Positions 1-64,000 of a DNA stretch of 64,000 nucleotides are shown here, one piece after another. Source of the DNA: Janthinobacterium rivuli. GTDB lineage: Bacteria; Pseudomonadota; Gammaproteobacteria; Burkholderiales; Burkholderiaceae_D. Within the stretch, counting starts at the first letter, position 1. Every line of letters starts with the position of its first letter. The stretch spans positions 4,712,001 to 4,776,000 of the forward strand of contig NZ_CP121464.1 in assembly GCF_029690045.1 (NCBI RefSeq). The letters run 5' to 3'. A program made the translations under genes and the position numbers. The notes beneath the pieces were generated by a model. It did no database searches. It saw nothing but the letters and a program-made list of their open reading frames with translations, and was not told the origin of the DNA.

Positions 1-220
1 CCAGATCGAACAAAATAAACAGGATTGCGACCAGATAGTAGCGCACATCAAATTTCATGCGCGCGTCTTCGAATGCTTCAAAGCCACATTCGTACGGGGA
101 GAGTTTTGCTGCGTCGGGCTTGTTAGGGCCTAACAGGCGCCCCAGGAGCTGGGGAGCGATACCGACACCAAGGCCGATAATAATGAACAGCAGGACGGGG
201 AAGTAATTTTCGAGGTTCAC
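1..220 (-). CDS. nuoA: NADH-quinone oxidoreductase subunit A (partial, 3' end outside window)
   Basis: Subunit A of respiratory complex I, a small inner-membrane protein of the proton-pumping arm. The visible 73 codons start at a GTG (218-220) and read [12 protein letters not shown], then a hydrophobic helix. A loop carries the family signature [20 protein letters not shown], followed by the start of helix 2 ([11 protein letters not shown]). The reading frame is cut by the window edge. No strong Shine-Dalgarno is visible, so the GTG is chosen by homology of the N-terminus. Upstream (221-336) there is only a leader with a 7-bp hairpin at 259-280. The position behind secG and tRNA-Leu is the usual betaproteobacterial nuo context. 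Confidence 0.93.
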
Positions 221-336
221 GATTGATGAGCTTATATTGAACGATCGGTTAAATGAGGACGCTGCGATCATTTGCAGCGTATCTAACGCACGATCCCAAT
301 CAAAGCTAAGACCAGGATCGAACGACACATCCTCGT

Positions 337-390
337 AAAAAAAGCCAGCAACTTTGTACGAGCCATGGCTCGTGCGCCGTTGCTGGCTTC
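337..390 (-). terminator. Rho-independent terminator after tRNA-Leu
   Basis: On the minus strand an AGCCAGCAAC/GTTGCTGGCT stem closes a loop that itself contains a perfect 16-bp palindrome (358-373). A run of seven T follows. It lies just downstream of tRNA-Leu and upstream of nuoA, so it should end the tRNA transcript and keep it separate from nuo. Confidence 0.8.
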
Positions 391-397
391 TGATTTC

Positions 398-482
398 TGG
401 TGCCGACGACGAGACTCGAACTCGTACAGCTTGCGCCACTACCCCCTCAAGATAGCGTGTCTACCAATTTCACCACGTCGGC
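398..482 (-). tRNA. tRNA-Leu (anticodon GAG)
   Basis: An 85-nt class II tRNA read on the minus strand. The acceptor GCCGACG pairs with CGTCGGC, followed by discriminator A and an encoded CCA. The anticodon stem CTATC/GGTAG (one G-U pair) closes loop TTGAGGG, giving anticodon GAG for CUC/CUU leucine codons. A long variable arm and a T-arm with GTTCGAGTC are present. It sits between secG and nuoA, the common betaproteobacterial arrangement. Confidence 0.95.
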
Positions 483-673
483 GGTAAGGCCCGTATTCTA
501 CTCTGCTTTGCCGCTAAAGTTAATGCACAAATGCATCAAAACACAGATAAAAACGATAAATTTTTACATCTTCCAGCGCGTCACGATTTTTTCCTGCCGC
601 GCTGCTGAAACATTGAGCAATAATCTGCCCGTAATGAGAATTACTCTCGATGAGGTATCGAGCTGAACCAGAA

Positions 674-1075
674 TTACTTCGGAATCGCGCCGGCCGGGGT
701 GCTGGCAACCGGTGCCGCCGCTGCCGGAGCGCTGGCTGCCGGTGCCGCAGGCACCGTCGTCGGGATCGCGCCCGCGCCGGTGACCGGCACTGGCTTGACG
801 ACTTTATCCATCACGCCGCCGCCGACCGTCGTGGCGCGCTGATTCGCCATCAGCGACAGGGCCAGGGTGGCGCCGAAGAAGATCGCGGCGGCAACGCCCG
901 TCGATTTCGACATGAAGTTCGACGAACCCGTCGCACCGAACAGGCTGCCCGAGGCGCCCGAACCGAAGGCGGCGCCCATGTCGGCGCCCTTACCGTGCTG
1001 CAACAACACCAGCGCGATAATCGACAATGCCGAAATAACCTGTACTACCACTACCAGATTGAACATCATGTTCAT
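674..1075 (-). CDS. secG: Preprotein translocase subunit SecG
   Basis: SecG, the auxiliary inner-membrane subunit of the SecYEG translocon. The 133-aa product begins MNMMFNLVVVVQVISALSII (first membrane helix). It continues with the conserved cytoplasmic loop LLQHGKGADMGAAFGSGASG and a second helix near residues 57-78 (AAIFFGATLALSLMA). The last 45 residues are a Pro/Ala-rich tail, longer than in E. coli SecG but usual in betaproteobacteria. It lies 28 bp downstream of tpiA on the same strand, so the two are probably co-transcribed. Confidence 0.95.
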   Translation of the reverse strand: MNMMFNLVVVVQVISALSIIALVLLQHGKGADMGAAFGSGASGSLFGATGSSNFMSKSTGVAAAIFFGATLALSLMANQRATTVGGGVMDKVVKPVPVTGAGAIPTTVPAAPAASAPAAAAPVASTPAGAIPK

Positions 1076-1103
1076 TGCAATTCCATTCTTAGTTTAAAGT
1101 AAT

Positions 1104-1853
1104 TCAATCAGCGGCGTGAATAATCGCCAGGAAATCCGCCGCCTTCAATGCTGCTCCACCGATCAGACCGCCATCGATATCCGGCATCGCCATCAATTCT
1201 TTTGCGTTCTCCGGCTTCATGCTGCCGCCGTACAGGATTTGCACGCCGGTCGCTGCTACCGCATTCTTTGCCACCAGCTGGGCGCGCAATACCTGATGCA
1301 CGTCCTGCGCCATTTGCGGCGTGGCCGTCTTGCCCGTGCCGATGGCCCAGACTGGCTCATAGGCCAGCACCAGTTTCGCCACGTCGTCGGCGGAAATCGC
1401 CGCCAGCACGGCGCCCAGTTGCTGCGCCACCACGGCATTGGTCTGGCCCGCTTCGCGCTGCGCCAGGGTTTCGCCGATGCAGACGATAGGCGTGATGCCC
1501 GCCGCCAGCGCCGCAACCGTCTTGGCCGCCACCTGCGCATCGCTCTCGCCATGGTAGGCGCGGCGCTCGGAATGCCCGATCACCACATAGCCGCAGCCAA
1601 AATCCTGCAGCATGGCGGTCGAGATTTCTCCCGTGTAGGCGCCGCTGGCGTGCGCCGAGACATCCTGCGCACCCCAACCAAGGGCCGTGCCTGCCAATTG
1701 CGCCTGGCACTGCGCCAGATACGGCGCAGGCACACAGACGGCGCTGGCGGCGCCAGAGGCAGCCAGGCCAGCAACTATTTCAGACAATAACACCGCGTTC
1801 GAGGTGCGACTGCCGTTCATTTTCCAATTTCCGACGACGAGTTTGCGACGCAT
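1104..1853 (-). CDS. tpiA: Triosephosphate isomerase
   Basis: Cytosolic glycolytic enzyme interconverting dihydroxyacetone phosphate and glyceraldehyde 3-phosphate. The 249 residues match the family length. Visible signatures are the N-terminal substrate lysine in VVGNWKMNG, the catalytic His in VIGHSERR, the catalytic Glu in [13 protein letters not shown] (phosphate-gripping loop 6 adjoining), and the phosphate-binding YGGSMKPEN and [10 protein letters not shown] segments near the C-terminus. It is first in a tpiA-secG pair. The [14 protein letters not shown] start needs no re-choice. Confidence 0.98.
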
Positions 1854-1925
1854 AGTAGCCTAAATTCTAATAACCCGTCATTCTAACTCCGGCACCGATG
1901 CCGGTCAAACAGGCAGTGCCCCGTT

Positions 1926-2906
1926 TCAAACAACTTGCAACATGATCTTGCCCACGTGCGTGCTCGCCTCCATCAAGGCATGCGCCTCGTTGGCTTTTTC
2001 CAACGGGAAAGTTTTATAGATCACGGGCTTGATCTTGCCCGCCTCGATCAGCGGCCAGACGGTCGTGCGCAAATGGTTCGCGATGGCCGCCTTGAAGGCC
2101 ACGGAACGGGGACGCAGGGTGGAACCCGTCACCGTCAGGCGGCGGCGCAGCAAGGTGCCCAGATCCAGCTCCGCCTTGGTGCCGCCCTGCACGGCGATCA
2201 GGCCGATGCGGCCGTCGTCGGCCAGGCAGCTGATCTCGCGCGGCAGGTAGTCGCCGCCCACCATGTCGAGGATGACATCGACGCCCTTGCCATCGGTCAA
2301 TTCCTTGACGACGGCGACGAAATCTTCCGTGCGGTAATTGATGCCCCGTTCGGCACCCAGCGCCTCGCAGGCGCGCGCCTTTTCGTCGCTGCCCGCCGTG
2401 GCGAAGACGCGATGCCCCAGGGCGGCCGCCAATTGAATGGCCGTCACGCCGATGCCGGACGTGCCGCCCTGCACCAATAACGTTTCACCATCGGCCAGCG
2501 CGCAGCGGTCGAAGACATTGCTCCAGACGGTAAAGAAATTTTCCGGCAGGGACGCACCTTCCATCGCCGTCAAACCTTGCGGCAGCGGCAGGCACTGGCC
2601 GGCGGGCGCGGCGCAGTATTCGGCATAGCCGCCACCCTGCACCAGCGCACAGACCAGGTCGCCTTTTTTGAATTCAGTGTTGCTGAAATCGCCATCGACG
2701 ACTTCTCCCGCCACTTCCAGGCCCGGCAAGTCGGAGGCGCCGGGTGGTGGCGCATATTTGCCCAGGCGTTGCAGCACGTCGGGACGGTTGATGCCGGCCG
2801 CGTGCACCTTGATCAGCAGCTCTCCGGCTTTGAAGGCGGGAACGGGAGACTCGACGATCTGCAAAACGTCGGCGGGACCTGGCTGGCTGATGGCAACTGC
2901 ACGCAT
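1926..2906 (-). CDS. NAD(P)H-quinone oxidoreductase, zeta-crystallin/PIG3 type
   Basis: A 326-aa zinc-independent medium-chain dehydrogenase/reductase. It begins MRAVAISQPGPADVLQI, has the GroES-like domain in the first half (AGINRPDVLQR, GLEVAGEV), and then the Rossmann domain with the nucleotide-binding VQGGTSGIGVTAIQLA near residue 145. No structural-zinc cysteine cluster is seen, in line with the quinone oxidoreductase subfamily. Likely role: NADPH-dependent reduction of quinones or enones. The physiological substrate cannot be read from sequence. It stands alone between tpiA and a Sel1-repeat gene. Confidence 0.88.
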   Translation of the reverse strand: MRAVAISQPGPADVLQIVESPVPAFKAGELLIKVHAAGINRPDVLQRLGKYAPPPGASDLPGLEVAGEVVDGDFSNTEFKKGDLVCALVQGGGYAEYCAAPAGQCLPLPQGLTAMEGASLPENFFTVWSNVFDRCALADGETLLVQGGTSGIGVTAIQLAAALGHRVFATAGSDEKARACEALGAERGINYRTEDFVAVVKELTDGKGVDVILDMVGGDYLPREISCLADDGRIGLIAVQGGTKAELDLGTLLRRRLTVTGSTLRPRSVAFKAAIANHLRTTVWPLIEAGKIKPVIYKTFPLEKANEAHALMEASTHVGKIMLQVV

Positions 2907-2976
2907 GGCGGGACTCTTTCAAGGGAAAACGGCGATTGTACGCCAAGCCGCCCTCCCCTGCAGACCACCGCCGCTC

Positions 2977-3585
2977 TTAACCGGCGCCCGTCTTCGACTG
3001 GCGCGGCAAGGGCGTGCCCGGCTTCCATTTCGCCGACAGGGCTTGCCCTTCCTCGACTTGCTCATGCGTCATCTTGCGCACCACGGCGGCGCGCTGGTCG
3101 GCCGCATTTGCGTTGCCATTCGCGGCCGCCAGGTTCCACAGCATGTAGGCGATGACGTTGTCCTGCTGCACGCCGCCCATGTGGTAGCGGTACATCAGGC
3201 CCAGCACCTGCTGCGCCTCGGCATGGTTCTGCTCGGCCGCCTTGCGGAACCAGCCGACGGCCTGTTTATGGTCCTGCAGCACGGCGTTGCCCGTGTAATA
3301 CATGGCGCCCACGACATACTGGGCATCGGCCTTGCCCTGCTCGGCCGCCTTGCGGTGCCAGAACATGGCTTGCTTGTAGTCCTGCGGCAAGCCCCGTCCC
3401 ATGTAATACATCAAGCCCAGCAAATGCTGGGCATCGGCGTTGCCGGTCTTGGCCAGCGGCAATATTTCCTTGTAGGCTAGCGCGTAATTCTTGTTGTTGT
3501 AGGCGCTGGCGCCTTCGGCGAAGCCAGCCCGCGCGGGTAGCTGTATCGTCAACAGCATGAGTAATGTAATGATCAGTTTTTTCAT
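2977..3585 (-). CDS. Sel1-repeat secreted protein
   Basis: A 202-aa protein with an N-terminal signal peptide (MKKLIITLLMLLTIQLPARA) and then three to four Sel1-like TPR repeats: ADAQHLLGLMYYMGRG, ADAQYVVGAMYYTGN, and AEAQQVLGLMYRYHMGG. Each is followed by a KQAxxWxRKAAEQ-type second helix. Such alpha-solenoids mediate protein-protein contacts in the periplasm. No enzyme motif is visible. The neighbours are not clearly related and no partner can be named. Confidence 0.8.
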   Translation of the reverse strand: MKKLIITLLMLLTIQLPARAGFAEGASAYNNKNYALAYKEILPLAKTGNADAQHLLGLMYYMGRGLPQDYKQAMFWHRKAAEQGKADAQYVVGAMYYTGNAVLQDHKQAVGWFRKAAEQNHAEAQQVLGLMYRYHMGGVQQDNVIAYMLWNLAAANGNANAADQRAAVVRKMTHEQVEEGQALSAKWKPGTPLPRQSKTGAG

Positions 3586-3647
3586 CGGAATGGGATGTGG
3601 TCTGACTACTTATTCTTGTCCTGCCAAAGGCCTGCGGCAGGATGCTT

Positions 3648-4409
3648 TTACTTCCAGCTGACTTTGCCCAGGCCCTCGACGCTGACATCGCGGTTGACCG
3701 GCTTGCCATACACCACCACCGAACCGAGTCCGCTCAAGTTCAGCTTGGCATTCGTATGGGCGTTCACCGTGGCGTTGCCGAGGCCGCTCAATTCCAGGTT
3801 GACGGCATCGGCTTCGAATTGCTGCGCATTCAGGCTGCCCAGGCCGCCAAGGCTGGCTTTCAGGATGCGCCCGCGTCCGCCCAGCACCACCGAGCCGGCG
3901 CCCTGCAAGTCCAGTTCGGCCCGCTCATTGTTGCCTATCCATATTTGCATGCTGCCCACGCCGCCCAGGCTGGCATTCAGCTTGCGGTAGTCGCCCACCA
4001 GCTTGATGCTGCCCGCCCCTTCCAGCGACAGGGTCAGTTCCTCGCCCTTGAAACCCGTGATGTCCGTGCTGCCGAAGCCTTCCGAACTGAGTTCGCGCAA
4101 GTTCGGCAGGACCAGGTCGGCGCGGATCGACGAGGGGCCGATCTTGAAGCCACGCACTTCCGTTTCGATGTGCAGGGTATCGCCGCTTTGCGCCGTGCTG
4201 ACATCGGCGATGTAGCGTTTGTCGGCCGTGATGCTCAAGGACGCCACGTTGCCCTGGCGAATGCGTACTTCCATCACACCATCGAGCTTGACGCGCACCA
4301 CGCGGGCGTCGACGTTGCGCATTTCCAGCAAGCGGGTCTCGGCGGCTGCGCCGCGCACCAGGCCCAACGTCGCCAGGAACAGCAGCGCCAGTTGCAGTGT
4401 CTTTTTCAT
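3648..4409 (-). CDS. Head GIN domain (DUF2807) secreted protein
   Basis: A 253-aa exported protein of the DUF2807 (putative auto-transporter adhesin, head GIN) family. The start at 4409 is chosen because a GAGGAT Shine-Dalgarno precedes it and it opens directly into a signal peptide (MKKTLQLALLFLATLG, cleavage after AAAE). A longer frame starting at 4514 lacks this. The mature part is a repetitive beta-helix with recurring Gly-x-Gly turns such as LEGAGSIKLVG, LGGVGSMQI, LQGAGSVVLGG, LGGLGSL, LSGLGNATV and LSGLGSVVVYG. The function is unknown; surface or periplasmic localisation is inferred. Confidence 0.85.
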   Translation of the reverse strand: MKKTLQLALLFLATLGLVRGAAAETRLLEMRNVDARVVRVKLDGVMEVRIRQGNVASLSITADKRYIADVSTAQSGDTLHIETEVRGFKIGPSSIRADLVLPNLRELSSEGFGSTDITGFKGEELTLSLEGAGSIKLVGDYRKLNASLGGVGSMQIWIGNNERAELDLQGAGSVVLGGRGRILKASLGGLGSLNAQQFEADAVNLELSGLGNATVNAHTNAKLNLSGLGSVVVYGKPVNRDVSVEGLGKVSWK

Positions 4410-4518
4410 GTAGAGCATCCTCGGTATCTTGTTTTTATGTGTCGCGGCACCCTCGTGGGGCTTGCGCGCATTGCCATTGGCTGCCACTGTAGCAGCAGCA
4501 AAAATTGCTGACAATCAA

Positions 4519-4728
4519 TTATGCGAAACGGGCTTTTTCGGTAGCGCTCAGGCGCTTGGCCTTGACCACCACCACGTGCATGGCAGCCCTGTCCGCTGGC
4601 GCGGCCAGGGTGGCCGTGGAACTGGCCACTTGCAGGGCCGGAGCGGCCGGGGCGGTGGCGTAGCAGCTGGCGCCGAGCAGGATGGCGGCGGCAACGGCGA
4701 TGACTTCCATGTTTTTAGCGACGTTCAT
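4519..4728 (-). CDS. Small secreted or membrane-anchored hypothetical protein
   Basis: A 69-aa product starting at 4728, preceded by a strong GAGGAGA ribosome site 6 nt upstream; a longer frame to 4845 has no such signal. MNVAKNMEVIAVAAAILLGA is a signal-like hydrophobic segment with a following Cys (GASCYAT), close to a lipobox but not a clean one. The rest is Ala-rich with a basic tail (VVVVKAKRLSATEKARFA). No family is recognised. Confidence 0.6.
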   Translation of the reverse strand: MNVAKNMEVIAVAAAILLGASCYATAPAAPALQVASSTATLAAPADRAAMHVVVVKAKRLSATEKARFA

Positions 4729-4881
4729 TTGAATCTCCTCGGGTGTCTGGCAGTGGGCTTGCGGTATGGTGTGACTATAGCCATACCGCCCCCGGCAGAC
4801 ACGCCGATTGCGACGAACTGCGCTTTTGGCAGGCTGGCCTGACAAAAACGCGGATGAACGCGCAGATCGCTACGAGTCTTC

Positions 4882-6834
4882 TTAAAACTCTTCCCACTCG
4901 TCGGCGCCGGACTTGGCCGCCTTGACAGGCTTGCTCGGCGACGGCGCGCGGACCGGCGCACGCGGCGCAAGGGCACGAACGGCTGGCGTCGCCTTGAGGC
5001 GCGTCACGGGCGCGGGCGCCACGGCGGGACCCGCATCGCCCAGGCGGAACATGCCGACGGCTTGCGCCAGGTCCACGGCCTGCTCCTGCAGGCTTTCCGC
5101 GGCGGCGGCCGCTTGCTCGACGAGGGCAGCGTTTTGCTGTGTCATGGTATCCATGTGCGTGACGGCCGTATTGATCTCGCCGATGCCGGCGCTCTGTTCG
5201 CGGCTGGCCACCGTGATCTCGCTCATGATGGTCGTCAATTGCTGCACCGACGCCACCACCTGATCCATGGTCTGGCCCGCTTCATCGACAAGGCGCCCGC
5301 CGGCATCCACTTTTTCCACCGAATCGCCGATCAGCTCCTTGATTTCCTTCGCCGCACCAGCGGAGCGTTGCGCCAGGTTGCGCACTTCGGACGCCACCAC
5401 GGCAAAGCCCCTGCCCTGCTCGCCTGCGCGCGCCGCCTCGACGGCCGCGTTCAAGGCCAGGATATTCGTCTGGAAGGCGATGCCGTCGATCACGCCGATG
5501 ATGTCGACGATCTTGCGCGAGCTTTCCTGGATGCCGGCCATGGTGCCCACCACTTGCTGCACCACCCGGCCGCCCTTGGCCGCAACTTCCGAGGCGGATA
5601 CGGCCAGCTCATTGGCCGCGTGCGCGTTTTCCGCATTCTGCTTGACGGTCGAGGTCAGCTCGTCCATCGAGCTTGCCGTTTCTTCCAGCGCGCCCGCCTG
5701 CGCTTCCGTGCGCGACGACAGGTCGGCATTACCGGCGGCAATGTCGGCCGACTCGCTGCGCACCAGGGTGCTGATGCTGCGGATCTGCACCAGTACGGTG
5801 GCAATCTTTTCAACGAACAAGTTAAACGCCTTGGCGATCTGCGCCAGTTCGTCCGAGCCTTCCGCGTCGAGGCGGCTGGTCAGGTCGCCGTCGCCCGTGG
5901 CGATCGCTTCCATCGCATCGCGCACCAGGCCCAGGCGGCGCAAGGCGCGCGCCACCAGCACGCTCAATACCGTGGCGGCCAGGGCCAGCACCAGCAAGGC
6001 CGTCAAGGCCGAGGCGCGCAGCATGGAGGTCAATGCTTGCGTCGCTTCTGCGCGGTCGAGCACGGTAGCCAGCAGCCAGTCGCTGCCCGGCACTTTACTT
6101 ACATGCAAGATGCCGTTACGGTCGCCCAGGCGAATGGCGGCGCCATCGCCGCTCTTTTCGATATCGGCCAGCGCCTGCGCGCTCAGGCCAGGGTCCAGCT
6201 CGGCCAGGGGCTTCAGGGTCAGCTTGCCGTCCGGGTGAGCGATGATCTTGCCGCCGCCATCGACGAGGAAAGCATAGCTGGACGCCGTCGGCTTGATCGA
6301 AGCGACATTTTGCACCACCGCATCCATCATCACGTCGGCCGCCATCACGCCCGTCACGCTGCCCTTGCCGCCCAGCGGCTCGGCAAACGTCACTACCAGT
6401 TTGCCCGTGCTGGCGCCGATGTAGGGCGCCGTGATGATGGGGCCGCCCACTTCGGACGCCAGCTTGTACCAGGGGCGCGCCGTGGGATCGTAGTCGGCGG
6501 CGCGCTTGCGTTCTTGCGAAAAGACGGCGTGCTTGTCGGCAAAGCCGATATACGCCATGTCGAAGGTGCCGGCCTGCTCGGCCGCCTTCAGGGCCGGCAG
6601 CGGGTCGGCCGCCGTGGCGCCCTGCTTGAGCGAGCCCACGACGGCTTGCTTGGAGCGCAGCCATTCGGCGATGGCTTGCGCGTGGCTGTGCGACAACTGC
6701 AGCATCTGCGTGTCGAGCGCGGCCAGGGTGCTGGAGCGCGTGGTGAAGAAATTGGCGATGGCGACGGCCAGCATGGCCAGCACGACGATGGAAACGGCGA
6801 TGGCGATCAGCCGCGCCTTAAGGGAGGACAACAT
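4882..6834 (-). CDS. Methyl-accepting chemotaxis protein (Cache sensor)
   Basis: A 650-aa transmembrane chemoreceptor. TM1 is at about residues 8-30. The periplasmic region contains a Cache-type sensor ([38 protein letters not shown]), typical of small-ligand binding. TM2 is near 270-290, followed by a HAMP domain and the signalling hairpin with the invariant tip ([20 protein letters not shown]). The C-terminus is DEWEEF, a CheR/CheB-docking pentapeptide type. The start at 6834 begins [18 protein letters not shown]; the longer frame to 6909 adds a non-membrane leader. The chemoreceptor at 47410-49173 has the same tail. Confidence 0.93.
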
Positions 6835-6956
6835 GGTGCATCCAATAAAAAAAGGGGAAATCGGGAGGGATGCACCATGGTCGGGGAATAAGATTTTGTC
6901 GTCAAGCAATACTGACAGTCAATTACCCATAAACAACAATTGATACCATATATAAA

Positions 6957-7256
6957 TCAAGTCTCGCCGCGCAGCTTGCGCAGGGCCGGCGAGTCGCCAC
7001 CCGTCGCCTCGATGCGGAAGCGGGCAAATGCCTGCTCCAGCTCGGGATAGCGGCGCAGACTGCCTTCGTTAAAGTAGCGCCCGCCGGGGATATCGCCCCA
7101 CGGCAGCGGCGCGCTCAAGGCCCCGCTGCCTGCCAGGGCCAGCAGCGGCTCGAGCGCGCTGCGCAGGTCGGCCACTTCCGTATCGGCGCCCGCCAGGCGC
7201 CCCAGCACTTGCTCCAGCTCGGCGGCGCGGGCTTGCAGGCTCTGTTGATCCATCAT
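6957..7256 (-). CDS. Hypothetical protein, 99 aa
   Basis: No family is recognised. It is a small acidic, Leu/Ala-rich protein with a probable N-terminal helix or coiled coil (MMDQQSLQARAAELEQVLGR) and a C-terminal part with PLPWGDIPGGRYFNEGSLRR. It has no signal peptide. Its start lies 6 bp after the stop of the secreted protein at 7263-7958, so the two form a likely operon. Confidence 0.55.
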   Translation of the reverse strand: MMDQQSLQARAAELEQVLGRLAGADTEVADLRSALEPLLALAGSGALSAPLPWGDIPGGRYFNEGSLRRYPELEQAFARFRIEATGGDSPALRKLRGET

Positions 7257-7262
7257 CGCTCC

Positions 7263-7958
7263 TCAATTCTTGATCGTACCGATCAGCACAGGGGCCGACC
7301 ACAAGCTGCGGTTGGGTAATAAATACTGCTGCGCCCCACCCTTGCGCCGCACCAGCCCGCCCAGCTCTTGCGTCGGCGCCACCTGACTGACAAACACGTT
7401 GACGGTGCCCTTGGGCATGATCTGATACACATCATACAGCGGCGCCTCGCTCTTCAAGGGCAAGCCGAAACAGTCGGCCAGGGTGGCGCAGCGGCTAGAT
7501 GCCAGCTGCAATTGCGCGCTGGTGGTGAAATACGGCGAGTATGGCGACACATTCTGGCCATGCGGCACGATTTTGACGAGCGCGGCCGACATGGCTTGCA
7601 CATCGGGCAAGGTGCTGCCGGAAGCGAGCTGCTCGACCGCGCGCGCATAAATCGTCTCGGCCGGCGCGGCGGGATCGGCGGTGCGCAGCTCGCGCAGGAA
7701 TTGCTGCCCTGGCCCACTATCGAGATAGAGATCGATGGCTGCGCGCTGCAAGCCCGCCGTCTTGAAGGTGCTGAGGTCATTGATTTCGCGCGCATGCACG
7801 GCGCGCAAGGCGTCGATATCTTGCGCCGGCATGGCCGCGGACGCGGCTGCGATGGGGATGGGCAGCGGCACCGGCGTCGGTGCGTTGTCCAGCTGCGCCC
7901 AGGCACCGGGCGATACGGCAAGCAGAAAGGCGGCGGCCAGCCCGCGGAATGTGCGCAT
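7263..7958 (-). CDS. Secreted hypothetical protein, 231 aa
   Basis: Signal peptide MRTFRGLAAAFLLAVSPGAWA with cleavage before QLDN. The mature protein has two cysteines in SSRCATLADCFGLP, probably a disulfide. No catalytic motif was identified. It is followed at once by the 99-aa gene at 6957-7256. The helix-rich first half (IDALRAVHAREINDLSTF) and the C-terminal LPNRSLWSAPVLIGTIKN give no clear family. Confidence 0.65.
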   Translation of the reverse strand: MRTFRGLAAAFLLAVSPGAWAQLDNAPTPVPLPIPIAAASAAMPAQDIDALRAVHAREINDLSTFKTAGLQRAAIDLYLDSGPGQQFLRELRTADPAAPAETIYARAVEQLASGSTLPDVQAMSAALVKIVPHGQNVSPYSPYFTTSAQLQLASSRCATLADCFGLPLKSEAPLYDVYQIMPKGTVNVFVSQVAPTQELGGLVRRKGGAQQYLLPNRSLWSAPVLIGTIKN

Positions 7959-8094
7959 GCTGCTTCTCCTTGGAAGACTCGTTCAGGGGAATATCCCCTC
8001 CCGAATCTACAAGGCGCGGCGGCGGCCGATACGCGCTGGATCAAGGCAGATGCACACGCCGGCATCCACCTTCGATACAGCGCAAACAAGGCGC

Positions 8095-8130
8095 AAAAAA
8101 ACCGCCAGGGCTTGCGCGCTGGCGGTTTTG
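8095..8130 (-). terminator. Rho-independent terminator of pnp
   Basis: On the minus strand AACCGCCAG/CTGGCGGTT forms a strong stem with loop CGCGCAAGCC, followed by a run of seven T. It is about 45 bp after the pnp stop. Confidence 0.88.
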
Positions 8131-8171
8131 ATCATGCGGCCGAGGCCGCAGTCAGGCGAATCTGAAGGAAA

Positions 8172-10289
8172 TTAAGCGGCTGGCGCTTCGTTGCCTTCAG
8201 CAGCTTTCATCGACAGTTTCAGGCGGCCGCGGTCGTCCGTTTCCAGAACTTTTACACGCACCAGCTGGCCTTCTTTCAGGTAGTCGGCCACGGCGTTGAC
8301 GCGCTCGTTGGCGATCTGCGAGATGTGCAGCAAGCCGTCTTTGCCTGGCATGACTTGCACGATGGCGCCGAAGTCCAGCAGTTTCAGCACGGTGCCTTCG
8401 TAGGTCTTGCCCACTTCTACGGAAGCGGTCAGTTCTTCGATGCGGCGCTTGGCTTCCTGGCCGGCAGCAGCGTCAACGGAAGCGATGGTGACCACGCCTT
8501 CGTCGCTGATGTCGATCTGGGTGCCCGTCTCTTCGGTCAGCGCGCGAATCACGGCGCCGCCCTTGCCGATCACGTCACGGATTTTTTCCGGGTTGATCTT
8601 GATGGTGATCAGACGCGGTGCGAAATCGGACAGTTCGGTTTTGACGTGCGGCATGGCTTTTTGCATTTCGCCCAGAATGTGCTCGCGGCCTTCCTTGGCT
8701 TGCGCCAGTGCCACTTGCATGATTTCCTTGGTGATGCCCATGATCTTGATGTCCATCTGCAGCGCCGTGATACCGTTGCGGGTACCGGCTACCTTGAAGT
8801 CCATGTCGCCCAGGTGATCTTCGTCGCCCAGGATGTCGGACAGCACGGCAAACTTGCCGCCTTCCTTGATCAGGCCCATGGCGATACCGGCCACGTGTTC
8901 TTTCATCGGCACGCCGGCGTCCATCAGTGCCAGGCAGCCGCCGCACACCGATGCCATCGACGAGGAACCGTTCGATTCCGTGATTTCCGATACCAGGCGC
9001 ACCGAGTAGCTGAACTCTTCAGCTGCCGGCAGGGCGGCGATCAGCGCGCGCTTGGCCAGGCGGCCATGGCCGATTTCGCGGCGTTTTGGCGTACCGACAC
9101 GGCCCGTTTCGCCGGTGGCGAACGGAGGCATGTTGTAATGCAGCATGAACGAATCGGTGAACTCGCCCATCAGCGCATCGATCTTCTGGCTGTCGCGGGC
9201 GGTGCCCAACGTTGCCACGACCAGCGCTTGCGTTTCGCCGCGCGTGAACAGGGCCGAACCGTGGGTGCGTGGCAGCACGCTGGTGCGGATCGAGATCGGA
9301 CGCACGGTGCGCGTGTCGCGGCCGTCGATACGTGGCTCGCCGTCCAGGATTTGCGTACGCACGATTTTCGCTTCGATGTCGAACAGGATGTTGTTCACTT
9401 CCGCGCTGTCGATCGATGCGCCGCCGGCGGCAGCCGCTTCGGCCGACAGGTCGGCGATCACTTCCGACGTCGCTGCTTTCAGCTTGGCCGTACGCTCTTG
9501 CTTGTCCTTGGTTTGATACGCGTCATTGATCTTGGTGTTGGCGAAATGCGCGACGCGGGCGATCAGTGCTTCGTTTTTCGGCGCAGGCGCCCATTCCACT
9601 TCCGGCTTGCCGCCGTCACGCACCAGGTCGTGAATCGCGTCGATGACGACTTTCATCTGGTCGTGGCCGAAGACCACGGCGCCCAGCATGATTTCTTCGG
9701 ACAGCTGTTTCGCTTCCGATTCGACCATCAGCACGGCCGTTTCGGTACCGGCGACAACCAGGTCCATTTCCGACGTTTTCAGTTGCTGGACGGTCGGGTT
9801 CAGGATGTACTGGCCATTCGCGTAACCGACGCGCGCGGCGCCGATAGGACCGTTGAAAGGCACGCCCGATACGCACAGGGCGGCCGATGCGCCGATCATG
9901 GCGGCGATGTCCGGATCGATTTCAGGGTTGACCGACAACACGTGAATGATGACTTGCACTTCATTCAGGTAGCCTTCCGGGAACAGCGGACGGATAGGAC
10001 GGTCGATCAGACGGGATGTCAGTGTTTCTTTTTCGGAAGGACGGCCTTCGCGCTTGAAAAAACCGCCCGGGATTTTACCGGCAGCATAGGTTTTCTCAAC
10101 ATAATCAACCGTCAAAGGGAAGAAATCCTGGCCTGGCTTGGCATCTTTGCGTGCCACCACCGTTGCCAGAACGACGGTATCTTCGATCGACACCAGCACT
10201 GCGCCGGATGCCTGACGTGCGATTTCGCCGGTTTCCAGGGTCACTTGGTGTTGACCGTACTGGAAGGTTTTCGTAACTTTGTTAAACAT
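8172..10289 (-). CDS. pnp: Polyribonucleotide nucleotidyltransferase (PNPase)
   Basis: A 705-aa 3'-5' phosphorolytic exoribonuclease and degradosome component. Two RNase PH domains are present: the first opens with [20 protein letters not shown], the second has [20 protein letters not shown] and the catalytic-core [14 protein letters not shown] domain ([20 protein letters not shown]) and an S1 domain ([20 protein letters not shown]) follow at the C-terminus. It lies downstream of rpsO in the usual rpsO-pnp order, with a terminator-like hairpin between them (10449-10483). Confidence 0.98.
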
Positions 10290-10448
10290 GGGGTATCCCT
10301 TTTCTAATTGCCGACAGATTTTCAGGGGCTGTCGTTCACCTCACCACAGGCGACGGAACATCGTTGCCGCCTTTACTACTTTACTTTTAAAACATGATAT
10401 CGGTAGAGAATACTGCACTTACCGATAAAAATCCGGAATTCAAATGAC

Positions 10449-10483
10449 AAAATGCCCGCGTCAGCGAACTGGCGCAGGCATTT
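10449..10483 (-). terminator. Hairpin/terminator between rpsO and pnp
   Basis: On the minus strand an AAATGCC...GGCATTT stem with inner GCGCCAG/CTGACGC pairing and a TTCG tetraloop, followed by TTTTG. It lies 26 bp after rpsO. In other bacteria this region holds an rpsO terminator with read-through and RNase processing that autoregulates pnp. Which of these applies here is not shown. Confidence 0.7.
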
Positions 10484-10508
10484 CTGTATAAACCTTGTAC
10501 GGCAAAAA

Positions 10509-10778
10509 TTACTTGCGCAGACCAAGTTTAGCGATCAGGTCGCGATAACGGGTAGCGTCTTTAGCCTTCAGGTAGGACAACAGGCTCTTACGACGGTTGA
10601 CCATCATGATCAGGCCGCGGCGGGAGTGGTGATCTTTCGAGTGGGCTTTGAAGTGGCCGTTCAGTTCGTTGATGCGAGCTGTCAGCAGTGCAACTTGCAC
10701 TTCAGGGGAGCCGGTGTCGTTTTGACCACGTGCGTTGTCCGCGATGATAGCGGCTTTGTTGATGTTTTCTACTGTCAT
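10509..10778 (-). CDS. rpsO: 30S ribosomal protein S15
   Basis: An 89-aa primary 16S rRNA-binding protein of the small-subunit platform. The start at 10778 ([15 protein letters not shown]) is family-typical; the longer frame to 10823 is discarded. Conserved S15 features are [20 protein letters not shown], the [23 protein letters not shown]-binding segment, and the C-terminal [13 protein letters not shown]. It is upstream of pnp on the same strand. Confidence 0.98.
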
Positions 10779-10963
10779 GATAAACCTTTCACATGCGGTG
10801 CACAGAGTCTGAACCCTATCCACCGTGAACTACGATTATTAAAATACTGGCCTATGCTGCCAACCAGACGCGCAAGTATATCGGAAAAATGCCCGCCTGT
10901 ATCCTGCCGTGCGCGCTTTTCTCGGTGCATGATAGGGTTTTCCTGCATTTCAGGAGGTCAACC

Positions 10964-11461
10964 ATGAAAAAACTGCTCAAATCAGCAACACCGCTGCTGT
11001 TTGCCGTGCTGGCCGGCTGCGCCAGCTGGAACGCTCCGCCACCCCAGCCGGGCGAACCGCGCGCCGCCGTAGAAGCACGCCTGGGGCGGCCAAGCAATAT
11101 CTATCAACTGCCCACCGGTCCCGAGCTTGAATACGCCACGGGGCCATATGGCCAGTACACGTACATGGCCCGCTTCGGCCCTGACGACAGGTTAATTTCC
11201 TACGAGCAAGTGCTCGACACACCGGGCTTTGCCCGCATCAAGGTGGGCGTGTCGACGCAGCAAGACGTGCTGCACACCCTGGGCCGCCCGACGGAAACCT
11301 CGTATCTGTCGCTGCCAAAATTGCACGTCTGGTCCTACCGCTACAAGGAATCGGGCGTGTGGGATTCCATGATGCACGTGCACTTCGACCACGACGGCAT
11401 CGTGCGCATGATGATGAACGGGCCCGATCCGGCCAAGGAAGAGCGGCGCTTTTTCTGGTGA
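10964..11461 (+). CDS. SmpA/OmlA (BamE-like) family lipoprotein
   Basis: A 165-aa predicted outer-membrane lipoprotein. The start at 10964 follows an AGGAGGT ribosome site; the longer frame from 10889 has none. The signal sequence MKKLLKSATPLLFAVLAGCA ends in an LAGC lipobox. The mature part has repeated short-motif helices of the BamE kind (AAVEARLGRPSNIYQLP; ARIKVGVSTQQDVLHTLGRP) and a basic tail. It is convergent with leuA, only 8 bp away. Distinct from canonical BamE in length and context, so no gene symbol is given. Confidence 0.75.
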   Translation: MKKLLKSATPLLFAVLAGCASWNAPPPQPGEPRAAVEARLGRPSNIYQLPTGPELEYATGPYGQYTYMARFGPDDRLISYEQVLDTPGFARIKVGVSTQQDVLHTLGRPTETSYLSLPKLHVWSYRYKESGVWDSMMHVHFDHDGIVRMMMNGPDPAKEERRFFW

Positions 11462-11469
11462 AGACAGCC

Positions 11470-13014
11470 TTATGGTTGGGGATCGATACGCTCATCCTTG
11501 GCGTGCAGTTTATTGAGCGCCGACAAATACGCCTTGGCCGACGCCACGATGATATCCGGGTCGGCGCCCACGCCGTTGACGATGCGCCCGTCGCGCGACA
11601 GCCGCATCGTCACTTCGCCCTGCGACTGCGTGCCCGTGCTGATGGCGTTGACGGAGAACAGGACCAGCTCGGCACCGCTGGCGGCCGCACTTTCGATGGC
11701 ATTGACGGTCGCGTCGACGGGACCGTCGCCCTGCCCTTCGCAACTGCGCTGCACGCCGCCGACGAGAAACTCCACGCGCGCATGCGGTACGGCGCCCGTC
11801 GTCGACTGCTGTGTCAGGGAAATGAAACGGTAGTGCTCACTCTCCTGCGCCTGCTGCTCCTCGCTGACGAGGGCCATGATGTCTTCGTCGAAAATCTCGG
11901 ATTTCCGGTCCGCCAGCTCCTTGAAGCGCAGGAAGGCCGCGTTGACTTCCGCCTCGGATTCCAGCGCGATGCCCAGCTCGTGCAGCCGCTGCTTGAAGGC
12001 ATTGCGCCCCGACAATTTGCCGAGGACGATCTTGTTGGCCGTCCAGCCTACGTCTTCGGCGCGCATGATTTCATACGTTTCGCGCGCTTTTAAAATGCCA
12101 TCCTGGTGGATGCCGGACGCGTGCGCGAAGGCGTTCGCGCCGACGACGGCCTTGTTCGGCTGCACGGCAAAGCCCGTGATCTGCGACACCATCTTGGACG
12201 CGGCGACGATCTGCGTCGTATCGATGCCCACCGTCAAGTTGTAATAGGCGGCGCGCGTGCGCAGCGCCATCACCACTTCTTCCAGCGCCGTGTTGCCGGC
12301 CCGCTCGCCCAAGCCATTGACGGTACACTCGATCTGCCGCGCGCCGCCGATCATGACGCCGGCCAGCGAATTGGCCACAGCCAGGCCCAGGTCATTATGA
12401 CAATGCACGGACCAGATGGCTTTATCGGAGTTTGGTATGCGTTCGCGCAAGCGCTTGATGGTGGCGCCAAAGATTTCCGGCACGGCATAACCCACGGTAT
12501 CGGGGAAATTGATGGTGGTGGCGCCCTCGGCGATCACGCCTTCCAGCACGCGGCAGAGAAAATCCTCGTCCGAACGGCTGCCGTCTTCGGGGCTGAACTC
12601 GATATCGTCCGTGAACTGGCGCGCGTAGCGCACGGCGTTTTGCGCCTGCGTCAGCACTTGCTCTGGCGTCATGCGCAGCTTGATCTGCATGTGCAGGGGC
12701 GAGGTGGCGATAAACGTGTGGATGCGCTTGCGCTCGGCCGGCTGCAGCGCTTCAGCGGCGCGGGCGATGTCGCGGTCGTTGGCGCGCGACAGCGAGCAGA
12801 TGGTGGACTCGCGCACGGCGCCGGCAATCGCCCGTATCGACTCGAAGTCGCCTTGCGAGGCGGCGGCGAAGCCCGCTTCGATCACGTCAACCTTCAGGCG
12901 TTCAAGCTGCTTGGCGATGCGCAGCTTTTCCTCGCGCGTCATGGAAGCGCCCGGCGATTGCTCGCCGTCGCGCAAGGTGGTGTCAAAAATGATGAGTCGG
13001 TTGCTGGTGTTCAT
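11470..13014 (-). CDS. leuA: 2-isopropylmalate synthase
   Basis: First committed enzyme of leucine biosynthesis, condensing acetyl-CoA with 2-oxoisovalerate. The 514 aa carry the DRE-TIM barrel metallolyase motif ([18 protein letters not shown]), the metal-binding [13 protein letters not shown], and [18 protein letters not shown]. The C-terminal LeuA allosteric domain (from about residue 380, ending in the [19 protein letters not shown] region) allows leucine feedback. It is downstream of pssA and near ilvBNC, so branched-chain amino acid genes are clustered here. Confidence 0.97.
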
Positions 13015-13062
13015 GGCTGCTCCTGGCTGGCTGAAGACTGGCGACGCTACCGACTCAACGCA

Positions 13063-13914
13063 TCAATGCTCGGGGTCGGTCTGAATGATGCTGACGGGCT
13101 TGCCCTTCGCCATGCGCCAGAAAAACACGGCGTAGCCGGACAGGCCATAGGCGACGAAAATCGGGAACAGCACTTTCGGCGGGTCGATGGAAATGAGCGC
13201 AAAGAACAATGCCAGCAGGAATACCACGATGAAAGGCACGGACTTGCGGAAATTCACATCCTTGAAGCTGTAGAACGGCACGTTGGTGACCATGGTCAGG
13301 CCGGAGAACAGGGCGATCGTCCACGACACCCAGGCCAGCTGGTTGCCGGCAAATTCCAGGTCGTTCATCAGCAGGATGAAGCCGGCCACCATGGCCGCTG
13401 CCGCCGGGCTGGGCAAGCCCTGGAAGAAGCGCTTGTCGACCACGGCGATATTCGTGTTGAAGCGGGCCAGACGCAAGGCGGCGCCGGCGCAATACACGAA
13501 GGCGGCCAGCCAGCCCAGCTTGCCCATGCCGCGCAGCGACCATTCATAGATCACCAGCGCCGGTGCGGCGCCGAACGAGACCATGTCGGACAGGCTGTCG
13601 TACTGGGCGCCGAATTCGCTCTGCGTATTCGTCAGGCGCGCGATGCGGCCGTCGAGGCCGTCGAGGATCATGGCGATGAAGATGGCCCAGGCCGCGTGTT
13701 CGAATTTCTGGTTCATGGCCATGACGATGGCGTAGAAGCCGCAAAACAGGGCTGCCGTCGTGAAGGCATTCGGCAACAGATAGATGCCGCGGCGGCGCAA
13801 GGTTTTCTTGCCAGTACCCTCGGTCACCGGCTGGCGCACGAATTTGCTGAAGCGGGACGCTTTGGATGCTGCGGGAGTGCCGTTCTTGCCTCTACGACGG
13901 GGGAAGTTTGCCAT
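13063..13914 (-). CDS. pssA: CDP-diacylglycerol-serine O-phosphatidyltransferase
   Basis: A 283-aa inner-membrane enzyme making phosphatidylserine from CDP-diacylglycerol and serine. The CDP-alcohol phosphotransferase motif DG-x2-AR-x8-G-x3-D-x3-D is seen as DGLDGRIARLTNTQSEFGAQ followed by YDSLSD. About seven membrane helices follow an N-terminal basic tail. The start at 13914 (MANFPRRRG) is preferred to the longer frame at 13968. In betaproteobacteria pssA commonly sits between ilvC and leuA; here two SIMPL genes and an MFS gene intervene. Confidence 0.95.
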   Translation of the reverse strand: MANFPRRRGKNGTPAASKASRFSKFVRQPVTEGTGKKTLRRRGIYLLPNAFTTAALFCGFYAIVMAMNQKFEHAAWAIFIAMILDGLDGRIARLTNTQSEFGAQYDSLSDMVSFGAAPALVIYEWSLRGMGKLGWLAAFVYCAGAALRLARFNTNIAVVDKRFFQGLPSPAAAAMVAGFILLMNDLEFAGNQLAWVSWTIALFSGLTMVTNVPFYSFKDVNFRKSVPFIVVFLLALFFALISIDPPKVLFPIFVAYGLSGYAVFFWRMAKGKPVSIIQTDPEH

Positions 13915-14071
13915 GTTGTTCCATATCTTGTGTACTGCGGGGGATTCGGTGCCAGATGGCAGGCGCATTCGTCTTGCGGCATGCGCCTGCCGATGTTGCC
14001 ATTATAGAGGAGCCACCGCCAAAGAAAAGCGCGGCGGCGTCAAGCCGGCAATATTGACGCCTGCTCAAGCA

Positions 14072-14827
14072 TTATTTGAACTTGATCTTGGCCACCAGGC
14101 CCATGTTGAGGGTCGTTTCGCCTGCCTCGAAGCTCGGCTCGGCGACCTGGTTGCCGCCATAGCCCATGGAGTCGGCGCTCATGTTGCGCGCGCCGGCCAC
14201 GCTGACGCGCTGCGCGTAATTGCCCGAGCCTTCGAAATCGATGGTGTCGATCACGGCGTCATTGACAGTGCGGCCCATGGCGCCGGCGATGGCGGCCACG
14301 CGCTCGTTGAGGTTCTTGTAGGCGGCGGCGATGCGCTGGTCGTCGAGCTTGCGGATGGTGGCGGGCGCCAGGCCGAAGTTCAGGCGGTTCAGGGTCAGCA
14401 CGCCTTGCGCCGCGGAAACGGTTTTCGGCAAGGCAGCCAGATTGGTCGTCGTTACCTGCAGATACTGACCCACACGCCAGCCGGTCGGCACTCTAGGCTT
14501 GGCCGCGACGCCTGGCGGCAGGGGCGCCGTTTCCGGGTACACGGCATACGTGTAGTAGCCCTGGGTCTTCAGCACGGCTTGCGGATCGGCTTTCTTGACG
14601 ATGGCCGCGCCCTGGTTCATCTTCTGGTTCACGCGCGAGGCGGCGGCAACCTTGTCCTTGTCCTGCTCTTCGATGGCCAGGGTGACAGTCACCTGGTCGT
14701 TCGCATGCACCACTTCGCCATTCGCGGGCACCACCACGAGGGTGCCGGAAGTGGGCAAGGTTTGGGCTTGGGCACCCAGGGCAATGGTAGCGGCGGCGGC
14801 AGCCAGCAGCGATTTCATGACGGTCAT
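14072..14827 (-). CDS. SIMPL-domain (DUF541) periplasmic protein, copy 1
   Basis: 251 aa with signal peptide MTVMKSLLAAAAATIALGAQAQ, then a SIMPL domain: GTLVVVPANGEVVHANDQVT, VNQKMNQGAAIVKK, GWRVGQYLQVTT, LNRLNFGLAP, and a C-terminal KIKFK. Members bind or stabilise partners in the periplasm in other organisms (for example BP26/OMP28-type proteins). The exact role is unknown. The copy at 14938-15693 is the same length and clearly paralogous. The start has an AGGAGAA ribosome site. Confidence 0.85.
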   Translation of the reverse strand: MTVMKSLLAAAAATIALGAQAQTLPTSGTLVVVPANGEVVHANDQVTVTLAIEEQDKDKVAAASRVNQKMNQGAAIVKKADPQAVLKTQGYYTYAVYPETAPLPPGVAAKPRVPTGWRVGQYLQVTTTNLAALPKTVSAAQGVLTLNRLNFGLAPATIRKLDDQRIAAAYKNLNERVAAIAGAMGRTVNDAVIDTIDFEGSGNYAQRVSVAGARNMSADSMGYGGNQVAEPSFEAGETTLNMGLVAKIKFK

Positions 14828-14853
14828 AATGTTCTCCTGGAAAATAATGGGGC

Positions 14854-14883
14854 AAAAACAACCATGGGGCCAATAGCCCCATG
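14854..14883 (-). terminator. Terminator between the two SIMPL genes
   Basis: On the minus strand CATGGGGC-TATTG-GCCCCATG is followed by GTTGTTTTTG. It ends the upstream SIMPL gene (14938-15693), so the two copies may be partly independently expressed. Confidence 0.65.
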
Positions 14884-14898
14884 ATTATTAAAACATTT

Positions 14899-14921
14899 CA
14901 ATGTGGAATACTTCCACATTG
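14899..14921. repeat. Perfect inverted repeat between SIMPL genes
   Basis: Ten-base arms CAATGTGGAA and TTCCACATTG separated by 3 nt. It lies just after the stop of the upstream SIMPL gene. It could be an RNA hairpin that protects the 3' end, or a protein-binding palindrome. The sequence alone does not decide. Confidence 0.6.
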
Positions 14922-14937
14922 GCGAGCTTACTTGTGC

Positions 14938-15693
14938 TTACTTGAACTTGACCTTGCCGACGACACGCATGTCGAGCGTCGTTTCGCCCGGCTCGAAGCT
15001 CGGTTCTGCAACGGTGCTGTCTTCGGCCATCTTGGCGCTGCGCATCATCATCGGTGCGGCGGCAGCACGGTTTTCGGTGACATAGTTGCCCGAACCTTCG
15101 AAGTCCACCGTATCGAGCACGGCGTCGGAAACGTTGCGGCCCATGGCCTTGGCGATGGCGGCCACGCGCTCGTTCAGGTTTTTATACGTGGCGGCGATGC
15201 GCTGGTCGTCCAGCAGGCGGATGGTTTCCGGCTTCAGGCCGAAATTCAAGCCATTCAGGGTCAGCACGCCTTGCGCCGCCGACACGGTTTTTGGCAAGGA
15301 CGCCAGATTGGCCGTCGTCACTTCCAGATACTGGCCGACACGCCAGGCCGTAGGCAAACGCGGCTTGGCCACGGCGCCGGCCGGCAATGGGCGCTCTTCC
15401 GGGTACACGGGATAGGTGTAGTAGCCGTACGATTTGAGTGCCGCCGACGGGTCGGCCTGCTTGACGATGGCGATGCCCTTGTTCATCTTCTGGTTGACTC
15501 TCGACGCGGCGGCAGCCTTGTCCTTGTCCTGTTCTTCAACGGCCAGGGTAGCGACCACCTGGTCATTGACATGCTTGACTTCGCCAAATGCGGGTACGAC
15601 CACCAGAGTGCCGTTGGTTGGCAAGGTTTGAGCTTGTGCGCTCAGGGCAACGGTCGCTGCGGCGGCAACAAGGACGGATTTCATCACGGTCAT
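14938..15693 (-). CDS. SIMPL-domain (DUF541) periplasmic protein, copy 2
   Basis: 251 aa, tandem paralogue of the gene at 14072-14827. It shares the signal peptide pattern (MTVMKSVLVAAAATVALSAQ), GTLVVVPAFGEVKHVNDQVV, VNQKMNKGIAIVKQ, AWRVGQYLEVTT, and LNGLNFGLKPETIR. The main differences are near the C-terminus (NRAAAAPMMMRSAKMAEDS). It is upstream of copy 1 with 110 bp between them, holding a terminator and a palindrome. It probably arose by duplication. No substrate or partner is visible. Confidence 0.85.
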   Translation of the reverse strand: MTVMKSVLVAAAATVALSAQAQTLPTNGTLVVVPAFGEVKHVNDQVVATLAVEEQDKDKAAAASRVNQKMNKGIAIVKQADPSAALKSYGYYTYPVYPEERPLPAGAVAKPRLPTAWRVGQYLEVTTANLASLPKTVSAAQGVLTLNGLNFGLKPETIRLLDDQRIAATYKNLNERVAAIAKAMGRNVSDAVLDTVDFEGSGNYVTENRAAAAPMMMRSAKMAEDSTVAEPSFEPGETTLDMRVVGKVKFK

Positions 15694-15730
15694 GGGGGTA
15701 CTCCTAGGTAGTTAATGTGGCTGACAGCCC

Positions 15731-15761
15731 GCGAAAGGGACGCTTTTGCCATCCCTTTCGC
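15731..15761 (-). other. Hairpin in the leader of the SIMPL genes
   Basis: GCGAAAGGGA and TCCCTTTCGC form a perfect 10-bp stem with an 11-nt loop, 38-68 bp upstream of the SIMPL copy 2 start. It is probably in the 5' untranslated RNA. The minus-strand transcript has no U-run after the stem, so a terminator is unlikely. Confidence 0.45.
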
Positions 15762-15899
15762 CTGAGAAACTTGTCAAACTGTGTAGATTCTAACGCCTCA
15801 TTCATTCCTGTGGCGCAAATTAACAAATCGTCACAAAATGTGCTTGCCAGTCACATCTGCTCACATTTCAACACACTGCCATCATAAATAACAATGTTA

Positions 15900-17138
15900 T
15901 TAGTGGCCTACGACTGCGCCACCGCTGCGCCGGCCCGGCTTGAAACTGTGGCGGTGCGCGCGCCAGGCGATGGTCAATGCCACCAGCAGCAAGGCCAGCA
16001 TGGCCCACGGGAACGATGCCGCGCCATAGCCGTCGAGCAGCAAGCCGCCCGCCAGGCCGCCGCCCGCGATGGCCACGTTCCAGATGGTCGCCACCATCGC
16101 TTGCGCCACATCCATGCCGTCGCCGGCCGCGTCCGCCGACGCCGTCTGCAGCAAGGTGCCGGCGCCGCCGAAGGTGATGCCCCAGATGGCCATGCTGACA
16201 TAGATCACGGCAGGCGAGTCCATCGCCAGGCCCAGCGCCACCATCACGAGGGCCAAGGCGGCGATGCAGCCCAGCACGAGCGGACGCAGCCAGCGGTCGA
16301 TCAGCTGGCTGACCAGCCAGATGCCGGCCAAGGAACCCACGCCATACACGAGCAACACCAGGTCAACGCGGGGGCGCAAGCCGGACGGCGCCAGGAACGG
16401 CGCGATATAGGTATACAGAATGTTATGCGCCAGCATCCAGGCGACGATGACAAACAGAATCGGCCGCACGCCCGGCGTCAGGAACACCTGGCGGATCGAC
16501 AGGCGCTCGCCATTCTTTTGCCCAGGGTAATCGGGCACGACCAGCAGCACCCACGCGACCAGCACCACGGCCAGTCCCGACATGATGCCGAAAATGCTGC
16601 GCCAGCCCAGCACGCCGCCCATCAGGGTACCCAGCGGCACGCCCAAGGACAGGGCCAGCGGCGTGCCGATCATGGCAATGGCCATCGCCCTGCCCTGTTG
16701 TTCCACGCTCACCATGCGGCGCGCGTAGCCGGCCATCAAGCCCCAGGCCAGCCCGGCGGCCATGCCGGTGACGAAGCGCGAGGCCAGGGCAACCATATAG
16801 TTGGGCGACAGGGCCGTCGCCGTATTGAAGATCAAAAAGCCGACGATGGCCAGCAGCAAGACATTGCGCCGGCGCCAGCCGCTCGTCAGTGCCGTCAGCG
16901 GGATCGCCGTCAGGATGGAGCCGATGGCGTAGACGGTCACCAGTTGGCCCGTCATGACTTCGGAAATATTCAGGTCGCGGGCAATCTGCGGCAGCAAGCC
17001 GGCCGGCAAGGTTTCCGACAGGAGGGCGAGAAACGCCGTCATGGCCAGGGCCAGCAAGGCCAGGACGGGAAGCCGTTCGGAAATGGAAGATTCTGCAGTG
17101 CCCGGCATGGGTACTGTGGTGGTAATGCGGTCAGTCAT
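15900..17138 (-). CDS. MFS transporter (DHA1/AraJ-like exporter)
   Basis: A 412-aa major facilitator with 12 predicted helices. The N-terminal LPVLALLALAMTAFLALLSE and ETLPAGLLPQIARDLNISE match the AraJ/YdhP group, and the loop 2-3 region (LTSGWRRRNVLLLA) is MFS-like. The motif-C-like GTPLALSLGVPLGTLMGGVL in helix 5 is typical of drug:H+ antiporters. The substrate is unknown. It is a single gene with its own 200-bp upstream region. Confidence 0.88.
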   Translation of the reverse strand: MTDRITTTVPMPGTAESSISERLPVLALLALAMTAFLALLSETLPAGLLPQIARDLNISEVMTGQLVTVYAIGSILTAIPLTALTSGWRRRNVLLLAIVGFLIFNTATALSPNYMVALASRFVTGMAAGLAWGLMAGYARRMVSVEQQGRAMAIAMIGTPLALSLGVPLGTLMGGVLGWRSIFGIMSGLAVVLVAWVLLVVPDYPGQKNGERLSIRQVFLTPGVRPILFVIVAWMLAHNILYTYIAPFLAPSGLRPRVDLVLLVYGVGSLAGIWLVSQLIDRWLRPLVLGCIAALALVMVALGLAMDSPAVIYVSMAIWGITFGGAGTLLQTASADAAGDGMDVAQAMVATIWNVAIAGGGLAGGLLLDGYGAASFPWAMLALLLVALTIAWRAHRHSFKPGRRSGGAVVGH

Positions 17139-17342
17139 AGGGGTCCTTCAGGTTGCCAAGCGGCTGATCAGTTAGCGCCTGGCGTGCTACAAAAGCGGTG
17201 ATGCGCGTTGCGGTCGGCAGATACCGAAACAGATGCAGTCCATGTAAAACTGCAAAGGAAGGGCGGGATTATATAGGAATATAAAAAGACAGGAGGCGGG
17301 CGAAAAGCGTGCGCGCCAACGTGCGCGCCAAAACAACCGCGC

Positions 17343-17792
17343 TTACGCTGGCGTCATGCAGGCATCATTGGCTGCCTTGCGTGGCGAAAACCAGGCATTC
17401 GATTTCGGACTGTACAGCAAGGCGCAGATGACGGCGAACAGGAGCGCGCCAGGCAAGACGTGCATTTTGACCGGCAAGGTCGCCAGGCAGATCACAATGT
17501 CGATCACGCCCCACACCAGATAAACGGTGCGCGCGCCACGCTGCCTTTGCAGCATGGCCAGCGCCGCCACCAGGTTAATGCCCATGCTAAACATCAAAAT
17601 CGCGTATTGCGCCTCGGCGGAAATCACGCTGTGCCCCATTTCGGCCTGCATGGCGGGATCGTTGCGGCCGAGGTAGGACGACACCAGCGCTGACAGCGAG
17701 CCGAAAATCAGAAACCAGCAGCTGATGGTCACCAGGAAGGGGCGCTTGACCACATGAAGATTCCCGACAAAAACTTTAGAAAAAACAAGCAT
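17343..17792 (-). CDS. Small integral membrane protein, unknown function
   Basis: A 149-aa product with four hydrophobic segments: PFLVTISCWFLIFGSLSAL, AEAQYAILMFSMGINLVAAL, RTVYLVWGVIDIVICLA, and VLPGALLFAVICALLY. The start at 17792 (MLVFSKVFVGN) is chosen because the longer frame (to 17921) runs through the ilvC terminator. No strong ribosome site is visible. No family is named with confidence. Confidence 0.65.
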   Translation of the reverse strand: MLVFSKVFVGNLHVVKRPFLVTISCWFLIFGSLSALVSSYLGRNDPAMQAEMGHSVISAEAQYAILMFSMGINLVAALAMLQRQRGARTVYLVWGVIDIVICLATLPVKMHVLPGALLFAVICALLYSPKSNAWFSPRKAANDACMTPA

Positions 17793-17856
17793 GATGCTGA
17801 CGGTAGGATTGAATGGGCCTGATTGTAACGGATGTTGCTGGCAAAACGATGCGCAT

Positions 17857-17882
17857 AAAAAAGCCGGCTTGCGCCGGCTTCT
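17857..17882 (-). terminator. Rho-independent terminator of ilvBNC
   Basis: On the minus strand AGCCGGC-GCAA-GCCGGCT is followed by a run of T. It is 20 bp after the ilvC stop. Confidence 0.9.
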
Positions 17883-17901
17883 TGTAAAGAACGATAACTG
17901 C

Positions 17902-18984
<1,083 letters not shown>

Positions 18985-18992
18985 TTATATTT

Positions 18993-19484
18993 TTATACTT
19001 TGAGGATGCGTTCGCCGCGGCCGATGCCGGAACCACCCGTACGGACGGTTTCCAGGATGGCGGCGCGGTCGATCGAATCGATGAACGCGTCGAGCTTGAC
19101 CTTGTTGCCGGTCAGCTCGATCGTGTACGTCTTTTCGGTGACATCGATGATGCGGCCACGGAAGATATCGGCGGTGCGCTTCATTTCCTCGCGCTCCTTG
19201 CCCACGGCACGAACCTTGATCAGCATCAACTCGCGTTCGATATGCTGGCCTTCGGTCAGGTCCACCACTTTCACCACTTCGATGAGGCGGTTCAAGTGCT
19301 TGGTGATCTGCTCGATGATGTCGTCCGAGCCGCTGGTGACGATGGTCATGCGCGACAGGGTCGAGTCTTCCGTCGGCGCCACGGTCAACGTTTCGATGTT
19401 GTAGCCGCGTGCCGAGAACAGGCCCACCACGCGCGACAGGGCGCCCGCTTCGTTTTCCAGCAAGACAGAAATAATATGGCGCAT
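18993..19484 (-). CDS. ilvN: Acetolactate synthase small (regulatory) subunit
   Basis: 163 aa, the length of IlvH-type subunits. The ACT domain opens the protein (MRHIISVLLENEAGALSRVV, GLFSARGYNIETLTVAPTED) and gives valine feedback control. The C-terminal part (LTGNKVKLDAFIDSIDRAAI) activates the large subunit. The start at 19484 is the conserved one. It lies 2 bp after ilvB and before ilvC, so the operon is translationally tight. Confidence 0.96.
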   Translation of the reverse strand: MRHIISVLLENEAGALSRVVGLFSARGYNIETLTVAPTEDSTLSRMTIVTSGSDDIIEQITKHLNRLIEVVKVVDLTEGQHIERELMLIKVRAVGKEREEMKRTADIFRGRIIDVTEKTYTIELTGNKVKLDAFIDSIDRAAILETVRTGGSGIGRGERILKV

Positions 19485-19486
19485 GA

Positions 19487-21217
19487 TTAGAGGTCCTCCG
19501 AGCCGAGCATCATTTCGGACAGGCCTTTGCCGGCTTTCACCATGGGCCACACGTTTTCGGACTGGTCGGTAATAAAGTTCATGAATACCAGCCTGTCTTT
19601 CATGCCAAACGCCTCTTTCAGGGCGCCGTCGACGTCGCCCGGTTTTTCAATTTTCATGCCCACGTGGCCGTAGGCTTCCGCCAGCTTCTCGAAGTCGGGC
19701 AGCGAATCCATGTACGACTCGGAATAACGCGAACCGTAATCGATTTCCTGCCACTGGCGCACCATACCGAGGAAACGGTTGTTGAGCATGATGATCTTCG
19801 GCGTCAGGTGATACTGCTTGCACGTCGCCAATTCCTGGATGCACATCTGGATCGAACCTTCGCCCGTGATGCAGGCAACGGTGGCGTCCGGATTGGCCAT
19901 CTGCACGCCCATGGCGTATGGCAAGCCGACACCCATGGTGCCCAGTCCGCCGGAATTGATCCAGCGGCGCGGCTTGTCGAAACCATAGTATTGCGCGGCC
20001 CACATCTGGTGCTGACCCACGTCGGACGTGATGAAAGCGTCGCCCTTGGTGATCTGGAATACTTTCTCCACCACCGACTGCGGCTTGATGACCAGGTCGG
20101 AAGTCGGGTATTTCAGGCATTCGCGGCCACGCCATTCGGCGATCTGCTTCCACCAGTTGCTCAGGGCATTGACGTTCGGCTTGGCTTCGGCCGCGTCCAG
20201 TTGCGCGAGGAACTCGATCAGCACGTCCTTGACGTTGCCGACGATGGGGATATCGACCTTGACGCGCTTGGAAATCGACGATGGATCGATGTCCACGTGG
20301 ATGATCTTGCGCGGATGCGAGGCGAAATGTTTCGGGTTGCCGATCACGCGGTCATCGAAACGGGCGCCGATGGCGATCAGGACGTCGCAGTTCTGCATCG
20401 CCATGTTCGCTTCATAGGTGCCGTGCATGCCGGGCATGCCGACATACTGCTCGCTCGAGGCGCGGTAGCCGCCCAGACCCATCAAGGTGTTGGTGCACGG
20501 GAAACCCAGGCGGTCGACCAGCTTGTTCAGCTCGGGAGCCGCATGCGCGAGGATGACGCCGCCACCCGTGTAGATCATCGGGCGTTCGGCTTGCAGCAAC
20601 AGCTGCACGGCCTTGCGGATCTGGCCCGAGTGGCCCTTGTCGACGGGACGGTAGGAACGCATCTCGACTTCCTTCGGATAGTCGAAATGGCATTTGTGCA
20701 TGCTGATATCCTTGGGGATATCGACCAGCACGGGTCCCGGACGGCCGGTACGCGCGATGAAGAAGGCTTTCTTGATCGTCGATGCCAGGTCCTTGACGTC
20801 CTTGACGAGGAAGTTGTGCTTAACCACGGGGCGCGTGATGCCGACCGTGTCGCATTCCTGGAACGCATCCTGTCCGATGGCGTGGCTCGGCACCTGGCCG
20901 GAGATCACCACCATGGGAATCGAGTCCATGTACGCGGTGGACAGGCCCGTGACGGCATTCGTGACGCCCGGACCGGACGTGACGATGGCGACACCGACTT
21001 TGTTCGAGCTGCGCGAATAGGCATCGGCGGCGTGGATCGCGGCCTGCTCGTGGCGTACCAGGATATGCTGGAATTTGTTTTGCTGGAAGATGGCGTCGTA
21101 GATGTAGAGTACGGCTCCGCCCGGGTATCCAAAGACGTGCTCGACGCCCTCTTCAGCCAGACAGCGCACGACAATTTCTGCGCCGGTAATGGGTCCTGCT
21201 GCTGCTTCGGTATTCAT
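19487..21217 (-). CDS. ilvB: Acetolactate synthase large (catalytic) subunit
   Basis: A 576-aa thiamine-diphosphate and FAD enzyme making acetolactate from pyruvate. The N-terminal region carries VFGYPGGAVLYIYDAI and the catalytic Glu region (LVRHEQAAIHAADAYSRSS). The central FAD domain and the C-terminal TPP/Mg site (CITGEGSIQMCIQELATCKQ, then NNRFLGMVRQWQE) follow. An AAGGAA ribosome site precedes ATG at 21217. It heads the ilvBNC operon. Confidence 0.98.
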   Translation of the reverse strand: MNTEAAAGPITGAEIVVRCLAEEGVEHVFGYPGGAVLYIYDAIFQQNKFQHILVRHEQAAIHAADAYSRSSNKVGVAIVTSGPGVTNAVTGLSTAYMDSIPMVVISGQVPSHAIGQDAFQECDTVGITRPVVKHNFLVKDVKDLASTIKKAFFIARTGRPGPVLVDIPKDISMHKCHFDYPKEVEMRSYRPVDKGHSGQIRKAVQLLLQAERPMIYTGGGVILAHAAPELNKLVDRLGFPCTNTLMGLGGYRASSEQYVGMPGMHGTYEANMAMQNCDVLIAIGARFDDRVIGNPKHFASHPRKIIHVDIDPSSISKRVKVDIPIVGNVKDVLIEFLAQLDAAEAKPNVNALSNWWKQIAEWRGRECLKYPTSDLVIKPQSVVEKVFQITKGDAFITSDVGQHQMWAAQYYGFDKPRRWINSGGLGTMGVGLPYAMGVQMANPDATVACITGEGSIQMCIQELATCKQYHLTPKIIMLNNRFLGMVRQWQEIDYGSRYSESYMDSLPDFEKLAEAYGHVGMKIEKPGDVDGALKEAFGMKDRLVFMNFITDQSENVWPMVKAGKGLSEMMLGSEDL

Positions 21218-21712
21218 GAAACATTCCTTTCAAGGTCCATTGGAGATTGATCGGATGTTCTTTCCTGACGAAGTTCGCCGTGCGCGACAGTGCTCCTGCT
21301 TCCCTTTTCATGCGGTCACGACATTTCTTTGGGCACCCATAGATACCTTACAAAACAACGCTTAACGCAACTCGTTTGGCCGGAGTTTCTGTGGCGCCTG
21401 TACGAACCGCTCGCGCTTGTGGCGCGGGTTAGAACAAACTGCCTACAAATGAAAGCGCGTCTTGCCGCGGATGGCCTTGTGTGCCGGTCGCGACCTGACC
21501 ATAGGGCTTTGGGGTGTTCAAAGCGTCCCATACGTTATCGCGTTGCACCATTATGGTCAAGGAAAATGTCGGCCGAAAGGCCATTTCGCCCGCACGCCGT
21601 GCAAAAACCCTGCGGAAACGCACATTTTTTGCTAGCATGCACGGGGTTGCAAAAAGCATACCCGCCCCAATTCGCCCACCGCCCCCGCAGCCGCTAAGAT
21701 CCCCAATACCGC
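21218..21712. other. 495-bp divergent intergenic region (ilvB / ECF sigma)
   Basis: No convincing gene. Minus-strand frames of 71-96 codons here are rich in rare combinations and not homologous to anything recognised. It must hold the ilvB and ECF sigma promoters. No leader peptide rich in Leu/Ile/Val and no clear terminator-antiterminator pair was found upstream of ilvB, so no attenuator is claimed. Confidence 0.5.
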
Positions 21713-22282
21713 ATGGCAACAGACAAAGAATTATCCGACTTTCTAGAAAATGTCGAGCGGCGCGCCTTCAAGCAAGCCGCCTACGCGGTCCGCAAGGAAG
21801 AGTCGGCACTTGACATCGTGCAGGACGCCATGATCAAGCTGGCCGAAAAGTACGGCGACAAGCCGGCCGCCGAACTGCCGATGCTGTTCCAGCGCATTCT
21901 GCAGAACACCATACTCGATTATTTCCGCCGAGAAAAAGTTCGCAACACCTGGGTCAGCCTGTTTTCCGGCATGAAGCCCTCGGGCGACGAGCATGAAGAT
22001 TTTGATATACTTGACACATATGAATCGGAACAGGGCTCCAGCGCCGCCGAATCGTCGGCCGACCAGGTCGAACGCGCGCAAATGCTTGATTTGATTGATG
22101 CAGAGGTACAAAAACTGCCTTCACGTCAACGCGAAGCCTTCCTCATGCGTTACTGGCAGGACATGGATGTGGCTGAAACAGCGGAAGCGATGGGTTGCTC
22201 CGAAGGTAGCGTGAAAACACATTGCTCTAGAGCTACCCACACGCTCGCCGAATCGCTGAAAGCCAAGGGAATTAAATTATGA
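21713..22282 (+). CDS. RNA polymerase sigma factor, ECF type
   Basis: A 189-aa sigma-70 family ECF factor. Region 2 is at about residues 15-80 (LDIVQDAMIKLAEKYGDKP; LFQRILQNTILDYFRREKVR). Region 4 is at about 125-180, with the HTH MDVAETAEAMGCSEGSVKTH. A variable acidic linker lies between. No ribosome site is obvious, but the N-terminus (MATDKELSDFLENVERRAFK) is of the family type. It overlaps the next gene by 4 nt (ATGA). That gene is a small membrane protein and could act as its anti-sigma factor. The target regulon is unknown. Confidence 0.9.
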   Translation: MATDKELSDFLENVERRAFKQAAYAVRKEESALDIVQDAMIKLAEKYGDKPAAELPMLFQRILQNTILDYFRREKVRNTWVSLFSGMKPSGDEHEDFDILDTYESEQGSSAAESSADQVERAQMLDLIDAEVQKLPSRQREAFLMRYWQDMDVAETAEAMGCSEGSVKTHCSRATHTLAESLKAKGIKL

Positions 22283-22683
22283 ACACCGACGATCTCAATT
22301 TCGCTTACAAAGTGCGCCATGCACTGAACGAAAAACTCGACGACCTGCCCGCATCGGCCACCGATCGCCTGGCGGCGGCACGCAAGCTGGCCCTGTCGCG
22401 CAAGAAGGCGGACGCGCCCGCCTCCGTCGCCGTACGCAAGGACGTCTTCGCCGGCATCGCCAGCAGCCTGTTCGTCGAACCGCTGTCGTGGCTGGGCCGC
22501 ATGAGCGTCATCATCCCCCTGCTGCTGCTGGTCGGCGGCCTGGTGGGCATCTATCAGTTTGAGCAGGAACAACATATTGCCGAACTGGCAGAAATCGACG
22601 CCGCCGTCCTGTCGGACGAATTGCCGCTCTCCGCCTATATGGACCATGGCTTCAACGCCTACCTGACGAAACGCGAGCAATAA
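22279..22683 (+). CDS. DUF3619 membrane protein, possible anti-sigma factor
   Basis: 134 aa. A cytoplasmic N-terminal helical part (LNFAYKVRHALNEKLDDLPA; DRLAAARKLALSRKKA) precedes one membrane helix near 75-95 (MSVIIPLLLLVGGLVGIYQF) and a short periplasmic tail. The DUF3619 call is from family knowledge. The single-TM topology and ATGA coupling with an ECF sigma gene resemble anti-sigma factors, but no ZAS or FecR-type motif is seen, so the role is inferred. Confidence 0.8.
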   Translation: MNTDDLNFAYKVRHALNEKLDDLPASATDRLAAARKLALSRKKADAPASVAVRKDVFAGIASSLFVEPLSWLGRMSVIIPLLLLVGGLVGIYQFEQEQHIAELAEIDAAVLSDELPLSAYMDHGFNAYLTKREQ

Positions 22684-23454
22684 ATGGCACGCACGAGCGT
22701 ACGCAAAGGCTGGCTGGCTGGCGGCGTCGGCCTGGGTGCCTGCGCCCTGGCGGGCGCCGCCTGGGTAGGCGCGCAGCAACATGCCGCCCCCGCCGCCCCT
22801 CCCGTGGCCGCCGCGCCCGTGGTGGCGCCAGCCCCGGCCGCCAAGCCCGGCTCGCCCCGCACGGCCGGCAAAGGCGGCACGCCCAAGGCGGGCGAGAATC
22901 CATCGTGGAACAAGCTGTCGCGCGCGCAGCAGGAAGCCCTGCAGCCGCTGGCCGGCGAATGGAACAAGCTGGAACCGCTGCGCAAGCAGAAATGGCTCGA
23001 TATCGCCAACCGTTTCGCGTCCATGACACCAGACGAGCAAACCCGCGTGCATGACCGCATGCGCGAATGGGTCAAGCTGACGCCGGAACAGCGCCGCCTC
23101 GTGCGCGAAAACTATACGCGCACAAAGAAGATTGATCCGGGTCAAAAAACCGCGCAATGGGAGCAATACCAGCAATTGCCGGAAGATCAAAAGAAAAAGC
23201 TGGCGACGGAACTCGTGCCGAAAAAACCGCTGGGTAAAGTGCCGGCGATCAATTCAAATACGAGCAAGCCGCCCGTGATACTGCCGCCTGCCACGCCGGC
23301 AGCGCCTGCCGTCGCCGCGCCAGTCCTGCCGCCCGCTCCCGCAGCGACGGCCGTGCCGGCAGGCGATCCTGCCGCCACCACACCACCCGCCGCCGCCGCC
23401 GTGCCCGTCACGCCACCTGTTACGCCTGCCCCACTGCCAAGCAATGTCAAATAG
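22684..23454 (+). CDS. DUF3106 domain secreted protein
   Basis: 256 aa starting directly after the DUF3619 stop. An N-terminal hydrophobic segment (GGVGLGACALAGAAWVGAQ) acts as signal or anchor. The DUF3106 part at about 75-165 has Trp-spaced helices (LSRAQQEALQPLAGEWNKL, KQKWLDIANRFASMTPDEQT, EWVKLTPEQRRLVRENY). A long Pro/Ala low-complexity tail follows from about 190. The C-terminus overlaps the RDD gene by 11 nt. The function is unknown; the heptad-like helices resemble periplasmic metal- or stress-sensing helical proteins only in general form. Confidence 0.8.
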   Translation: MARTSVRKGWLAGGVGLGACALAGAAWVGAQQHAAPAAPPVAAAPVVAPAPAAKPGSPRTAGKGGTPKAGENPSWNKLSRAQQEALQPLAGEWNKLEPLRKQKWLDIANRFASMTPDEQTRVHDRMREWVKLTPEQRRLVRENYTRTKKIDPGQKTAQWEQYQQLPEDQKKKLATELVPKKPLGKVPAINSNTSKPPVILPPATPAAPAVAAPVLPPAPAATAVPAGDPAATTPPAAAAVPVTPPVTPAPLPSNVK

Positions 23455-23980
23455 CACGCCTGCCGCCAGCACCACTTCCCATCCCACGATCAAGCGCCGC
23501 CTGATTTCCATGGTCTACGAGTCGCTGCTGGCCCTGGCCGTGCTCTTTTTACCGTTCCTGCTGTTTGAACTGGCCGTGCAAGGCGCACATACGCCGTTGA
23601 CGGAACACATGCGCCAATGCCTGGCCTTCCTCGTCATGGGCGCGTATTTCATCCATCAGTGGAGCCGCGAAGGGCAAACCCTGGCCATGAAGACGTGGCG
23701 CCTGAAAGTCGTGCTGCCGGGCCAAGCCCACGTGCCGCTACGCGTGGCCGCCTACCGCTATGTCCTGTCATGGATGTGGCTGCTGCCCGCGCTCGTGGCG
23801 GCGTATGCCTTCGACCTGCAGCACTGGACAGCTCTGGGCGCCATCGGCGTCGGCATCCTGGCCTGGTCCAGCACGGCCCTGTTCACGGGCAACGGGCAAT
23901 TCCTGCACGACAAGCTGGCGGGCACGCAAATCGTGCAATTGCCGGCACCGGCGAAGAAGTCAAAGAAAGTCGCCGCCTGA
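23444..23980 (+). CDS. RDD family membrane protein
   Basis: 178 aa with three to four membrane helices and the RDD signature (IKRRLISMVYESLLALAVLF near residues 15-35, where the first Arg-Asp-Asp type positions are partly replaced). The central QTLAMKTWRLKVVLPG and C-terminal NGQFLHDKLAGTQIVQLP segments are characteristic. It overlaps the 3' end of the DUF3106 gene. RDD proteins are often small transporters or assembly factors; no substrate can be named. Confidence 0.85.
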   Translation: MSNSTPAASTTSHPTIKRRLISMVYESLLALAVLFLPFLLFELAVQGAHTPLTEHMRQCLAFLVMGAYFIHQWSREGQTLAMKTWRLKVVLPGQAHVPLRVAAYRYVLSWMWLLPALVAAYAFDLQHWTALGAIGVGILAWSSTALFTGNGQFLHDKLAGTQIVQLPAPAKKSKKVAA

Positions 23981-24044
23981 GTTTTTTATGCGGCTTGACC
24001 TGGGTCATTGAAGCGTCACGGGGGCTCTGCGATCATGGCATGCC

Positions 24045-24521
24045 ATGAATAATACCGCCCCCCTCCCCCACACACGCTTCGCTCCCTACCGCGAGGAAGT
24101 CTGCAGCGAAGACGAAGTCAAACACCTCGTCCACACCTTTTATGCGGCCGCGCGCGACGACGCCATGCTGGGCCCCATCTTTGCCGCCGAGGTCAAGGAT
24201 TGGGATGCCCACCTGGCAACATTGGTCGATTTCTGGTCAGGCTTGCTGCGCGGCACCATGCGCTACCACGGCAAGCCGCTGGCCCAGCACGCGCAAATGG
24301 GAAATTTGACGCCCTGCATGTTCCGCCGCTGGCTGACCCTGTTCTTCGCCACGACGGAAAGCATGGGCAATGCGGCCCTGCAAGAGAAGGCCGATACCAT
24401 TGCCTTGAATATCGCCGAACGGCTCTGGAAAAGCTTTGCGGAAAGCCACGCGAGCAAATGCAGTCCGCAGCAAACAGCCAGCCTCACGACGCCTGAGAAA
24501 ACCGTAGCGAGCGGAAGCTAG
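24045..24521 (+). CDS. Group III truncated haemoglobin
   Basis: A 158-aa haem protein of the 2-on-2 globin fold. Family segments are RFAPYREEVCSEDEVKHLVH, FYAAARDDAMLGPIFAAEV, DWDAHLATLVDFWSGLLRGT and the proximal His region (GKPLAQHAQMGNLTPCMFRR). Proposed roles in the family are O2, NO or peroxide chemistry. It is monocistronic and converges on the pseudouridine synthase gene. The last 10-13 residues (TTPEKTVASGS) are encoded by the left arm of a large palindrome (24491-24606), so the C-terminus may be recent. Confidence 0.88.
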   Translation: MNNTAPLPHTRFAPYREEVCSEDEVKHLVHTFYAAARDDAMLGPIFAAEVKDWDAHLATLVDFWSGLLRGTMRYHGKPLAQHAQMGNLTPCMFRRWLTLFFATTESMGNAALQEKADTIALNIAERLWKSFAESHASKCSPQQTASLTTPEKTVASGS

Positions 24522-24606
24522 TTGTGGCTAAGAAGCGCAACTGTACTCTAGTACAGTGAGCATCGCAGGCCGCAAATAGCGACGCGCAGTAGGTTTGCTC
24601 AGGTGT
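24491..24606. repeat. Large imperfect palindrome between convergent genes
   Basis: About 115 nt folding on itself. The outer arms CCTGAGAAAACC / GGTTTGCTCAGG pair with one mismatch. The middle (GCTAGTTGTGGCT / AGGCCGCAAATAGC) pairs with a few mismatches. The apex ACTGTACT-CT-AGTACAGT is perfect. The left arm enters the haemoglobin ORF and the right arm ends 3 bp before the next gene's stop. It may be a dispersed palindromic element or a two-way terminator without T-runs. Confidence 0.7.
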
Positions 24607-24608
24607 TA

Positions 24609-25367
24609 CTAGAACCGTTCGTAGCCTTGCAGATAGCGCCACTGGCCTGACGGCATGGCGCCCATCGAAATACGGCCAATGCGCAAGCGTTTCATGGCGA
24701 CGACGTCCAGTCCCACCATCTTGCACATGTGGGCGATCTGGCCTGGCTGCACGTTTTTCAGGGCAAAGCGCAAGCGCGTTTCATTTTGCCAGCTGACCTT
24801 GATCGGCGGCAAAGGCTTGCCATTGAAGGGCAAGCCGTGATTCAGCAGCGCCAGGCCATTCTCGGCGATGGCGCCCGACACTTCCACGATGAATTCCTGC
24901 TCCACCGTTTTCGCTTCGTCGACCAGCTTGCGGGCCACGCGAAAATCCTGCGTAAACACCAGCAGGCCGGAAGCCATGGTCTCGAGCGGATTGGTGATGG
25001 TCAGGCCGATCAGATGACGCTTGAGAAAGCGCGTGACTGAGCTGGGCGCCACATTTTCCGGCGTGAAAATCTCTTCGGGACGCAAACAGCTCAATGCCGG
25101 CTTGCCTTCGCTGCCCACGCCGCCGTTGATCCCAGCCGGCTTGTGCAGCAGAATCGTCACGGGCGGCATTTCTTCCAGGGTTGCATTTGGCAGCAGCACC
25201 ACCGTTTGATTGTCGGCCACGCGCGCGCCCGACTCTTCCACCAGCACGCCATCGACCGTGACCCAGCCGCCCTCGATATACAGCTCGGCCTCGCGGCGCG
25301 AACAAGGTACGTCTTCAGACAGGCGCTTGGCCAGGCGGACGGTGGGCATTTCGATTGGTGTGGTCAT
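24609..25367 (-). CDS. RluF/RsuA-family pseudouridine synthase with altered catalytic motif
   Basis: 252 aa. An N-terminal S4-like RNA-binding domain (VRLAKRLSEDVPCSRREAEL, YIEGGWVTVDGVLVEESGAR) precedes the RsuA/RluB/E/F-type synthase domain (ILLHKPAGI, QEFIVEVSGAI, MCKMVGLDVVAMKRLRIGRI). The catalytic segment usually reads G-R-L-D; here it is TNPLETMASGLLVFTQD, with Asp replaced by Glu and Gly-Arg by Asn-Pro. This should weaken or abolish Asp-based catalysis. Start 25367 (MTTPIEMPTV) follows GGGGAGG-like purines. rRNA modification is uncertain; an RNA-binding role is possible. Confidence 0.8.
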   Translation of the reverse strand: MTTPIEMPTVRLAKRLSEDVPCSRREAELYIEGGWVTVDGVLVEESGARVADNQTVVLLPNATLEEMPPVTILLHKPAGINGGVGSEGKPALSCLRPEEIFTPENVAPSSVTRFLKRHLIGLTITNPLETMASGLLVFTQDFRVARKLVDEAKTVEQEFIVEVSGAIAENGLALLNHGLPFNGKPLPPIKVSWQNETRLRFALKNVQPGQIAHMCKMVGLDVVAMKRLRIGRISMGAMPSGQWRYLQGYERF

Positions 25368-25376
25368 GGGGAGGCG

Positions 25377-25430
25377 CAAAAAGCAAGGGAGGAGAAAGCC
25401 GGTATTGTAACCGACCGGCTCCTCCCCTTT
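25377..25430 (-). terminator. Putative terminator downstream of the isc operon
   Basis: On the minus strand GGGGAGGAG-CCGG ... CCGG-CTTTCTCCTCCC forms a long interrupted stem, followed by TTGCTTTTT. It lies beyond the REPIN-like element, between the methyltransferase gene and the next minus-strand gene. The plus strand also ends in TTTT, so it could act both ways. Confidence 0.5.
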
Positions 25431-25458
25431 TGTTGACGTTGTTGCTGACTGCCTGGTG

Positions 25459-25552
25459 GTTGTCGGATTACGCTGCGCTAATCCGACCTACGCGACCGGC
25501 GCGGCGGTGGCGGGTTTGGTAGGTTGGATTAGCGGAACGCGTAATCCAACAA
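25459..25552. repeat. REPIN-like pair of inverted palindromic repeats
   Basis: Two related palindromes in opposite orientation. The left unit (25459-25492) reads TTGTCGGATTACGC and then GCTAATCCGACCTACG. The right unit (25519-25552) reads GTAGGTTGGATTAGCG and then CGCGTAATCCAACAA. A GC-rich spacer of about 26 nt lies between. The units match each other as inverted copies with C/T changes. This is the arrangement of REPIN elements (paired REP sequences). The right unit abuts the methyltransferase stop. Confidence 0.75.
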
Positions 25553-25553
25553 G

Positions 25554-26471
25554 TCAGGCCGTCGCCTTGGCCAATTCCTCGGCAAAGAAACGGTGGCCCA
25601 TTTCTTCCAGACCCAGGGTCTGCAGCACTTCCTGCAGGCGCTCCGTCGGACGCTGGCGCGGCAGGTTTTTATAGCTGGCGATGATCAGTTCATTCTTCAT
25701 CGAATGCTCCCAGCCCACCAGTTCCGTCACGCTGACCTGGTAGCCATGGGCTTCCAGCTGCAGACAGCGCAGCACGTTGGTGATCTGGCTGCCGAACTCG
25801 CGCGTGTGCAGCGGGTGGCGCCACAATTCCGTCAAGACACTCTTGCCCAGGCTCTTGCCCTTGTTCTTTTTCAGCACGGACGCGACTTCCGCCTGGCAGC
25901 ATGGCACCAGCACCATGAATTTCGCCTTCTTTTTCAAGGCAAAGTGGATCGCGTCATCGGTGGCCGTGTTGCAGGCATGCAAGGCAGTGACGATGTCGAT
26001 CTGCTGGGGCAACAAATTCGATTCCGTCGATTCGGCCACGGACAGCGGCAGGAACGACATGCCGGGGAACTTGAATTTCTTCGCCAGCTCTTGCGAGCGC
26101 TGCACCAGCTCTTCACGCGTCTCGATGCCGTAGATGTGCGAACCGTCGTTGCCGTTCTTGAAGAACAGGTCGTACAGGATAAAGCCCAGATACGACTTGC
26201 CGGCGCCATGGTCGACCAGGGAAACGCCGGGGTGGTCGAGCTGCACTTCACGCAGCAGCGGCTCGATGAACTGCGTCAGGTGATACACCTGCTTGAGCTT
26301 GCGGCGGCTGTCCTGGTTCATCTTGCCGTCGCGCGTCAGGATGTGCAATTCCTGCAGCAAGGCGACCGACTGGCCATCCTTGATCTCGGGCATGTTGCTG
26401 GCGGCCGTGATGACGTCTTTCGGCGCAGCGGCTGCGGTGGCGGCGGGTGCCGCGCCCTTAGCGCGCTTCAT
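25554..26471 (-). CDS. SAM-dependent methyltransferase (Methyltransf_32-like)
   Basis: 305 aa. Motif I is seen as SLVDHGAGKSYLGFILYDLF, with an acidic post-I residue (YGIETREELV) and motif IV-like IVTALHACNTATDDAIHFAL, then FMVLVPCCQAEVASVLKKNK. This pattern resembles the GSTCD/TRMT13 class. The start at 26471 overlaps the 3' end of iscX by 14 nt in another frame, so it is the last gene of the isc operon. The longer frame to 26528 would run through iscX. The substrate is unknown. Confidence 0.8.
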   Translation of the reverse strand: MKRAKGAAPAATAAAAPKDVITAASNMPEIKDGQSVALLQELHILTRDGKMNQDSRRKLKQVYHLTQFIEPLLREVQLDHPGVSLVDHGAGKSYLGFILYDLFFKNGNDGSHIYGIETREELVQRSQELAKKFKFPGMSFLPLSVAESTESNLLPQQIDIVTALHACNTATDDAIHFALKKKAKFMVLVPCCQAEVASVLKKNKGKSLGKSVLTELWRHPLHTREFGSQITNVLRCLQLEAHGYQVSVTELVGWEHSMKNELIIASYKNLPRQRPTERLQEVLQTLGLEEMGHRFFAEELAKATA

Positions 26472-26652
26472 CGATCCACGCCATCTGTATCGCTTCGAGC
26501 ACTTTTTCGCCGCCGCGCGTGTGGTCATCGTCGAAGCCGTCCAGTTCCACCACCCAGTTATGCAGGTCGGTGAAACGCACGGTCAGGGGATCGATGTCCG
26601 GATGCGTGTCGAACAAGGCTTCGGCAATCGCGGTGATGTCGGACCATTTCAT
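26458..26652 (-). CDS. iscX: Fe-S assembly protein IscX
   Basis: A 64-aa small acidic protein (MKWSDITAIAEALFDTHPDI, then VRFTDLHNWVVELDGF and a C-terminal EAIQMAWIDEAR). It is typical IscX/YfhJ, which binds IscS and iron and modulates cluster assembly. It sits 1 bp after the fdx stop and overlaps the following methyltransferase gene. Confidence 0.95.
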   Translation of the reverse strand: MKWSDITAIAEALFDTHPDIDPLTVRFTDLHNWVVELDGFDDDHTRGGEKVLEAIQMAWIDEAR

Positions 26653-26653
26653 G

Positions 26654-26995
26654 TTAGTGACTGCCTTCGCTGACCTGGTTGATCGTGTATTTCGGGATCT
26701 CGACGACGAGGTCGGCGTCGGCCACGATGGACTGGCACGACAGGCGCGACACGGCTTCCAGGCCCCAGGCCTTGTCCAGCATGTCTTCTTCCAGTTCCGT
26801 CGCTTCGTTCAGCGATTCGATGCCTTCGCGGACCAGCACGTGGCAAGTGGTGCAGGCGCACGATTTTTCGCAGGCGTGCTCGATGTCGATGTCGTTCTCC
26901 AGCAGGATGTCGCAGATGGACTTGCCGGCAGGGGCTTCGATGACGGCGCCGTCCGGGCAAAGCTTGGCGTGCGGCAGGATAACGATTTGTGGCAT
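26654..26995 (-). CDS. fdx: ISC-type [2Fe-2S] ferredoxin
   Basis: A 113-aa adrenodoxin-type ferredoxin feeding electrons to Fe-S assembly. The cluster ligands are seen in HACEKSCACTTCHVLV (three Cys) and in the C-terminal LSCQSIV (fourth). The N-terminus MPQIVILPHAKLCPDGAVIE and the tail FT/YTINQVSE are family-like. It lies downstream of hscA in the canonical order. Confidence 0.97.
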   Translation of the reverse strand: MPQIVILPHAKLCPDGAVIEAPAGKSICDILLENDIDIEHACEKSCACTTCHVLVREGIESLNEATELEEDMLDKAWGLEAVSRLSCQSIVADADLVVEIPKYTINQVSEGSH

Positions 26996-27056
26996 GGTTT
27001 CTTCTTTCAGTCTGTCATTCGGAGCGCGGCCGCAGCTTCGGCGGCGCGCTGTTCAA

Positions 27057-28943
27057 TTAGTCTTGTACGACCTGGTCCAGCGATTTGCCGGTGAGAGCCG
27101 TGCGCACGCTGCGGTCCATGCGGCGCGAGGCGAAATCCTCGGTGCCGTCGGCCAACGCTTCAATCGCCAGCTTCAAGGCCTGGTGGTCGATGGCGCCGCT
27201 TTGCGATTGCACGATGGCGTCGCGCACCTTGTTCATCAGGCCATCCACGGTGACGCGCTCGGCGTCATCGAGCAAGCCGCCGTCTTCATCGAGGGCCGAC
27301 TGCGTGGCCAGCAGGATGCGTTCCGCTTCCACCTGCTCTTCGCGCAGCGCGCGCGCCACCATGTCGACGTCGGCCGACGTGTACGAGTCCTGCAGCATGC
27401 GGGCGATGTCGTCATCGCCCAGGCCGTAGGCCGGCTTGACGCTGATCGACGCTTCCACGCCCGAGCGCAGCTCGCGCGCCGAGACGGACAGCAAGCCGTC
27501 CGCATCGACCTGGTAGGTGATGCGGATGCGCGCGGCGCCCGCCACCATCGGCGGAATGCCGCGCAATTCAAAACGCGCCAGCGAGCGGCAGTCGCTGACC
27601 AGTTCGCGCTCGCCCTGCAGCACGTGCACGGCCAACGCCGTCTGGCCATCTTTAAACGTCGTGAATTCCTGCGCACGCGCGCACGGGATCGTCGAATTGC
27701 GCGGGATGATCTTTTCCACCAGGCCGCCCATGGTTTCGATGCCGAGCGACAGCGGGATCACGTCCAGCAGCAGCCAGTCGTCGCCGGCGGCGCGGTTGCC
27801 GGCCAGCAAGTTCGCCTGGATGGCGGCGCCCAGCGCCACCACTTTGTCCGGGTCGATGTTCGCGTGCGGCGTCGTGTGGAAGAATTCGCTCACGGCGCGC
27901 TGCACGTGCGGCATGCGCGTGGCGCCGCCCACCATCACCACGCCGTCGACGTCGTCCGCATCCACGTTCGCGTCGCGCAGGGCTTTCTTGATGGCGTTCA
28001 TGGTCTTGGCCACCAGGTGCTGCGTCATGGCGGCAAAGTCCGCTGCCGTGATGCGCAGGTGGATCTCTTCGTCCGAGTTCAGCTTGGCGTCGATCGTCGT
28101 TTCCGACTTGGTCGACAGCAATTCCTTGATCTCGCGCGCCTTGACCATCAGGATGGCCGTGTCTTCGTCGGACAGGGGCGCCAGCTTGGCGTGCTCGCTG
28201 ATCCAGCAGAACAGGCGGCGGTCGAAATCGTCGCCGCCCAGGGCCGAGTCGCCGCCCGTGGACAACACTTCGAAGACACCCTTGCTCAGTCGCAGGATCG
28301 AGATGTCGAAGGTGCCGCCGCCGAGGTCATACACGGCGTACACGCCTTCGGAAGCGTTGTCGAGGCCATACGCGATGGCGGCGGCCGTCGGCTCGCTCAG
28401 CAGGCGCAGCACGTTGATGCCGGCCAGCTGCGCCGCATCCTTGGTGGCCTGGCGCTGCGCGTCGTCAAAGTAGGCCGGTACGGTGATCACGGCGCCGACC
28501 AGGTCGTCGCCCAGCGAATCTTCAGCGCGCTGGCGCAGGGTGGCGAGGATTTGCGCCGACACTTCGACGGGGCTTTTCACGCCGGCCACGGTTTTCAGCT
28601 GCACCATGCCAGGCGTATCCTGGAAATCGTAGGGCAGGTTTTCCGCGTAGGCGATGTCGGCCAGGCCGCGGCCCATGAAGCGTTTCACGGACACGATGGT
28701 ATTCTTCGGGTCGGTCGTTTGCGCGGCCAGGGCCTTGTAGCCGATATTGGCGTGGCCGTTCGGCAGGTAGCGCACGACGGACGGCAGCAGGGAGCGCCCG
28801 TCTTCATCGTTGAGCACCTCGGGGATGCTGTTGCGGACGGTGGCGACCAGGGAATTGGTGGTGCCCAGATCGATGCCGACGGCCAGGCGGTGCTGGTGCG
28901 GCGCGGTCGACATGCCTGGTTCGGAAATTTGCAGAAGTGCCAT
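27057..28943 (-). CDS. hscA: Fe-S assembly chaperone HscA
   Basis: A 628-aa specialised Hsp70. The ATPase domain opens with [18 protein letters not shown] and contains [20 protein letters not shown] and [20 protein letters not shown]. The substrate domain begins near residue 390 and the helical lid ends in [11 protein letters not shown]. Together with HscB it helps release clusters from IscU by binding its LPPVK motif. The order hscB-hscA-fdx is standard. Confidence 0.97.
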
Positions 28944-29051
28944 TGTATTCGTGCCTCGATTAATTTTTTGCGTGATGCGGTTGATGCCTGTCGCGCATTA
29001 TAAGACGCGCGCCAGACTGGCGCTTGGCACGCCGGTCAAGCTATCCGGAGA

Positions 29052-29567
29052 TCAAACTTCAATCGCCTCATAGGCAAAACGGACTTCCTCGCCGAATTTG
29101 TCGAGGAACATCAGGGCGCGCACGCTTTGCGCCGCATTCACATAGTCGGCGGCGTCGAGCTGGGCCGCCACCTGGGCCAGCAAGGCCTTGCGTTCGCCGC
29201 GCAGCTGGCGGTCCAGGGCGTCGAGCGCGTCGGCATCCTTGCCGGCACGCGCGTCGCCCAGTTCTTCGCGCCATTCCATCTGCTGCATCAGGAAGCTGAC
29301 CGGCATGGCCGTGTTCGACTCCGTCTGCAGGTCGACGCCATTGAGCTCGCACAGGTATTGCGCGCGTTTTTGCGGGCTTTTCAGGGTTTGGTAGGCTTCA
29401 TTGGCGCGCGTGGCCCATTGCATCGCCACGCGCTTTTCAGCGCTGCTGGCGTTGATGAAGCGGTCCGGATGGACCTTGCCCTGCACGTCGCGGTAGGCTG
29501 CGTCGAGCGCGCTCATGTCGAGCGAGAACTGCGCCGGCAACTGGAATAATTCGAAGTGGTTTTGCAT
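29052..29567 (-). CDS. hscB: Co-chaperone HscB (J-domain)
   Basis: 171 aa. The N-terminal J-domain has the HPD triad in YRDVQGKVHPDRFINASSAE, with preceding FELFQLPAQFSLD. The C-terminal three-helix IscU-binding domain follows (LMQQMEWREELGDARAGKDA). It stimulates the HscA ATPase and brings IscU to it. It is followed by hscA after about 108 bp, which contains a hairpin but no convincing terminator. Confidence 0.96.
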   Translation of the reverse strand: MQNHFELFQLPAQFSLDMSALDAAYRDVQGKVHPDRFINASSAEKRVAMQWATRANEAYQTLKSPQKRAQYLCELNGVDLQTESNTAMPVSFLMQQMEWREELGDARAGKDADALDALDRQLRGERKALLAQVAAQLDAADYVNAAQSVRALMFLDKFGEEVRFAYEAIEV

Positions 29568-29633
29568 AATGGTCAGTGGTCGCTGTACCGCAATCGATGG
29601 GTACAGCGCACCGACCGGGGTCTTGCCAGCTGT

Positions 29634-29954
29634 TTAAATCCTGAAGGACTCGCCGCAGCCGCAGGCGTCTTTTTCGTTCGGATTGTGGAACTTGAAACCT
29701 TCGTTCAAGCCTTCGCGCGCGAAATCGAGTTCCGTGCCGTCGATGTAAGGCAGGCTTTTCGGGTCGACGAAGACTTTCACGCCGTGCGACTCAAAAACGC
29801 TGTCTTCGGCCGCCACTTCATCGACATATTCCAGCTTGTAGGCCAGGCCCGAGCAGCCCGTGGTACGCACGCCAAAGCGCAGGCCCATGCCCTTGCCGCG
29901 CCGTTCGATATAACGGTTGATGTGTTTCGCCGCTTTTTCGGTCAGTGTGATCAT
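29634..29954 (-). CDS. iscA: A-type Fe-S carrier IscA
   Basis: A 107-aa cluster carrier. The three ligand cysteines are in [13 protein letters not shown] and ACGCGESF near the C-terminus. The start at 29954 ([15 protein letters not shown]) is family-typical; the frame reaching 30002 is a non-coding extension. It follows iscU with a GC hairpin between. Confidence 0.97.
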
Positions 29955-29970
29955 GTATTTCTCCGTAACT

Positions 29971-29992
29971 GCCCCGGCCTTGCGGCTGGGGC
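29971..29992 (-). other. Intercistronic hairpin between iscU and iscA
   Basis: GCCCC-A-GCC / GGC-C-GGGGC on the minus strand with a short GCAA-type loop. No U-run follows, so it is more likely an mRNA-stabilising or processing structure than a terminator. Confidence 0.5.
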
Positions 29993-30005
29993 GGGCTACC
30001 AACGT

Positions 30006-30395
30006 TTAAGCTGCTGCCGGGTGACGGGTCTGGTAATCCAGAACAGCTGCCTTGATGGCGTCTTCCGCCAGGATGGAGCAGTGGATCTTCACTGGCGGCA
30101 GGGCCAGTTCTTCGGCGATCTGCGTGTTCTTGATGGCCAGCGCCTGGTCCAGGGTTTTACCCTTGACCCATTCGGTCACCAGCGAGCTCGACGCGATGGC
30201 CGAACCGCAGCCGTAGGTCTTGAATTTCGCATCTTCGATCAGGCCATCGGCGCCGACCTTGATCTGCAGTTTCATCACGTCGCCGCAGGCGGGCGCGCCG
30301 ACCATGCCGGTGCCGATGGTTTCATCACCCTTGTCGAAAGCGCCCACATTGCGCGGGTTTTCGTAGTGATCGAGTACTTTGTCCGAGTAAGCCAT
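30006..30395 (-). CDS. iscU: Fe-S scaffold protein IscU
   Basis: A 129-aa scaffold on which clusters are built. The cluster ligands are in VGAPACGDVMKLQI (first Cys, with the key Asp), TYGCGSAIASSSL (second) and the C-terminal half (KIHCSILAEDAIKAAV, third). The HscA-binding LPPVK motif is present (LALPPVKIHC). AAAGGAG precedes the start. It lies between iscS and iscA with hairpins on both sides. Confidence 0.98.
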   Translation of the reverse strand: MAYSDKVLDHYENPRNVGAFDKGDETIGTGMVGAPACGDVMKLQIKVGADGLIEDAKFKTYGCGSAIASSSLVTEWVKGKTLDQALAIKNTQIAEELALPPVKIHCSILAEDAIKAAVLDYQTRHPAAA

Positions 30396-30421
30396 TTTGA
30401 TGCTCCTTTAATATTCTTGCC

Positions 30422-30440
30422 GGCCCCGTCAACAGGGGCC
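30422..30440 (-). other. Intercistronic hairpin between iscS and iscU
   Basis: GGCCCC-TGTTGAC-GGGGCC on the minus strand, 10 nt after the iscS stop, and not followed by a U-run. It may stabilise or separate the iscS and iscU parts of the transcript. Confidence 0.5.
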
Positions 30441-30450
30441 ACGGTGTTGG

Positions 30451-31707
30451 TTAGTGGGCTGCCCATTGAATCGAATTGATGTCGATTCCATCCTTGAACA
30501 TGTCCCACAGCGGCGACAGTTCGCGCAGCTTGTGTACTTTCGATTTCAGCAGGTTCACGGCGAAGTCGATGTCTTCCTCGGTCGAGAAGCGGCCGATGGT
30601 GAAACGGATCGAGCTGTGCGCCAGTTCGTCGCTGCGGCCCAGGGCGCGCAGCACGTACGATGGTTCCAGGCTGGCCGAGGTGCAGGCCGAACCGGACGAC
30701 ACGGCGATATCCTTGATCGCCATGATCAGCGACTCGCCTTCGACGTAGTTGAAGCTCACGTTCAGGTTGTGCGGCACGCGGTGATCCATGTCGCCGTTGA
30801 TGTAGACTTCTTCGATCTCTTGCAAGCCCTTGGCCAGGCGGTCGCGCAAGGCCAGGATGCGGCCGATTTCGCTGTCCATTTCTTCCTTGGCGATGCGGAA
30901 CGCTTCGCCCATGCCGACGATCTGGTGCGTTGGCAGGGTGCCCGAGCGCAGGCCGCGCTCATGGCCGCCACCGTGCATCTGCGCTTCCAGGCGCACGCGC
31001 GGCTTGCGGCACACGTACAGGGCGCCCACGCCTTTCGGGCCGTAGGTTTTGTGCGCGGTGAAGGTCATCAGGTCGACCTTGGTCTTTTGCAGGTCGATGA
31101 CGACCTTGCCCGTCGCTTGCGCGGCGTCGCAATGGAAGATGATGCCTTTCGAGCGGCAGAATACGCCGATCTCGTCGATCGGCTGGATCACGCCGATTTC
31201 GTTGTTCACCAGCATGACCGACACGAGGATGGTGTCCGGGCGCACGGCCGCGGCCAGCTGCTCGACGGTGATCAGGCCGTTGTCCTGCGGTTCCAGATAC
31301 GTCGCTTCAAAGCCGATGCGTTCCAGTTCACGCACCGTGTCCAGTACCGATTTGTGCTCGGTCTTGACAGTGATGATGTGCTTGCCCTTGGTCTTGTAGA
31401 ACTGCGCCGCGCCCTTGATGGCCAGGTTGTTGCTTTCCGTCGCGCCGGAGGTCCAGATGATTTCGCGCGGATCGGCGTTCACCAGGGCCGCCACGTGGCC
31501 GCGTGCCTCTTCCACGGCTTTTTCCGCCGTCCAGCCATACATGTGGCTGCGCGATGCCGGATTGCCGAACTGCTCGCGCAAGTAAGGAATCATCTTGTCG
31601 GCGACGCGTGGATCGATCGGCGTCGTGGCCGAGTAATCCATGTAGATCGGGAAATGCGGTGCGGTTTCAAAGTGCACTTGGCCTACGTTTTTTTCTGGGG
31701 CGTTCAT
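30451..31707 (-). CDS. iscS: Cysteine desulfurase IscS
   Basis: A 418-aa PLP enzyme giving sulfur from L-cysteine to IscU. PLP lysine region: [20 protein letters not shown]. The N-terminal [16 protein letters not shown] and the catalytic cysteine loop ([20 protein letters not shown]) are typical of group I. An AGGAG site 8 nt before 31707 (MNAPEKN) fixes the start over the one five codons upstream. Confidence 0.98.
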
Positions 31708-31747
31708 CAATAACTCCTGCAATCAGCAACTGGTATTTTTGTCATTA

Positions 31748-32224
31748 TCAACCGAGGGCGGCGTGGTTACGGTGCATCACCATCACGCTTTGTTCGGCAA
31801 TCTTTTGTCTCTGCTGGTCGACCAGGTCCTGCAAGGACACAGAATCCAGATAATCGACCATTTTTTCGTTGAGTGTGGACCACAATTCATGCGTCATGCA
31901 GCGCGCACCCGTGGCCGCATCGGCGCCGTGGCAATGCTCCTTGCCGCCGCACTGCGTGGCGTCCAGCGGTTCGTCGACGGCGATGATGATGTCGGCCACC
32001 GTCACTTTGTCGGCACGGCGCGCCAGGCTGTAGCCGCCGCCGGGACCACGGATCGATTCGACGATCTCATGGCGGCGCAGCTTGCCAAACAGCTGTTCCA
32101 GGTAGGACAGGGAAATCGACTGGCGCTGGCTGATGCCGGACAAGGTGACCGGACCTTTACCCTGGCGCAGGGCAAGATCGATCATCGCGGTCACGGCAAA
32201 ACGGCCTTTTGTAGTCAGACGCAT
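31748..32224 (-). CDS. iscR: Fe-S cluster regulator IscR
   Basis: A 158-aa Rrf2-family repressor. The N-terminal winged HTH (MRLTTKGRFAVTAMIDLALR) and the cluster ligands in CGGKEHCHGADAATGARCMT give the usual three Cys plus His. In the [2Fe-2S] form it should repress the isc operon through the type-1 site at 32282-32306. Start 32224 is the conserved one (AGAGGATGT before it). It heads iscRSUA-hscBA-fdx-iscX. Confidence 0.97.
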   Translation of the reverse strand: MRLTTKGRFAVTAMIDLALRQGKGPVTLSGISQRQSISLSYLEQLFGKLRRHEIVESIRGPGGGYSLARRADKVTVADIIIAVDEPLDATQCGGKEHCHGADAATGARCMTHELWSTLNEKMVDYLDSVSLQDLVDQQRQKIAEQSVMVMHRNHAALG

Positions 32225-32281
32225 ACATCCTCTGGTCAACTGGTTTAAAATATTGCGGTTTTTCAACTCCTCAAACCCCGA

Positions 32282-32306
32282 GTAGTTGAATGATTTAGTC
32301 AAGTAT
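32282..32306 (-). promoter_or_regulatory. IscR type-1 operator
   Basis: The minus-strand sequence ATACTTGACT-AAAT-CATTCAACTAC matches the known IscR type-1 consensus (ATASYYGACT-RWWWY-AGTCRRSTAT) with two mismatches by eye. It overlaps the -10 box and the start site region, consistent with autorepression. Confidence 0.8.
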
Positions 32307-32330
32307 AACAAATTCGGCGGGGTTTGTCAG
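32302..32330 (-). promoter_or_regulatory. isc operon promoter (sigma-70)
   Basis: -35 CTGACA, 17-bp spacer, -10 TATACT on the minus strand, about 80 bp upstream of the iscR start. The IscR site covers the -10 box. Confidence 0.75.
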
Positions 32331-32413
32331 AGCGCCCCTCGATGACCACAGGGCTGGAAGGGGCATGGCCGGCCGCGCCAGGCGCGGCGGCATCAGGAAA
32401 ACAACAGTACGGT

Positions 32414-32965
32414 TCAAGCGCGCAAGGCGCTCCTCACTTTCATCAACTCGAAACCCAACAAGTTCAAGCCGTCCCAGGTGGCGGGATCCAGGATGCGCGG
32501 ATTGTCCGACGCCAGGCCCACGCCCCAGATGCGGTCGACGGGACTGGCTTCGACGATCACGCGCTCGCCCGTGCCCAGCAGAAACTTGCGCAGCGCCGCC
32601 TTTTGCGAAAACTTGGCAAAGTTGCCATCGAAGACGATGCCGGCGCGTGCCGCTTCCCATACTTTGGCGTCAAAATTCGCCACTTCGCGCCCCAGCTTTT
32701 TCACTTCCGACGGCCGCGCGGCCGCCACGATGCGCGCCTGCACGGCCGTGTCGCCAAACAGGGCCGCCTTTTGCGCCATCATGTAGTGCTCGGCCGTCGC
32801 ATACGTCACGCCGGCCAGGCTGAATGGCGATGGAAACCACTGGCTGAAGCAGCTTTTGTCGGGCACCTGCGGCTGCGCCGGCGTGTGTCCCCAGAAATAC
32901 AGATAGTCGGGCACGCCGCACGCCGCGATCCACACCTTCAATTCTTCCACGTTACTGATTTGCAT
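32414..32965 (-). CDS. NADAR (YbiA/DUF1768) family protein
   Basis: 183 aa. Family motifs: CFSQWFPSPFSLAG, YATAEHYMMAQKAALFGD, and the C-terminal WDGLNLLGFELMKVRSAL. NADAR proteins are N-glycosidases in NAD/ADP-ribose or riboflavin-intermediate metabolism. Start 32965 (MQISNVEELKVW) has a purine-rich site; the upstream extension (to 33049) overlaps the next gene. It lies just downstream of the UDG-like gene, so both may be co-transcribed. Confidence 0.85.
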   Translation of the reverse strand: MQISNVEELKVWIAACGVPDYLYFWGHTPAQPQVPDKSCFSQWFPSPFSLAGVTYATAEHYMMAQKAALFGDTAVQARIVAAARPSEVKKLGREVANFDAKVWEAARAGIVFDGNFAKFSQKAALRKFLLGTGERVIVEASPVDRIWGVGLASDNPRILDPATWDGLNLLGFELMKVRSALRA

Positions 32966-33002
32966 ATTCCCCGCACTTCCGCCAGATGGCGTCAATTCAA
33001 TC

Positions 33003-33782
33003 TCAAGCACGCAATAGTTGCATCGGGCCAAACAAGGCCTGCATGTCACGATTGCCGATAAAGGACAGATTATACGGATGTTCCGCCGTCACCTGCGGCA
33101 AGGCCGCCGCCACCGGCAAACGTTTGATGAGCTCGGCGATCTTGCCCCACAGAACCAGTTGCGGCAAGGCCGCCCCGCCCTGCTGCGCCAGCGCTTCGAG
33201 CACCACCTGCAGGAAGGGCAGCCAGCCGCGCGCATCCTGCACGGGCGGCACGTGGGCACGGAACACCAGCGCCGCGTTGAGCAGCAGGAAGCCCTGTTCC
33301 GTCATCTTGCGCTGCAAGTCGGGCAAGGTCTGGATCACGCCGCTGCCCGGCAGTTGCGCGGCGGCCGCCACGGGCGCCATGGCCACGCCGGAAGTATCTC
33401 CGGCCTGCAGCTGGCCATCGGCCACCAGCAGCATCTTCATGAAGTTGCGCAGCGAGGTGGCGCGGTTGACGGGCTTCGACAGGCCCGTGGCCGACCACAG
33501 ACTGCCGACTGCGCCATCCATGAAGCACACGCCCGTGGCGCTGTCGGCGCGCGGATACGGCCCCTCACCTACCAGCACGTAGCGCACCTGCGCCAGCGGC
33601 AGGGCAAAAGCGGCGAACAGCCGGCCCTGCGTGGGCAGGTAGTCGTCGATGGCCAGTGCCGGCAGGTAGGCGGGATCGGCCGCCATCACGGCGTGCAAGC
33701 CGCGCAGCAGGATGGGACGCCAGGAATCATGCGCCAGGGACAGGGCATCGATGATGCTGGCAGGAACGGTTGTTGCAGTCAT
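33003..33782 (-). CDS. Uracil-DNA glycosylase-like protein with altered active site
   Basis: 259 aa, similar in layout to family 1 [23 protein letters not shown] stands where GQDPYHGP-QAHGL is normal, [13 protein letters not shown] where LLLNTVLTVRAG is normal, [15 protein letters not shown] follows, and [14 protein letters not shown] matches HPSPLS. The motif-1 catalytic Asp is Gly and the HGP turn is lost, while the motif-2 His is kept. Glycosylase activity is therefore doubtful. The start at 33782 (MTATTVPAS) is chosen over an upstream extension through a terminator. Confidence 0.75.
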
Positions 33783-33832
33783 GGCGCGTAAAGTATTTGG
33801 GCAAACGCAAATTGTAGCGCACCGGCACGCAT

Positions 33833-33868
33833 AAAAAATCCCCGACCTGTTGCCAGGCCGGGGATCTC
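33833..33868 (-). terminator. Rho-independent terminator after maiA
   Basis: On the minus strand ATCCCCGGCCTG-GCAA-CAGGTCGGGGAT is followed by six T. It ends the VOC-fah-maiA operon. Confidence 0.9.
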
Positions 33869-33888
33869 GGTATTGAGCTACTTCCAGT

Positions 33889-34539
33889 CTATTCGGCGTC
33901 AGGCTGCCGCGACGGATGGGCGGCCGCAAACGCGGGCAAGCCGGCGCAATGGGCATGGATGCGCGCCACGCGCGGGTATGGCGCCAGGTCGATGGCGAAG
34001 CGCTGCGCATTGAATACCTGCGGCACCAGGCAGCAATCGGCCATCGTCGGGCCGTCGCCATGGCAGAACAGGCCCGTGCCGGCCGGATCGCCCTGCGCCA
34101 GCAGCGCCTCCACGGCCGCCAGCCCCTCGGCCATCCAGTGGCGGTACCACTCCTGCTTGGCCTCGTCCGACAGGCCCAGGGTGTTTTTCAGGTATTTCAA
34201 CACGCGCAGATTCGTCAGCGGATGGGCGTCGCAGGCAATCGCCAGCGCCAGCGCGCGCACCCTGGCGCGGCCCAGCGCGTCCGCCGGCAGCAGCGGCACG
34301 TCAGGGCGCGTCTCGTCCAGATACTCGAGCATGGCAAGCGACTGCGTCAGGATGGCGCCGTCGTCGTCGAGCGCCGGCACCAGGGCCGACGGATTGACGG
34401 CGCGGTAGGCTGGCAGCAGCTGCTGGCCGCCATCCTGCAGCAGGTGCACGGGGATGCTGTCGTAGGCGATGCCTTTGAGATTCAAGGCAATGCGCACGCG
34501 GTAGGCGGCCGAACTGCGGAAATAGGTGTACAGCTTCAT
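33889..34539 (-). CDS. maiA: Maleylacetoacetate isomerase
   Basis: A 216-aa zeta-class glutathione transferase isomerising maleylacetoacetate (or maleylpyruvate) to the fumaryl form. The active-site SSAAYRVRIALN motif follows the N-terminal KLYTYFR. The glutathione-binding region is in VPALDDDGAILTQSLAMLEY, and the C-terminal helical domain has LRVLKYLKNTL and the GPTMADCCLVPQVFNAQRFA signature. It is the last gene of a VOC-fumarylacetoacetase-maiA cluster. Confidence 0.95.
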   Translation of the reverse strand: MKLYTYFRSSAAYRVRIALNLKGIAYDSIPVHLLQDGGQQLLPAYRAVNPSALVPALDDDGAILTQSLAMLEYLDETRPDVPLLPADALGRARVRALALAIACDAHPLTNLRVLKYLKNTLGLSDEAKQEWYRHWMAEGLAAVEALLAQGDPAGTGLFCHGDGPTMADCCLVPQVFNAQRFAIDLAPYPRVARIHAHCAGLPAFAAAHPSRQPDAE

Positions 34540-34553
34540 GGGGCGCCCTCCCC

Positions 34554-35582
34554 TCAGGCGCGTGTGGCGCCAGCGTACAGGGCCACGGTCTGCTCGATGC
34601 TGCCGAAGATGCTGGCGCCGGCCGCGTCGCGCATTTCGATGCGCACCGTGTCGCCGAACTTCAGGTAGGCCGTTTTCGGCGCGCCATGTTCGATGGTTTC
34701 ATACATGCGCACTTCGGCCAGGCAGCAGTAGCCCACGCCGCCGTTCTCGATGCTGGAACCAAACAGGTTGCCCTGCTTGTTCGACACGGTGCCGGAACCG
34801 ATGATGCTGCCGGCGCCCAGTTCGCGCGTCTTGGCCGCATGCGCGACCAGCTGGGCAAAGTCGAAGGTCATGTCTTCGCCCGCGTTCGGCTTGCCGAAGG
34901 GCTTGTCGTTGAGGTCCACCAGCAGCGGCAAATGCAGCTTGCTGCCGGCCCAGTCGGCACCCAGTTCATCGGGCGTGACGGCGACGGGCGAAAACGCGCT
35001 GGCCGCCTTCGACTGGAAGAAACCGAAACCCTTGGCCAGTTCGCCCGGAATCAGGTTGCGCAAGGAGACGTCGTTGACCAGCATGACGAGGCGAATGGCT
35101 TTCGCCGCGTCGTCCACGCCGGCGCCCATGGCCACGTCGCCCGTAATCACCGCCACTTCCGCTTCCAGGTCGATGCCCCACTCTTCCGACAAGGCGAAGA
35201 TCGGGTCGCGCGGGCCAATAAAACTGTCCGAGCCGCCCTGGTACATCAGCGGGTCCGTGTAGAACGAGGCCGGCACTTCCGCGTTGCGCGCCTTGCGCAC
35301 CAGTTCCACGTGGTTGATGTAGGCGGAACCGTCGGCCCACTGGTAGGCGCGCGGCAGCGGCGAGTGGCACAGCGCCGCATCAAACGGCTGCGCGTCCGGC
35401 GCCTGGCCCGCATTCAGGTCGGCATACGCCTGCTCCAGCTTGGGCGCGACAGCGTCCCAGTTGTCGAGCGCCGCCTGCAGGGTGGGCGCGATGGCTGCCA
35501 CGCGCTGGTACTGGCGCAGGTCGCGGCTGACGAGGATCAGGGCGCCGTCGCGGCTGCCGTTTTTCAGGGTTGCGAGTTTCAT
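34554..35582 (-). CDS. Fumarylacetoacetate hydrolase family protein
   Basis: 342 aa. The catalytic domain carries the metal-binding acids in LSEEWGIDLEAEVAVITGDV, VMLVNDVSLRNLIPGELAKG and GFGFFQSKAASAFSPVAVTP, then GAGSIIGSGTVSNK. The protein hydrolyses fumarylacetoacetate or fumarylpyruvate at the end of tyrosine or gentisate breakdown. It starts 50 bp after the VOC gene and ends 14 bp before maiA. Confidence 0.92.
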   Translation of the reverse strand: MKLATLKNGSRDGALILVSRDLRQYQRVAAIAPTLQAALDNWDAVAPKLEQAYADLNAGQAPDAQPFDAALCHSPLPRAYQWADGSAYINHVELVRKARNAEVPASFYTDPLMYQGGSDSFIGPRDPIFALSEEWGIDLEAEVAVITGDVAMGAGVDDAAKAIRLVMLVNDVSLRNLIPGELAKGFGFFQSKAASAFSPVAVTPDELGADWAGSKLHLPLLVDLNDKPFGKPNAGEDMTFDFAQLVAHAAKTRELGAGSIIGSGTVSNKQGNLFGSSIENGGVGYCCLAEVRMYETIEHGAPKTAYLKFGDTVRIEMRDAAGASIFGSIEQTVALYAGATRA

Positions 35583-35632
35583 GGTCTTCCTTGTTCGGTG
35601 GTTGTTTCAGAGAGGTTGCCGGTCTGGGGCGC

Positions 35633-36166
35633 TCAGGCGTCGGCCGGCGCGTGCATCCAGGCGGCGTGCTTGGGAGCGCGGCGGGTCTGCGACCATTCTT
35701 CCAGCATTTCCCATTTGACGGCGTCCAGTTTGGCCTTCATCTCGGGCGTGCCCACGTTGGCCGCCAGTTCCAGGCGATGGCCGTTCGGGTCGAAGAAATA
35801 GATCGACTGGAAGATGGCGTGGTTGACGGGGCCCAGCACCTCGATGCCGCCGGCCACCAGGCGCTCCTTGGCGGCCAGCAGTTCTTCCATGCTGCCCACT
35901 TCCAGCGCCAGGTGCTGCACCCAGGCCGGGGTATTGCGGTCGCGGTCCATCGGCGGCTGCGTCGGCAGTTCAAAAAAGGCCAGCACATTGCCCTGCCCCG
36001 CGTCGAGGAAGACGTGCATGTACGGGTCCGGCGCCTTGGTCGACGGCACCAGGTCTTCGGCGATGGCGAGGACGAAATTCATGTTCAAATGCTTGACGTA
36101 CCACTCGACGGTTTTCTTCGCGTCGATGCAGCGGTAGGCGACGTGGTGGATTTGCTTGATCTTCAT
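35633..36166 (-). CDS. VOC (glyoxalase/dioxygenase superfamily) protein
   Basis: 177 aa. Two beta-alpha-beta-beta-beta modules with candidate metal ligands: His in MKIKQIHHVAYRCIDAKKTV, then VQHLALEVGSMEEL and a C-terminal Glu in PNGHRLELAANVG. It is short for a full dioxygenase, yet is adjacent to fah and maiA, which argues for a role in aromatic ring-cleavage product handling. The true substrate is uncertain. It is first in the operon and divergent from the LysR gene. Confidence 0.8.
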   Translation of the reverse strand: MKIKQIHHVAYRCIDAKKTVEWYVKHLNMNFVLAIAEDLVPSTKAPDPYMHVFLDAGQGNVLAFFELPTQPPMDRDRNTPAWVQHLALEVGSMEELLAAKERLVAGGIEVLGPVNHAIFQSIYFFDPNGHRLELAANVGTPEMKAKLDAVKWEMLEEWSQTRRAPKHAAWMHAPADA

Positions 36167-36292
36167 GTGCTTGTCTCCAATGGATGGCGCCGTGGGCGCG
36201 TTGGCTGGCCTGTTTTTCAGCTTTTCACCATTAGAATCGAGTTACAGCTATCATACAAACAATTTTTAACCATTGATTTATCGGATTATCTT

Positions 36293-37228
36293 ATGAGTCC
36301 CAGCCTGCGGCAAATGCGCGCCTTCGTGGCGCTGGCCAAGACCGGCAGTTTTACCCTGGCCGCCGAATACCTGCACGTGACGCAGTCCGCCTTGAGCGGC
36401 TTGATCAAGGAACTGGAAAGCGTGCTGGGCGTGCGCGTGGTCGAGCGCAGCACGCGCAAGACGCAGCTGTCGGAAATCGGCCGCGAGCTGTATCCGCTGT
36501 TTGAAAAGATGATCGAAGACCTCGATGGCGCCATGGCCGGCATCGCCCAGCGCAAGGCCCTGAAAACGGGGATGGTGCGCATCGCCGCGCCGCAGATGAT
36601 GGCCTGCACCCTGCTGCCGGAAGTGATCGCCGCCTATCGCCAGGCGCACCCGGACGTGCAACTGCGCCTGGTCGACTGCCCCGTGGAAAACGTGTCGGCG
36701 CGTGTCTTCAGCGGCGAAGTCGATTTCGGCATCGGCCCCGAGCGCGACCCGACGGCGGAAATCGCCGCACAAGTGCTGTTCGAAATGCCCTTCGTGCTGG
36801 TCTTCCCCGAGCAGCACCCGCTGCAGCAGAAAGAGCGCGTCACCTGGGCCGACGTGGGCGACTATCCGTTCATCTCGCTGCAAGGCCAGTTCACGGAACG
36901 CCTGCTGCGCGACATGCACGGCGCGTTTCGCGAGCTGTCGCTCAATCCCTACAACGAGGTGACCTTCATGACAACGGCGCTGGCCATGGTCAGCGCCAAC
37001 CTGGGCATCACGGTCTGCCTGCCGTACGCGGAACCGATGGTCAAACTATATCAATTGCAGATGCGCGCCCTGCACGAGCCGGAACTGACGCGACGCTTTT
37101 TCGTCTACACGAAGACGGGGCGGTCGCTGTCGCCGGCCGCCGAAAGCTTCATGGCCTTTTTGTTCCGCTTTGTCGAGACGCACGAGTGGAACGTGGGAGC
37201 GGGCGGCACGGCTGGCGCCGCTTTATAA
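36293..37228 (+). CDS. LysR-family transcriptional regulator
   Basis: 311 aa. The N-terminal winged HTH reads MSPSLRQMRAFVALAKTGSF with VTQSALSGLIKELESVLG. The co-inducer-binding domain begins about residue 90 (RIAAPQMMACTLLPEVIAAY). The start at 36293 is internal to a much longer frame that begins inside the antisense VOC/fah genes. It is divergent from the VOC-fah-maiA operon across 126 bp and probably controls it with an aromatic catabolite. No operator is assigned. Confidence 0.92.
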   Translation: MSPSLRQMRAFVALAKTGSFTLAAEYLHVTQSALSGLIKELESVLGVRVVERSTRKTQLSEIGRELYPLFEKMIEDLDGAMAGIAQRKALKTGMVRIAAPQMMACTLLPEVIAAYRQAHPDVQLRLVDCPVENVSARVFSGEVDFGIGPERDPTAEIAAQVLFEMPFVLVFPEQHPLQQKERVTWADVGDYPFISLQGQFTERLLRDMHGAFRELSLNPYNEVTFMTTALAMVSANLGITVCLPYAEPMVKLYQLQMRALHEPELTRRFFVYTKTGRSLSPAAESFMAFLFRFVETHEWNVGAGGTAGAAL

Positions 37229-37257
37229 TCGGGCATCGTCCTTTCACCGCTCGCACC

Positions 37258-37875
37258 ATGACTCAGCCTCACCAGAACGATCTGTCCGCCATCGACGCCG
37301 CCACCATCGCCATCAACCAGCGCATGAACAAATTCGACGGCCATGCACAGGTCTGGCTGTTCGGCTATGGCTCGCTGATCTACAAAGCGGACTTTCCCTA
37401 TATTGAACGGCGCCCGGCCAGCATCGCCGGCTGGACGCGGCGCTTCTGGCAAGGCTCGCACGACCACCGGGGCACGCCGATGGCGCCGGGCCGGGTCGCC
37501 ACCATTGTGCCGCAAGCGGGCGCCGTGTGCGACGGCATGGCTTACCTGATCACGCCCGAAGTCTTCGCCCACCTCGACCACCGCGAAAAGAACGGCTATT
37601 TGCGCCTGGCCACCGACATCACCTTCGACGATGGCGGCAAGGTCGAAGGCCTGGTCTACATTGCCAACGAGGAAAACGCCGCCTTCCTCGGCGCCGCCCC
37701 GGAACTCGACATCGCGCGCCAGATCGCCCGCTCTGCCGGCCCCAGCGGCCCGAACAGCGAATACCTGCTGCACCTGGCCAGCGCCCTGCGCGAGCTGGGC
37801 AAGAGCGATCCGCACGTCTTTGCCATCGAGCAACATCTGGCGCAATTGAAGGATGCGCCGCCAGCAGCGCAGTGA
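37258..37875 (+). CDS. ChaC-like gamma-glutamylcyclotransferase
   Basis: 205 aa. The substrate loop VWLFGYGSLIYKADFPYIER and later RFWQGSHDHRGTPMAPGRVA are typical, with the catalytic Glu in LDHREKNGYLRL. ChaC enzymes cleave the gamma-glutamyl bond of glutathione to 5-oxoproline and Cys-Gly. Start 37258 (MTQPHQND) is 29 bp after the LysR stop. It is next to a maleylacetoacetate isomerase that needs glutathione, although on the opposite strand. Confidence 0.9.
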   Translation: MTQPHQNDLSAIDAATIAINQRMNKFDGHAQVWLFGYGSLIYKADFPYIERRPASIAGWTRRFWQGSHDHRGTPMAPGRVATIVPQAGAVCDGMAYLITPEVFAHLDHREKNGYLRLATDITFDDGGKVEGLVYIANEENAAFLGAAPELDIARQIARSAGPSGPNSEYLLHLASALRELGKSDPHVFAIEQHLAQLKDAPPAAQ

Positions 37876-38087
37876 GTGACGGCGGGCAAGCAGCTTGCAT
37901 GATGCAAGCGATGAATATATTTTCATTGTGACAATTGGCGACTATCGCCGTTTTATTAGCGGCCATAATCGGAACGCGCGATTCCTTTATGCATGAGTGG
38001 AGCAACGGTACGCGTCAGCAGGCAGCGGGGCAGAACAAAAAATACGGCCCTGCATGATCGGAGCGAAATCACCGGAGCGAGACGACC
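37876..38087. other. Intergenic region upstream of the sigma-54 activator
   Basis: About 212 bp with no gene. A short perfect palindrome ATTGT-G-ACAAT is at 37925-37935. Half-sites of the same sequence recur at 42510-42528 before the protease gene. No -24/-12 box was found here, so the activator is probably made from a sigma-70 promoter not confidently located. Confidence 0.45.
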
Positions 38088-40490
38088 ATGTCCGAAAGGT
38101 CTATGCTGCAACAGCATGGGAGGCAGCCGCATTGCATGCTTCCCGGAGCAGGCGCTATTGCCCCTGTGCATGTCCCCGTCCACTGCGGCAGCGCCGGGGG
38201 CGGGCTGAACATCATTGGCAGTTCCCCAATATTCCAACGCCTGCTGCGCATGGTCGAAGCCGTGGCGCCGACCCGCTGCACGGTGCTCATCAGTGGCCCA
38301 ACCGGTTCCGGCAAGGAAATCATCGCCCAGCTCGTGCACCGGCACAGCGGCGATCCCGCTGCGCCCTTTGTCGATCTCAACTGCGGCGCACTGCCGGAAC
38401 ACCTGATCGACGCGGAACTCTTCGGCCATACCAAGGGCGCATTTACGGGAGCGCTCAACAGCCGCACCGGGTTCTTCGCCCAAGCGGGGCAAGGCACGCT
38501 GTTTCTCGATGAAATAGGCGAATTGCCGCTAGGTGTACAAAGCAAGCTGCTGCGCGTACTCGAAGCACGCTGTTTCAGGCCACTGGGCGGTGGTGATATC
38601 CAGCCGTTCAACGGCCGCATCGTGGCCGCCACCCACTGCGACCTGGCCGCGATGGTGCAAGCGGGCCGTTTCCGCGAAGACCTGTATTATCGGCTGGCGG
38701 TATTGAAACTCGACGTGCCGGGCCTGGACCAGCGCCGCGGCGACGTCGCCGCCCTCGCCACTCACTTTGCCAGCCTGCAGAAGCGGCCCATCCGCTTTAC
38801 CGCCACCGCCATGGAACGCCTGGGCCGGCATGCCTGGCCCGGCCATATCCGCGAACTGCGCAACCTGGTTGAACGGCTGTCGATACTGGCCGAATCGGCG
38901 CTGATCGATGCCCACAGCCTGGACGCCTTCCTGTCGGCGGGCATGCCTGAAGACGCGGATCACACGCTGCTGGCGGAAGCCCTGATGCGGCTGGAAGGCG
39001 ACAACAAGCTGGAGGCCGCGGAACAATTGCTGATCGACTATGCGATGCGCCTTGCCGATGGCAACAAGACGATCGCGGCGCGCCACCTGGGCATCAACCG
39101 CAAGGTCATCGAACGCCGCGTGCATGGCGACGAGGAGCGCAGCAATTTTGCCCGCGTCTGCCTGCTGGAGGGACGTGCGCTGATCGAGGCGGCCCGTTTC
39201 AAGGAAGCCATCGAAGTATTGCGTCGCGGCCTCACCTTGCTGGCCGCCGACGCCCACCCCTGCACCGCGCGCCGCCTGAGCTGCGACCTGCACCGCTGGC
39301 TCGCCATTTCGCACCGCGGCATCAGCGGCTGGCAAAGCGCCGAAGCGCTCGCCTGCTACCAGCAGGCATTGCAGGAAGCGGCGGCGCTGGGCGACGAGGT
39401 GGAAATCACCGCCCTGCGCTTCGGCATCTGGAGTTCGCAACTGATGGCGCTGGACCTGGTGGCGGCGCGGGCTACGGCGCAAGACATGCTGCAGCGGGCG
39501 CAAGCCATAGGTGACACGGACTTGCTGTCGCAGGCCCATCTGGCCCTGGCCAACACGCTGTTCTGGCTCGGCGATTACCGCGAGACGCTGGCCTGCCTGG
39601 AGCGCGGACACCTGCTATGCGGCGCGGCATCGGCCGACACCGGGGGACAGGGCCTGGACATCGCCGTGCTGTCGAGCACTTTCGAAGGCCTGTCCTGCTT
39701 CCAGAGCGGCGCCTTCCGGCGCGCGCGCCAGGTAATGGACCACCTGGCATTGCGCGGCGGCGCCGACAACCCGCATCCCTTCCATCGCGCCATCGCACTG
39801 CAGGGCGCCGCATGGCTCGCCTGCATGTTCGAGGACTGGAGCCGGCTGGCAAACCTGGCGGCGGACCTGCAAACCGTCGCCAGCGAATATGGCTATCAGT
39901 TCTACCTGGGGGTGGGCCAGATATTCCATGCCTGCGCATTGGCGTCGGGCAACATCCATGTACAGACCGAACAGCGCATCGCCGATGGCTACCAGCAATA
40001 CATGCTGTGCGAAGGCGGCATGCTCTTCCATTCATTCCAGGCCTGGAAACGGGGCGAACTGCTGCTGTCGGCAGGCCAGCCATCGCAAGCCCGGCAACTG
40101 CTGCACGGCGCCATCGAACTGGCGCTGGAACATGGCGAACGGGCCTACCTGGTCGAACTGCTCGACATGCATGCGCAGACGTGGATCGCGGTGGGTGACC
40201 TGGACAACGCGGAACGCGAACTGGGCAGTGCACTGTCGACCGCCAAGGCGCTGGGCGCGATGGCCGGCGGCCTGCTGGTGGCGACCCGCCTGGCGCAACT
40301 GCTGCAGCAGCGCGGACGCCGGCCCGAAGCACTCGAACACCTCACGCGCGCCTTGCGCGGCGTGGAACGTGACACGGCTTTCCCCCGGTTTGCCCAGGCG
40401 CTGCAGTTGCAGACCACCCTGGCGCAAACCATTTCCATGCCATGCCAACCTGAGGATCCGCAACATGAGCTATGTGCTGAATCACGATGA
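38088..40490 (+). CDS. Sigma-54-dependent activator with C-terminal TPR-like region
   Basis: 800 aa. AAA+ domain about 42-285: Walker A ISGPTGSGKEIIAQLVH (69-85), sigma-54-contact GAFTGA (117-122), Walker B TLFLDE (137-142), and RFREDLYYRL (194-203). A Fis-type HTH is at about 316-346 (ADGNKTIAARHLGINRKVIE). From about 350 to 800 come helical TPR-like repeats, probably for sensing or partner binding. There is no N-terminal receiver, PAS or GAF domain. Its 3' end overlaps the next gene by 26 nt. It probably activates the -24/-12 promoter at 42571-42586. Confidence 0.9.
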   Translation: MSERSMLQQHGRQPHCMLPGAGAIAPVHVPVHCGSAGGGLNIIGSSPIFQRLLRMVEAVAPTRCTVLISGPTGSGKEIIAQLVHRHSGDPAAPFVDLNCGALPEHLIDAELFGHTKGAFTGALNSRTGFFAQAGQGTLFLDEIGELPLGVQSKLLRVLEARCFRPLGGGDIQPFNGRIVAATHCDLAAMVQAGRFREDLYYRLAVLKLDVPGLDQRRGDVAALATHFASLQKRPIRFTATAMERLGRHAWPGHIRELRNLVERLSILAESALIDAHSLDAFLSAGMPEDADHTLLAEALMRLEGDNKLEAAEQLLIDYAMRLADGNKTIAARHLGINRKVIERRVHGDEERSNFARVCLLEGRALIEAARFKEAIEVLRRGLTLLAADAHPCTARRLSCDLHRWLAISHRGISGWQSAEALACYQQALQEAAALGDEVEITALRFGIWSSQLMALDLVAARATAQDMLQRAQAIGDTDLLSQAHLALANTLFWLGDYRETLACLERGHLLCGAASADTGGQGLDIAVLSSTFEGLSCFQSGAFRRARQVMDHLALRGGADNPHPFHRAIALQGAAWLACMFEDWSRLANLAADLQTVASEYGYQFYLGVGQIFHACALASGNIHVQTEQRIADGYQQYMLCEGGMLFHSFQAWKRGELLLSAGQPSQARQLLHGAIELALEHGERAYLVELLDMHAQTWIAVGDLDNAERELGSALSTAKALGAMAGGLLVATRLAQLLQQRGRRPEALEHLTRALRGVERDTAFPRFAQALQLQTTLAQTISMPCQPEDPQHELCAESR

Positions 40491-41685
40491 CCTTGAATCG
40501 CTACTGCTGGGAGCTTGCTTCTTCGGCAGCGGTGGCGGCGGCACGCTCACTTCCGCGCGCAGCCTGCTGACCCAATTCCACGCCGGCGATTACTATCCGG
40601 ATGCCCAAGTGCGCGTGGTCAGCGTCGACGAAGCCACCGATGGCGAGACAGTCATGGTGGCTTACCTGGGCTCGCCCGTGGCGATCAATGGCGCCCAATT
40701 TCCGCAAGGTCCCGTCGATGCCGTGATCGCCGTCAGGGAGCGCCTGGCGCTGGAAAACCGCACCCTGGCCTACCTGGCGCCGCCCGAGAGCGGGGCGCTG
40801 GGGTTTCTCGTCGCCTGCCTGGTCGCCGCCCACCTGGGGCTGGCGGTGATCGACGCCGATGGCGCCGGCCGCGCCGTTCCCTCGCTGCCGCAGCTGACGT
40901 ATGCGGCCGAGCAGATTAATCCGCGCCCGGCCTTCCTCGTCAGCCAGTCGGGACTGCGCGTGGAACTCGACGTCCAGCCGAGCCAGGGCGTGAACGGCGC
41001 CCGCGCCCACCAGCAGGACGTGGCAACGATCATCGACCAGATGATGCGCCCCATCGTCTCGCAGGCCGATTTCAAGCAGTTCGGCGGGCTGGCCATGTGG
41101 ATCATGGCGCCGGCGGAACTGGCCCGGGCGCTGCCCGTGCGCGGCACCTTGGGACGCGCCCTGCGCCTGGGCCGCGAACTGCAGGCAGGCCGCTTGCGCA
41201 GCGCGGACGAACTGGTCGACTATCTTGCGCGGCAATGCGACATGCGCGCCTGGGCCCTGTTTCCTCAGGGTACATTCGTCGCCGCCGAAGTCGACTCGCG
41301 CAATGGCTTCGACCTGGGCAAGATCACCATCCGCGCGGGTGAACGGCTATGCACGGTCCTGTACCAGAACGAATCGCTGCTGGCCTGGGATAGCAGCCGC
41401 AGCACGCCCCTCTGCATGGCGCCCGACACCATCAGTTACTTTGTCGAGGGCGATGGCCAGGCCGTGTATTCGAATGGCGACTTGCTGCTGCCTGACGGCA
41501 CACTCAACCCGGCCCTGCTGCAGCGCAAGGTGACGCTGCTGGGCCTGCAAGCCCACCCGGCATTGCGGGAACGGGGCGGCCTGATACTCGACAGCTTCAT
41601 GCAACTGCTCAACACCATCGGCTACCTGGGACCCTATGTGCCGCTGGCGGGCAACGCCGGCGCAGCGGCAGGGAGCGCCGCATGA
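40465..41685 (+). CDS. DUF917 family protein
   Basis: 406 aa. Family marks: the N-terminal glycine-rich FFGSGGGGTLTSARSLL (about 18-34), GALGFLVACLVAAHLGLAVI, DADGAGRAVPSLPQL, and FDLGKITIRAGERLCTVLYQ in the C-terminal half. DUF917 proteins are relatives of hydantoinase/oxoprolinase-type enzymes, including S-methyl thiohydantoin desulfurase. The start ATG at 40465 lies inside the activator gene. It ends 4 nt into the racemase-family gene (ATGA-type). An amide/hydantoin substrate is inferred only. Confidence 0.8.
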   Translation: MSYVLNHDDLESLLLGACFFGSGGGGTLTSARSLLTQFHAGDYYPDAQVRVVSVDEATDGETVMVAYLGSPVAINGAQFPQGPVDAVIAVRERLALENRTLAYLAPPESGALGFLVACLVAAHLGLAVIDADGAGRAVPSLPQLTYAAEQINPRPAFLVSQSGLRVELDVQPSQGVNGARAHQQDVATIIDQMMRPIVSQADFKQFGGLAMWIMAPAELARALPVRGTLGRALRLGRELQAGRLRSADELVDYLARQCDMRAWALFPQGTFVAAEVDSRNGFDLGKITIRAGERLCTVLYQNESLLAWDSSRSTPLCMAPDTISYFVEGDGQAVYSNGDLLLPDGTLNPALLQRKVTLLGLQAHPALRERGGLILDSFMQLLNTIGYLGPYVPLAGNAGAAAGSAA

Positions 41686-42395
41686 AGCCGCTGCGCATCT
41701 GTATCGTGGCGCCGGTGGCCACGGCCGCCTACAACCAGCGCCTGCTCGCCGCCATCGAACCCGTGATGCCGCCCGATGTCGAAGTGTCCGTGCGCAATAT
41801 TTCGAGCGGGCACGACTGCATCGAATACCGGGTCGACTGGCTGCAAAACGGTTATCCGGTGGTGCAACTGGCCAGGGAAATCGAAGGCGAAGGCTATGAC
41901 GGCATCTGGCTCAGCGACTTCGACATGTGCGGCGTGGAGGCCGCGCGCGAAGTGATCGACATCCCCATCCTCGGCGGCTTCCCGCCCGCCGCCTTTACGG
42001 CGCTGGCCCTGAGCCAGCGCCTGTCGATCATGACGATACTGCCCAGCACGCTCGCCATGCAGCGGGGCCACATGCAGGCTTACGGCTTGCAGGACAGCTT
42101 CGCCTCGATCCGTTCCATCGACTGTCCCGTCGCCGACCTCGGCAAGCTGGACACGGTGGTCGAAAAAACTTTCAAGGCCGCCATGCTGGCGATACAGGAC
42201 GACGGCGCCCAGTCCATCCTGCTCGGCTGCACAGGATTTGTCGGCGTCGCCGCGCGCGTCAGCGCGCTGCTGGAGGACGCGCTGCACACCTACGTGCCGG
42301 TGATCGATCCGAACCAGGCAGGCTTCAGCTTCCTGGTGTCCCTCGTGCGCATGCGCCTGCGTCCCAGCCGCGCCTGCTACAGCAAGGATAGCTGA
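41682..42395 (+). CDS. Asp/Glu/hydantoin racemase family protein
   Basis: 237 aa. N-terminal RICIVAPVATAAYNQRLLAA, the first catalytic-type cysteine at about 83 (LSDFDMCGVEAAREVIDIP), and the second at about 183 (ILLGCTGFVGVAARVSALL). Both Cys of the family's two-base mechanism are therefore present. It overlaps the DUF917 stop by 4 nt. The pair DUF917-racemase suggests a hydantoin, lactam or D/L amino acid step. The link to the peptide genes downstream is positional only. Confidence 0.82.
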   Translation: MKPLRICIVAPVATAAYNQRLLAAIEPVMPPDVEVSVRNISSGHDCIEYRVDWLQNGYPVVQLAREIEGEGYDGIWLSDFDMCGVEAAREVIDIPILGGFPPAAFTALALSQRLSIMTILPSTLAMQRGHMQAYGLQDSFASIRSIDCPVADLGKLDTVVEKTFKAAMLAIQDDGAQSILLGCTGFVGVAARVSALLEDALHTYVPVIDPNQAGFSFLVSLVRMRLRPSRACYSKDS

Positions 42396-42469
42396 AGCGC
42401 CGCACGCGCCCGCGTCACGCCATGCGGTGTCCCGGGCGCCCCCTCCCCGTCCTTGCCGCTTGCCGTTTT

Positions 42470-42497
42470 CGTCCATCACGCTCAAAAAGAGTGGACG
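42470..42497. promoter_or_regulatory. Candidate activator site 1 (inverted repeat)
   Basis: CGTCCA ... TGGACG with an inner CTC-AAAAA-GAG. It lies 75-100 bp upstream of the -24 box, the usual distance for an enhancer-binding protein. It could instead be part of the racemase transcript end, but no T-run follows. Confidence 0.4.
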
Positions 42498-42509
42498 ATA
42501 TCCGCCATC

Positions 42510-42528
42510 ATTGTTGCGTCACGACAAT
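42510..42528. promoter_or_regulatory. Candidate activator site 2 (ATTGT/ACAAT repeat)
   Basis: ATTGTTG-CGTCA-CGACAAT, 6 of 7 arm bases pairing. The same half-site sequence forms a palindrome 160 bp upstream of the activator gene (37925-37935). It lies about 45 bp upstream of the -24 box. Confidence 0.35.
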
Positions 42529-42570
42529 GTAAATCAGCGCCATCCCTTGAAAATCAAGCACTTGGCCTTC

Positions 42571-42586
42571 TGGCACACCCCTTGCT
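42571..42586 (+). promoter_or_regulatory. Sigma-54 (-24/-12) promoter
   Basis: TGGCAC-ACCCC-TTGCT matches the established consensus TGGCAC-N5-TTGCW at every conserved position. The start of transcription would fall near 42598, giving a leader of about 95 nt before the GTG at 42692. A sigma-54 activator is encoded 2 kb upstream. Confidence 0.8.
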
Positions 42587-42691
42587 AAAGATCATGCTAT
42601 CGGCGCTAGAGCAACAGGCGCCGCAGCAGGCGGGCGGAGCACCTCAAGCGGTGAGCCGCACGCCCTCCAGGACCCAGCAAGGAGCGCCGCC

Positions 42692-44605
42692 GTGCCGACG
42701 ACCATGGAAGTATCCACCACCCACGACAGTCTGGCCAATCATGGCTTGCTGCCCGGCCTGGCTGCCTTGCAAGATGGCAACACCGGCTGTGCCGACATCT
42801 GCATCGCCGTGCTCGACGGTCCCGTCGATACCAGCCATCCCTGCTTTGCCGGCGCCAGGCTGCAACTGCTCGACACGCTCGCCACGGGTGCCAGCGGCAG
42901 CGGCCGGGCATCGCAACATGGCACCCATGTCGCCAGCATCATCTTTGGCCAGCCCGGCAGCCCCGTCACGGGCCTGGCCCCCCATTGTCGGGGCTTGATC
43001 CTGCCCATCTTTGCCGACCGCGCCGACGGCGCACTGACACAATGCACGCAGCTCGACCTGGCCCGCGCCATCACCCAGGCCGTCGAGCACGGCGCGCACA
43101 TCATCAATGTCAGCGGCGGTGAACTGTCCGACAGCGGCAGCGCCGATGGCCTGCTGCAAAAAGCCATACAGCTGTGCCATGAACGCAACGTCCTGCTGAT
43201 CGCGGCGGCGGGCAATGACGGCTGCGATTGCCTGCATATTCCCGCCTCCATCGAGTACACCCTGGTGGTCGGCGCCCTGGACCGGCAAGGCGCGCCCATG
43301 CCCAACAGCAACTGGGGCGAAGCCTATCGCGCGCGCGGCATCATGGCGCCCGGCACCGACATCCTCGGCGCCGCTGCCGCTGGGCGCGTCCGCGTCAACA
43401 GCGGCACCAGCTTTGCCACCCCGATCGTCTCGGCCATCGCAGCCTTGCTGCTATGCCGGCAACACCAACATGGGGATCGTCCTGACCCTCGTGGAGTTTG
43501 CAGCGCATTGCTGCAGAGCGCAACGCGTTGCAACACCAATGGCGAGCTGGACTGTCGCCGCCTCCTGACTGGGACATTGAATGTGCCGGGCGTCACTCAA
43601 CTATTATTAAAAGGGAAAATTGAAATGTCAGACGATACTGTGATTGAAGCGAGCCCAGCCAATGCCGACACTTCCGCGCAGGCGCATCCGCTCAGCATTC
43701 CCATGCTGGAAACCCCCTCCCCGGCCAACTTCGCGGGCCCTTCCGGCGCGACGCGGCAAGGCATCGGCGCTTCCGGCATCGATGCCTCCGATTGCGGCTG
43801 CGGCGGCGGTGCGGCGAAGGGCCCGACGCTGGTGTATGCGCTGGGCAACCTGGGCATCGACTTCGGCAGTGAAGCGCGCCGCGATTCCTTCGTCCAGGCC
43901 ATGCCACCAGGCAGGGACAATCCTGGCGATCCGCAGCAATTGATCGAATTCCTGCGCGCAAAGCCATATTTCCGCCAATCGCTGACCTGGACCGTCAACC
44001 TGGACGCCACGCCGATTTATGCGATCGTTCCCGTCGGCCCATATGCCGACCTGACCTATGAACTGCTGTTCGAGGCCTATGTCGGCACCATCGATGGCCT
44101 GGTCGTCATGAATTCGTTTCCCGGCGTAATCTCGGGCGCCGCCAGGCTGATGTCCGGCCAGGTCGTTCCCGTGATCCAGCCGGCCATCCGGGGCATGTTC
44201 AGCTGGAATGTGCCGCAGCTGATCGACAGCCTGATGGCGGTGCAGGACAGCCTGGAAATCAACAGCAGCAACACGGGCGCGCGCCTGGAAAACTTCCTGA
44301 ACCGCATCTATTACGACTTCCGCAACCTGGGCGTCACGGGCATGGACCGCGCGCTCAACTTCTCGGCCACGAATGCCATGCAAGCGGCGGAAATGCTGGC
44401 CAAGACCACGGGCATGCAGCTCGATACCATCGTCGTGCAACAGAGCCCTGTCTGCCGCCCGGGCTCCGAATGCTACGACATCATCATGACCTTCTTCAAC
44501 CCGGAAAACCTGCAGGTAGCCAACACGGTCGCCCGCTTCGCCGTCGACGTCAGCGACGTGATACCGGTCAGCGTCGGCGCAGTGCGCTACTGGTCGCAAC
44601 GCTAA
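42692..44605 (+). CDS. PatA/PatG-like (cyanobactin-type) subtilisin protease
   Basis: 637 aa from a GTG with AAGGAG 7 nt before it. The S8 domain is at about 25-260: Asp42 (CIAVLDGPVD), His76 (SQHGTHVASI), oxyanion Asn175 (AAAGNDG) and Ser240 (VNSGTSFATP). A linker (about 300-375) contains SGIDASDCGCGGG. The C-terminal PatA/PatG-type domain begins at VYALGNLGIDFGSEARRDSF (about 381). It has no signal peptide, so it probably acts in the cytosol on peptide precursors. An in-frame ATG with a purine-rich site is at 43625. Two Cys-rich small genes follow. Confidence 0.88.
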   Translation: MPTTMEVSTTHDSLANHGLLPGLAALQDGNTGCADICIAVLDGPVDTSHPCFAGARLQLLDTLATGASGSGRASQHGTHVASIIFGQPGSPVTGLAPHCRGLILPIFADRADGALTQCTQLDLARAITQAVEHGAHIINVSGGELSDSGSADGLLQKAIQLCHERNVLLIAAAGNDGCDCLHIPASIEYTLVVGALDRQGAPMPNSNWGEAYRARGIMAPGTDILGAAAAGRVRVNSGTSFATPIVSAIAALLLCRQHQHGDRPDPRGVCSALLQSATRCNTNGELDCRRLLTGTLNVPGVTQLLLKGKIEMSDDTVIEASPANADTSAQAHPLSIPMLETPSPANFAGPSGATRQGIGASGIDASDCGCGGGAAKGPTLVYALGNLGIDFGSEARRDSFVQAMPPGRDNPGDPQQLIEFLRAKPYFRQSLTWTVNLDATPIYAIVPVGPYADLTYELLFEAYVGTIDGLVVMNSFPGVISGAARLMSGQVVPVIQPAIRGMFSWNVPQLIDSLMAVQDSLEINSSNTGARLENFLNRIYYDFRNLGVTGMDRALNFSATNAMQAAEMLAKTTGMQLDTIVVQQSPVCRPGSECYDIIMTFFNPENLQVANTVARFAVDVSDVIPVSVGAVRYWSQR

Positions 44606-44759
44606 CGTCAACAGCATTTGAATTGTCGGGGCACGTGGGCGCAGCGATGCGTGCACGCGCTTCAGCATACGGTCGTTGGCGGGAAACGATCAGCACCGTA
44701 CTTCGGTACGCACACCCATTGCCGCTGCCCGCGGCGGCGCCACCACAAGGAGTTTCGAA

Positions 44760-44936
44760 ATGAACAATCTGCCATTGCAAGCCAAAGCCGTACAACGCAG
44801 CCCCAGCATCTCCGCCATCAGCCAGGGTGTCGCCCCTTCCGGCATTGCCTGCACCCTGTGCCAAATGGGTTGCAGCGCTTTGAGCGGCACCGCAAAGCAA
44901 CTCTGCCTGATGGCTTGCAACGCCACCGTTTGCTGA
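44760..44936 (+). CDS. Cys-rich small peptide 1 (candidate RiPP precursor)
   Basis: 58 aa from ATG at 44760 with AAGGAG (44747-44752). The N-terminal MNNLPLQAKAVQRSPSIS is a leader-like stretch. The C-terminal core from about 28 has six cysteines at 31, 34, 38, 49, 53 and 58 (CTLCQMGC ... CLMACNATVC). It shares LPLQ-x3-V-x-RS with peptide 2 and follows the protease by 154 bp. Not similar to any family recognised here. It is proposed as a substrate of the protease; this is inference. Confidence 0.75.
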   Translation: MNNLPLQAKAVQRSPSISAISQGVAPSGIACTLCQMGCSALSGTAKQLCLMACNATVC

Positions 44937-45048
44937 TCAAGCCAGCAGGATCGAGCCATCCCGGCTAAACCCGGCATGCCTGCGGGCGATGAGTGTCTCG
45001 TCGCCCGTTCAGCCAGCCGGCGTCACCCACGATTGAGGAAGGACAGCG

Positions 45049-45297
45049 ATGCGACTCCCACTACAAAGCCCGCCTGTTTCGCGCAGCGCGCGTGGCCCTA
45101 TCAACGCACAAGCCAACGTACAAGCCAGCGGCATGCAGCCGTCCGCCTGCGGACCGACCAACACGGGCCAAGGCCAGTGCTTCGATACACACGGGCCGAT
45201 AGGCGGACCGACAGCCCATAATTGCAGCGCCTGCTGCGCCCGGCGCGGCGCGATTCATTGGCAAGGCGTGAATGGCACCTTTGCCATCTGCCACTGA
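45049..45297 (+). CDS. Cys-rich small peptide 2 (candidate RiPP precursor)
   Basis: 82 aa from ATG at 45049 with GAGGAAGGA 7 nt before it. MRLPLQSPPVSRSARGP carries the same LPLQ-x3-V-x-RS motif as peptide 1. The C-terminal part has six cysteines at 34, 44, 59, 62, 63 and 81 (ACGPTNTGQGQC, NCSACCARR, FAIC). It is longer and more Gly/Thr/His-rich than peptide 1. The shared N-terminus with a diverged core is the usual precursor pattern. It is tandem with peptide 1, 112 bp apart. Confidence 0.75.
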   Translation: MRLPLQSPPVSRSARGPINAQANVQASGMQPSACGPTNTGQGQCFDTHGPIGGPTAHNCSACCARRGAIHWQGVNGTFAICH

Positions 45298-45383
45298 GCA
45301 CCGATTCCGCTCGCCAGATTCCCGCCTCCTGCCCTCTGCCGGAAGCGGGAACTGCATTGACCGCAGTCCGGTCACGCCATGCG

Positions 45384-46574
45384 CTAGAACAAATCCAGCT
45401 GTCCCGCATTCCCCCCTTTTACCTTGATTCCCAGCGGCGGCACCACCAGCGGCCGGCGGAACTGCGTGCAATCGAGCTGCTTGAAGCGGCCGCCCTTGCC
45501 GTGCAGCCCCAGCCGGTGCACGGCCTTTTCAAAACGCTGGCGGATGAGGTCGGCCCACACGCCTTCGCCCCGCATGCGCGCGCCGAACGCGCTGTCGTAA
45601 TCCTTGCCGCCACGCATTTCGCGCACCCGGTTCATCACGCGCTGGGCCCGTTCCGGGAAGTGCGCTTCCAGCCATTGCTGAAACAAGGGACTCACTTCCC
45701 ACGGCAGGCGCAGCACCACGTAATGGGCGTGGATGGCACCCGCGTCGCGCACGGCTTCGAGCAGCTGTTCGATTTCCGGCTCCGTCACGAACGGGATGAT
45801 GGGCGCAATGCTCACGCCCACGGGAATGCCCGCCTCCGTCAGGGTGCGGATGGTGCGCAGGCGCCGTGCCGGGGCGGCCGCGCGCGGTTCCAGAGTACGC
45901 GCGATGGCCGGGTCAAGCGTGGTGACAGTCACGGCAACGGCTGCCAGGCGCTTGGCCGCCATGGGCGCCAGAATGTCGATGTCGCGTTCGATCAACGACG
46001 ATTTCGTGATCAGCGCCACGGGATGGTCGCACTCGTGCAGCACTTCCAGCACGCGCCGCGTCAGCTGCCGTTCGCGTTCGCACGGCTGATACGCATCGGT
46101 ATTGACGCCCAGGGCGATCGGTTCGGGCACATACGAGGGCCTGGCCAGTTCGCGCCGCAACAGTTCGGGAGCGTTCACCTTGGCGTAGATGCGGCTTTCG
46201 AAGTCCAGGCCCGGCGACAGGCCCAGATAGCTGTGCGTGGGGCGGGCAAAGCAATAAATGCAGCCATGTTCGCAGCCGCGATATGGGTTCAGCGAGACGT
46301 TGAACGGCAAATCGGGCGAAGCGTTGCGCGTCAGGATGGTGCGCGCCTGCTCGTCGCTGACCTGCGTCTTCCAGCCCGGCGCCGGCGCCTCACCATCTGC
46401 CGCATCCAGGCCGCCCACGCTCCAGCCATCATCAAAACCGGCGCGCGCGTGCACTTCGTAGCGCCCCTGCAGGTTCGAGACGGCACCGCGCCCCTTGTGC
46501 GCTTTCAGCGATTGCGGCGGCAACATGGCTTGCCCGGCGAAGCTGTCATCATGCTCTGGAATGATTGCTTTCAT
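45384..46574 (-). CDS. PA0069-family radical SAM protein (SPL-like)
   Basis: 396 aa. The [4Fe-4S] motif C-x3-C-x2-C is seen in YRGCEHGCIYCFARPTHSYL, followed by DFESRIYAKVNAPELL and VNTDAYQPCERERQLTRRVL. The C-terminal part has GEGVWADLIRQRFEKAVHRL. It resembles spore photoproduct lyase-like radical SAM proteins. Start 46574 (MKAIIPEHDD) is preferred because the longer frame starts inside a LexA box. Transcription under LexA suggests a DNA-damage role, which is inference. It is convergent with the peptide 2 gene. Confidence 0.88.
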   Translation of the reverse strand: MKAIIPEHDDSFAGQAMLPPQSLKAHKGRGAVSNLQGRYEVHARAGFDDGWSVGGLDAADGEAPAPGWKTQVSDEQARTILTRNASPDLPFNVSLNPYRGCEHGCIYCFARPTHSYLGLSPGLDFESRIYAKVNAPELLRRELARPSYVPEPIALGVNTDAYQPCERERQLTRRVLEVLHECDHPVALITKSSLIERDIDILAPMAAKRLAAVAVTVTTLDPAIARTLEPRAAAPARRLRTIRTLTEAGIPVGVSIAPIIPFVTEPEIEQLLEAVRDAGAIHAHYVVLRLPWEVSPLFQQWLEAHFPERAQRVMNRVREMRGGKDYDSAFGARMRGEGVWADLIRQRFEKAVHRLGLHGKGGRFKQLDCTQFRRPLVVPPLGIKVKGGNAGQLDLF

Positions 46575-46589
46575 GAACGGCCCCATCAA

Positions 46590-46605
46590 CTGTATATACA
46601 TACAG
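46590..46605 (-). promoter_or_regulatory. LexA (SOS) box
   Basis: The minus strand reads CTGT-ATGTATAT-ACAG, a perfect CTGT-N8-ACAG with an AT-rich centre, almost the E. coli consensus. It lies just downstream of the -10 box and 16 bp before the radical SAM start codon, a position where LexA would block initiation. Confidence 0.85.
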
Positions 46606-46606
46606 T

Positions 46607-46635
46607 ATACTATGCCGCTGTGCGGCCAATATCAA
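46607..46635 (-). promoter_or_regulatory. Sigma-70 promoter of the radical SAM gene
   Basis: -35 TTGATA, 17-bp spacer, -10 TAGTAT on the minus strand. The LexA box follows directly, covering the expected start site. Confidence 0.6.
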
Positions 46636-46654
46636 GGGCTGCCATGGTGCTATT

Positions 46655-47338
46655 TCAAGCTTTTTCCCCCTGCGGCATGACATAACTCAACTGCTGCGCG
46701 ACAAAACCGTCAAATGCCGTGATCAGGGGAACGAAGCGGGCCTCGTCCTGCTCCAACTGCATCAAGGCATAGCACGTCGCTTCCAGTGTCGATAACTGGT
46801 CTGGCGCGTGCGCCTTGCGGATCAGGTAATGGGAAGCGGGCGTATCGCGCAGGGGCAGGCGCGGCAGCTGTTGCAACAGGGGATTCAGGTACAGCATCTT
46901 GCGGCTCTTGCGCCAGGTGGCGTCCAGCACCACCAGCCGCAATAAGGTGGGATCGAGCAAGATGGCGGGGTCGAGCGCTGGCGGCGGCGCGATGCCCAGC
47001 GAACGGTCGCCGGGCGTATCCGGGTATAGCAGCACGTTGTGCTTGCCGGCCAGTAGTCCGGCGAGCGTATCGGGGGCAAACTGCTCGCCCGTCAGCATGC
47101 GGCTGTTGGGCAAGCTCAGGTGCAGCAAGCGGGCGCTGCCCTTGGCATTGTGGACTTCCAGCGGATGCTGCAGGATCAGCACGTCCACCGCGTGGGCAAC
47201 GGGGGCGATCCAACGGCAGATGCAGCTGGATGCGGCGCGCAGGCAGGCTGGGCAGCGCGCGCGTTTGGCGGATTCCCCCTGGGAGGTCGATGCAGCGGTA
47301 GAGCTAAGAGTAAGGCTGGAGGTACGGCGGGTGGTCAT
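46655..47338 (-). CDS. DTW-domain protein (tRNA acp3U synthase type)
   Basis: 227 aa. An N-terminal zinc-type cluster (CPACLRAASSCICRW) is followed by VLILQHPLEVHNAKGSARLL and the D-x-T/A-W signature in LVVLDATWRKSRKMLYLNPL, then SHYLIRKAH. DTW proteins (TapT/YfiP) transfer the aminocarboxypropyl group from SAM to uridine in tRNA. The variant DATW keeps the aspartate and tryptophan. It starts 65 bp before the chemoreceptor's stop. Confidence 0.88.
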   Translation of the reverse strand: MTTRRTSSLTLSSTAASTSQGESAKRARCPACLRAASSCICRWIAPVAHAVDVLILQHPLEVHNAKGSARLLHLSLPNSRMLTGEQFAPDTLAGLLAGKHNVLLYPDTPGDRSLGIAPPPALDPAILLDPTLLRLVVLDATWRKSRKMLYLNPLLQQLPRLPLRDTPASHYLIRKAHAPDQLSTLEATCYALMQLEQDEARFVPLITAFDGFVAQQLSYVMPQGEKA

Positions 47339-47409
47339 GGCGGAGCGCGTTCACGGCTGTCTTCAAGCCGCGATTGTAGCGCCCGCGCCATGCTAGGAGG
47401 AAACTGCGC

Positions 47410-49173
47410 TTAAAACTCTTCCCATTCGTCGGCGCCCGATGCCACTGGTGCCTTCGGCGCGCGTGCGCGCGCAGCGTCCGCTTGCGCCGCCTTGCCCGGC
47501 GTAGGCGCAGTCACGGCAGGCGCTGGCGCGCGTCGCTTGGCAGGCTGAATGGCGGGACGCATGGCAGCTCGCATCGCAGCTGGTGCAGGCGCCGTCACGG
47601 ACGGGCCAGCACTGGCCGATACATATTGTTGCGTTGCATCGAGCTTGAACACGCCCACGACCTCGGCCAGCTTGGCGGCCTGTTCCTGCATGGATTCGGC
47701 CGCCGCGGCAGCCTCTTCCACCAAGGCCGCATTTTGCTGCGTCACCTGGTCCATCTGGCCAATGGCCTGGTTGACTTGCTCGATGCCGGCGCGCTGTTCA
47801 TCGCTGGCATCCGTGATCTGGTTCATGATCTGCGTCACGTGGCTGATGCTTTGCACGATTTCATCCATGGTGCGGCCCGCCTTGTCCACCAGTTGCGAAC
47901 CGGCCTCGACCTTTTGCACGGAATCGTCGATCAAGCCCTTGATTTCCTTGGCCGCCGCGCTGGAGCGCTGCGCCAGGTTGCGCACTTCGGAGGCGACGAC
48001 GGCAAAACCACGGCCCTGCTCGCCGGCCCTGGCCGCTTCCACGGCCGCGTTCAGGGCCAGAATATTCGTCTGAAAGGCGATGGCGTCGATGACGCTGATG
48101 ATGTCGACGATCTTGCGCGAGGAATCGTTGATCGAACCCATGGTGCTGACCACTTCCGACACCACCACGCCGCCCTTGCTGGCGATCTGCGAAGCGTCGA
48201 TGGCCAGCTGGTTGGCGCTGCGCGCATTGTCGGCATTGAGTTTCACGGTGGAGGTCAGCTCTTCCATGGACGACGCCGTCTCTTCCAGCGAACTGGCCTG
48301 CTCTTCCGTGCGCGACGACAAGTCCAGGTTGCCGGCGGCAATTTCGCTCGACGCCGTGCTGATCGATTCGGTGCCGGCGCGCACCTGGCCCACGATACTG
48401 ACCAGTTTATCGTTCATGTTTTTCAGCGCATGCATCAATTGCCCCGTCTCATCGCGGCTTTCCACGACGATATGGCTGGTCAGGTCGCCAGCGGAAACGG
48501 CTTCCGCCACCTCGACGGCGCGCGTGATGGGACGCGTGATCGAGCGCGTGATCCAGTACGCGCAGGCGATTCCCAGCAAGATGGCCACCCCGCCCAGCGA
48601 GATCAGCAGCAAACGGCCGCTTTCGTAGCGCGAACGGATTTGCGCGGCCGTTTCATCAAGCAATCTGGCTTCCAGCAGTTCCAGCTTCTTCAGCGACGCC
48701 AGGTAGATGTCGCGCTTGACGGCCATGTCGCCTTCATACAGGCGCTTGCCCAGTTCCAGGTCGCCCGCATTCTTGGCTTTGAACACATTCTTGCGCACTT
48801 CCGTGTAGGCCTTGCGCGTGCTCAACACTTCCTGGTACAGCGATTGCTCTTCGGCATTCAGCTCGCTCTTGCCGATATCGTTCTGGATTTCCGTGGCGCG
48901 TGCTGACGAGACCGCCATTTCCTTTTCAAACTGCTTCTGGTGTTCGGGATCGCCCACTTTCCAGGCGGCCGCCGTGCGCGCCGCGTTCACCTCGATGACC
49001 TTGGTCCATTCAGCGATCAGTCGTTCATTGCGCACCTTGACGTTGACGAGCGCATCGGTTTCCTTGCTGGCGCTTTGCATCTGCACGATGCCCACCACGG
49101 TCAGGCTGGTCAACAGGAGCAGGACGGCGGCAAAACCGCCACCGAGACGTACGCCGATTTTGAGGTTTTTCAT
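47410..49173 (-). CDS. Methyl-accepting chemotaxis protein (4HB sensor)
   Basis: A 587-aa receptor. TM1 about residues 10-30 ([19 protein letters not shown]). A four-helix-bundle-type periplasmic part ([36 protein letters not shown]) is followed by TM2 near 190-210 and a HAMP segment. The signalling tip [20 protein letters not shown] and the C-terminal DEWEEF pentapeptide type are present. It is about 70% like the receptor at 4882-6834 in its signalling half by eye. The ligand is unknown. Confidence 0.93.
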
Positions 49174-49405
49174 TGCGTGATTCCTATCTGAAGAAAACGA
49201 TGCACAGACGCCACGAAACCGACCTGCTGCTACGTATCAATATAGCAGGCATCTGCCGTGCGGCAATCACGAACGGTGGCGCGACGGACACGTCGCCACC
49301 GGAATGGCAGCGCGCCGCAGCGCACTACTTTGGAGCAGATTGTGAGTGAATCAGAATGGTATTGCAAGAAATAACATGCAGAAAAGCAACAATCATAAGG
49401 TGAAA

Positions 49406-49426
49406 TGCCGCCACGAACGGGCGGCA
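49406..49426 (-). terminator. Weak terminator-like hairpin after the lipocalin gene
   Basis: TGCCGCC-CGTTCGT-GGCGGCA on the minus strand, followed by TTTCACCTT. The T-run is poor. The 264 bp between the chemoreceptor and lipocalin genes (49174-49437) otherwise hold only the chemoreceptor's promoter region. Confidence 0.4.
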
Positions 49427-49437
49427 GGCAAGCAGTG

Positions 49438-49950
49438 TCAGTTTTGCTTCACGTAAATCAATTTTGATGTATCGAAACCCAGGCCAGCGGCTTTCCCGAT
49501 CAGGCGCTGCTGCAAGGCCGGATCCATGGTTGGCGTGCGCGACAACAGCCAGAAGTAAGACTTGTCGGGACCGCTGATCATGGAATAGCTGTAATCTTGC
49601 TGGTCCAAATCAAAAACGATGTAGGAACCATAGAAGGGGCCGAAAAACGACACTTTCAGGTAGCCCACGTCTTTCTTGTCAACGAAATACGCCTTGCCTT
49701 CCGCGTCCTTCCAGACGGCGTCCGCATCCTTGTAGCCGCGGTTGAGCACTTTCAGGCCGCCATCCTGTCGCAGGCTGTAATCGGCCGTCACCTGGCTCAG
49801 GCCGCGTTCGAACGAATGGTCGAGGCGCGCGATCTCATACCATTTCCCCAGATAGCGGGTCGTGTCGAAGTTGCTAACAGGCACAATATTCTCGGGACGG
49901 CCCACGCAGCCGGCCAGCACAAGCACACTTAGCAATAACAGTTTTTTCAT
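49438..49950 (-). CDS. blc: Outer-membrane lipocalin Blc
   Basis: 170 aa. The signal MKKLLLLSVLVLAGCVG ends in an LAGC lipobox. The lipocalin fold has YLGKWYEIARLDHSFERGLS, YFVDKKDVGYLKVSFFGPFY, and YFWLLSRTPTMDPALQQRL. Blc binds lipids or lysophospholipids at the outer membrane. It is followed 21 bp later by a binding-protein gene upstream on the same strand. Confidence 0.93.
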   Translation of the reverse strand: MKKLLLLSVLVLAGCVGRPENIVPVSNFDTTRYLGKWYEIARLDHSFERGLSQVTADYSLRQDGGLKVLNRGYKDADAVWKDAEGKAYFVDKKDVGYLKVSFFGPFYGSYIVFDLDQQDYSYSMISGPDKSYFWLLSRTPTMDPALQQRLIGKAAGLGFDTSKLIYVKQN

Positions 49951-49971
49951 GTTTTTCTCCGTCCGGTTGAA

Positions 49972-50772
49972 TCAGGGTTGCAGCGCGCGGTCAACGATGC
50001 GGCGGATCGCGCCACTGTTCTGCATGCGCACGATGGCGGCATTGAATTGTTCGATAAAGTCATCGCGATAAGGATAGGCGGCAAGCTGGCGCGCCGTAAA
50101 ACCCAGGTGGCCCTGCTGGCTGGCCAGCTGCGCCATTTCCTGTATCGCCTGCATCGGCGTGCCAGGCGCCCCCTCGCGCCGGATGCGCTGCAATTCCCAC
50201 TGCGCCGACAGGCGGTCGCTGACATAGCAATCGATGCGCCCGCGCATCAGCTTGAGCAGATTCGTGCGCGTTCCCTTGGCAGGGTCGAGCACGATTTTTT
50301 CAGCGCGCAAGGATGCCATCAAGCCCGCGTCGCCTGGCAGGAAACCCGCGTTCACGCCGATATGCAGGCCACCGTAATCGGCGGGCCAGTGCCGCAGCGC
50401 GCGTTTGGCCAGCACGTCCTGGTTGCACAGCACCACCAGCTGCTCCATCAGCAGCGGCACGGAATAGCGCACGTACGGCCGCTCGCTGCGCCACGAATAC
50501 GGCGGATACAGGGCGAAGGCATCGCCCGTCTGCAGCATCAGCAAACCCCGTTTCCAGGGCACGGGACGCAGCTGCACCGCATACTGCGGCATCGATTGCA
50601 TCGCTTCGCGCACGATCTCCGTGTAAATGCCTTTCATCTGGCCGTTTTCAACATAGGAGTACGGCGGATAATCGTCGTCGCCATAAATCACCAGCGGCGT
50701 GACGCCTTCGGCCTGCGCGCTGGCAGCAATGAACAGGCATAGCGCGGCAGGCAAGATGAGCATTCTGAACAT
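49972..50772 (-). CDS. Periplasmic substrate-binding protein (family 3 type)
   Basis: 266 aa. Signal peptide MFRMLILPAALCLFIAASAQ, then a type II periplasmic binding fold: PLVIYGDDDYPPYSYVENGQ, GIYTEIVREAMQSM, and RPVPWKRGLLMLQTGDAFAL. No permease or ATPase is encoded next to it, so it could be a free sensor/binding protein and not part of an ABC importer. Ligand unknown; similar proteins bind amino acids. The downstream blc gene may be co-transcribed. Confidence 0.85.
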   Translation of the reverse strand: MFRMLILPAALCLFIAASAQAEGVTPLVIYGDDDYPPYSYVENGQMKGIYTEIVREAMQSMPQYAVQLRPVPWKRGLLMLQTGDAFALYPPYSWRSERPYVRYSVPLLMEQLVVLCNQDVLAKRALRHWPADYGGLHIGVNAGFLPGDAGLMASLRAEKIVLDPAKGTRTNLLKLMRGRIDCYVSDRLSAQWELQRIRREGAPGTPMQAIQEMAQLASQQGHLGFTARQLAAYPYRDDFIEQFNAAIVRMQNSGAIRRIVDRALQP

Positions 50773-50805
50773 GCCCGAAGAGTAGCATGGAAGGGGCCAA
50801 GGCCA

Positions 50806-51837
50806 TCATCCGTTTGCACTGTTCGTGCCCAGCATTTCGTCGAGCTGCGCCAGGGTGCTGGAGTCCTTCACGACGGCGCGCAACCACAGATGCAGCGGCA
50901 GCTCGCCCCAGCTGGCTGCCTTGTCCGCCAGGTAGGCGACGGGGCTGTGCGGCTCCGTGCGGCGGAAGAAATCGGCCACCTGACGCAGCTGGGCCAGCGC
51001 CTGCTGGCGCTGTACGATGGCGCCCCCACTGCCGCCGGCGCCCTGGCCAGCGGCGGGCGGCGCGCCGGCAAAATCCGCACCGGGCGACAGCGGCGCGATG
51101 AAGTGAATGGCGTTTTCCAGCACTTCGCGCGCGGCGCGAAAACTCGGGCCGTCGGCGCCGAAACGCGCATCGACGCTGCGCTCGAACGCCAGCAGCGACT
51201 GCATGCAGTACTGCGCATCGGCCAGCAGGCCGTCGGAATAGGCACGCGTGTTCCTTTGCCGCGCCGCCTCCATCTGCGCCAGGGTCGTGCCCTCTTCGTG
51301 ACGCGCATCGCCCCAGCCCTGATCCGCCGCGCCCTGCGCCAGGCTGGCGGTCGCGCGCTGGCGCGCCGCATCGAAGTCCTGCAGCGAATACAGGCCGTCG
51401 GTGCCGTCGGTCAGCGGGATCTCGCGCAGCAGCTGCGGCGTGCGCGACAGCAGCCAGAAGACATTGCCGATGCGCTGTTCCTGGTCGCCCTCTTCCGCCG
51501 GCGGGTACAGGCCATCCCAGTAACGTTCGCACAGGCCGGCCAGCAACGCGTAGCCATCGCCCAGGCCACGGAAGTGGCGCGTCTTCGCGTGCGCCTCGGC
51601 CAGCCACACGGCCACGCGCAAATCCTTGCTGCGCGTGGCGATCAGCTGTTCGCAGCGCGTCGACACGAACGGCCAGTCGGCTTCCTTCAGCGCCGTCACC
51701 CATTCGCCCTGGTCCAGGCTGGGATCATCGTGCTGGCGCGCGCGCGCGATGGCGTCGAGCTCCTGACTGAAAGTGAGGTCTTCGCCGCAGGGACTGACGG
51801 CGCTGACGGGGTGCAGCAACTGCTCCAGATTGAACAT
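50806..51837 (-). CDS. tssA: T6SS baseplate-sheath protein TssA
   Basis: 343 aa. The ImpA N-terminal domain has HPVSAVSPCGEDLTFSQELD, the central TRHFRGLGDGYALLAGLCER and WDGLYPPAEE. The C-terminal extension (KDSSTLAQLDEMLG) is of the short TssA type. TssA caps the growing sheath and links baseplate and tail. It is the last gene of the minus-strand T6SS operon, 20 bp after tssH. Confidence 0.93.
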   Translation of the reverse strand: MFNLEQLLHPVSAVSPCGEDLTFSQELDAIARARQHDDPSLDQGEWVTALKEADWPFVSTRCEQLIATRSKDLRVAVWLAEAHAKTRHFRGLGDGYALLAGLCERYWDGLYPPAEEGDQEQRIGNVFWLLSRTPQLLREIPLTDGTDGLYSLQDFDAARQRATASLAQGAADQGWGDARHEEGTTLAQMEAARQRNTRAYSDGLLADAQYCMQSLLAFERSVDARFGADGPSFRAAREVLENAIHFIAPLSPGADFAGAPPAAGQGAGGSGGAIVQRQQALAQLRQVADFFRRTEPHSPVAYLADKAASWGELPLHLWLRAVVKDSSTLAQLDEMLGTNSANG

Positions 51838-51857
51838 GGCGCTCTCCGGAAGGTGGA

Positions 51858-54497
51858 TTATCGGATCGTGTACTTGAACTGCCCCTGTTTATTTGCGCTG
51901 ACGCGTATCGACGCCACCGGCTCGCCTGCGGCCATGCGCGCCAGCACCGCTTCGGCGATCGCCGGCAGCAGGCTGCCGTTGAGGATCTGGTCGACGTTGC
52001 GCGCGCCCGAATCGACCTCGGTGCAGCGCGCCAGCACGGCGTCGACCAGGCCCGCGTCATGGCTGAACTGCGCCTGGTGGTTGCGCGCGATGCGCGCGCC
52101 TATTCGCGCCAGCTTCAGCGCGATGATCTCGGCCAGCACCGCGTCGTTGAGCGGATAGAAAGGCAGCACCTTCAGGCGCCCCAGCAAGGCCGGCTTGAAG
52201 TGCGCCACCAGTTGCGGGCGCACCAGTTCTTCCAGCGCGGCCGGCGTGGGCAAGTCCTGCGTCGCCCGGTTCAGGCAGGCGGCCATCATCGCGCCGGACC
52301 CCAGGTTCGAGGTGGCGATGATGATGGTGTTGCGAAAATCGACTTCGCGCCCTTCCGCATCATCGAGCACGCCCTTGTCGAAGACCTGGAAGAACAGCTC
52401 CAGCACGTCGGGGTGGGCTTTTTCCGCTTCATCGAGCAGCACCACGCTGTAGGGCTGGCGCCGCACGGCTTCCGTCAGCACGCCGCCTTCGCCATAGCCG
52501 ACATAGCCGGGCGGCGAGCCTTTCAGACCGGCCACGCTGTGCGCCTCCTGGTACTCGCTCATGTTGATGGTAATGAGCTTGCGCTCGCCGCCATACAGCA
52601 GGTCGGCCAGCGCCAGCGCCGTTTCCGTCTTGCCCGTGCCGGACGGCCCCGTGAACAGGAACACGGCTTGCGGCTTGTTCGGGTCGTCCAGGCTGGCGCG
52701 CGCCGTGCGCACGCGCTGCGCCACCGCCTCGATGACGTGCTCCTGTCCCAGCACCCGTTCGCGCAGCGCCCCATCGAGGGTCAGCACCGTGCGGATTTCA
52801 TCCTTGAGCATTTTCCCCAGCGGGATGCCGGTCCAGCCGGCGACGATGCCAGCGACCACCTGCGCATCGACTTCCAGTGGCGACAGCGGCGCTTCTCCCT
52901 GCAGGGCCGCCAGTTCTTCCTTCAGCGCCAGCAGGCGCGCCGCGCCGATCTCGCCCGGCCGCTCGCCGCGCAGCTGCACGCGCAAGTCGCCGATCTGCGC
53001 CACCAGCGCCTTTTCGCGCTCCCAGCGCTGCGCCAGCGCCGCGACCGCCGCCTGCCCTTCCTCATGCTCGCGCCGCAGCTGCGCCAGGCGCGCGGCGCCG
53101 GCTTTGTCGGGCACTTCGCCATCGGCCGCCTCGCGGGCCAGGGCGGCGATTTCCGCGCCGATGCGTTCCTGGCGCCGGTGCGCGTTTTCCAGCTGCGCCG
53201 GCGTGGCGCGCTGGCCCAGCGCCACCTTGGCGCACGCCGTATCGAGCACGCTGATGGCCTTGTCGGGCAGCTGGCGCCCGCTGATGTAGCGGTGCGACAG
53301 GCGCACGGCATCGACGATGGCGGCGTCGCGCACGCGGATGCCGAAATGGCGCTCCATCAAGGGCGCCATGGCGCGCAGCATGGCGCAGGCGATGTCTTCG
53401 CTCGGCTCTTCCACCTTCACCACCTGGAAGCGCCGCGCCAGCGCCGCATCCTTTTCAAAATACTTTTTGTACTCGCTCCAGGTGGTGGCGGCAATGGTGC
53501 GCAGGGCGCCGCGCGCCAGCGCCGGTTTCAGCAGATTGGCCGCGTCGTTCTGCCCCGCCTGGCCACCGGCGCCGATCATCGTGTGCGCCTCGTCGATGAA
53601 GAGGATGACCGGGTGCGGGCTTTTCGTCACCTCGTCGATGACGTTTTTCAGCCGGCTTTCGAATTCGCCTTTTACGCTGGCGCCGGCCTGCAGCAGGCCC
53701 ATGTCGAGCGCGTGGATGTGCGCGCCCTGCAGCACCTCGGGCACGTCGCCGGCGGCGATGCGCAAGGCCAGGCCTTCCACCACGGCCGTCTTGCCCACGC
53801 CCGCCTCGCCCGTGAGTATCGGATTGTTCTGGCGCCGGCGCAGCAGGATATCGACGGCCTGGCGTATCTCCGCCTCGCGGCCGATCACGGGGTCGAGCTT
53901 GCCATCGCGCGCCAGCTGCGTCAGGTCGGTGGTGAACTGGTCCAGCGCCGGGGTTTTGCTGGCCAGGGTAACCACAGGATCGTCGGACGTGCCGGCAAGC
54001 CGCGGCACTGCCGCGCTTTCCTCTTCGGAGCCGGCCGTGAGCTTGTCCGGATGGTGCTTCAATTGCTCCACGCTGAAGCGGGCGAACAGCTTCGAGCCGC
54101 GGTACGCGAGCTGCGCCAGTTCCGGCTCCGTCAGCAGTGCCAATAACAGGTGGCGGCTGCGGATGGGTCCCGGCTGCGCCGTGTCCAGCGAGGCGATCAG
54201 CCAGGCATGCTCGAACAGCAGCGGCAAATGGGGAGAAAAGACGGGCGTGCGCGCGCTGCCCGTGCGGAAGCCGCCGATCTCGCGCCGCAGGTCCGCCTCC
54301 AGCGCCGTCAGGCTGATTTCGCTGCGCTTCGCGATGGTGACGAAATCGCTGCGTTCCTGCTCCAGCAGCGCCAAAAACAGGTGTTCGATATCGACTTCAT
54401 ACTGGCCCAGTCCCACGCAGATGGCGGCGGCGCGGGTGGCGGCCGTGCGCGCCGTGTCATTCAGTTTGGCGATCAGGGTTTTCAGGTTATTGCTCAT
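51858..54497 (-). CDS. tssH: T6SS ATPase TssH (ClpV)
   Basis: An 879-aa Clp-family unfoldase that disassembles the contracted sheath. Two AAA+ modules are present: Walker A1 GEAGVGKTAVVEGLA and Walker A2 GPSGTGKTETALALADLLY, with VILFIDEAHTMIGAGGQAGQ and VLLDEAEKAHPD as the B motifs. The N-terminal ClpN-type repeats bind sheath protein. The last bases of tssE overlap its start by 4 nt. Confidence 0.97.
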   Translation of the reverse strand: MSNNLKTLIAKLNDTARTAATRAAAICVGLGQYEVDIEHLFLALLEQERSDFVTIAKRSEISLTALEADLRREIGGFRTGSARTPVFSPHLPLLFEHAWLIASLDTAQPGPIRSRHLLLALLTEPELAQLAYRGSKLFARFSVEQLKHHPDKLTAGSEEESAAVPRLAGTSDDPVVTLASKTPALDQFTTDLTQLARDGKLDPVIGREAEIRQAVDILLRRRQNNPILTGEAGVGKTAVVEGLALRIAAGDVPEVLQGAHIHALDMGLLQAGASVKGEFESRLKNVIDEVTKSPHPVILFIDEAHTMIGAGGQAGQNDAANLLKPALARGALRTIAATTWSEYKKYFEKDAALARRFQVVKVEEPSEDIACAMLRAMAPLMERHFGIRVRDAAIVDAVRLSHRYISGRQLPDKAISVLDTACAKVALGQRATPAQLENAHRRQERIGAEIAALAREAADGEVPDKAGAARLAQLRREHEEGQAAVAALAQRWEREKALVAQIGDLRVQLRGERPGEIGAARLLALKEELAALQGEAPLSPLEVDAQVVAGIVAGWTGIPLGKMLKDEIRTVLTLDGALRERVLGQEHVIEAVAQRVRTARASLDDPNKPQAVFLFTGPSGTGKTETALALADLLYGGERKLITINMSEYQEAHSVAGLKGSPPGYVGYGEGGVLTEAVRRQPYSVVLLDEAEKAHPDVLELFFQVFDKGVLDDAEGREVDFRNTIIIATSNLGSGAMMAACLNRATQDLPTPAALEELVRPQLVAHFKPALLGRLKVLPFYPLNDAVLAEIIALKLARIGARIARNHQAQFSHDAGLVDAVLARCTEVDSGARNVDQILNGSLLPAIAEAVLARMAAGEPVASIRVSANKQGQFKYTIR

Positions 54498-54967
54498 GCG
54501 GCGGCTCCCTTGCGGTTGATCGAATAACGCAGCGACGATGGCTGCAGCACGGCGTCGAAATTGACCGTCTCCCCGCCGGATCTCACGGCCAGCGTGCCGC
54601 TGATGACAAAACCCACGCGGTTGATGGCGCCCGCCTCGCGTTCCAGGCGGGCGCGCACATTGCGCAATCGCGGTTCGTGGCGTTCGATGGCGGCCTTCAA
54701 CGCGGCGCAGATGCGGGCGCGGTCATCGCTGCTGGACAAACACATGCCGGCAAAATCGATCAGGCCATAGTTGACGATGGAGGCTGCGCATTCCGGATAG
54801 GCGTCGAGCGCGCCGGGCGGCAGGGCCACGCGCGTGTTGAGCAGCTCTTCCAGATCGCGCGCCACCGCATCCTTCAATTGTTCCAGCGACAGGCGCACGG
54901 CCACGCCGCCCGCCGCACCGCCGTCGCCCATCAGGCGGTCGAACAGGCCAGGTACATAACTGTCCAT
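54494..54967 (-). CDS. tssE: T6SS baseplate protein TssE
   Basis: 157 aa with the gp25-like lysozyme fold: LFDRLMGD, LEELLNTRVALPPGALDAYP, and the C-terminal FVISGTLAVRSGGETVNFDA. The start at 54967 (MDSYVPGLFDRLMGD) is chosen over an upstream extension. It overlaps tssH by 4 nt. In many loci tssF and tssG follow tssE; here they do not. Confidence 0.93.
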   Translation of the reverse strand: MDSYVPGLFDRLMGDGGAAGGVAVRLSLEQLKDAVARDLEELLNTRVALPPGALDAYPECAASIVNYGLIDFAGMCLSSSDDRARICAALKAAIERHEPRLRNVRARLEREAGAINRVGFVISGTLAVRSGGETVNFDAVLQPSSLRYSINRKGAAA

Positions 54968-55034
54968 GCGCTCTCCTGAAAAGTCGGCGCGGCGCGCGCA
55001 GGAGGATGTCCGCCGCGCGCCGCGCAAGGATGGA

Positions 55035-55526
55035 TCAGGCCACGCGGTTCGCGGCCAGGTCCCAGCCGCCCGAGGTATTGCCGCCGGCGCCGCCCGTCAC
55101 TTTTTGCTGCGTGTATTTCCACTTCACTTTCGAGAACTTGAAGCCGACGTGTTCACCGAGGATGTCGCCCTCTTCCACGTTCGGCGTGACGGCGCCGATC
55201 AAGACATTTTCGATTTCGATTTCAAAGTACTTGACGCGCTCGCCCTGGCCGTCGGCACGCATGAATTCGAAGCGCGCCTTGGGGATGGTCTTGCCGGCCG
55301 AGCAGGTCTGCAGCAGCACCGGCGAGGCCAGGTCGGCCAGCTTGGAGATGACGATGTCCTTGTGCTCGCAGCGTTCGGCCGTGTGACCGCCGCCCGTCGA
55401 AGCGGTGGCGGACTTCGGCTGCTCGACGCTCCAGCTGACCGATTTGCACTCGATCCAGTCCTTGTGCTTGTCATCGGTGGACTCGCCCTTGATGCCGTCT
55501 ATCTGCAGATATACATCGATTGCCAT
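55035..55526 (-). CDS. hcp: T6SS inner-tube protein Hcp (TssD)
   Basis: 163 aa: MAIDVYLQIDGIKGES, then KSVSWSVEQPKSATASTGGG, SPVLLQTCSAGKTIPKARFE and the C-terminal YTQQKVTGG. Hcp forms hexamers that stack into the inner tube. The start at 55526 is the conserved one after AGGAGCACACC. It lies between tssC and tssE. Confidence 0.97.
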   Translation of the reverse strand: MAIDVYLQIDGIKGESTDDKHKDWIECKSVSWSVEQPKSATASTGGGHTAERCEHKDIVISKLADLASPVLLQTCSAGKTIPKARFEFMRADGQGERVKYFEIEIENVLIGAVTPNVEEGDILGEHVGFKFSKVKWKYTQQKVTGGAGGNTSGGWDLAANRVA

Positions 55527-55557
55527 GGTGTGCTCCTGTGGTTGAAGGATGGGTGAA

Positions 55558-57057
55558 TCAGGAATTGGTCGACTTCGGCAACTCCGCGACCAGTCGGAGC
55601 GAAACGGATAATTCATCGAGCTGGAAGTGCGGCCGCAGGAACGACACGGCGCGGTACACGCCGGGCCGGCCCGGCACTTCATGCACCTGCACGGACGCCT
55701 CGCGCAGGGGGAACTGCGCCTTCTGCTCCTGGCTGGCGTTATCGTCGAGCAGCACGTACTGCATCAACCAGCGGTTCAAAAAATCTTCCACGTTGGAGGC
55801 GGCGGCAAAGCTGCCGATCTTGTCGCGCATCATGGCCTTCATGTAATGGGCAATGCGCGAGACGGCAAAGATGTACTGCAGCTGCGACGACAGCACCGCG
55901 TTCGCGTTGGCCGCGTCGCTGTTGTACTTGCGGCTTTTCTGCGCCGACTGCGCGCCGAAAAACGCCGCATACGCCGTGTTCTTGCAGTGCACCAGCGAGA
56001 TGAAGCCCAGGTCCGACAATTCCTTTTCGCGGCGGTCGGTGATCGCCACTTCGGCCGGGCATTTCAGGGCCACGTCGCCCTCGTCCGTCTTGAAGGTGTG
56101 AGTCGGCAGGTCGTCCACCAGGCCGCCGCCTTCCACGCCGCGGATGGCGGCGCACCAGCCGTAGTCGGCAAAGGCGCGCGTCAGCTTGCAGCCGAACGCA
56201 TACGCGGCGTTACACCACAGGTATTTGTGATGGTCGCTGCCGTCGACGTCCTCGACAAAATTGAAACCTTCGACCGTGGTGCCGTCGACGGGATTGAAGG
56301 GCAACCGGCCCAGGAAACGGGGCAAGGTCAGGCCGACGTAGCGCGCATCCTCGGATTCGCGGAAGGCTTTCCATTTCGCGTACTCGATGGTGTCGAACAC
56401 CTTGGCCAGGTCGCGCGGCTTGCCCAGGTCGCCGTAGCTTTCCAGGCCAAACAGTTCCGGCGCGGCCGAAGCGATGAACGGCGCGTGCGCGGCGGCGGCG
56501 ATGTGCGACATCTGCTCGACGAAATACATGTCTTCCGGCTGGCGCGAGATGGCGAAGTCGCCTAGCAGCGCGGCGAATGGCGCGCCGCCGAAGGTGCCGA
56601 ATTCCTCTTCATACACTTTCTTGAACATGCTGCTCTGGTCGAACTCCAGCGCGGCCTGGAAATCCTTCACCAGTTCGCGCTTGGTGGCGTTGAACATGCG
56701 GATCTGCAGGCGCGTGCCCGTATCGGAGTTGCCGACCAGGTAGCGCAGCCCCGTCCAGCTTTGTTCGAGCTGCTGGAATGGCGCCGCGTGCATGATTTCG
56801 CTGAGCTGGGCCGAGATCAGGCGGTCGATTTCCGCCACGCGCCCGTCCAAGGTCGCCGACAGGCTGGTCGACATCAGCACCGTGCCGTCGAGCACCTGCG
56901 CCACCAGTTCCGAGATCAGATCGCGTGCGCGCGCATGTTCGGCGCCGGACTTGGCGACGCGGCTTTGCTCGACGATCTGATCGAGCAAGTCGGTGGTAGC
57001 CGGCGCGTCCGGCGTGGATACCGCAAGGACTTCTGGGGCTTCTGCCTGGGCGCTCAT
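55558..57057 (-). CDS. tssC: T6SS sheath large subunit TssC
   Basis: 499 aa. TssC features: EIMHAAPFQQLEQSWTGLRY, FGGAPFAALLGDFAISRQPE, GFNFVEDVDGSDHHKYLWCN, and the C-terminal PFKVFVGI-like region FLRPHFQLDELSVSLRLVAE. It pairs with TssB to form the contractile sheath. Its start is 1 bp after the tssB stop. Confidence 0.97.
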   Translation of the reverse strand: MSAQAEAPEVLAVSTPDAPATTDLLDQIVEQSRVAKSGAEHARARDLISELVAQVLDGTVLMSTSLSATLDGRVAEIDRLISAQLSEIMHAAPFQQLEQSWTGLRYLVGNSDTGTRLQIRMFNATKRELVKDFQAALEFDQSSMFKKVYEEEFGTFGGAPFAALLGDFAISRQPEDMYFVEQMSHIAAAAHAPFIASAAPELFGLESYGDLGKPRDLAKVFDTIEYAKWKAFRESEDARYVGLTLPRFLGRLPFNPVDGTTVEGFNFVEDVDGSDHHKYLWCNAAYAFGCKLTRAFADYGWCAAIRGVEGGGLVDDLPTHTFKTDEGDVALKCPAEVAITDRREKELSDLGFISLVHCKNTAYAAFFGAQSAQKSRKYNSDAANANAVLSSQLQYIFAVSRIAHYMKAMMRDKIGSFAAASNVEDFLNRWLMQYVLLDDNASQEQKAQFPLREASVQVHEVPGRPGVYRAVSFLRPHFQLDELSVSLRLVAELPKSTNS

Positions 57058-57058
57058 C

Positions 57059-57568
57059 TCAATCCTCCTGCGCTGGGAACTGCGGTTTCAGGGTGGCCAG
57101 GCTGTCCGTGTTGTTCAGCACTTCCGTCAGCAAGTCTTCCAGCTTGTCGTTGCCGGCCAGCTTGTTGCGCAGGTCGGCCAGCTTGGTGCGCGCTTCGAGC
57201 AGCTTGCGCAAGGGGGCGACCTGGCGCACCACCGATTCCGGGCGGAAGTCGTCCATCGAGCGGAAGTGCAGGTCGACGGCGAACGTGCCGCCCGCCTCGC
57301 TGAGGCGGTTCGGCACGGCGAAACGAGCTACCGGCTCCACGCCGGCCAGCACTTCGTCGAAGTTGTCGCGGTCGATGGCGACGAACTTGCGATCCTTCAG
57401 GCGCTTTTTTTCGCTGTCCGGATTGCCGCCGAAGTCGCCCAGCACGCCGACCACGAAGGGCAGCTCCTTGTTTTCAATCGCGTCGCCAATCTCGACGTCG
57501 TAGGTCATTTGCACGCGCGGCGCGCGTATCTTTTGCAGGCGTTTTTGCACGCTGTCGGACTTGGGCAT
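57059..57568 (-). CDS. tssB: T6SS sheath small subunit TssB
   Basis: 169 aa. MPKSDSVQKRLQKIRAPRVQ, TYDVEIGDAIENKELPFVVG, DFGGNPDSEKKRLKDRKFVA and the LxxLxxxxxKLxDL-type C-terminal helix (RTKLADLRNKLAGNDKLEDL) that packs on TssC. It begins the structural block tssB-tssC-hcp-tssE. Confidence 0.97.
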   Translation of the reverse strand: MPKSDSVQKRLQKIRAPRVQMTYDVEIGDAIENKELPFVVGVLGDFGGNPDSEKKRLKDRKFVAIDRDNFDEVLAGVEPVARFAVPNRLSEAGGTFAVDLHFRSMDDFRPESVVRQVAPLRKLLEARTKLADLRNKLAGNDKLEDLLTEVLNNTDSLATLKPQFPAQED

Positions 57569-57605
57569 GGCGCTTCCTTTGCAAGGGGATGGTGGGGATG
57601 CTCGC

Positions 57606-58202
57606 TTATTTCAGGCCGCTGAACGGGTCGGCCGCACTGGCTGGCGCTGCCGCGCCCTTCGCCGCCGGCGTGCCGGAGCTGGCGCTGGCGGCACGCTTGC
57701 CGGCCGCCGGCGGGCGCCTGGCCGGCGGCACCAGCACCTCTTCGCCGATGCTCGCGCGCAGCAGCTTGGCCAGGTCCTGCGCTTCCGAGCGCAGCGAGCC
57801 ATTCAGATTGTTTTGCCGCGACAGGTCGGCCAGCGCCTTGCCGGACAGGCGCAAGCCGCTGACGGCGACGATGCTGTTGGCGACCTTGTCGTCCGGGTCG
57901 CGCTCCAGCGCTTCAAGCGCATGGCCGATGGCTTCGCCGTACTGGGCGCGGTCGAACTTCATCTGCGCCATTTGCAGCCACGGCGCCTTGTCGGCCGGGT
58001 AGCTGGCACCGCCGCCCTTAAGCAGGGTCATGGCGCGTTCGTACTGGCCGGCGCGCGCGGCCGCATCGGCCTCGCTCATCACTTGCGCCAGGGTCGGCGC
58101 GGCAGGTTTCTTGGGTGCCGGCTGGTCCGGCGTGGCGCAGGCGGACAGCAGCAAGGCGCTGGCGAGGCAGGCAATACGGGGCAATATCGTGGCTGGCTTC
58201 AT
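57606..58202 (-). CDS. T6SS-associated TPR lipoprotein
   Basis: 198 aa. Signal sequence with LSAC lipobox (ALLLSACATPDQPAPKK). TPR-like helices at about 40-120 (AAARAGQYERAMTLLKGGGA, AQMKFDRAQYGEAIGHALEA, LERDPDDKVANSIVAVSGLR). The C-terminal tail is Pro/Ala-rich. It is the first gene of the minus-strand T6SS operon. It is not TssJ, which is encoded divergently. A periplasmic assembly role is inferred. Confidence 0.8.
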   Translation of the reverse strand: MKPATILPRIACLASALLLSACATPDQPAPKKPAAPTLAQVMSEADAAARAGQYERAMTLLKGGGASYPADKAPWLQMAQMKFDRAQYGEAIGHALEALERDPDDKVANSIVAVSGLRLSGKALADLSRQNNLNGSLRSEAQDLAKLLRASIGEEVLVPPARRPPAAGKRAASASSGTPAAKGAAAPASAADPFSGLK

Positions 58203-58480
58203 CGGGGCATTCCTTCACGTGGAGGACGCTACCGCTGGGAAAGATGGGCGGCGCCTTGGTGGAGGCCATTATTGATCGCCAATTTTTTTGCCAAATTGAG
58301 ATTAATCAGCAAAGAAGAAGTTCCACATCACAGCCGCGTACAGCGACATCAAACCTGATCTGGCGCAGTAATTATCTTGATCGCAGGTGGACTTTGTGCC
58401 AACGCAAGCAGGCCGCCCGTGCATGCGCTTAAATGACAGCAACACTTTTATTTCCATCCTTCACCTTGCAAAGATCGCCC
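58203..58480. other. Divergent T6SS promoter region
   Basis: 278 bp between two T6SS operons, more AT-rich than the surroundings. A sigma-54-like sequence on the minus strand is at 58278-58294. No gene, no clear terminator. Promoters for both operons should lie here. Confidence 0.5.
58278..58294 (-). promoter_or_regulatory. Possible sigma-54 promoter for the tssBC operon
   Basis: TGGCAA-AAAAA-TTGGC on the minus strand matches the -24 part of TGGCAC-N5-TTGCW well, while the -12 part has GG instead of GC. It is 76 bp before the TPR lipoprotein gene. The A-run spacer lowers confidence. Confidence 0.3.
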
Positions 58481-59077
58481 ATGCCTCCTGACGCCCCGCT
58501 CCGCCGCCTGATCCGCGCCACCGCGCCACTGCTGCTGGTGCTGCAGCCGCTGCTGCTGGCCGGCTGTGCGGGCGGCGCCATCGGCACCCTCGCCAACGCG
58601 GCGCTGCAGATGGCCGGTGTGGCCAAGCCGCCGCCGGAACTGCCCGACGCGCAAAAGCCGCCGCGCAACGTCAGCATCCGCCTGCATGCGGCGCAGCGCC
58701 TCAACACGGATGCGGACGGACGGCCGCTGGCGCTGGTGGCGCGCATCTACAAGCTGCGCCAGAGCGCCGCCTTCGAACAGGCGCCCTACGACAGCTTTCT
58801 CGATGCGCAGCGCGAAAAGGCCGCGCTGGGCGCCGACCTGATGGAAGTGAAGGAAGTGCTGCTGGTGCCGGGCCAGCGCTATGAAGTCCAGGAGAAGGTC
58901 AGCAAGGAAGCGTATTTCATCGGCGTCGTGGCCCTGTTCCGCGCGCCGGCGGCGCAGCGCTGGCGCGCCACCTTTGCCGCCGCCGACGCGGAGCGCGGCG
59001 GCATCACGGTCGGCCTGCACGCCTGCGCGCTGAGCGTCAGCGGCATGGCCGCGCTGTCGGCCCCGCGCTGCCAGTAG
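58481..59077 (+). CDS. tssJ: T6SS outer-membrane lipoprotein TssJ
   Basis: 198 aa. Signal LLLVLQPLLLAGCAGG has a clear LAGC lipobox. The mature beta-sandwich begins NVSIRLHAAQRLNTDADGRP, LALVARIYKLRQSAAFEQAP and later LVPGQRYEVQEKVSKEAYFI. TssJ anchors TssM to the outer membrane. Start 58481 (MPPDAPLRRL) is chosen over 58433. It heads the plus-strand tssJKL operon. Confidence 0.92.
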   Translation: MPPDAPLRRLIRATAPLLLVLQPLLLAGCAGGAIGTLANAALQMAGVAKPPPELPDAQKPPRNVSIRLHAAQRLNTDADGRPLALVARIYKLRQSAAFEQAPYDSFLDAQREKAALGADLMEVKEVLLVPGQRYEVQEKVSKEAYFIGVVALFRAPAAQRWRATFAAADAERGGITVGLHACALSVSGMAALSAPRCQ

Positions 59078-59114
59078 CACACACAAACACGCCACACATT
59101 CAAGGAGAAACGAG

Positions 59115-60485
59115 ATGGGCATGGCAGCGAAAGTCTTGTGGGGAGAGGGCCTGTTCCTGCGGCCGCAGCATTTCCAGCGCCAGGATCAATATCACGAAGC
59201 GCGCCTGCATCACACGGCCAGCGCGCTGCATCCCTATCTGTGGGGCGTGGCGCACATGGAATGGGACCTGGCGGCGCTGAAGACGGGCAGCCTGCGCCTG
59301 CACGCCCTGTCGGCGATCTTCCGCGATGGCGAAGTGTTCGAATCGCTGGGCGACGGCGCACCGGGCAGCGATACCCTGCCCCCGCCGGTGGACCTGGAAG
59401 CGCTGCCGCCGGCGGTGCAGGAAGTGACGTATTACGCGGCGCTGCCCATCCTCAACCGCGAAGGCATGAATTACACGGCGCAGGCATCAACGGCAGGCAC
59501 GCCGGCGGCCACGCGCTTTGCGCACGCCATGCGCGCCACGCCCGACCTGTTCACGGAGTCCGCCGTGGCCGACGTGGCTTACCTGAAGAAGACCGTGCGC
59601 CTGATTCCCGACAGCGAGGCGCGCGGTTCCTACGACTGCCTGCCGCTGATCGCCCTGCGGCGCACGGTATCGGGCGGCTTCGAGCCCGTGCCCTCATTCA
59701 TGGCGCCCAGCCTGGCGATCGCCGGCGCGCCGCGCCTGCAGGGCGTGCTGGAACACCTGCTCGACGCGCTGCAGGCGAAAGTGAGCGCGCTGCACGGCCA
59801 CCACCGCGAGCCGAGCCGCAACGTGATCGAGTTCCGCTCGGGCGACGTGTCGTCTTTCTGGCTGCTGCATACGGTCAGCACGGCCGCCGCCGCGCTGATG
59901 CACTATGTGCGCCATCCGGCCCTGCATCCGGAGCGCCTGTACGAAGCGCTGCTGGGCCTGGCGGGCGGCCTGCTCAGCTACTCCAAGCATTACACCCTGG
60001 CCAGCCTGCCCGCCTACGACCACGCGCAGCCAGGCGCCTGCTTCGACGCCATCGATGCCATCATCCGCGAACTGCTCGACACCGTCATCTCGTCGAAATA
60101 CTTTTCCATCGCCCTGCTCGAAGACAAGCCGTCGTACTACCTGGGCAAGCTCGATTCGGGCAAGATCGACCAGCACACCACCTTGTACCTGGCCATTCGC
60201 GCCGCCATGCCCGCCATCGAACTGGTCGACGTGGTGCCGCTGCGCGTGAAAGTGGGCGCGCCCGACGACGTGGAAAAATGCGTGCTCACGGCCATGCCCG
60301 GCCTGAAGCTGTCGCATGCGCCGCAAGTGCCGGCCGCCATTCCCGTGCGCCCCGACACCTATTATTTTGCGATTGAAAACCGCGGCGTGCTGTATGAACA
60401 GATGCTCAAGGCGCAGTCGATTTCCGTCTACGTGCCGGCCGGCATACGCGACCTGCAGCTGGAACTGATCGCGGTGACGGCATGA
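59115..60485 (+). CDS. tssK: T6SS baseplate protein TssK
   Basis: 456 aa. MGMAAKVLWGEGLFLRPQHF, QRQDQYHEARLHHTASALHP, the central EFRSGDVSSFWLLHTVSTAA and C-terminal FAIENRGVLYEQMLKAQSIS are family marks. TssK links the baseplate to the membrane complex. AAGGAG precedes the start. It overlaps tssL by 4 nt (ATGA). Confidence 0.97.
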   Translation: MGMAAKVLWGEGLFLRPQHFQRQDQYHEARLHHTASALHPYLWGVAHMEWDLAALKTGSLRLHALSAIFRDGEVFESLGDGAPGSDTLPPPVDLEALPPAVQEVTYYAALPILNREGMNYTAQASTAGTPAATRFAHAMRATPDLFTESAVADVAYLKKTVRLIPDSEARGSYDCLPLIALRRTVSGGFEPVPSFMAPSLAIAGAPRLQGVLEHLLDALQAKVSALHGHHREPSRNVIEFRSGDVSSFWLLHTVSTAAAALMHYVRHPALHPERLYEALLGLAGGLLSYSKHYTLASLPAYDHAQPGACFDAIDAIIRELLDTVISSKYFSIALLEDKPSYYLGKLDSGKIDQHTTLYLAIRAAMPAIELVDVVPLRVKVGAPDDVEKCVLTAMPGLKLSHAPQVPAAIPVRPDTYYFAIENRGVLYEQMLKAQSISVYVPAGIRDLQLELIAVTA

Positions 60486-61267
60486 GCCAGCTCATCGAAC
60501 GGCGCGCGGCGCCCTCCCTGCTGGGACAACGCGGTTCCGCTCCCGCAGGCAGCGGCCGGCATGCCGGCAGCGCCCTGCTGGACCTGATGCACGAAGGCTT
60601 TTATATGCTGTTCATGCTGAAGCACGGTTCGGCGCCGGGCGACGAGCAAAGCTTCATGGACCGCATCACAACCTTCCTCGACGACTTCGAACGCGAAGCG
60701 AAAAAGATCCGCGCCGATGGCGACGATATCGAGGCGGCCAAGTATGCGTTCTGCGCGGCCGTCGATGAAATCATCCTGGCCTCGCCTTTCACGCTGCGCA
60801 AGCAGTGGGAGCGGCGCCCGCTGCAGTTGCTGATCTTTGGCGACCAGCTGGCCGGTGAACACTTTTTCGACCGCCTCGACGCCTTGCGCGGCAAGGGCGC
60901 CATGCGCGTTCAGGCGCTGCAGGTCTTCCACATGTGTTTATTGCTGGGCTTTCAGGGCAAGTATGCGATCGACGGCGGCGAAAAACTCAGCTACCTGACG
61001 GCGCGCCTGGGCGACGAAATCGCCCACATCAAGGGCAAGAGCCGCGGCTTCGCGCCACGCGCGGAACGCCCCGACCAGGTGGTCAACAAACGCGGCAGCG
61101 ACGTGCCGCTGTGGGCCTTGTCGAGCTTTTTCGCCCTGCTGGCCATCTGCGCCTACCTGGGCCTGAAAACGCATCTGACGCGCGGCACGCAAACGACCCT
61201 GGCGGCCTACGCTGATCTGGTCAAACTCGCGCCACGGCCAGCGCACCTGACCATCACACTACCCTGA
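60482..61267 (+). CDS. tssL: T6SS inner-membrane protein TssL (DotU/IcmH)
   Basis: 261 aa. Cytoplasmic part: AALLDLMHEGFYMLF-like LLDLMHEGFYMLFMLKHG, KYAFCAAVDEIILASPFTLR, LLIFGDQLAGEHFFDRLD and LGFQGKYAIDGGE. One TM helix is near 215-235 (PLWALSSFFALLAICAYLG). The C-terminal periplasmic tail is short and has no OmpA domain; the next, convergent gene carries one instead. Confidence 0.95.
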   Translation: MSQLIERRAAPSLLGQRGSAPAGSGRHAGSALLDLMHEGFYMLFMLKHGSAPGDEQSFMDRITTFLDDFEREAKKIRADGDDIEAAKYAFCAAVDEIILASPFTLRKQWERRPLQLLIFGDQLAGEHFFDRLDALRGKGAMRVQALQVFHMCLLLGFQGKYAIDGGEKLSYLTARLGDEIAHIKGKSRGFAPRAERPDQVVNKRGSDVPLWALSSFFALLAICAYLGLKTHLTRGTQTTLAAYADLVKLAPRPAHLTITLP

Positions 61268-62047
61268 TCACTGTGCGATCCTGAACTCGATGCGCCGGTT
61301 TCTGGCCCGGCCATCGGCCGTGGCGTTGCTGGCCACAGGACGGTCCGGTCCCTGGCCCGACACCAGCACCGAATCGGCCGCGACGCCCTTGCTGGCCAGG
61401 TAGGCGCGCACGGCTTCGGCGCGCGCCTGGCTCAGGGCCACATTGCTGGCGCGCAGGCCCGTGTCGTCCGTGTGGCCGATCACCTCCACCTTGCGGCCCC
61501 GCAGCCGGAGCATGGCTTCCGCCATCTCGTCGAGAATGGCCAGGCCGGCCGGCGTGATGGAAACCTTGCCGCTGTCGAATTCGATGATGCGTTTATCGAG
61601 CGCCGCATCGAGCAAGCCCTGCTCGGCCTCGGCCGCCCTGACCCGCAAGCCATTGTTGACGACATACGTGGGATTGAGGCTGGTGGCGATGTCGCTGGCG
61701 ATCTGCTGGCGCTGCGCCTCGTTCGCCACTTCGCCGCGCACGCTGACGTTGTTGCCGTCAATGCTGATCTGCCCCCGTGAAATGAGCTTCAGGTTCGGCG
61801 CGATCAGCTTGTGCACGTAGCCGTTCCAGTTGGCCGGCACGGCCACGTTGCCGATGGCGATCTGGTCGACCACGCGCTCGGCGCCATACAGTTCGCGCAG
61901 ACGGGCCAGCACGGCCGCCTTGCCCGCCTCGTCGGCCAGGGTGCCCGTGACGAGGATCTGTCCCGGCATCGGCGTCTGGGGCGCTTGCGCCTGGGCGTGG
62001 CAGGCAGTGGCCACAGCGAATAGCAACAGGAAAATAGGTGACTTCAT
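61268..62047 (-). CDS. OmpA-family periplasmic protein (T6SS TagL-like role)
   Basis: 259 aa. Signal peptide MKSPIFLLLFAVATACHAQA, then two BON-like segments (GQILVTGTLADEAGKAAVLA; ISIDGNNVSVRGEVANEAQR). The OmpA peptidoglycan-binding domain is about 150-258, with VEVIGHTDDTGLRASNVALS and GQGPDRPVASNATADGRARN. It probably anchors the secretion system to the cell wall. It is transcribed from tagF. Confidence 0.85.
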   Translation of the reverse strand: MKSPIFLLLFAVATACHAQAQAPQTPMPGQILVTGTLADEAGKAAVLARLRELYGAERVVDQIAIGNVAVPANWNGYVHKLIAPNLKLISRGQISIDGNNVSVRGEVANEAQRQQIASDIATSLNPTYVVNNGLRVRAAEAEQGLLDAALDKRIIEFDSGKVSITPAGLAILDEMAEAMLRLRGRKVEVIGHTDDTGLRASNVALSQARAEAVRAYLASKGVAADSVLVSGQGPDRPVASNATADGRARNRRIEFRIAQ

Positions 62048-62056
62048 CGCAATCCT

Positions 62057-63037
62057 TCAGACAAAGGTATCGGCAAACATGGCGCAGGCCGAGCGCAGCG
62101 ACAGCTGCTCCTGCTGCAGGCAGGCGGAAAACCGGCGCAGCGCCGCCTCGTGTCCCAGCTGCTCCTCGACCCAGTCCAGCTGGTCGAAGACGATCAGCCG
62201 TTCGCTGCCGGCCTGCGGATCGATCAGCGCGCGCAAGCCATGCGGGTCGGCGCCGCAAAAGCCGATCACCAGCACGGGCGCCTCGTCGAGGTGGGAAAAG
62301 AACAGCGCCAGTTCGAAATCGGCCTGGTGCAGGAAAGGCGCAATCAAATGCAGCCAGAAGCTGGCCACCAGCTCGCGCAGCTGCGCGTCCTGCGGCAGCG
62401 GCAGCACCAGGCTTTTTTCCAGGCGCGGCAAGCCGCTCTGGCGCACCGGCTGCAGCAGCAGGCCCAGGCCCAGCAGCAATTCGCGCACCGTCACCGGGAA
62501 GGCGGGCGAAGCGAGCAGCGTTTGCAGGCCATGCACGGTCTGCGCCTGCAAAAAGGCGGCCAGCCGCGCCGCGTGATCCGGTGCGGCCGGTTCGACTTCG
62601 ACCACGTTGCCGGCCAGCGCCAGCAACGCCGGCCCCGGTTCGGCGCTGGCCACGATGCCGTGCGACAGCTGCTCCACGCGCTGCCACAGGGGCGCGAGCG
62701 CCAGCGGGCTGCAGGCGACAAAGGCTTCGGCGTCATCGACTTCCAGCGCGCCCATGGCCATGAAGGGAAAGCGCCGCAGCGACTGGTCGTTGCTCGCTTC
62801 CAGGCGCCCGGCGATGGCGCGCCGGCTGCGCGTGCCGACAAAGGCAAAGCGCAGCGGCGGCAAGGCGTCGTAATTGAGCTTCCAGCGCGGTTCCACCGTC
62901 AGGGCCGTCATCACCTGCGCCAGCCAGTCGTCGAGCAGTTGCACCAGCGCGTGATTGTCGCAAGCCTTGATGAAATCGCCGCGCGCGGGGATCTTGCCAA
63001 AGTAACCGAGGCGCACCTGCTGTTGCGCGCGCATCAT
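62057..63037 (-). CDS. tagF: T6SS-associated protein TagF (ImpM)
   Basis: 326 aa. VRLGYFGKIPARGDFIKACD is the family N-terminus, with LLDDWLAQVMTALTVEPRWK, and FPFMAMGALEVDDAEAFVAC later. TagF proteins act after translation to hold back the secretion system in some species. Two adjacent ATG codons are present; 63037 is the one overlapping the tssM stop (ATGA). A longer frame fuses antisense tssM sequence and is not real. Confidence 0.9.
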   Translation of the reverse strand: MMRAQQQVRLGYFGKIPARGDFIKACDNHALVQLLDDWLAQVMTALTVEPRWKLNYDALPPLRFAFVGTRSRRAIAGRLEASNDQSLRRFPFMAMGALEVDDAEAFVACSPLALAPLWQRVEQLSHGIVASAEPGPALLALAGNVVEVEPAAPDHAARLAAFLQAQTVHGLQTLLASPAFPVTVRELLLGLGLLLQPVRQSGLPRLEKSLVLPLPQDAQLRELVASFWLHLIAPFLHQADFELALFFSHLDEAPVLVIGFCGADPHGLRALIDPQAGSERLIVFDQLDWVEEQLGHEAALRRFSACLQQEQLSLRSACAMFADTFV

Positions 63038-64000
63038 GGCGCCACTCCGGTCGCCGCAACTGCAGCGACGACTGGCACAGGCGCGCCCGGCATGCCGACG
63101 ATGGTCTCGGGCAGCTGCATGCCGCGAAAACCCTGCTCCTGCAGCGCCGTGGCGGATCCCGCGCCCGAGGTTTCGGCGCTGCTGGTGATTTTCAGGTCGA
63201 CCGCCACGGCCACCTCGCCGCGCGCCCAGCGCAGTTCGAACACGCCGCCCTCCTTGCGCTTTTTGCTCGCCGCGTCGATCATGCGCTTCAGGCCGAATTG
63301 CCCTGGCTCGTTGAACAGTTCCACCGTGCGCCCGTCGAAGGTGACGGCCGTGATGCGCGCGCCTTGCTGGCCCGCCGCGCCCTGCGGACCCGGATGCACC
63401 ATGTTCGTCCACTGCGCCGGCGTATTGCGGTAGCGTAGCTGCTGGCCGTCGATCTCCACCGTGTATTCCAAGGTGCCCGGCGCGGGCGACGGCTGGATCT
63501 GGAAGACGGTTTGCGCCGCCGTCGAGGTGGCCGCCACGCCGCCCGCGCCCAGCGGCGCGATCCAGCCGGGAAAGCGCGCCACCACCTGCGGCGACAGGCT
63601 GATGCCCATGTCGGCCCAGGTGCGCGGCGCCAGCACGTCGCCGCGCCGCACCACCAATGGCCCCATCGACGTCGTGACGAATTTCGCCACCAGTCCTTCC
63701 GGGCCGAAGAACTGGCCGATTTCCAGGTTGCTCGCCTCGATGCGCGCCGTGGGCGCGAACGGATATTTGTTGGCCAGCGATTTCTGGAACGGTTCATACA
63801 CCTGCGCCGCCCAGGTCTTGTTGATATCGAGTTCGGCCGGCGCGACGATGACGGCAAAGGTCTGCATCAGCGGGCGCACGAGGATGGGGCGTATCGCCTG
63901 CTTTTGCGCGTCACTCATCCCCGTGAGCACCTGCTCGTCGACCAGTTTCAGGGCGTCGGCCAGCTCGGAACCACTGCCCTCCAGGGTCTGCTGCATGAAC
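63034..64000 (-). CDS. tssM: T6SS inner-membrane protein TssM (IcmF), C-terminal part
   Basis: The visible 322 or so codons are the periplasmic C-terminal half; the start is beyond the window. Recognisable segments: RPILVRPLMQTFAVIVAPAE, NKTWAAQVYEPFQKSLANKY, FPFAP-type PFAPTARIEASNLEIGQFFG, and LEYTVEIDGQQLRYRNTPAQ. The end overlaps tagF by 4 nt. TssM bridges the inner membrane to TssJ. Confidence 0.95.
   Translation of the reverse strand, partial: FMQQTLEGSGSELADALKLVDEQVLTGMSDAQKQAIRPILVRPLMQTFAVIVAPAELDINKTWAAQVYEPFQKSLANKYPFAPTARIEASNLEIGQFFGPEGLVAKFVTTSMGPLVVRRGDVLAPRTWADMGISLSPQVVARFPGWIAPLGAGGVAATSTAAQTVFQIQPSPAPGTLEYTVEIDGQQLRYRNTPAQWTNMVHPGPQGAAGQQGARITAVTFDGRTVELFNEPGQFGLKRMIDAASKKRKEGGVFELRWARGEVAVAVDLKITSSAETSGAGSATALQEQGFRGMQLPETIVGMPGAPVPVVAAVAATGVAP

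Follow-up and report, generated by a model that had tools for sequence, protein, structure and literature searches.

Cyanobactin pathways, such as those of patellamide, anacyclamide and their relatives, employ a PatA-type protease with a DUF, as the locus described here does, and the PatA-like cleavage sequence is common to those pathways and to the present peptides. Cyanobactin clusters often, though not always, include a PatD/YcaO azole gene or a PatF prenylation gene. Cyanobactin precursors start with a P-x-Q-x-x-P-V-x-R stretch (L075, L079 and L078), much as our peptides do, and cyanobactin PatB shares this N-terminus (TIGR04220 is matched by L080 at E 7e-40 and by L084 at 2e-36). Unlike cyanobactin precursors, however, the present peptides contain neither LAELSEE nor AYDG, their cores are long with an even number of cysteines, and their host is not a cyanobacterium. 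A second likeness is to disulfide-containing class II bacteriocins and microcins, in which short tagged precursors lose their leader to leave a Cys-paired core. There the leader is removed by a double-glycine peptidase accompanied by an ABC exporter, whereas here a PatA-type subtilase is proposed for the task and no transporter gene and no ABC exporter occurs among the six genes of the locus.

The locus lies in a 64,000-nucleotide stretch of the Janthinobacterium rivuli genome (the window). We propose a minimal ribosomal-peptide system here: a PatA-type protease, under a sigma-54 switch, would free disulfide-bonded cores from tagged precursors. We put the probability of this reading at roughly two in three.

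The inserted block and its protease

All genes reported in the initial annotation, together with its near-consensus sigma-54 site, were confirmed at the stated positions:

37846..45384, no strand: insertion carrying the block; its flanking ChaC-like and radical-SAM genes are adjacent in 8 of 8 examined Janthinobacterium loci without the protease
38088..40490, + strand: sigma-54 activator with AAA+ domain, AAA lid, Fis-type HTH and TPR-like C-terminal half (Sigma54_activat, HTH_8 and TPR matches)
40465..41685, + strand: DUF917 / S-Me-thiohydantoin-desulfurase-like protein (S-Me-THD_N/C matches; far under NCBIfam equivalog cut-offs)
41682..42395, + strand: Asp/Glu/hydantoin racemase superfamily protein (family match)
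42571..42586, + strand: near-consensus sigma-54 promoter TGGCACACCCCTTGCT
42692..44605, + strand: PatA-type subtilase; S8 domain (Asp42, His76, Ser240; Peptidase_S8 match), linker, then PatG_D and PatG_C (cyanobactin DUF)
43625..43627, + strand: candidate initiation codon within the gene and in frame (Met312, MSDDT...), which would give a free DUF half; its Shine-Dalgarno match is weak (4 nt), and many homologues have a stronger one
43760..43801, + strand: protease linker GIGASGIDASDCGC, with PatA-like site(s) and then CxC
44760..44936, + strand: peptide 1 precursor, 58 aa; tag LPLQAKAVQR (residues 4-13), site GVAPS (23-27), 31-aa predicted core, 6 Cys
45049..45297, + strand: peptide 2 precursor, 82 aa; tag LPLQSPPVSR (residues 3-12), site GMQPS (28-32), 50-aa predicted core, 6 Cys

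The six-gene block is a single insertion in Janthinobacterium, present as one joint unit in 5 of 40 genomes, so that its genes are gained or lost together. ChaC and radical-SAM genes were both matched in each of the protease-less loci L170-L177, and in a DNA-level comparison with four protease-less loci, window positions 37844-37845 and 45385-45388 map only 71-200 bp apart.

The protease had been annotated as a cyanobactin-type subtilisin with a complete triad, and it proves to be a full member of TIGR03895 (624.5 bits against a cut-off of 421.05), with the intact triad and the C-terminal DUF of that family, PatG_D and PatG_C both scoring over cut-off. D42, H76, N175 and S240 stand in subtilase contexts and are invariant across a 40-sequence alignment. 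Among solved structures, N-terminal proteases of the PatA type (4h6w, E 9e-99) come closest, followed by the PatG DUF (4uvq, 3e-58), and the PatG macrocyclase (4aks, 1.7e-41) ranks behind both. The genome gave only one match at E below 1e-40, so that a single PatA-type protease stands in place of the two (A and G, the latter a macrocyclase) of a cyanobactin cluster.

The protease linker itself carries a PatA-like site; the linkers compared numbered 74, among them four Janthinobacterium near-copies. It is plausible that many protease homologues carry an internal start. A Shine-Dalgarno match of at least 4 nt precedes 51 of 66 linker ATGs (residue-filtered) against 91 of 604 other internal ATGs, a difference that partly follows from the amino acids. 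Among 71 genes, counted without three near-copies of the Janthinobacterium gene, 39 carry an ATG between +8 and +15; a match of at least 5 nt accompanies 21 of them, compared with 10.1 after synonymous shuffling, although the rows are related. Because of the amino acid contribution and this relatedness, we no longer treat the internal start as settled. Nor is the DUF established as the reader of the leader, since NMR detected no binding of the PatG DUF to PatE' (PMC4259220); a 2014 structure paper assigned the DUF no role.

Tagged precursors and the predicted cleavage site

Both window peptides begin with the signature LPxQ...VxR, also found at the start of cyanobactin precursors and PatB; both are preceded by Shine-Dalgarno-like sequences, and in each a PatA-like cleavage sequence directly precedes the Cys-rich core. 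They are thus related six-cysteine peptides with a common N-terminus, as first described. The accompanying claim that a PatE-like precursor is missing does not hold, since each opens in the manner of PatE/PatB and contains a PatA-like site, though they fall below the cyanobactin precursor models: neither reaches the cut-off of TIGR03678, TIGR04446 or NF042906, peptide 1 has no NCBIfam match at E up to 10, and the sole NCBIfam match of peptide 2 is TIGR04220 (residues 1-12, E 0.12).

In the proposed mechanism, the protease would recognise its precursors via the tag and cut after G-hydrophobic-x-(P/A)-S, freeing a 31-aa core, GIACTLCQMGCSALSGTAKQLCLMACNATVC, and a 50-aa core, ACGPTNTG...AICH. 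The predicted core of peptide 1 then starts near residue 28, as had been claimed, and that of peptide 2 near residue 33 rather than 31. Cleavage by PatA-like enzymes after G(L/V)E(A/P)S has been described (PMC10885120); relative to that sequence, A or Q replaces E in the window sites and peptide 2 has M for L/V.

Comparison among relatives gives a different picture for each peptide. Changed codons relative to the window (synonymous/non-synonymous, raw) are mostly synonymous in peptide 2 (13/3 in G026, 10/3 in G005, 1/1 in G512), which favours purifying selection, while those of peptide 1 give no sign of it (1/4 in G030, 4/5 in G026, 3/6 in G005, 3/4 in G512). The six cysteines of peptide 1 are nonetheless kept in the four genomes read (window, G030, G026 and G005). 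Diverged peptide-2 homologues are 58 and 62% identical, and one at 53% lies side by side with the protease in L162, from a different genus within the family. The co-occurrence to be looked for in relatives is to this extent supported; peptide 2 is deleted in G030. With the tag peptide encoded next to an Alteromonadaceae protease (L066), the peptide 1 core shares 57% identity (E 2e-13, from a very small database), and that L066 peptide in turn hits TIGR04446, a model of cyanobactin precursors, at E 1.9e-4, below cut-off.

To survey protease loci we used a fixed motif taken from the two window peptides, LP.Q...[VI].R, with ATG, GTG and TTG starts. It recovers 40 small ORFs, which lie in 25 of the 58 full-length loci; the other 33 have none. 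Three shuffles yielded 0.33 per set, and 21 comparison loci yielded 0; the latter are mostly other subtilases, and are impure controls in that they include cut-off, frameshifted or partial relatives (L110, L113, L116, L121 and L126). L121, with a DUF ORF, does have a tag ORF, and escapes the fixed motif only since nine, not eight, residues precede LP. The arrangement of protease and tagged peptide recurs in several phyla, including proteobacteria, planctomycetes and cyanobacteria, and is not the unusual one-off that it had seemed. We consider it very improbable that the protease is a housekeeping or stress enzyme with unrelated small ORFs beside it: many loci lack a tag peptide and peptide 2 is lost in G030, as that explanation would allow, but tag ORFs are about 100 times commoner than in shuffles, 38 of the 40 lie on the strand of the matched protease, and within 3.5 kb behind the protease 39 are forward and 3 reverse (wider set, ATG starts only). 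Within the same distance, 22 of 40 loci that lack YcaO and PatF have no tag ORF with at least two cysteines; no tag peptides were found near the DUF-only ORFs of G002 and G024 (L034, L035), or at L161, where the protease ends early (431 aa).

A PatA-like site, G[VIL].[AP]S, follows within 30 aa of the tag in 10 of 38 fixed-motif peptides, two LAEL-containing PatE-like peptides being omitted, against 0.27 in residue shuffles. It occurs in 14 of 42 wider-set peptides, a minority (12 of 39 without the two window rows and the L162 row), and the stricter published sequence in 3 of 42, all in L072 and L073. PatB carries the tag and no recognisable site, and the tag therefore need not imply cleavage.

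Disulfides, azoles or metal

No YcaO or PatF-like gene was found in the flank examined of 40 of the 58 full-length loci; the other 18 were left out of the peptide count that follows (ATG starts only). Wider-set peptides of these 40 loci with at least two cysteines after the tag number 31 with an even count and 0 with an odd count, compared with 286 even and 129 odd among other small ORFs of the same loci (Fisher p 2e-5); other small ORFs with 4-12 cysteines divide 89 to 37 (p 1e-4). A plain binomial p-value was rejected, as other small ORFs are also even-skewed at low counts, and the parity argument therefore rests on ORFs with at least five cysteines, where tag peptides are 23 even and 0 odd and other small ORFs 31 even and 37 odd. 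Cysteines were counted after the tag, and 3 of 42 peptides (two from L099 and one from L114) have a single further cysteine inside the tag; in an L072 peptide, three stand behind the predicted site and four behind the tag.

Even counts beside proteases without YcaO or PatF favour disulfides over azoles. Each core would accordingly undergo neither heterocyclisation nor macrocyclisation and form three disulfides, with calculated monoisotopic masses of 3058.30 Da (peptide 1) and 5073.17 Da (peptide 2), the reduced forms coming out about 6.05 Da higher. Even counts also fit metal sites, and some cores in L069, L070 and L098 contain CxC pairs; moreover, a metal-related role is proposed for patellamides (PMC13266932). 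Metal binding of a metallothionein- or metallophore-like kind, in place of disulfides, is nevertheless unlikely for the window peptides, neither of whose cores contains CxC.

It appears more doubtful still that enzymes from other parts of the genome convert the peptides into azole-bearing or macrocyclic products like cyanobactins. The leaders do resemble PatE, and the five locus-bearing Janthinobacterium genomes have one YcaO gene apiece. However, the sole YcaO of the present genome lies ~390 kb from the locus, in keeping with the earlier statement that no cyclodehydratase is local; controls with a match to the family include E. coli and four archaea; none was seen in the L162 genome (68% complete); and no AYDG-like C-terminal signature follows the cores. 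No PatD, PatF or PatG-type macrocyclase is found among the six genes, and the locus lacks the paired A and G proteases, the precursor over cut-off and the nearby azole or prenylation gene of a cyanobactin cluster. Under the disulfide reading, the cores would most likely be exported as small peptides with an antagonistic or signalling role outside the cell.

A portable switch and the place of cyanobactins

The promoter TGGCACACCCCTTGCT is the only exact TGGCACN5TTGCW in 64 kb (expected 0.20). Such a site is not significant by itself, with 18 of 100 shuffles containing at least one, but its -24/-12 elements are conserved in 5 of 5 Janthinobacterium loci. With an RpoN gene in the genome and an enhancer-binding protein alongside, the components of a sigma-54-controlled operon are present; use of the site is predicted, the activator module turning on the operon from 42571. 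We do not regard the activator, DUF917 protein and racemase as parts of peptide maturation. By tblastn of 82 loci (79 loci plus L161, L162 and the Janthinobacterium row L032), they occur only in L032, and the same three-gene order is found in G020 and G658, where no protease was found. In G020 the module, with a near-consensus sigma-54 site behind the racemase, lies upstream of amine-oxidase, lipoxygenase and TPP-enzyme genes, and in G658 other genes come after it, whereas in the present locus protease and peptides follow. The switch is therefore a portable add-on. The initial interpretation thus survives in its protease type, peptides, core starts, lack of a local cyclodehydratase and sigma-54 site, and gives way on the missing precursor, the singular arrangement and the activator half as an integral part.

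In a midpoint-rooted tree that leaves out rows with a DUF match under 200 residues, YcaO/PatF-bearing loci form one clade nested among simpler ones. Tentatively, and at rather less than even odds for the scheme as a whole, cyanobactins may represent a specialised offshoot of an ancient system that crosses phyla, its PatA-type protease accepting whatever core is joined to an LPxQ...PVxR tag, be it disulfide-rich cores, the Cys-free tagged stretches resembling amphipathic helices in L072 and L073, PatB, or later PatE with azoles and macrocycles. The protease gene would then give two products, the whole enzyme and an internally started, free DUF half; as that half carries a PatA-like site and CxC, self-processing by the enzyme would follow as well. 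PatB, which to our knowledge has long been without an assigned function, would share this ancestry as a partner that bears the tag.

Our literature search found no paper on these tagged Cys-rich peptides of proteobacteria, planctomycetes, cyanobacteria and others. Through one leader motif, a protease annotated for "cyanobactin maturation" gives access to many gene-encoded Cys-rich peptides, and simple two-component loci allow leader recognition, the role of the DUF and PatB to be tested without azole and macrocyclase steps. These comparisons suggest that the complex cyanobacterial pathways represent one particular form of a more widespread system of protease and tagged peptide, and the origin of cyanobactin pathways becomes a testable question.

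Content and history of the block in Janthinobacterium

The activator, DUF917 and racemase-family genes form the first half of the block, and the same three genes lie ahead of unrelated operons at two other loci.

Positions of the block and of the three-gene module
Window 38088-45297: activator, DUF917 protein, racemase-family protein, near-consensus sigma-54 site, protease and two six-Cys peptides, in this order
Window 38088-42395: activator-DUF917-racemase module
L164:8325-12664: the module at a second locus
L167:2182-6354: the module at a third locus

All five Janthinobacterium loci preserve the -24 and -12 elements of this predicted promoter, which would be used by sigma-54. Two genomes carry the three genes without the protease, at 48, 61 and 74% identity (G020) and 52, 65 and 74% identity (G658). 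In G020, a near-consensus sigma-54 site, TGGCACGCCGCTTGCT, lies behind the racemase gene and the module precedes amine-oxidase, lipoxygenase and TPP-enzyme genes, while G658 has a weaker site only. The module's occurrence without the protease argues that it is a portable regulatory module set before different outputs.

Genus-wide, the full protease is present in 5 of 40 Janthinobacterium genomes, and those five also carry an activator that is at least 91% identical. The ChaC-like and radical-SAM flank genes adjoin in all eight protease-less loci compared, the closest relatives by flanking gene. The six genes were thus gained or lost jointly in Janthinobacterium. Peptide 2 has been lost in one of the five protease-bearing genomes (G030). 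Homologues of peptide 1 at 90% are named Janthinobacterium, which places the window in that genus or near it. By raw counts, codons of peptide 1 (44760-44936) that changed non-synonymously outnumber those that changed synonymously in all four comparisons with close relatives. The Cys of its core are spaced Cx3C-x10-Cx3C, reminiscent of alpha-hairpinins.

The protease and its two halves

The protease scores 624.5 bits against the TIGR03895 cut-off of 421. Among solved structures it is closest to PatA-type N-terminal proteases, then to the PatG DUF and then to the PatG macrocyclase, a ranking that points, by relationship, to a leader-cutting enzyme. When 399 genomes were drawn from the order, its own was the only one to pass the TIGR03895 cut-off. 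In the protein database, a 94% match is followed by Undibacterium (60%) and a metagenomic protein (56%), and named cyanobacterial proteins (about 50%) rank after these. The protease of another genus in the same family (L162) is 43% identical to that of the window, a low value that would agree with horizontal spread. Another genome of the family has a PatA-type protease gene (L161:8624-9919) with an early stop within the DUF; no tag peptide was found near it, and the gene has perhaps decayed.

The linker between the subtilase (S8) domain and the C-terminal DUF reads GIGASGIDASDCGCGGG in the window enzyme. Of 74 linkers, four of them Janthinobacterium near-copies, 24 contain a PatA-like site with CxC to CxxxC behind it, versus 0.07 in shuffles. 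In 39 of 71 genes, an in-frame ATG, often opening MSEE or similar, lies 8-15 codons past the S8 domain; in the rest of the linkers, 157 of 947 stretches of eight residues have one. A Shine-Dalgarno match of at least 5 nt precedes 21 of these 39, versus 10.1 expected from synonymous shuffles. The match at the window's own possible internal start, Met312 (43625), is weak. Two Janthinobacterium genomes, G002 and G024, have free PatG_D/PatG_C-like ORFs that lack the protease domain and start MHDEQ or MNDEQ, much as the full-length gene does at its possible internal start.

Free DUF-half ORFs
L034:8278-9177, minus strand: N-terminus MHDEQGTPGIGAS
L035:10978-12000, plus strand: N-terminus MNDEQGTPDD

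Taken together, the linker motif, the internal ATGs and the free ORFs make self-processing of the protease and a second gene product plausible.

Tag and predicted cleavage site on the precursors

Both window peptides begin with LPLQ(A/S)xxVxR, and the scan pattern LP.Q...[VI].R was set from these two alone. We scanned 79 loci from a one-genome-per-species search (best 80 of 438 relatives), 58 of them full-length, with protease domain and DUF on a single ORF. Among these best 80 of 438, 40 small ORFs in 25 of the 58 full-length loci match, 38 of them sharing the strand of the protease found at that locus; a single match turned up across three dinucleotide shuffles (0.33 per set). The 21 other loci, which are not pure controls since some are partial protease relatives, gave none. 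In the 40 full-length loci with neither a YcaO nor a PatF-like gene in the examined flank, 39 tag ORFs lie on the forward strand within 3.5 kb behind the protease, versus 3 on the reverse strand of the same stretches.

A tag-like start is shared by cyanobactin precursors (TIGR03678; L075, L079) and PatB proteins (TIGR04220; L080, L084), and the match of peptide 2 to the PatB model is confined to its first 12 residues (E 0.12). The L066 peptide matches TIGR04446 at E 1.9e-4, under the cut-off, and the best direct path from the window to cyanobactin precursors would take two steps, from peptide 1 to the L066 peptide to TIGR04446.

Among 38 fixed-motif peptides from the best 80 of 438 relatives, 10 have a PatA-like site, G[VIL].[AP]S, no more than 30 residues past the tag, versus 0.27 in shuffles; in a wider set, which takes in the window and L162, 14 of 42 peptides have it, versus 0.32. 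PatA-like enzymes reportedly cut after G(L/V)E(A/P)S (PMC10885120), an exact form found in 3 of the 42. Peptide 1 has GVAPS, and peptide 2 a looser fit, GMQPS. Peptide 1 would be translated, and both precursors would be cut at these predicted sites, with a putative role for the tag. Among the open-access journal papers listed in literature searches (at most 20 per search), judged by title and abstract start, none deals with PatA-type proteases that stand alone beside tagged Cys-rich peptides.

Cysteine parity, azole and prenyl genes, and recurring cores

Of 61 loci, 12 have clustered YcaO genes (representative PF02624, E 1e-102) and 10 have DUF5838 genes (PF19156), presumably the PatF prenyltransferase family. 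Among the best 80 of 438 relatives, 40 of the 58 full-length loci have neither a YcaO nor a PatF-like gene in the examined flank, and in 18 of those 40 a tag ORF bearing two or more Cys lies no more than 3.5 kb downstream, that of L084 being PatB. Their hosts are cyanobacteria, Pseudomonadota, Planctomycetota and single bins named Clostridia and Chitinophagaceae. Misbinning may be the source of single phyla here; five of the 18 records (L067, L072, L084, L087, L094) are not labelled MAG, and misbinning therefore cannot account for the occurrence across cyanobacteria and in Aquibium.

The number of post-tag Cys is even throughout the tag peptides of YcaO/PatF-less loci; with at least five Cys, 23 are even and none odd, versus 31 even and 37 odd among the remaining small ORFs at these loci. 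No azoles are expected in these peptides, and disulfides would form. A maximum-likelihood tree built from 66 rows places all 23 rows from loci with YcaO or PatF-like genes in one 37-row clade (support 100/98), whose remaining 14 rows carry neither label. This clade is nested in a 40-row clade (100/100) that adds the tag-peptide loci L072, L073 and L097 (the last placed with support 93/78). A root outside the 37 rows would make the azole and prenyl pathways derived, which we offer as a proposal because the root is a midpoint only.

Distinct cores recur among distant hosts: that of peptide 1 in Alteromonadaceae (57% identity), one in both Calothrix and Aquibium (50%), and another shared by one cyanobacterial and one alphaproteobacterial bin (50%). 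Some tag peptides are Cys-free.

Cys-free tag peptides
L072:10368-10800: Oscillatoria
L073:11116-11283: Okeania

In these, GVEAS leads directly into a stretch of 24-25 residues that is amphipathic-helix-like by eye and resembles membrane-active peptides. Mature cores would be exported and active, and we favor an antagonistic role for them because these Cys-free cores look amphipathic.
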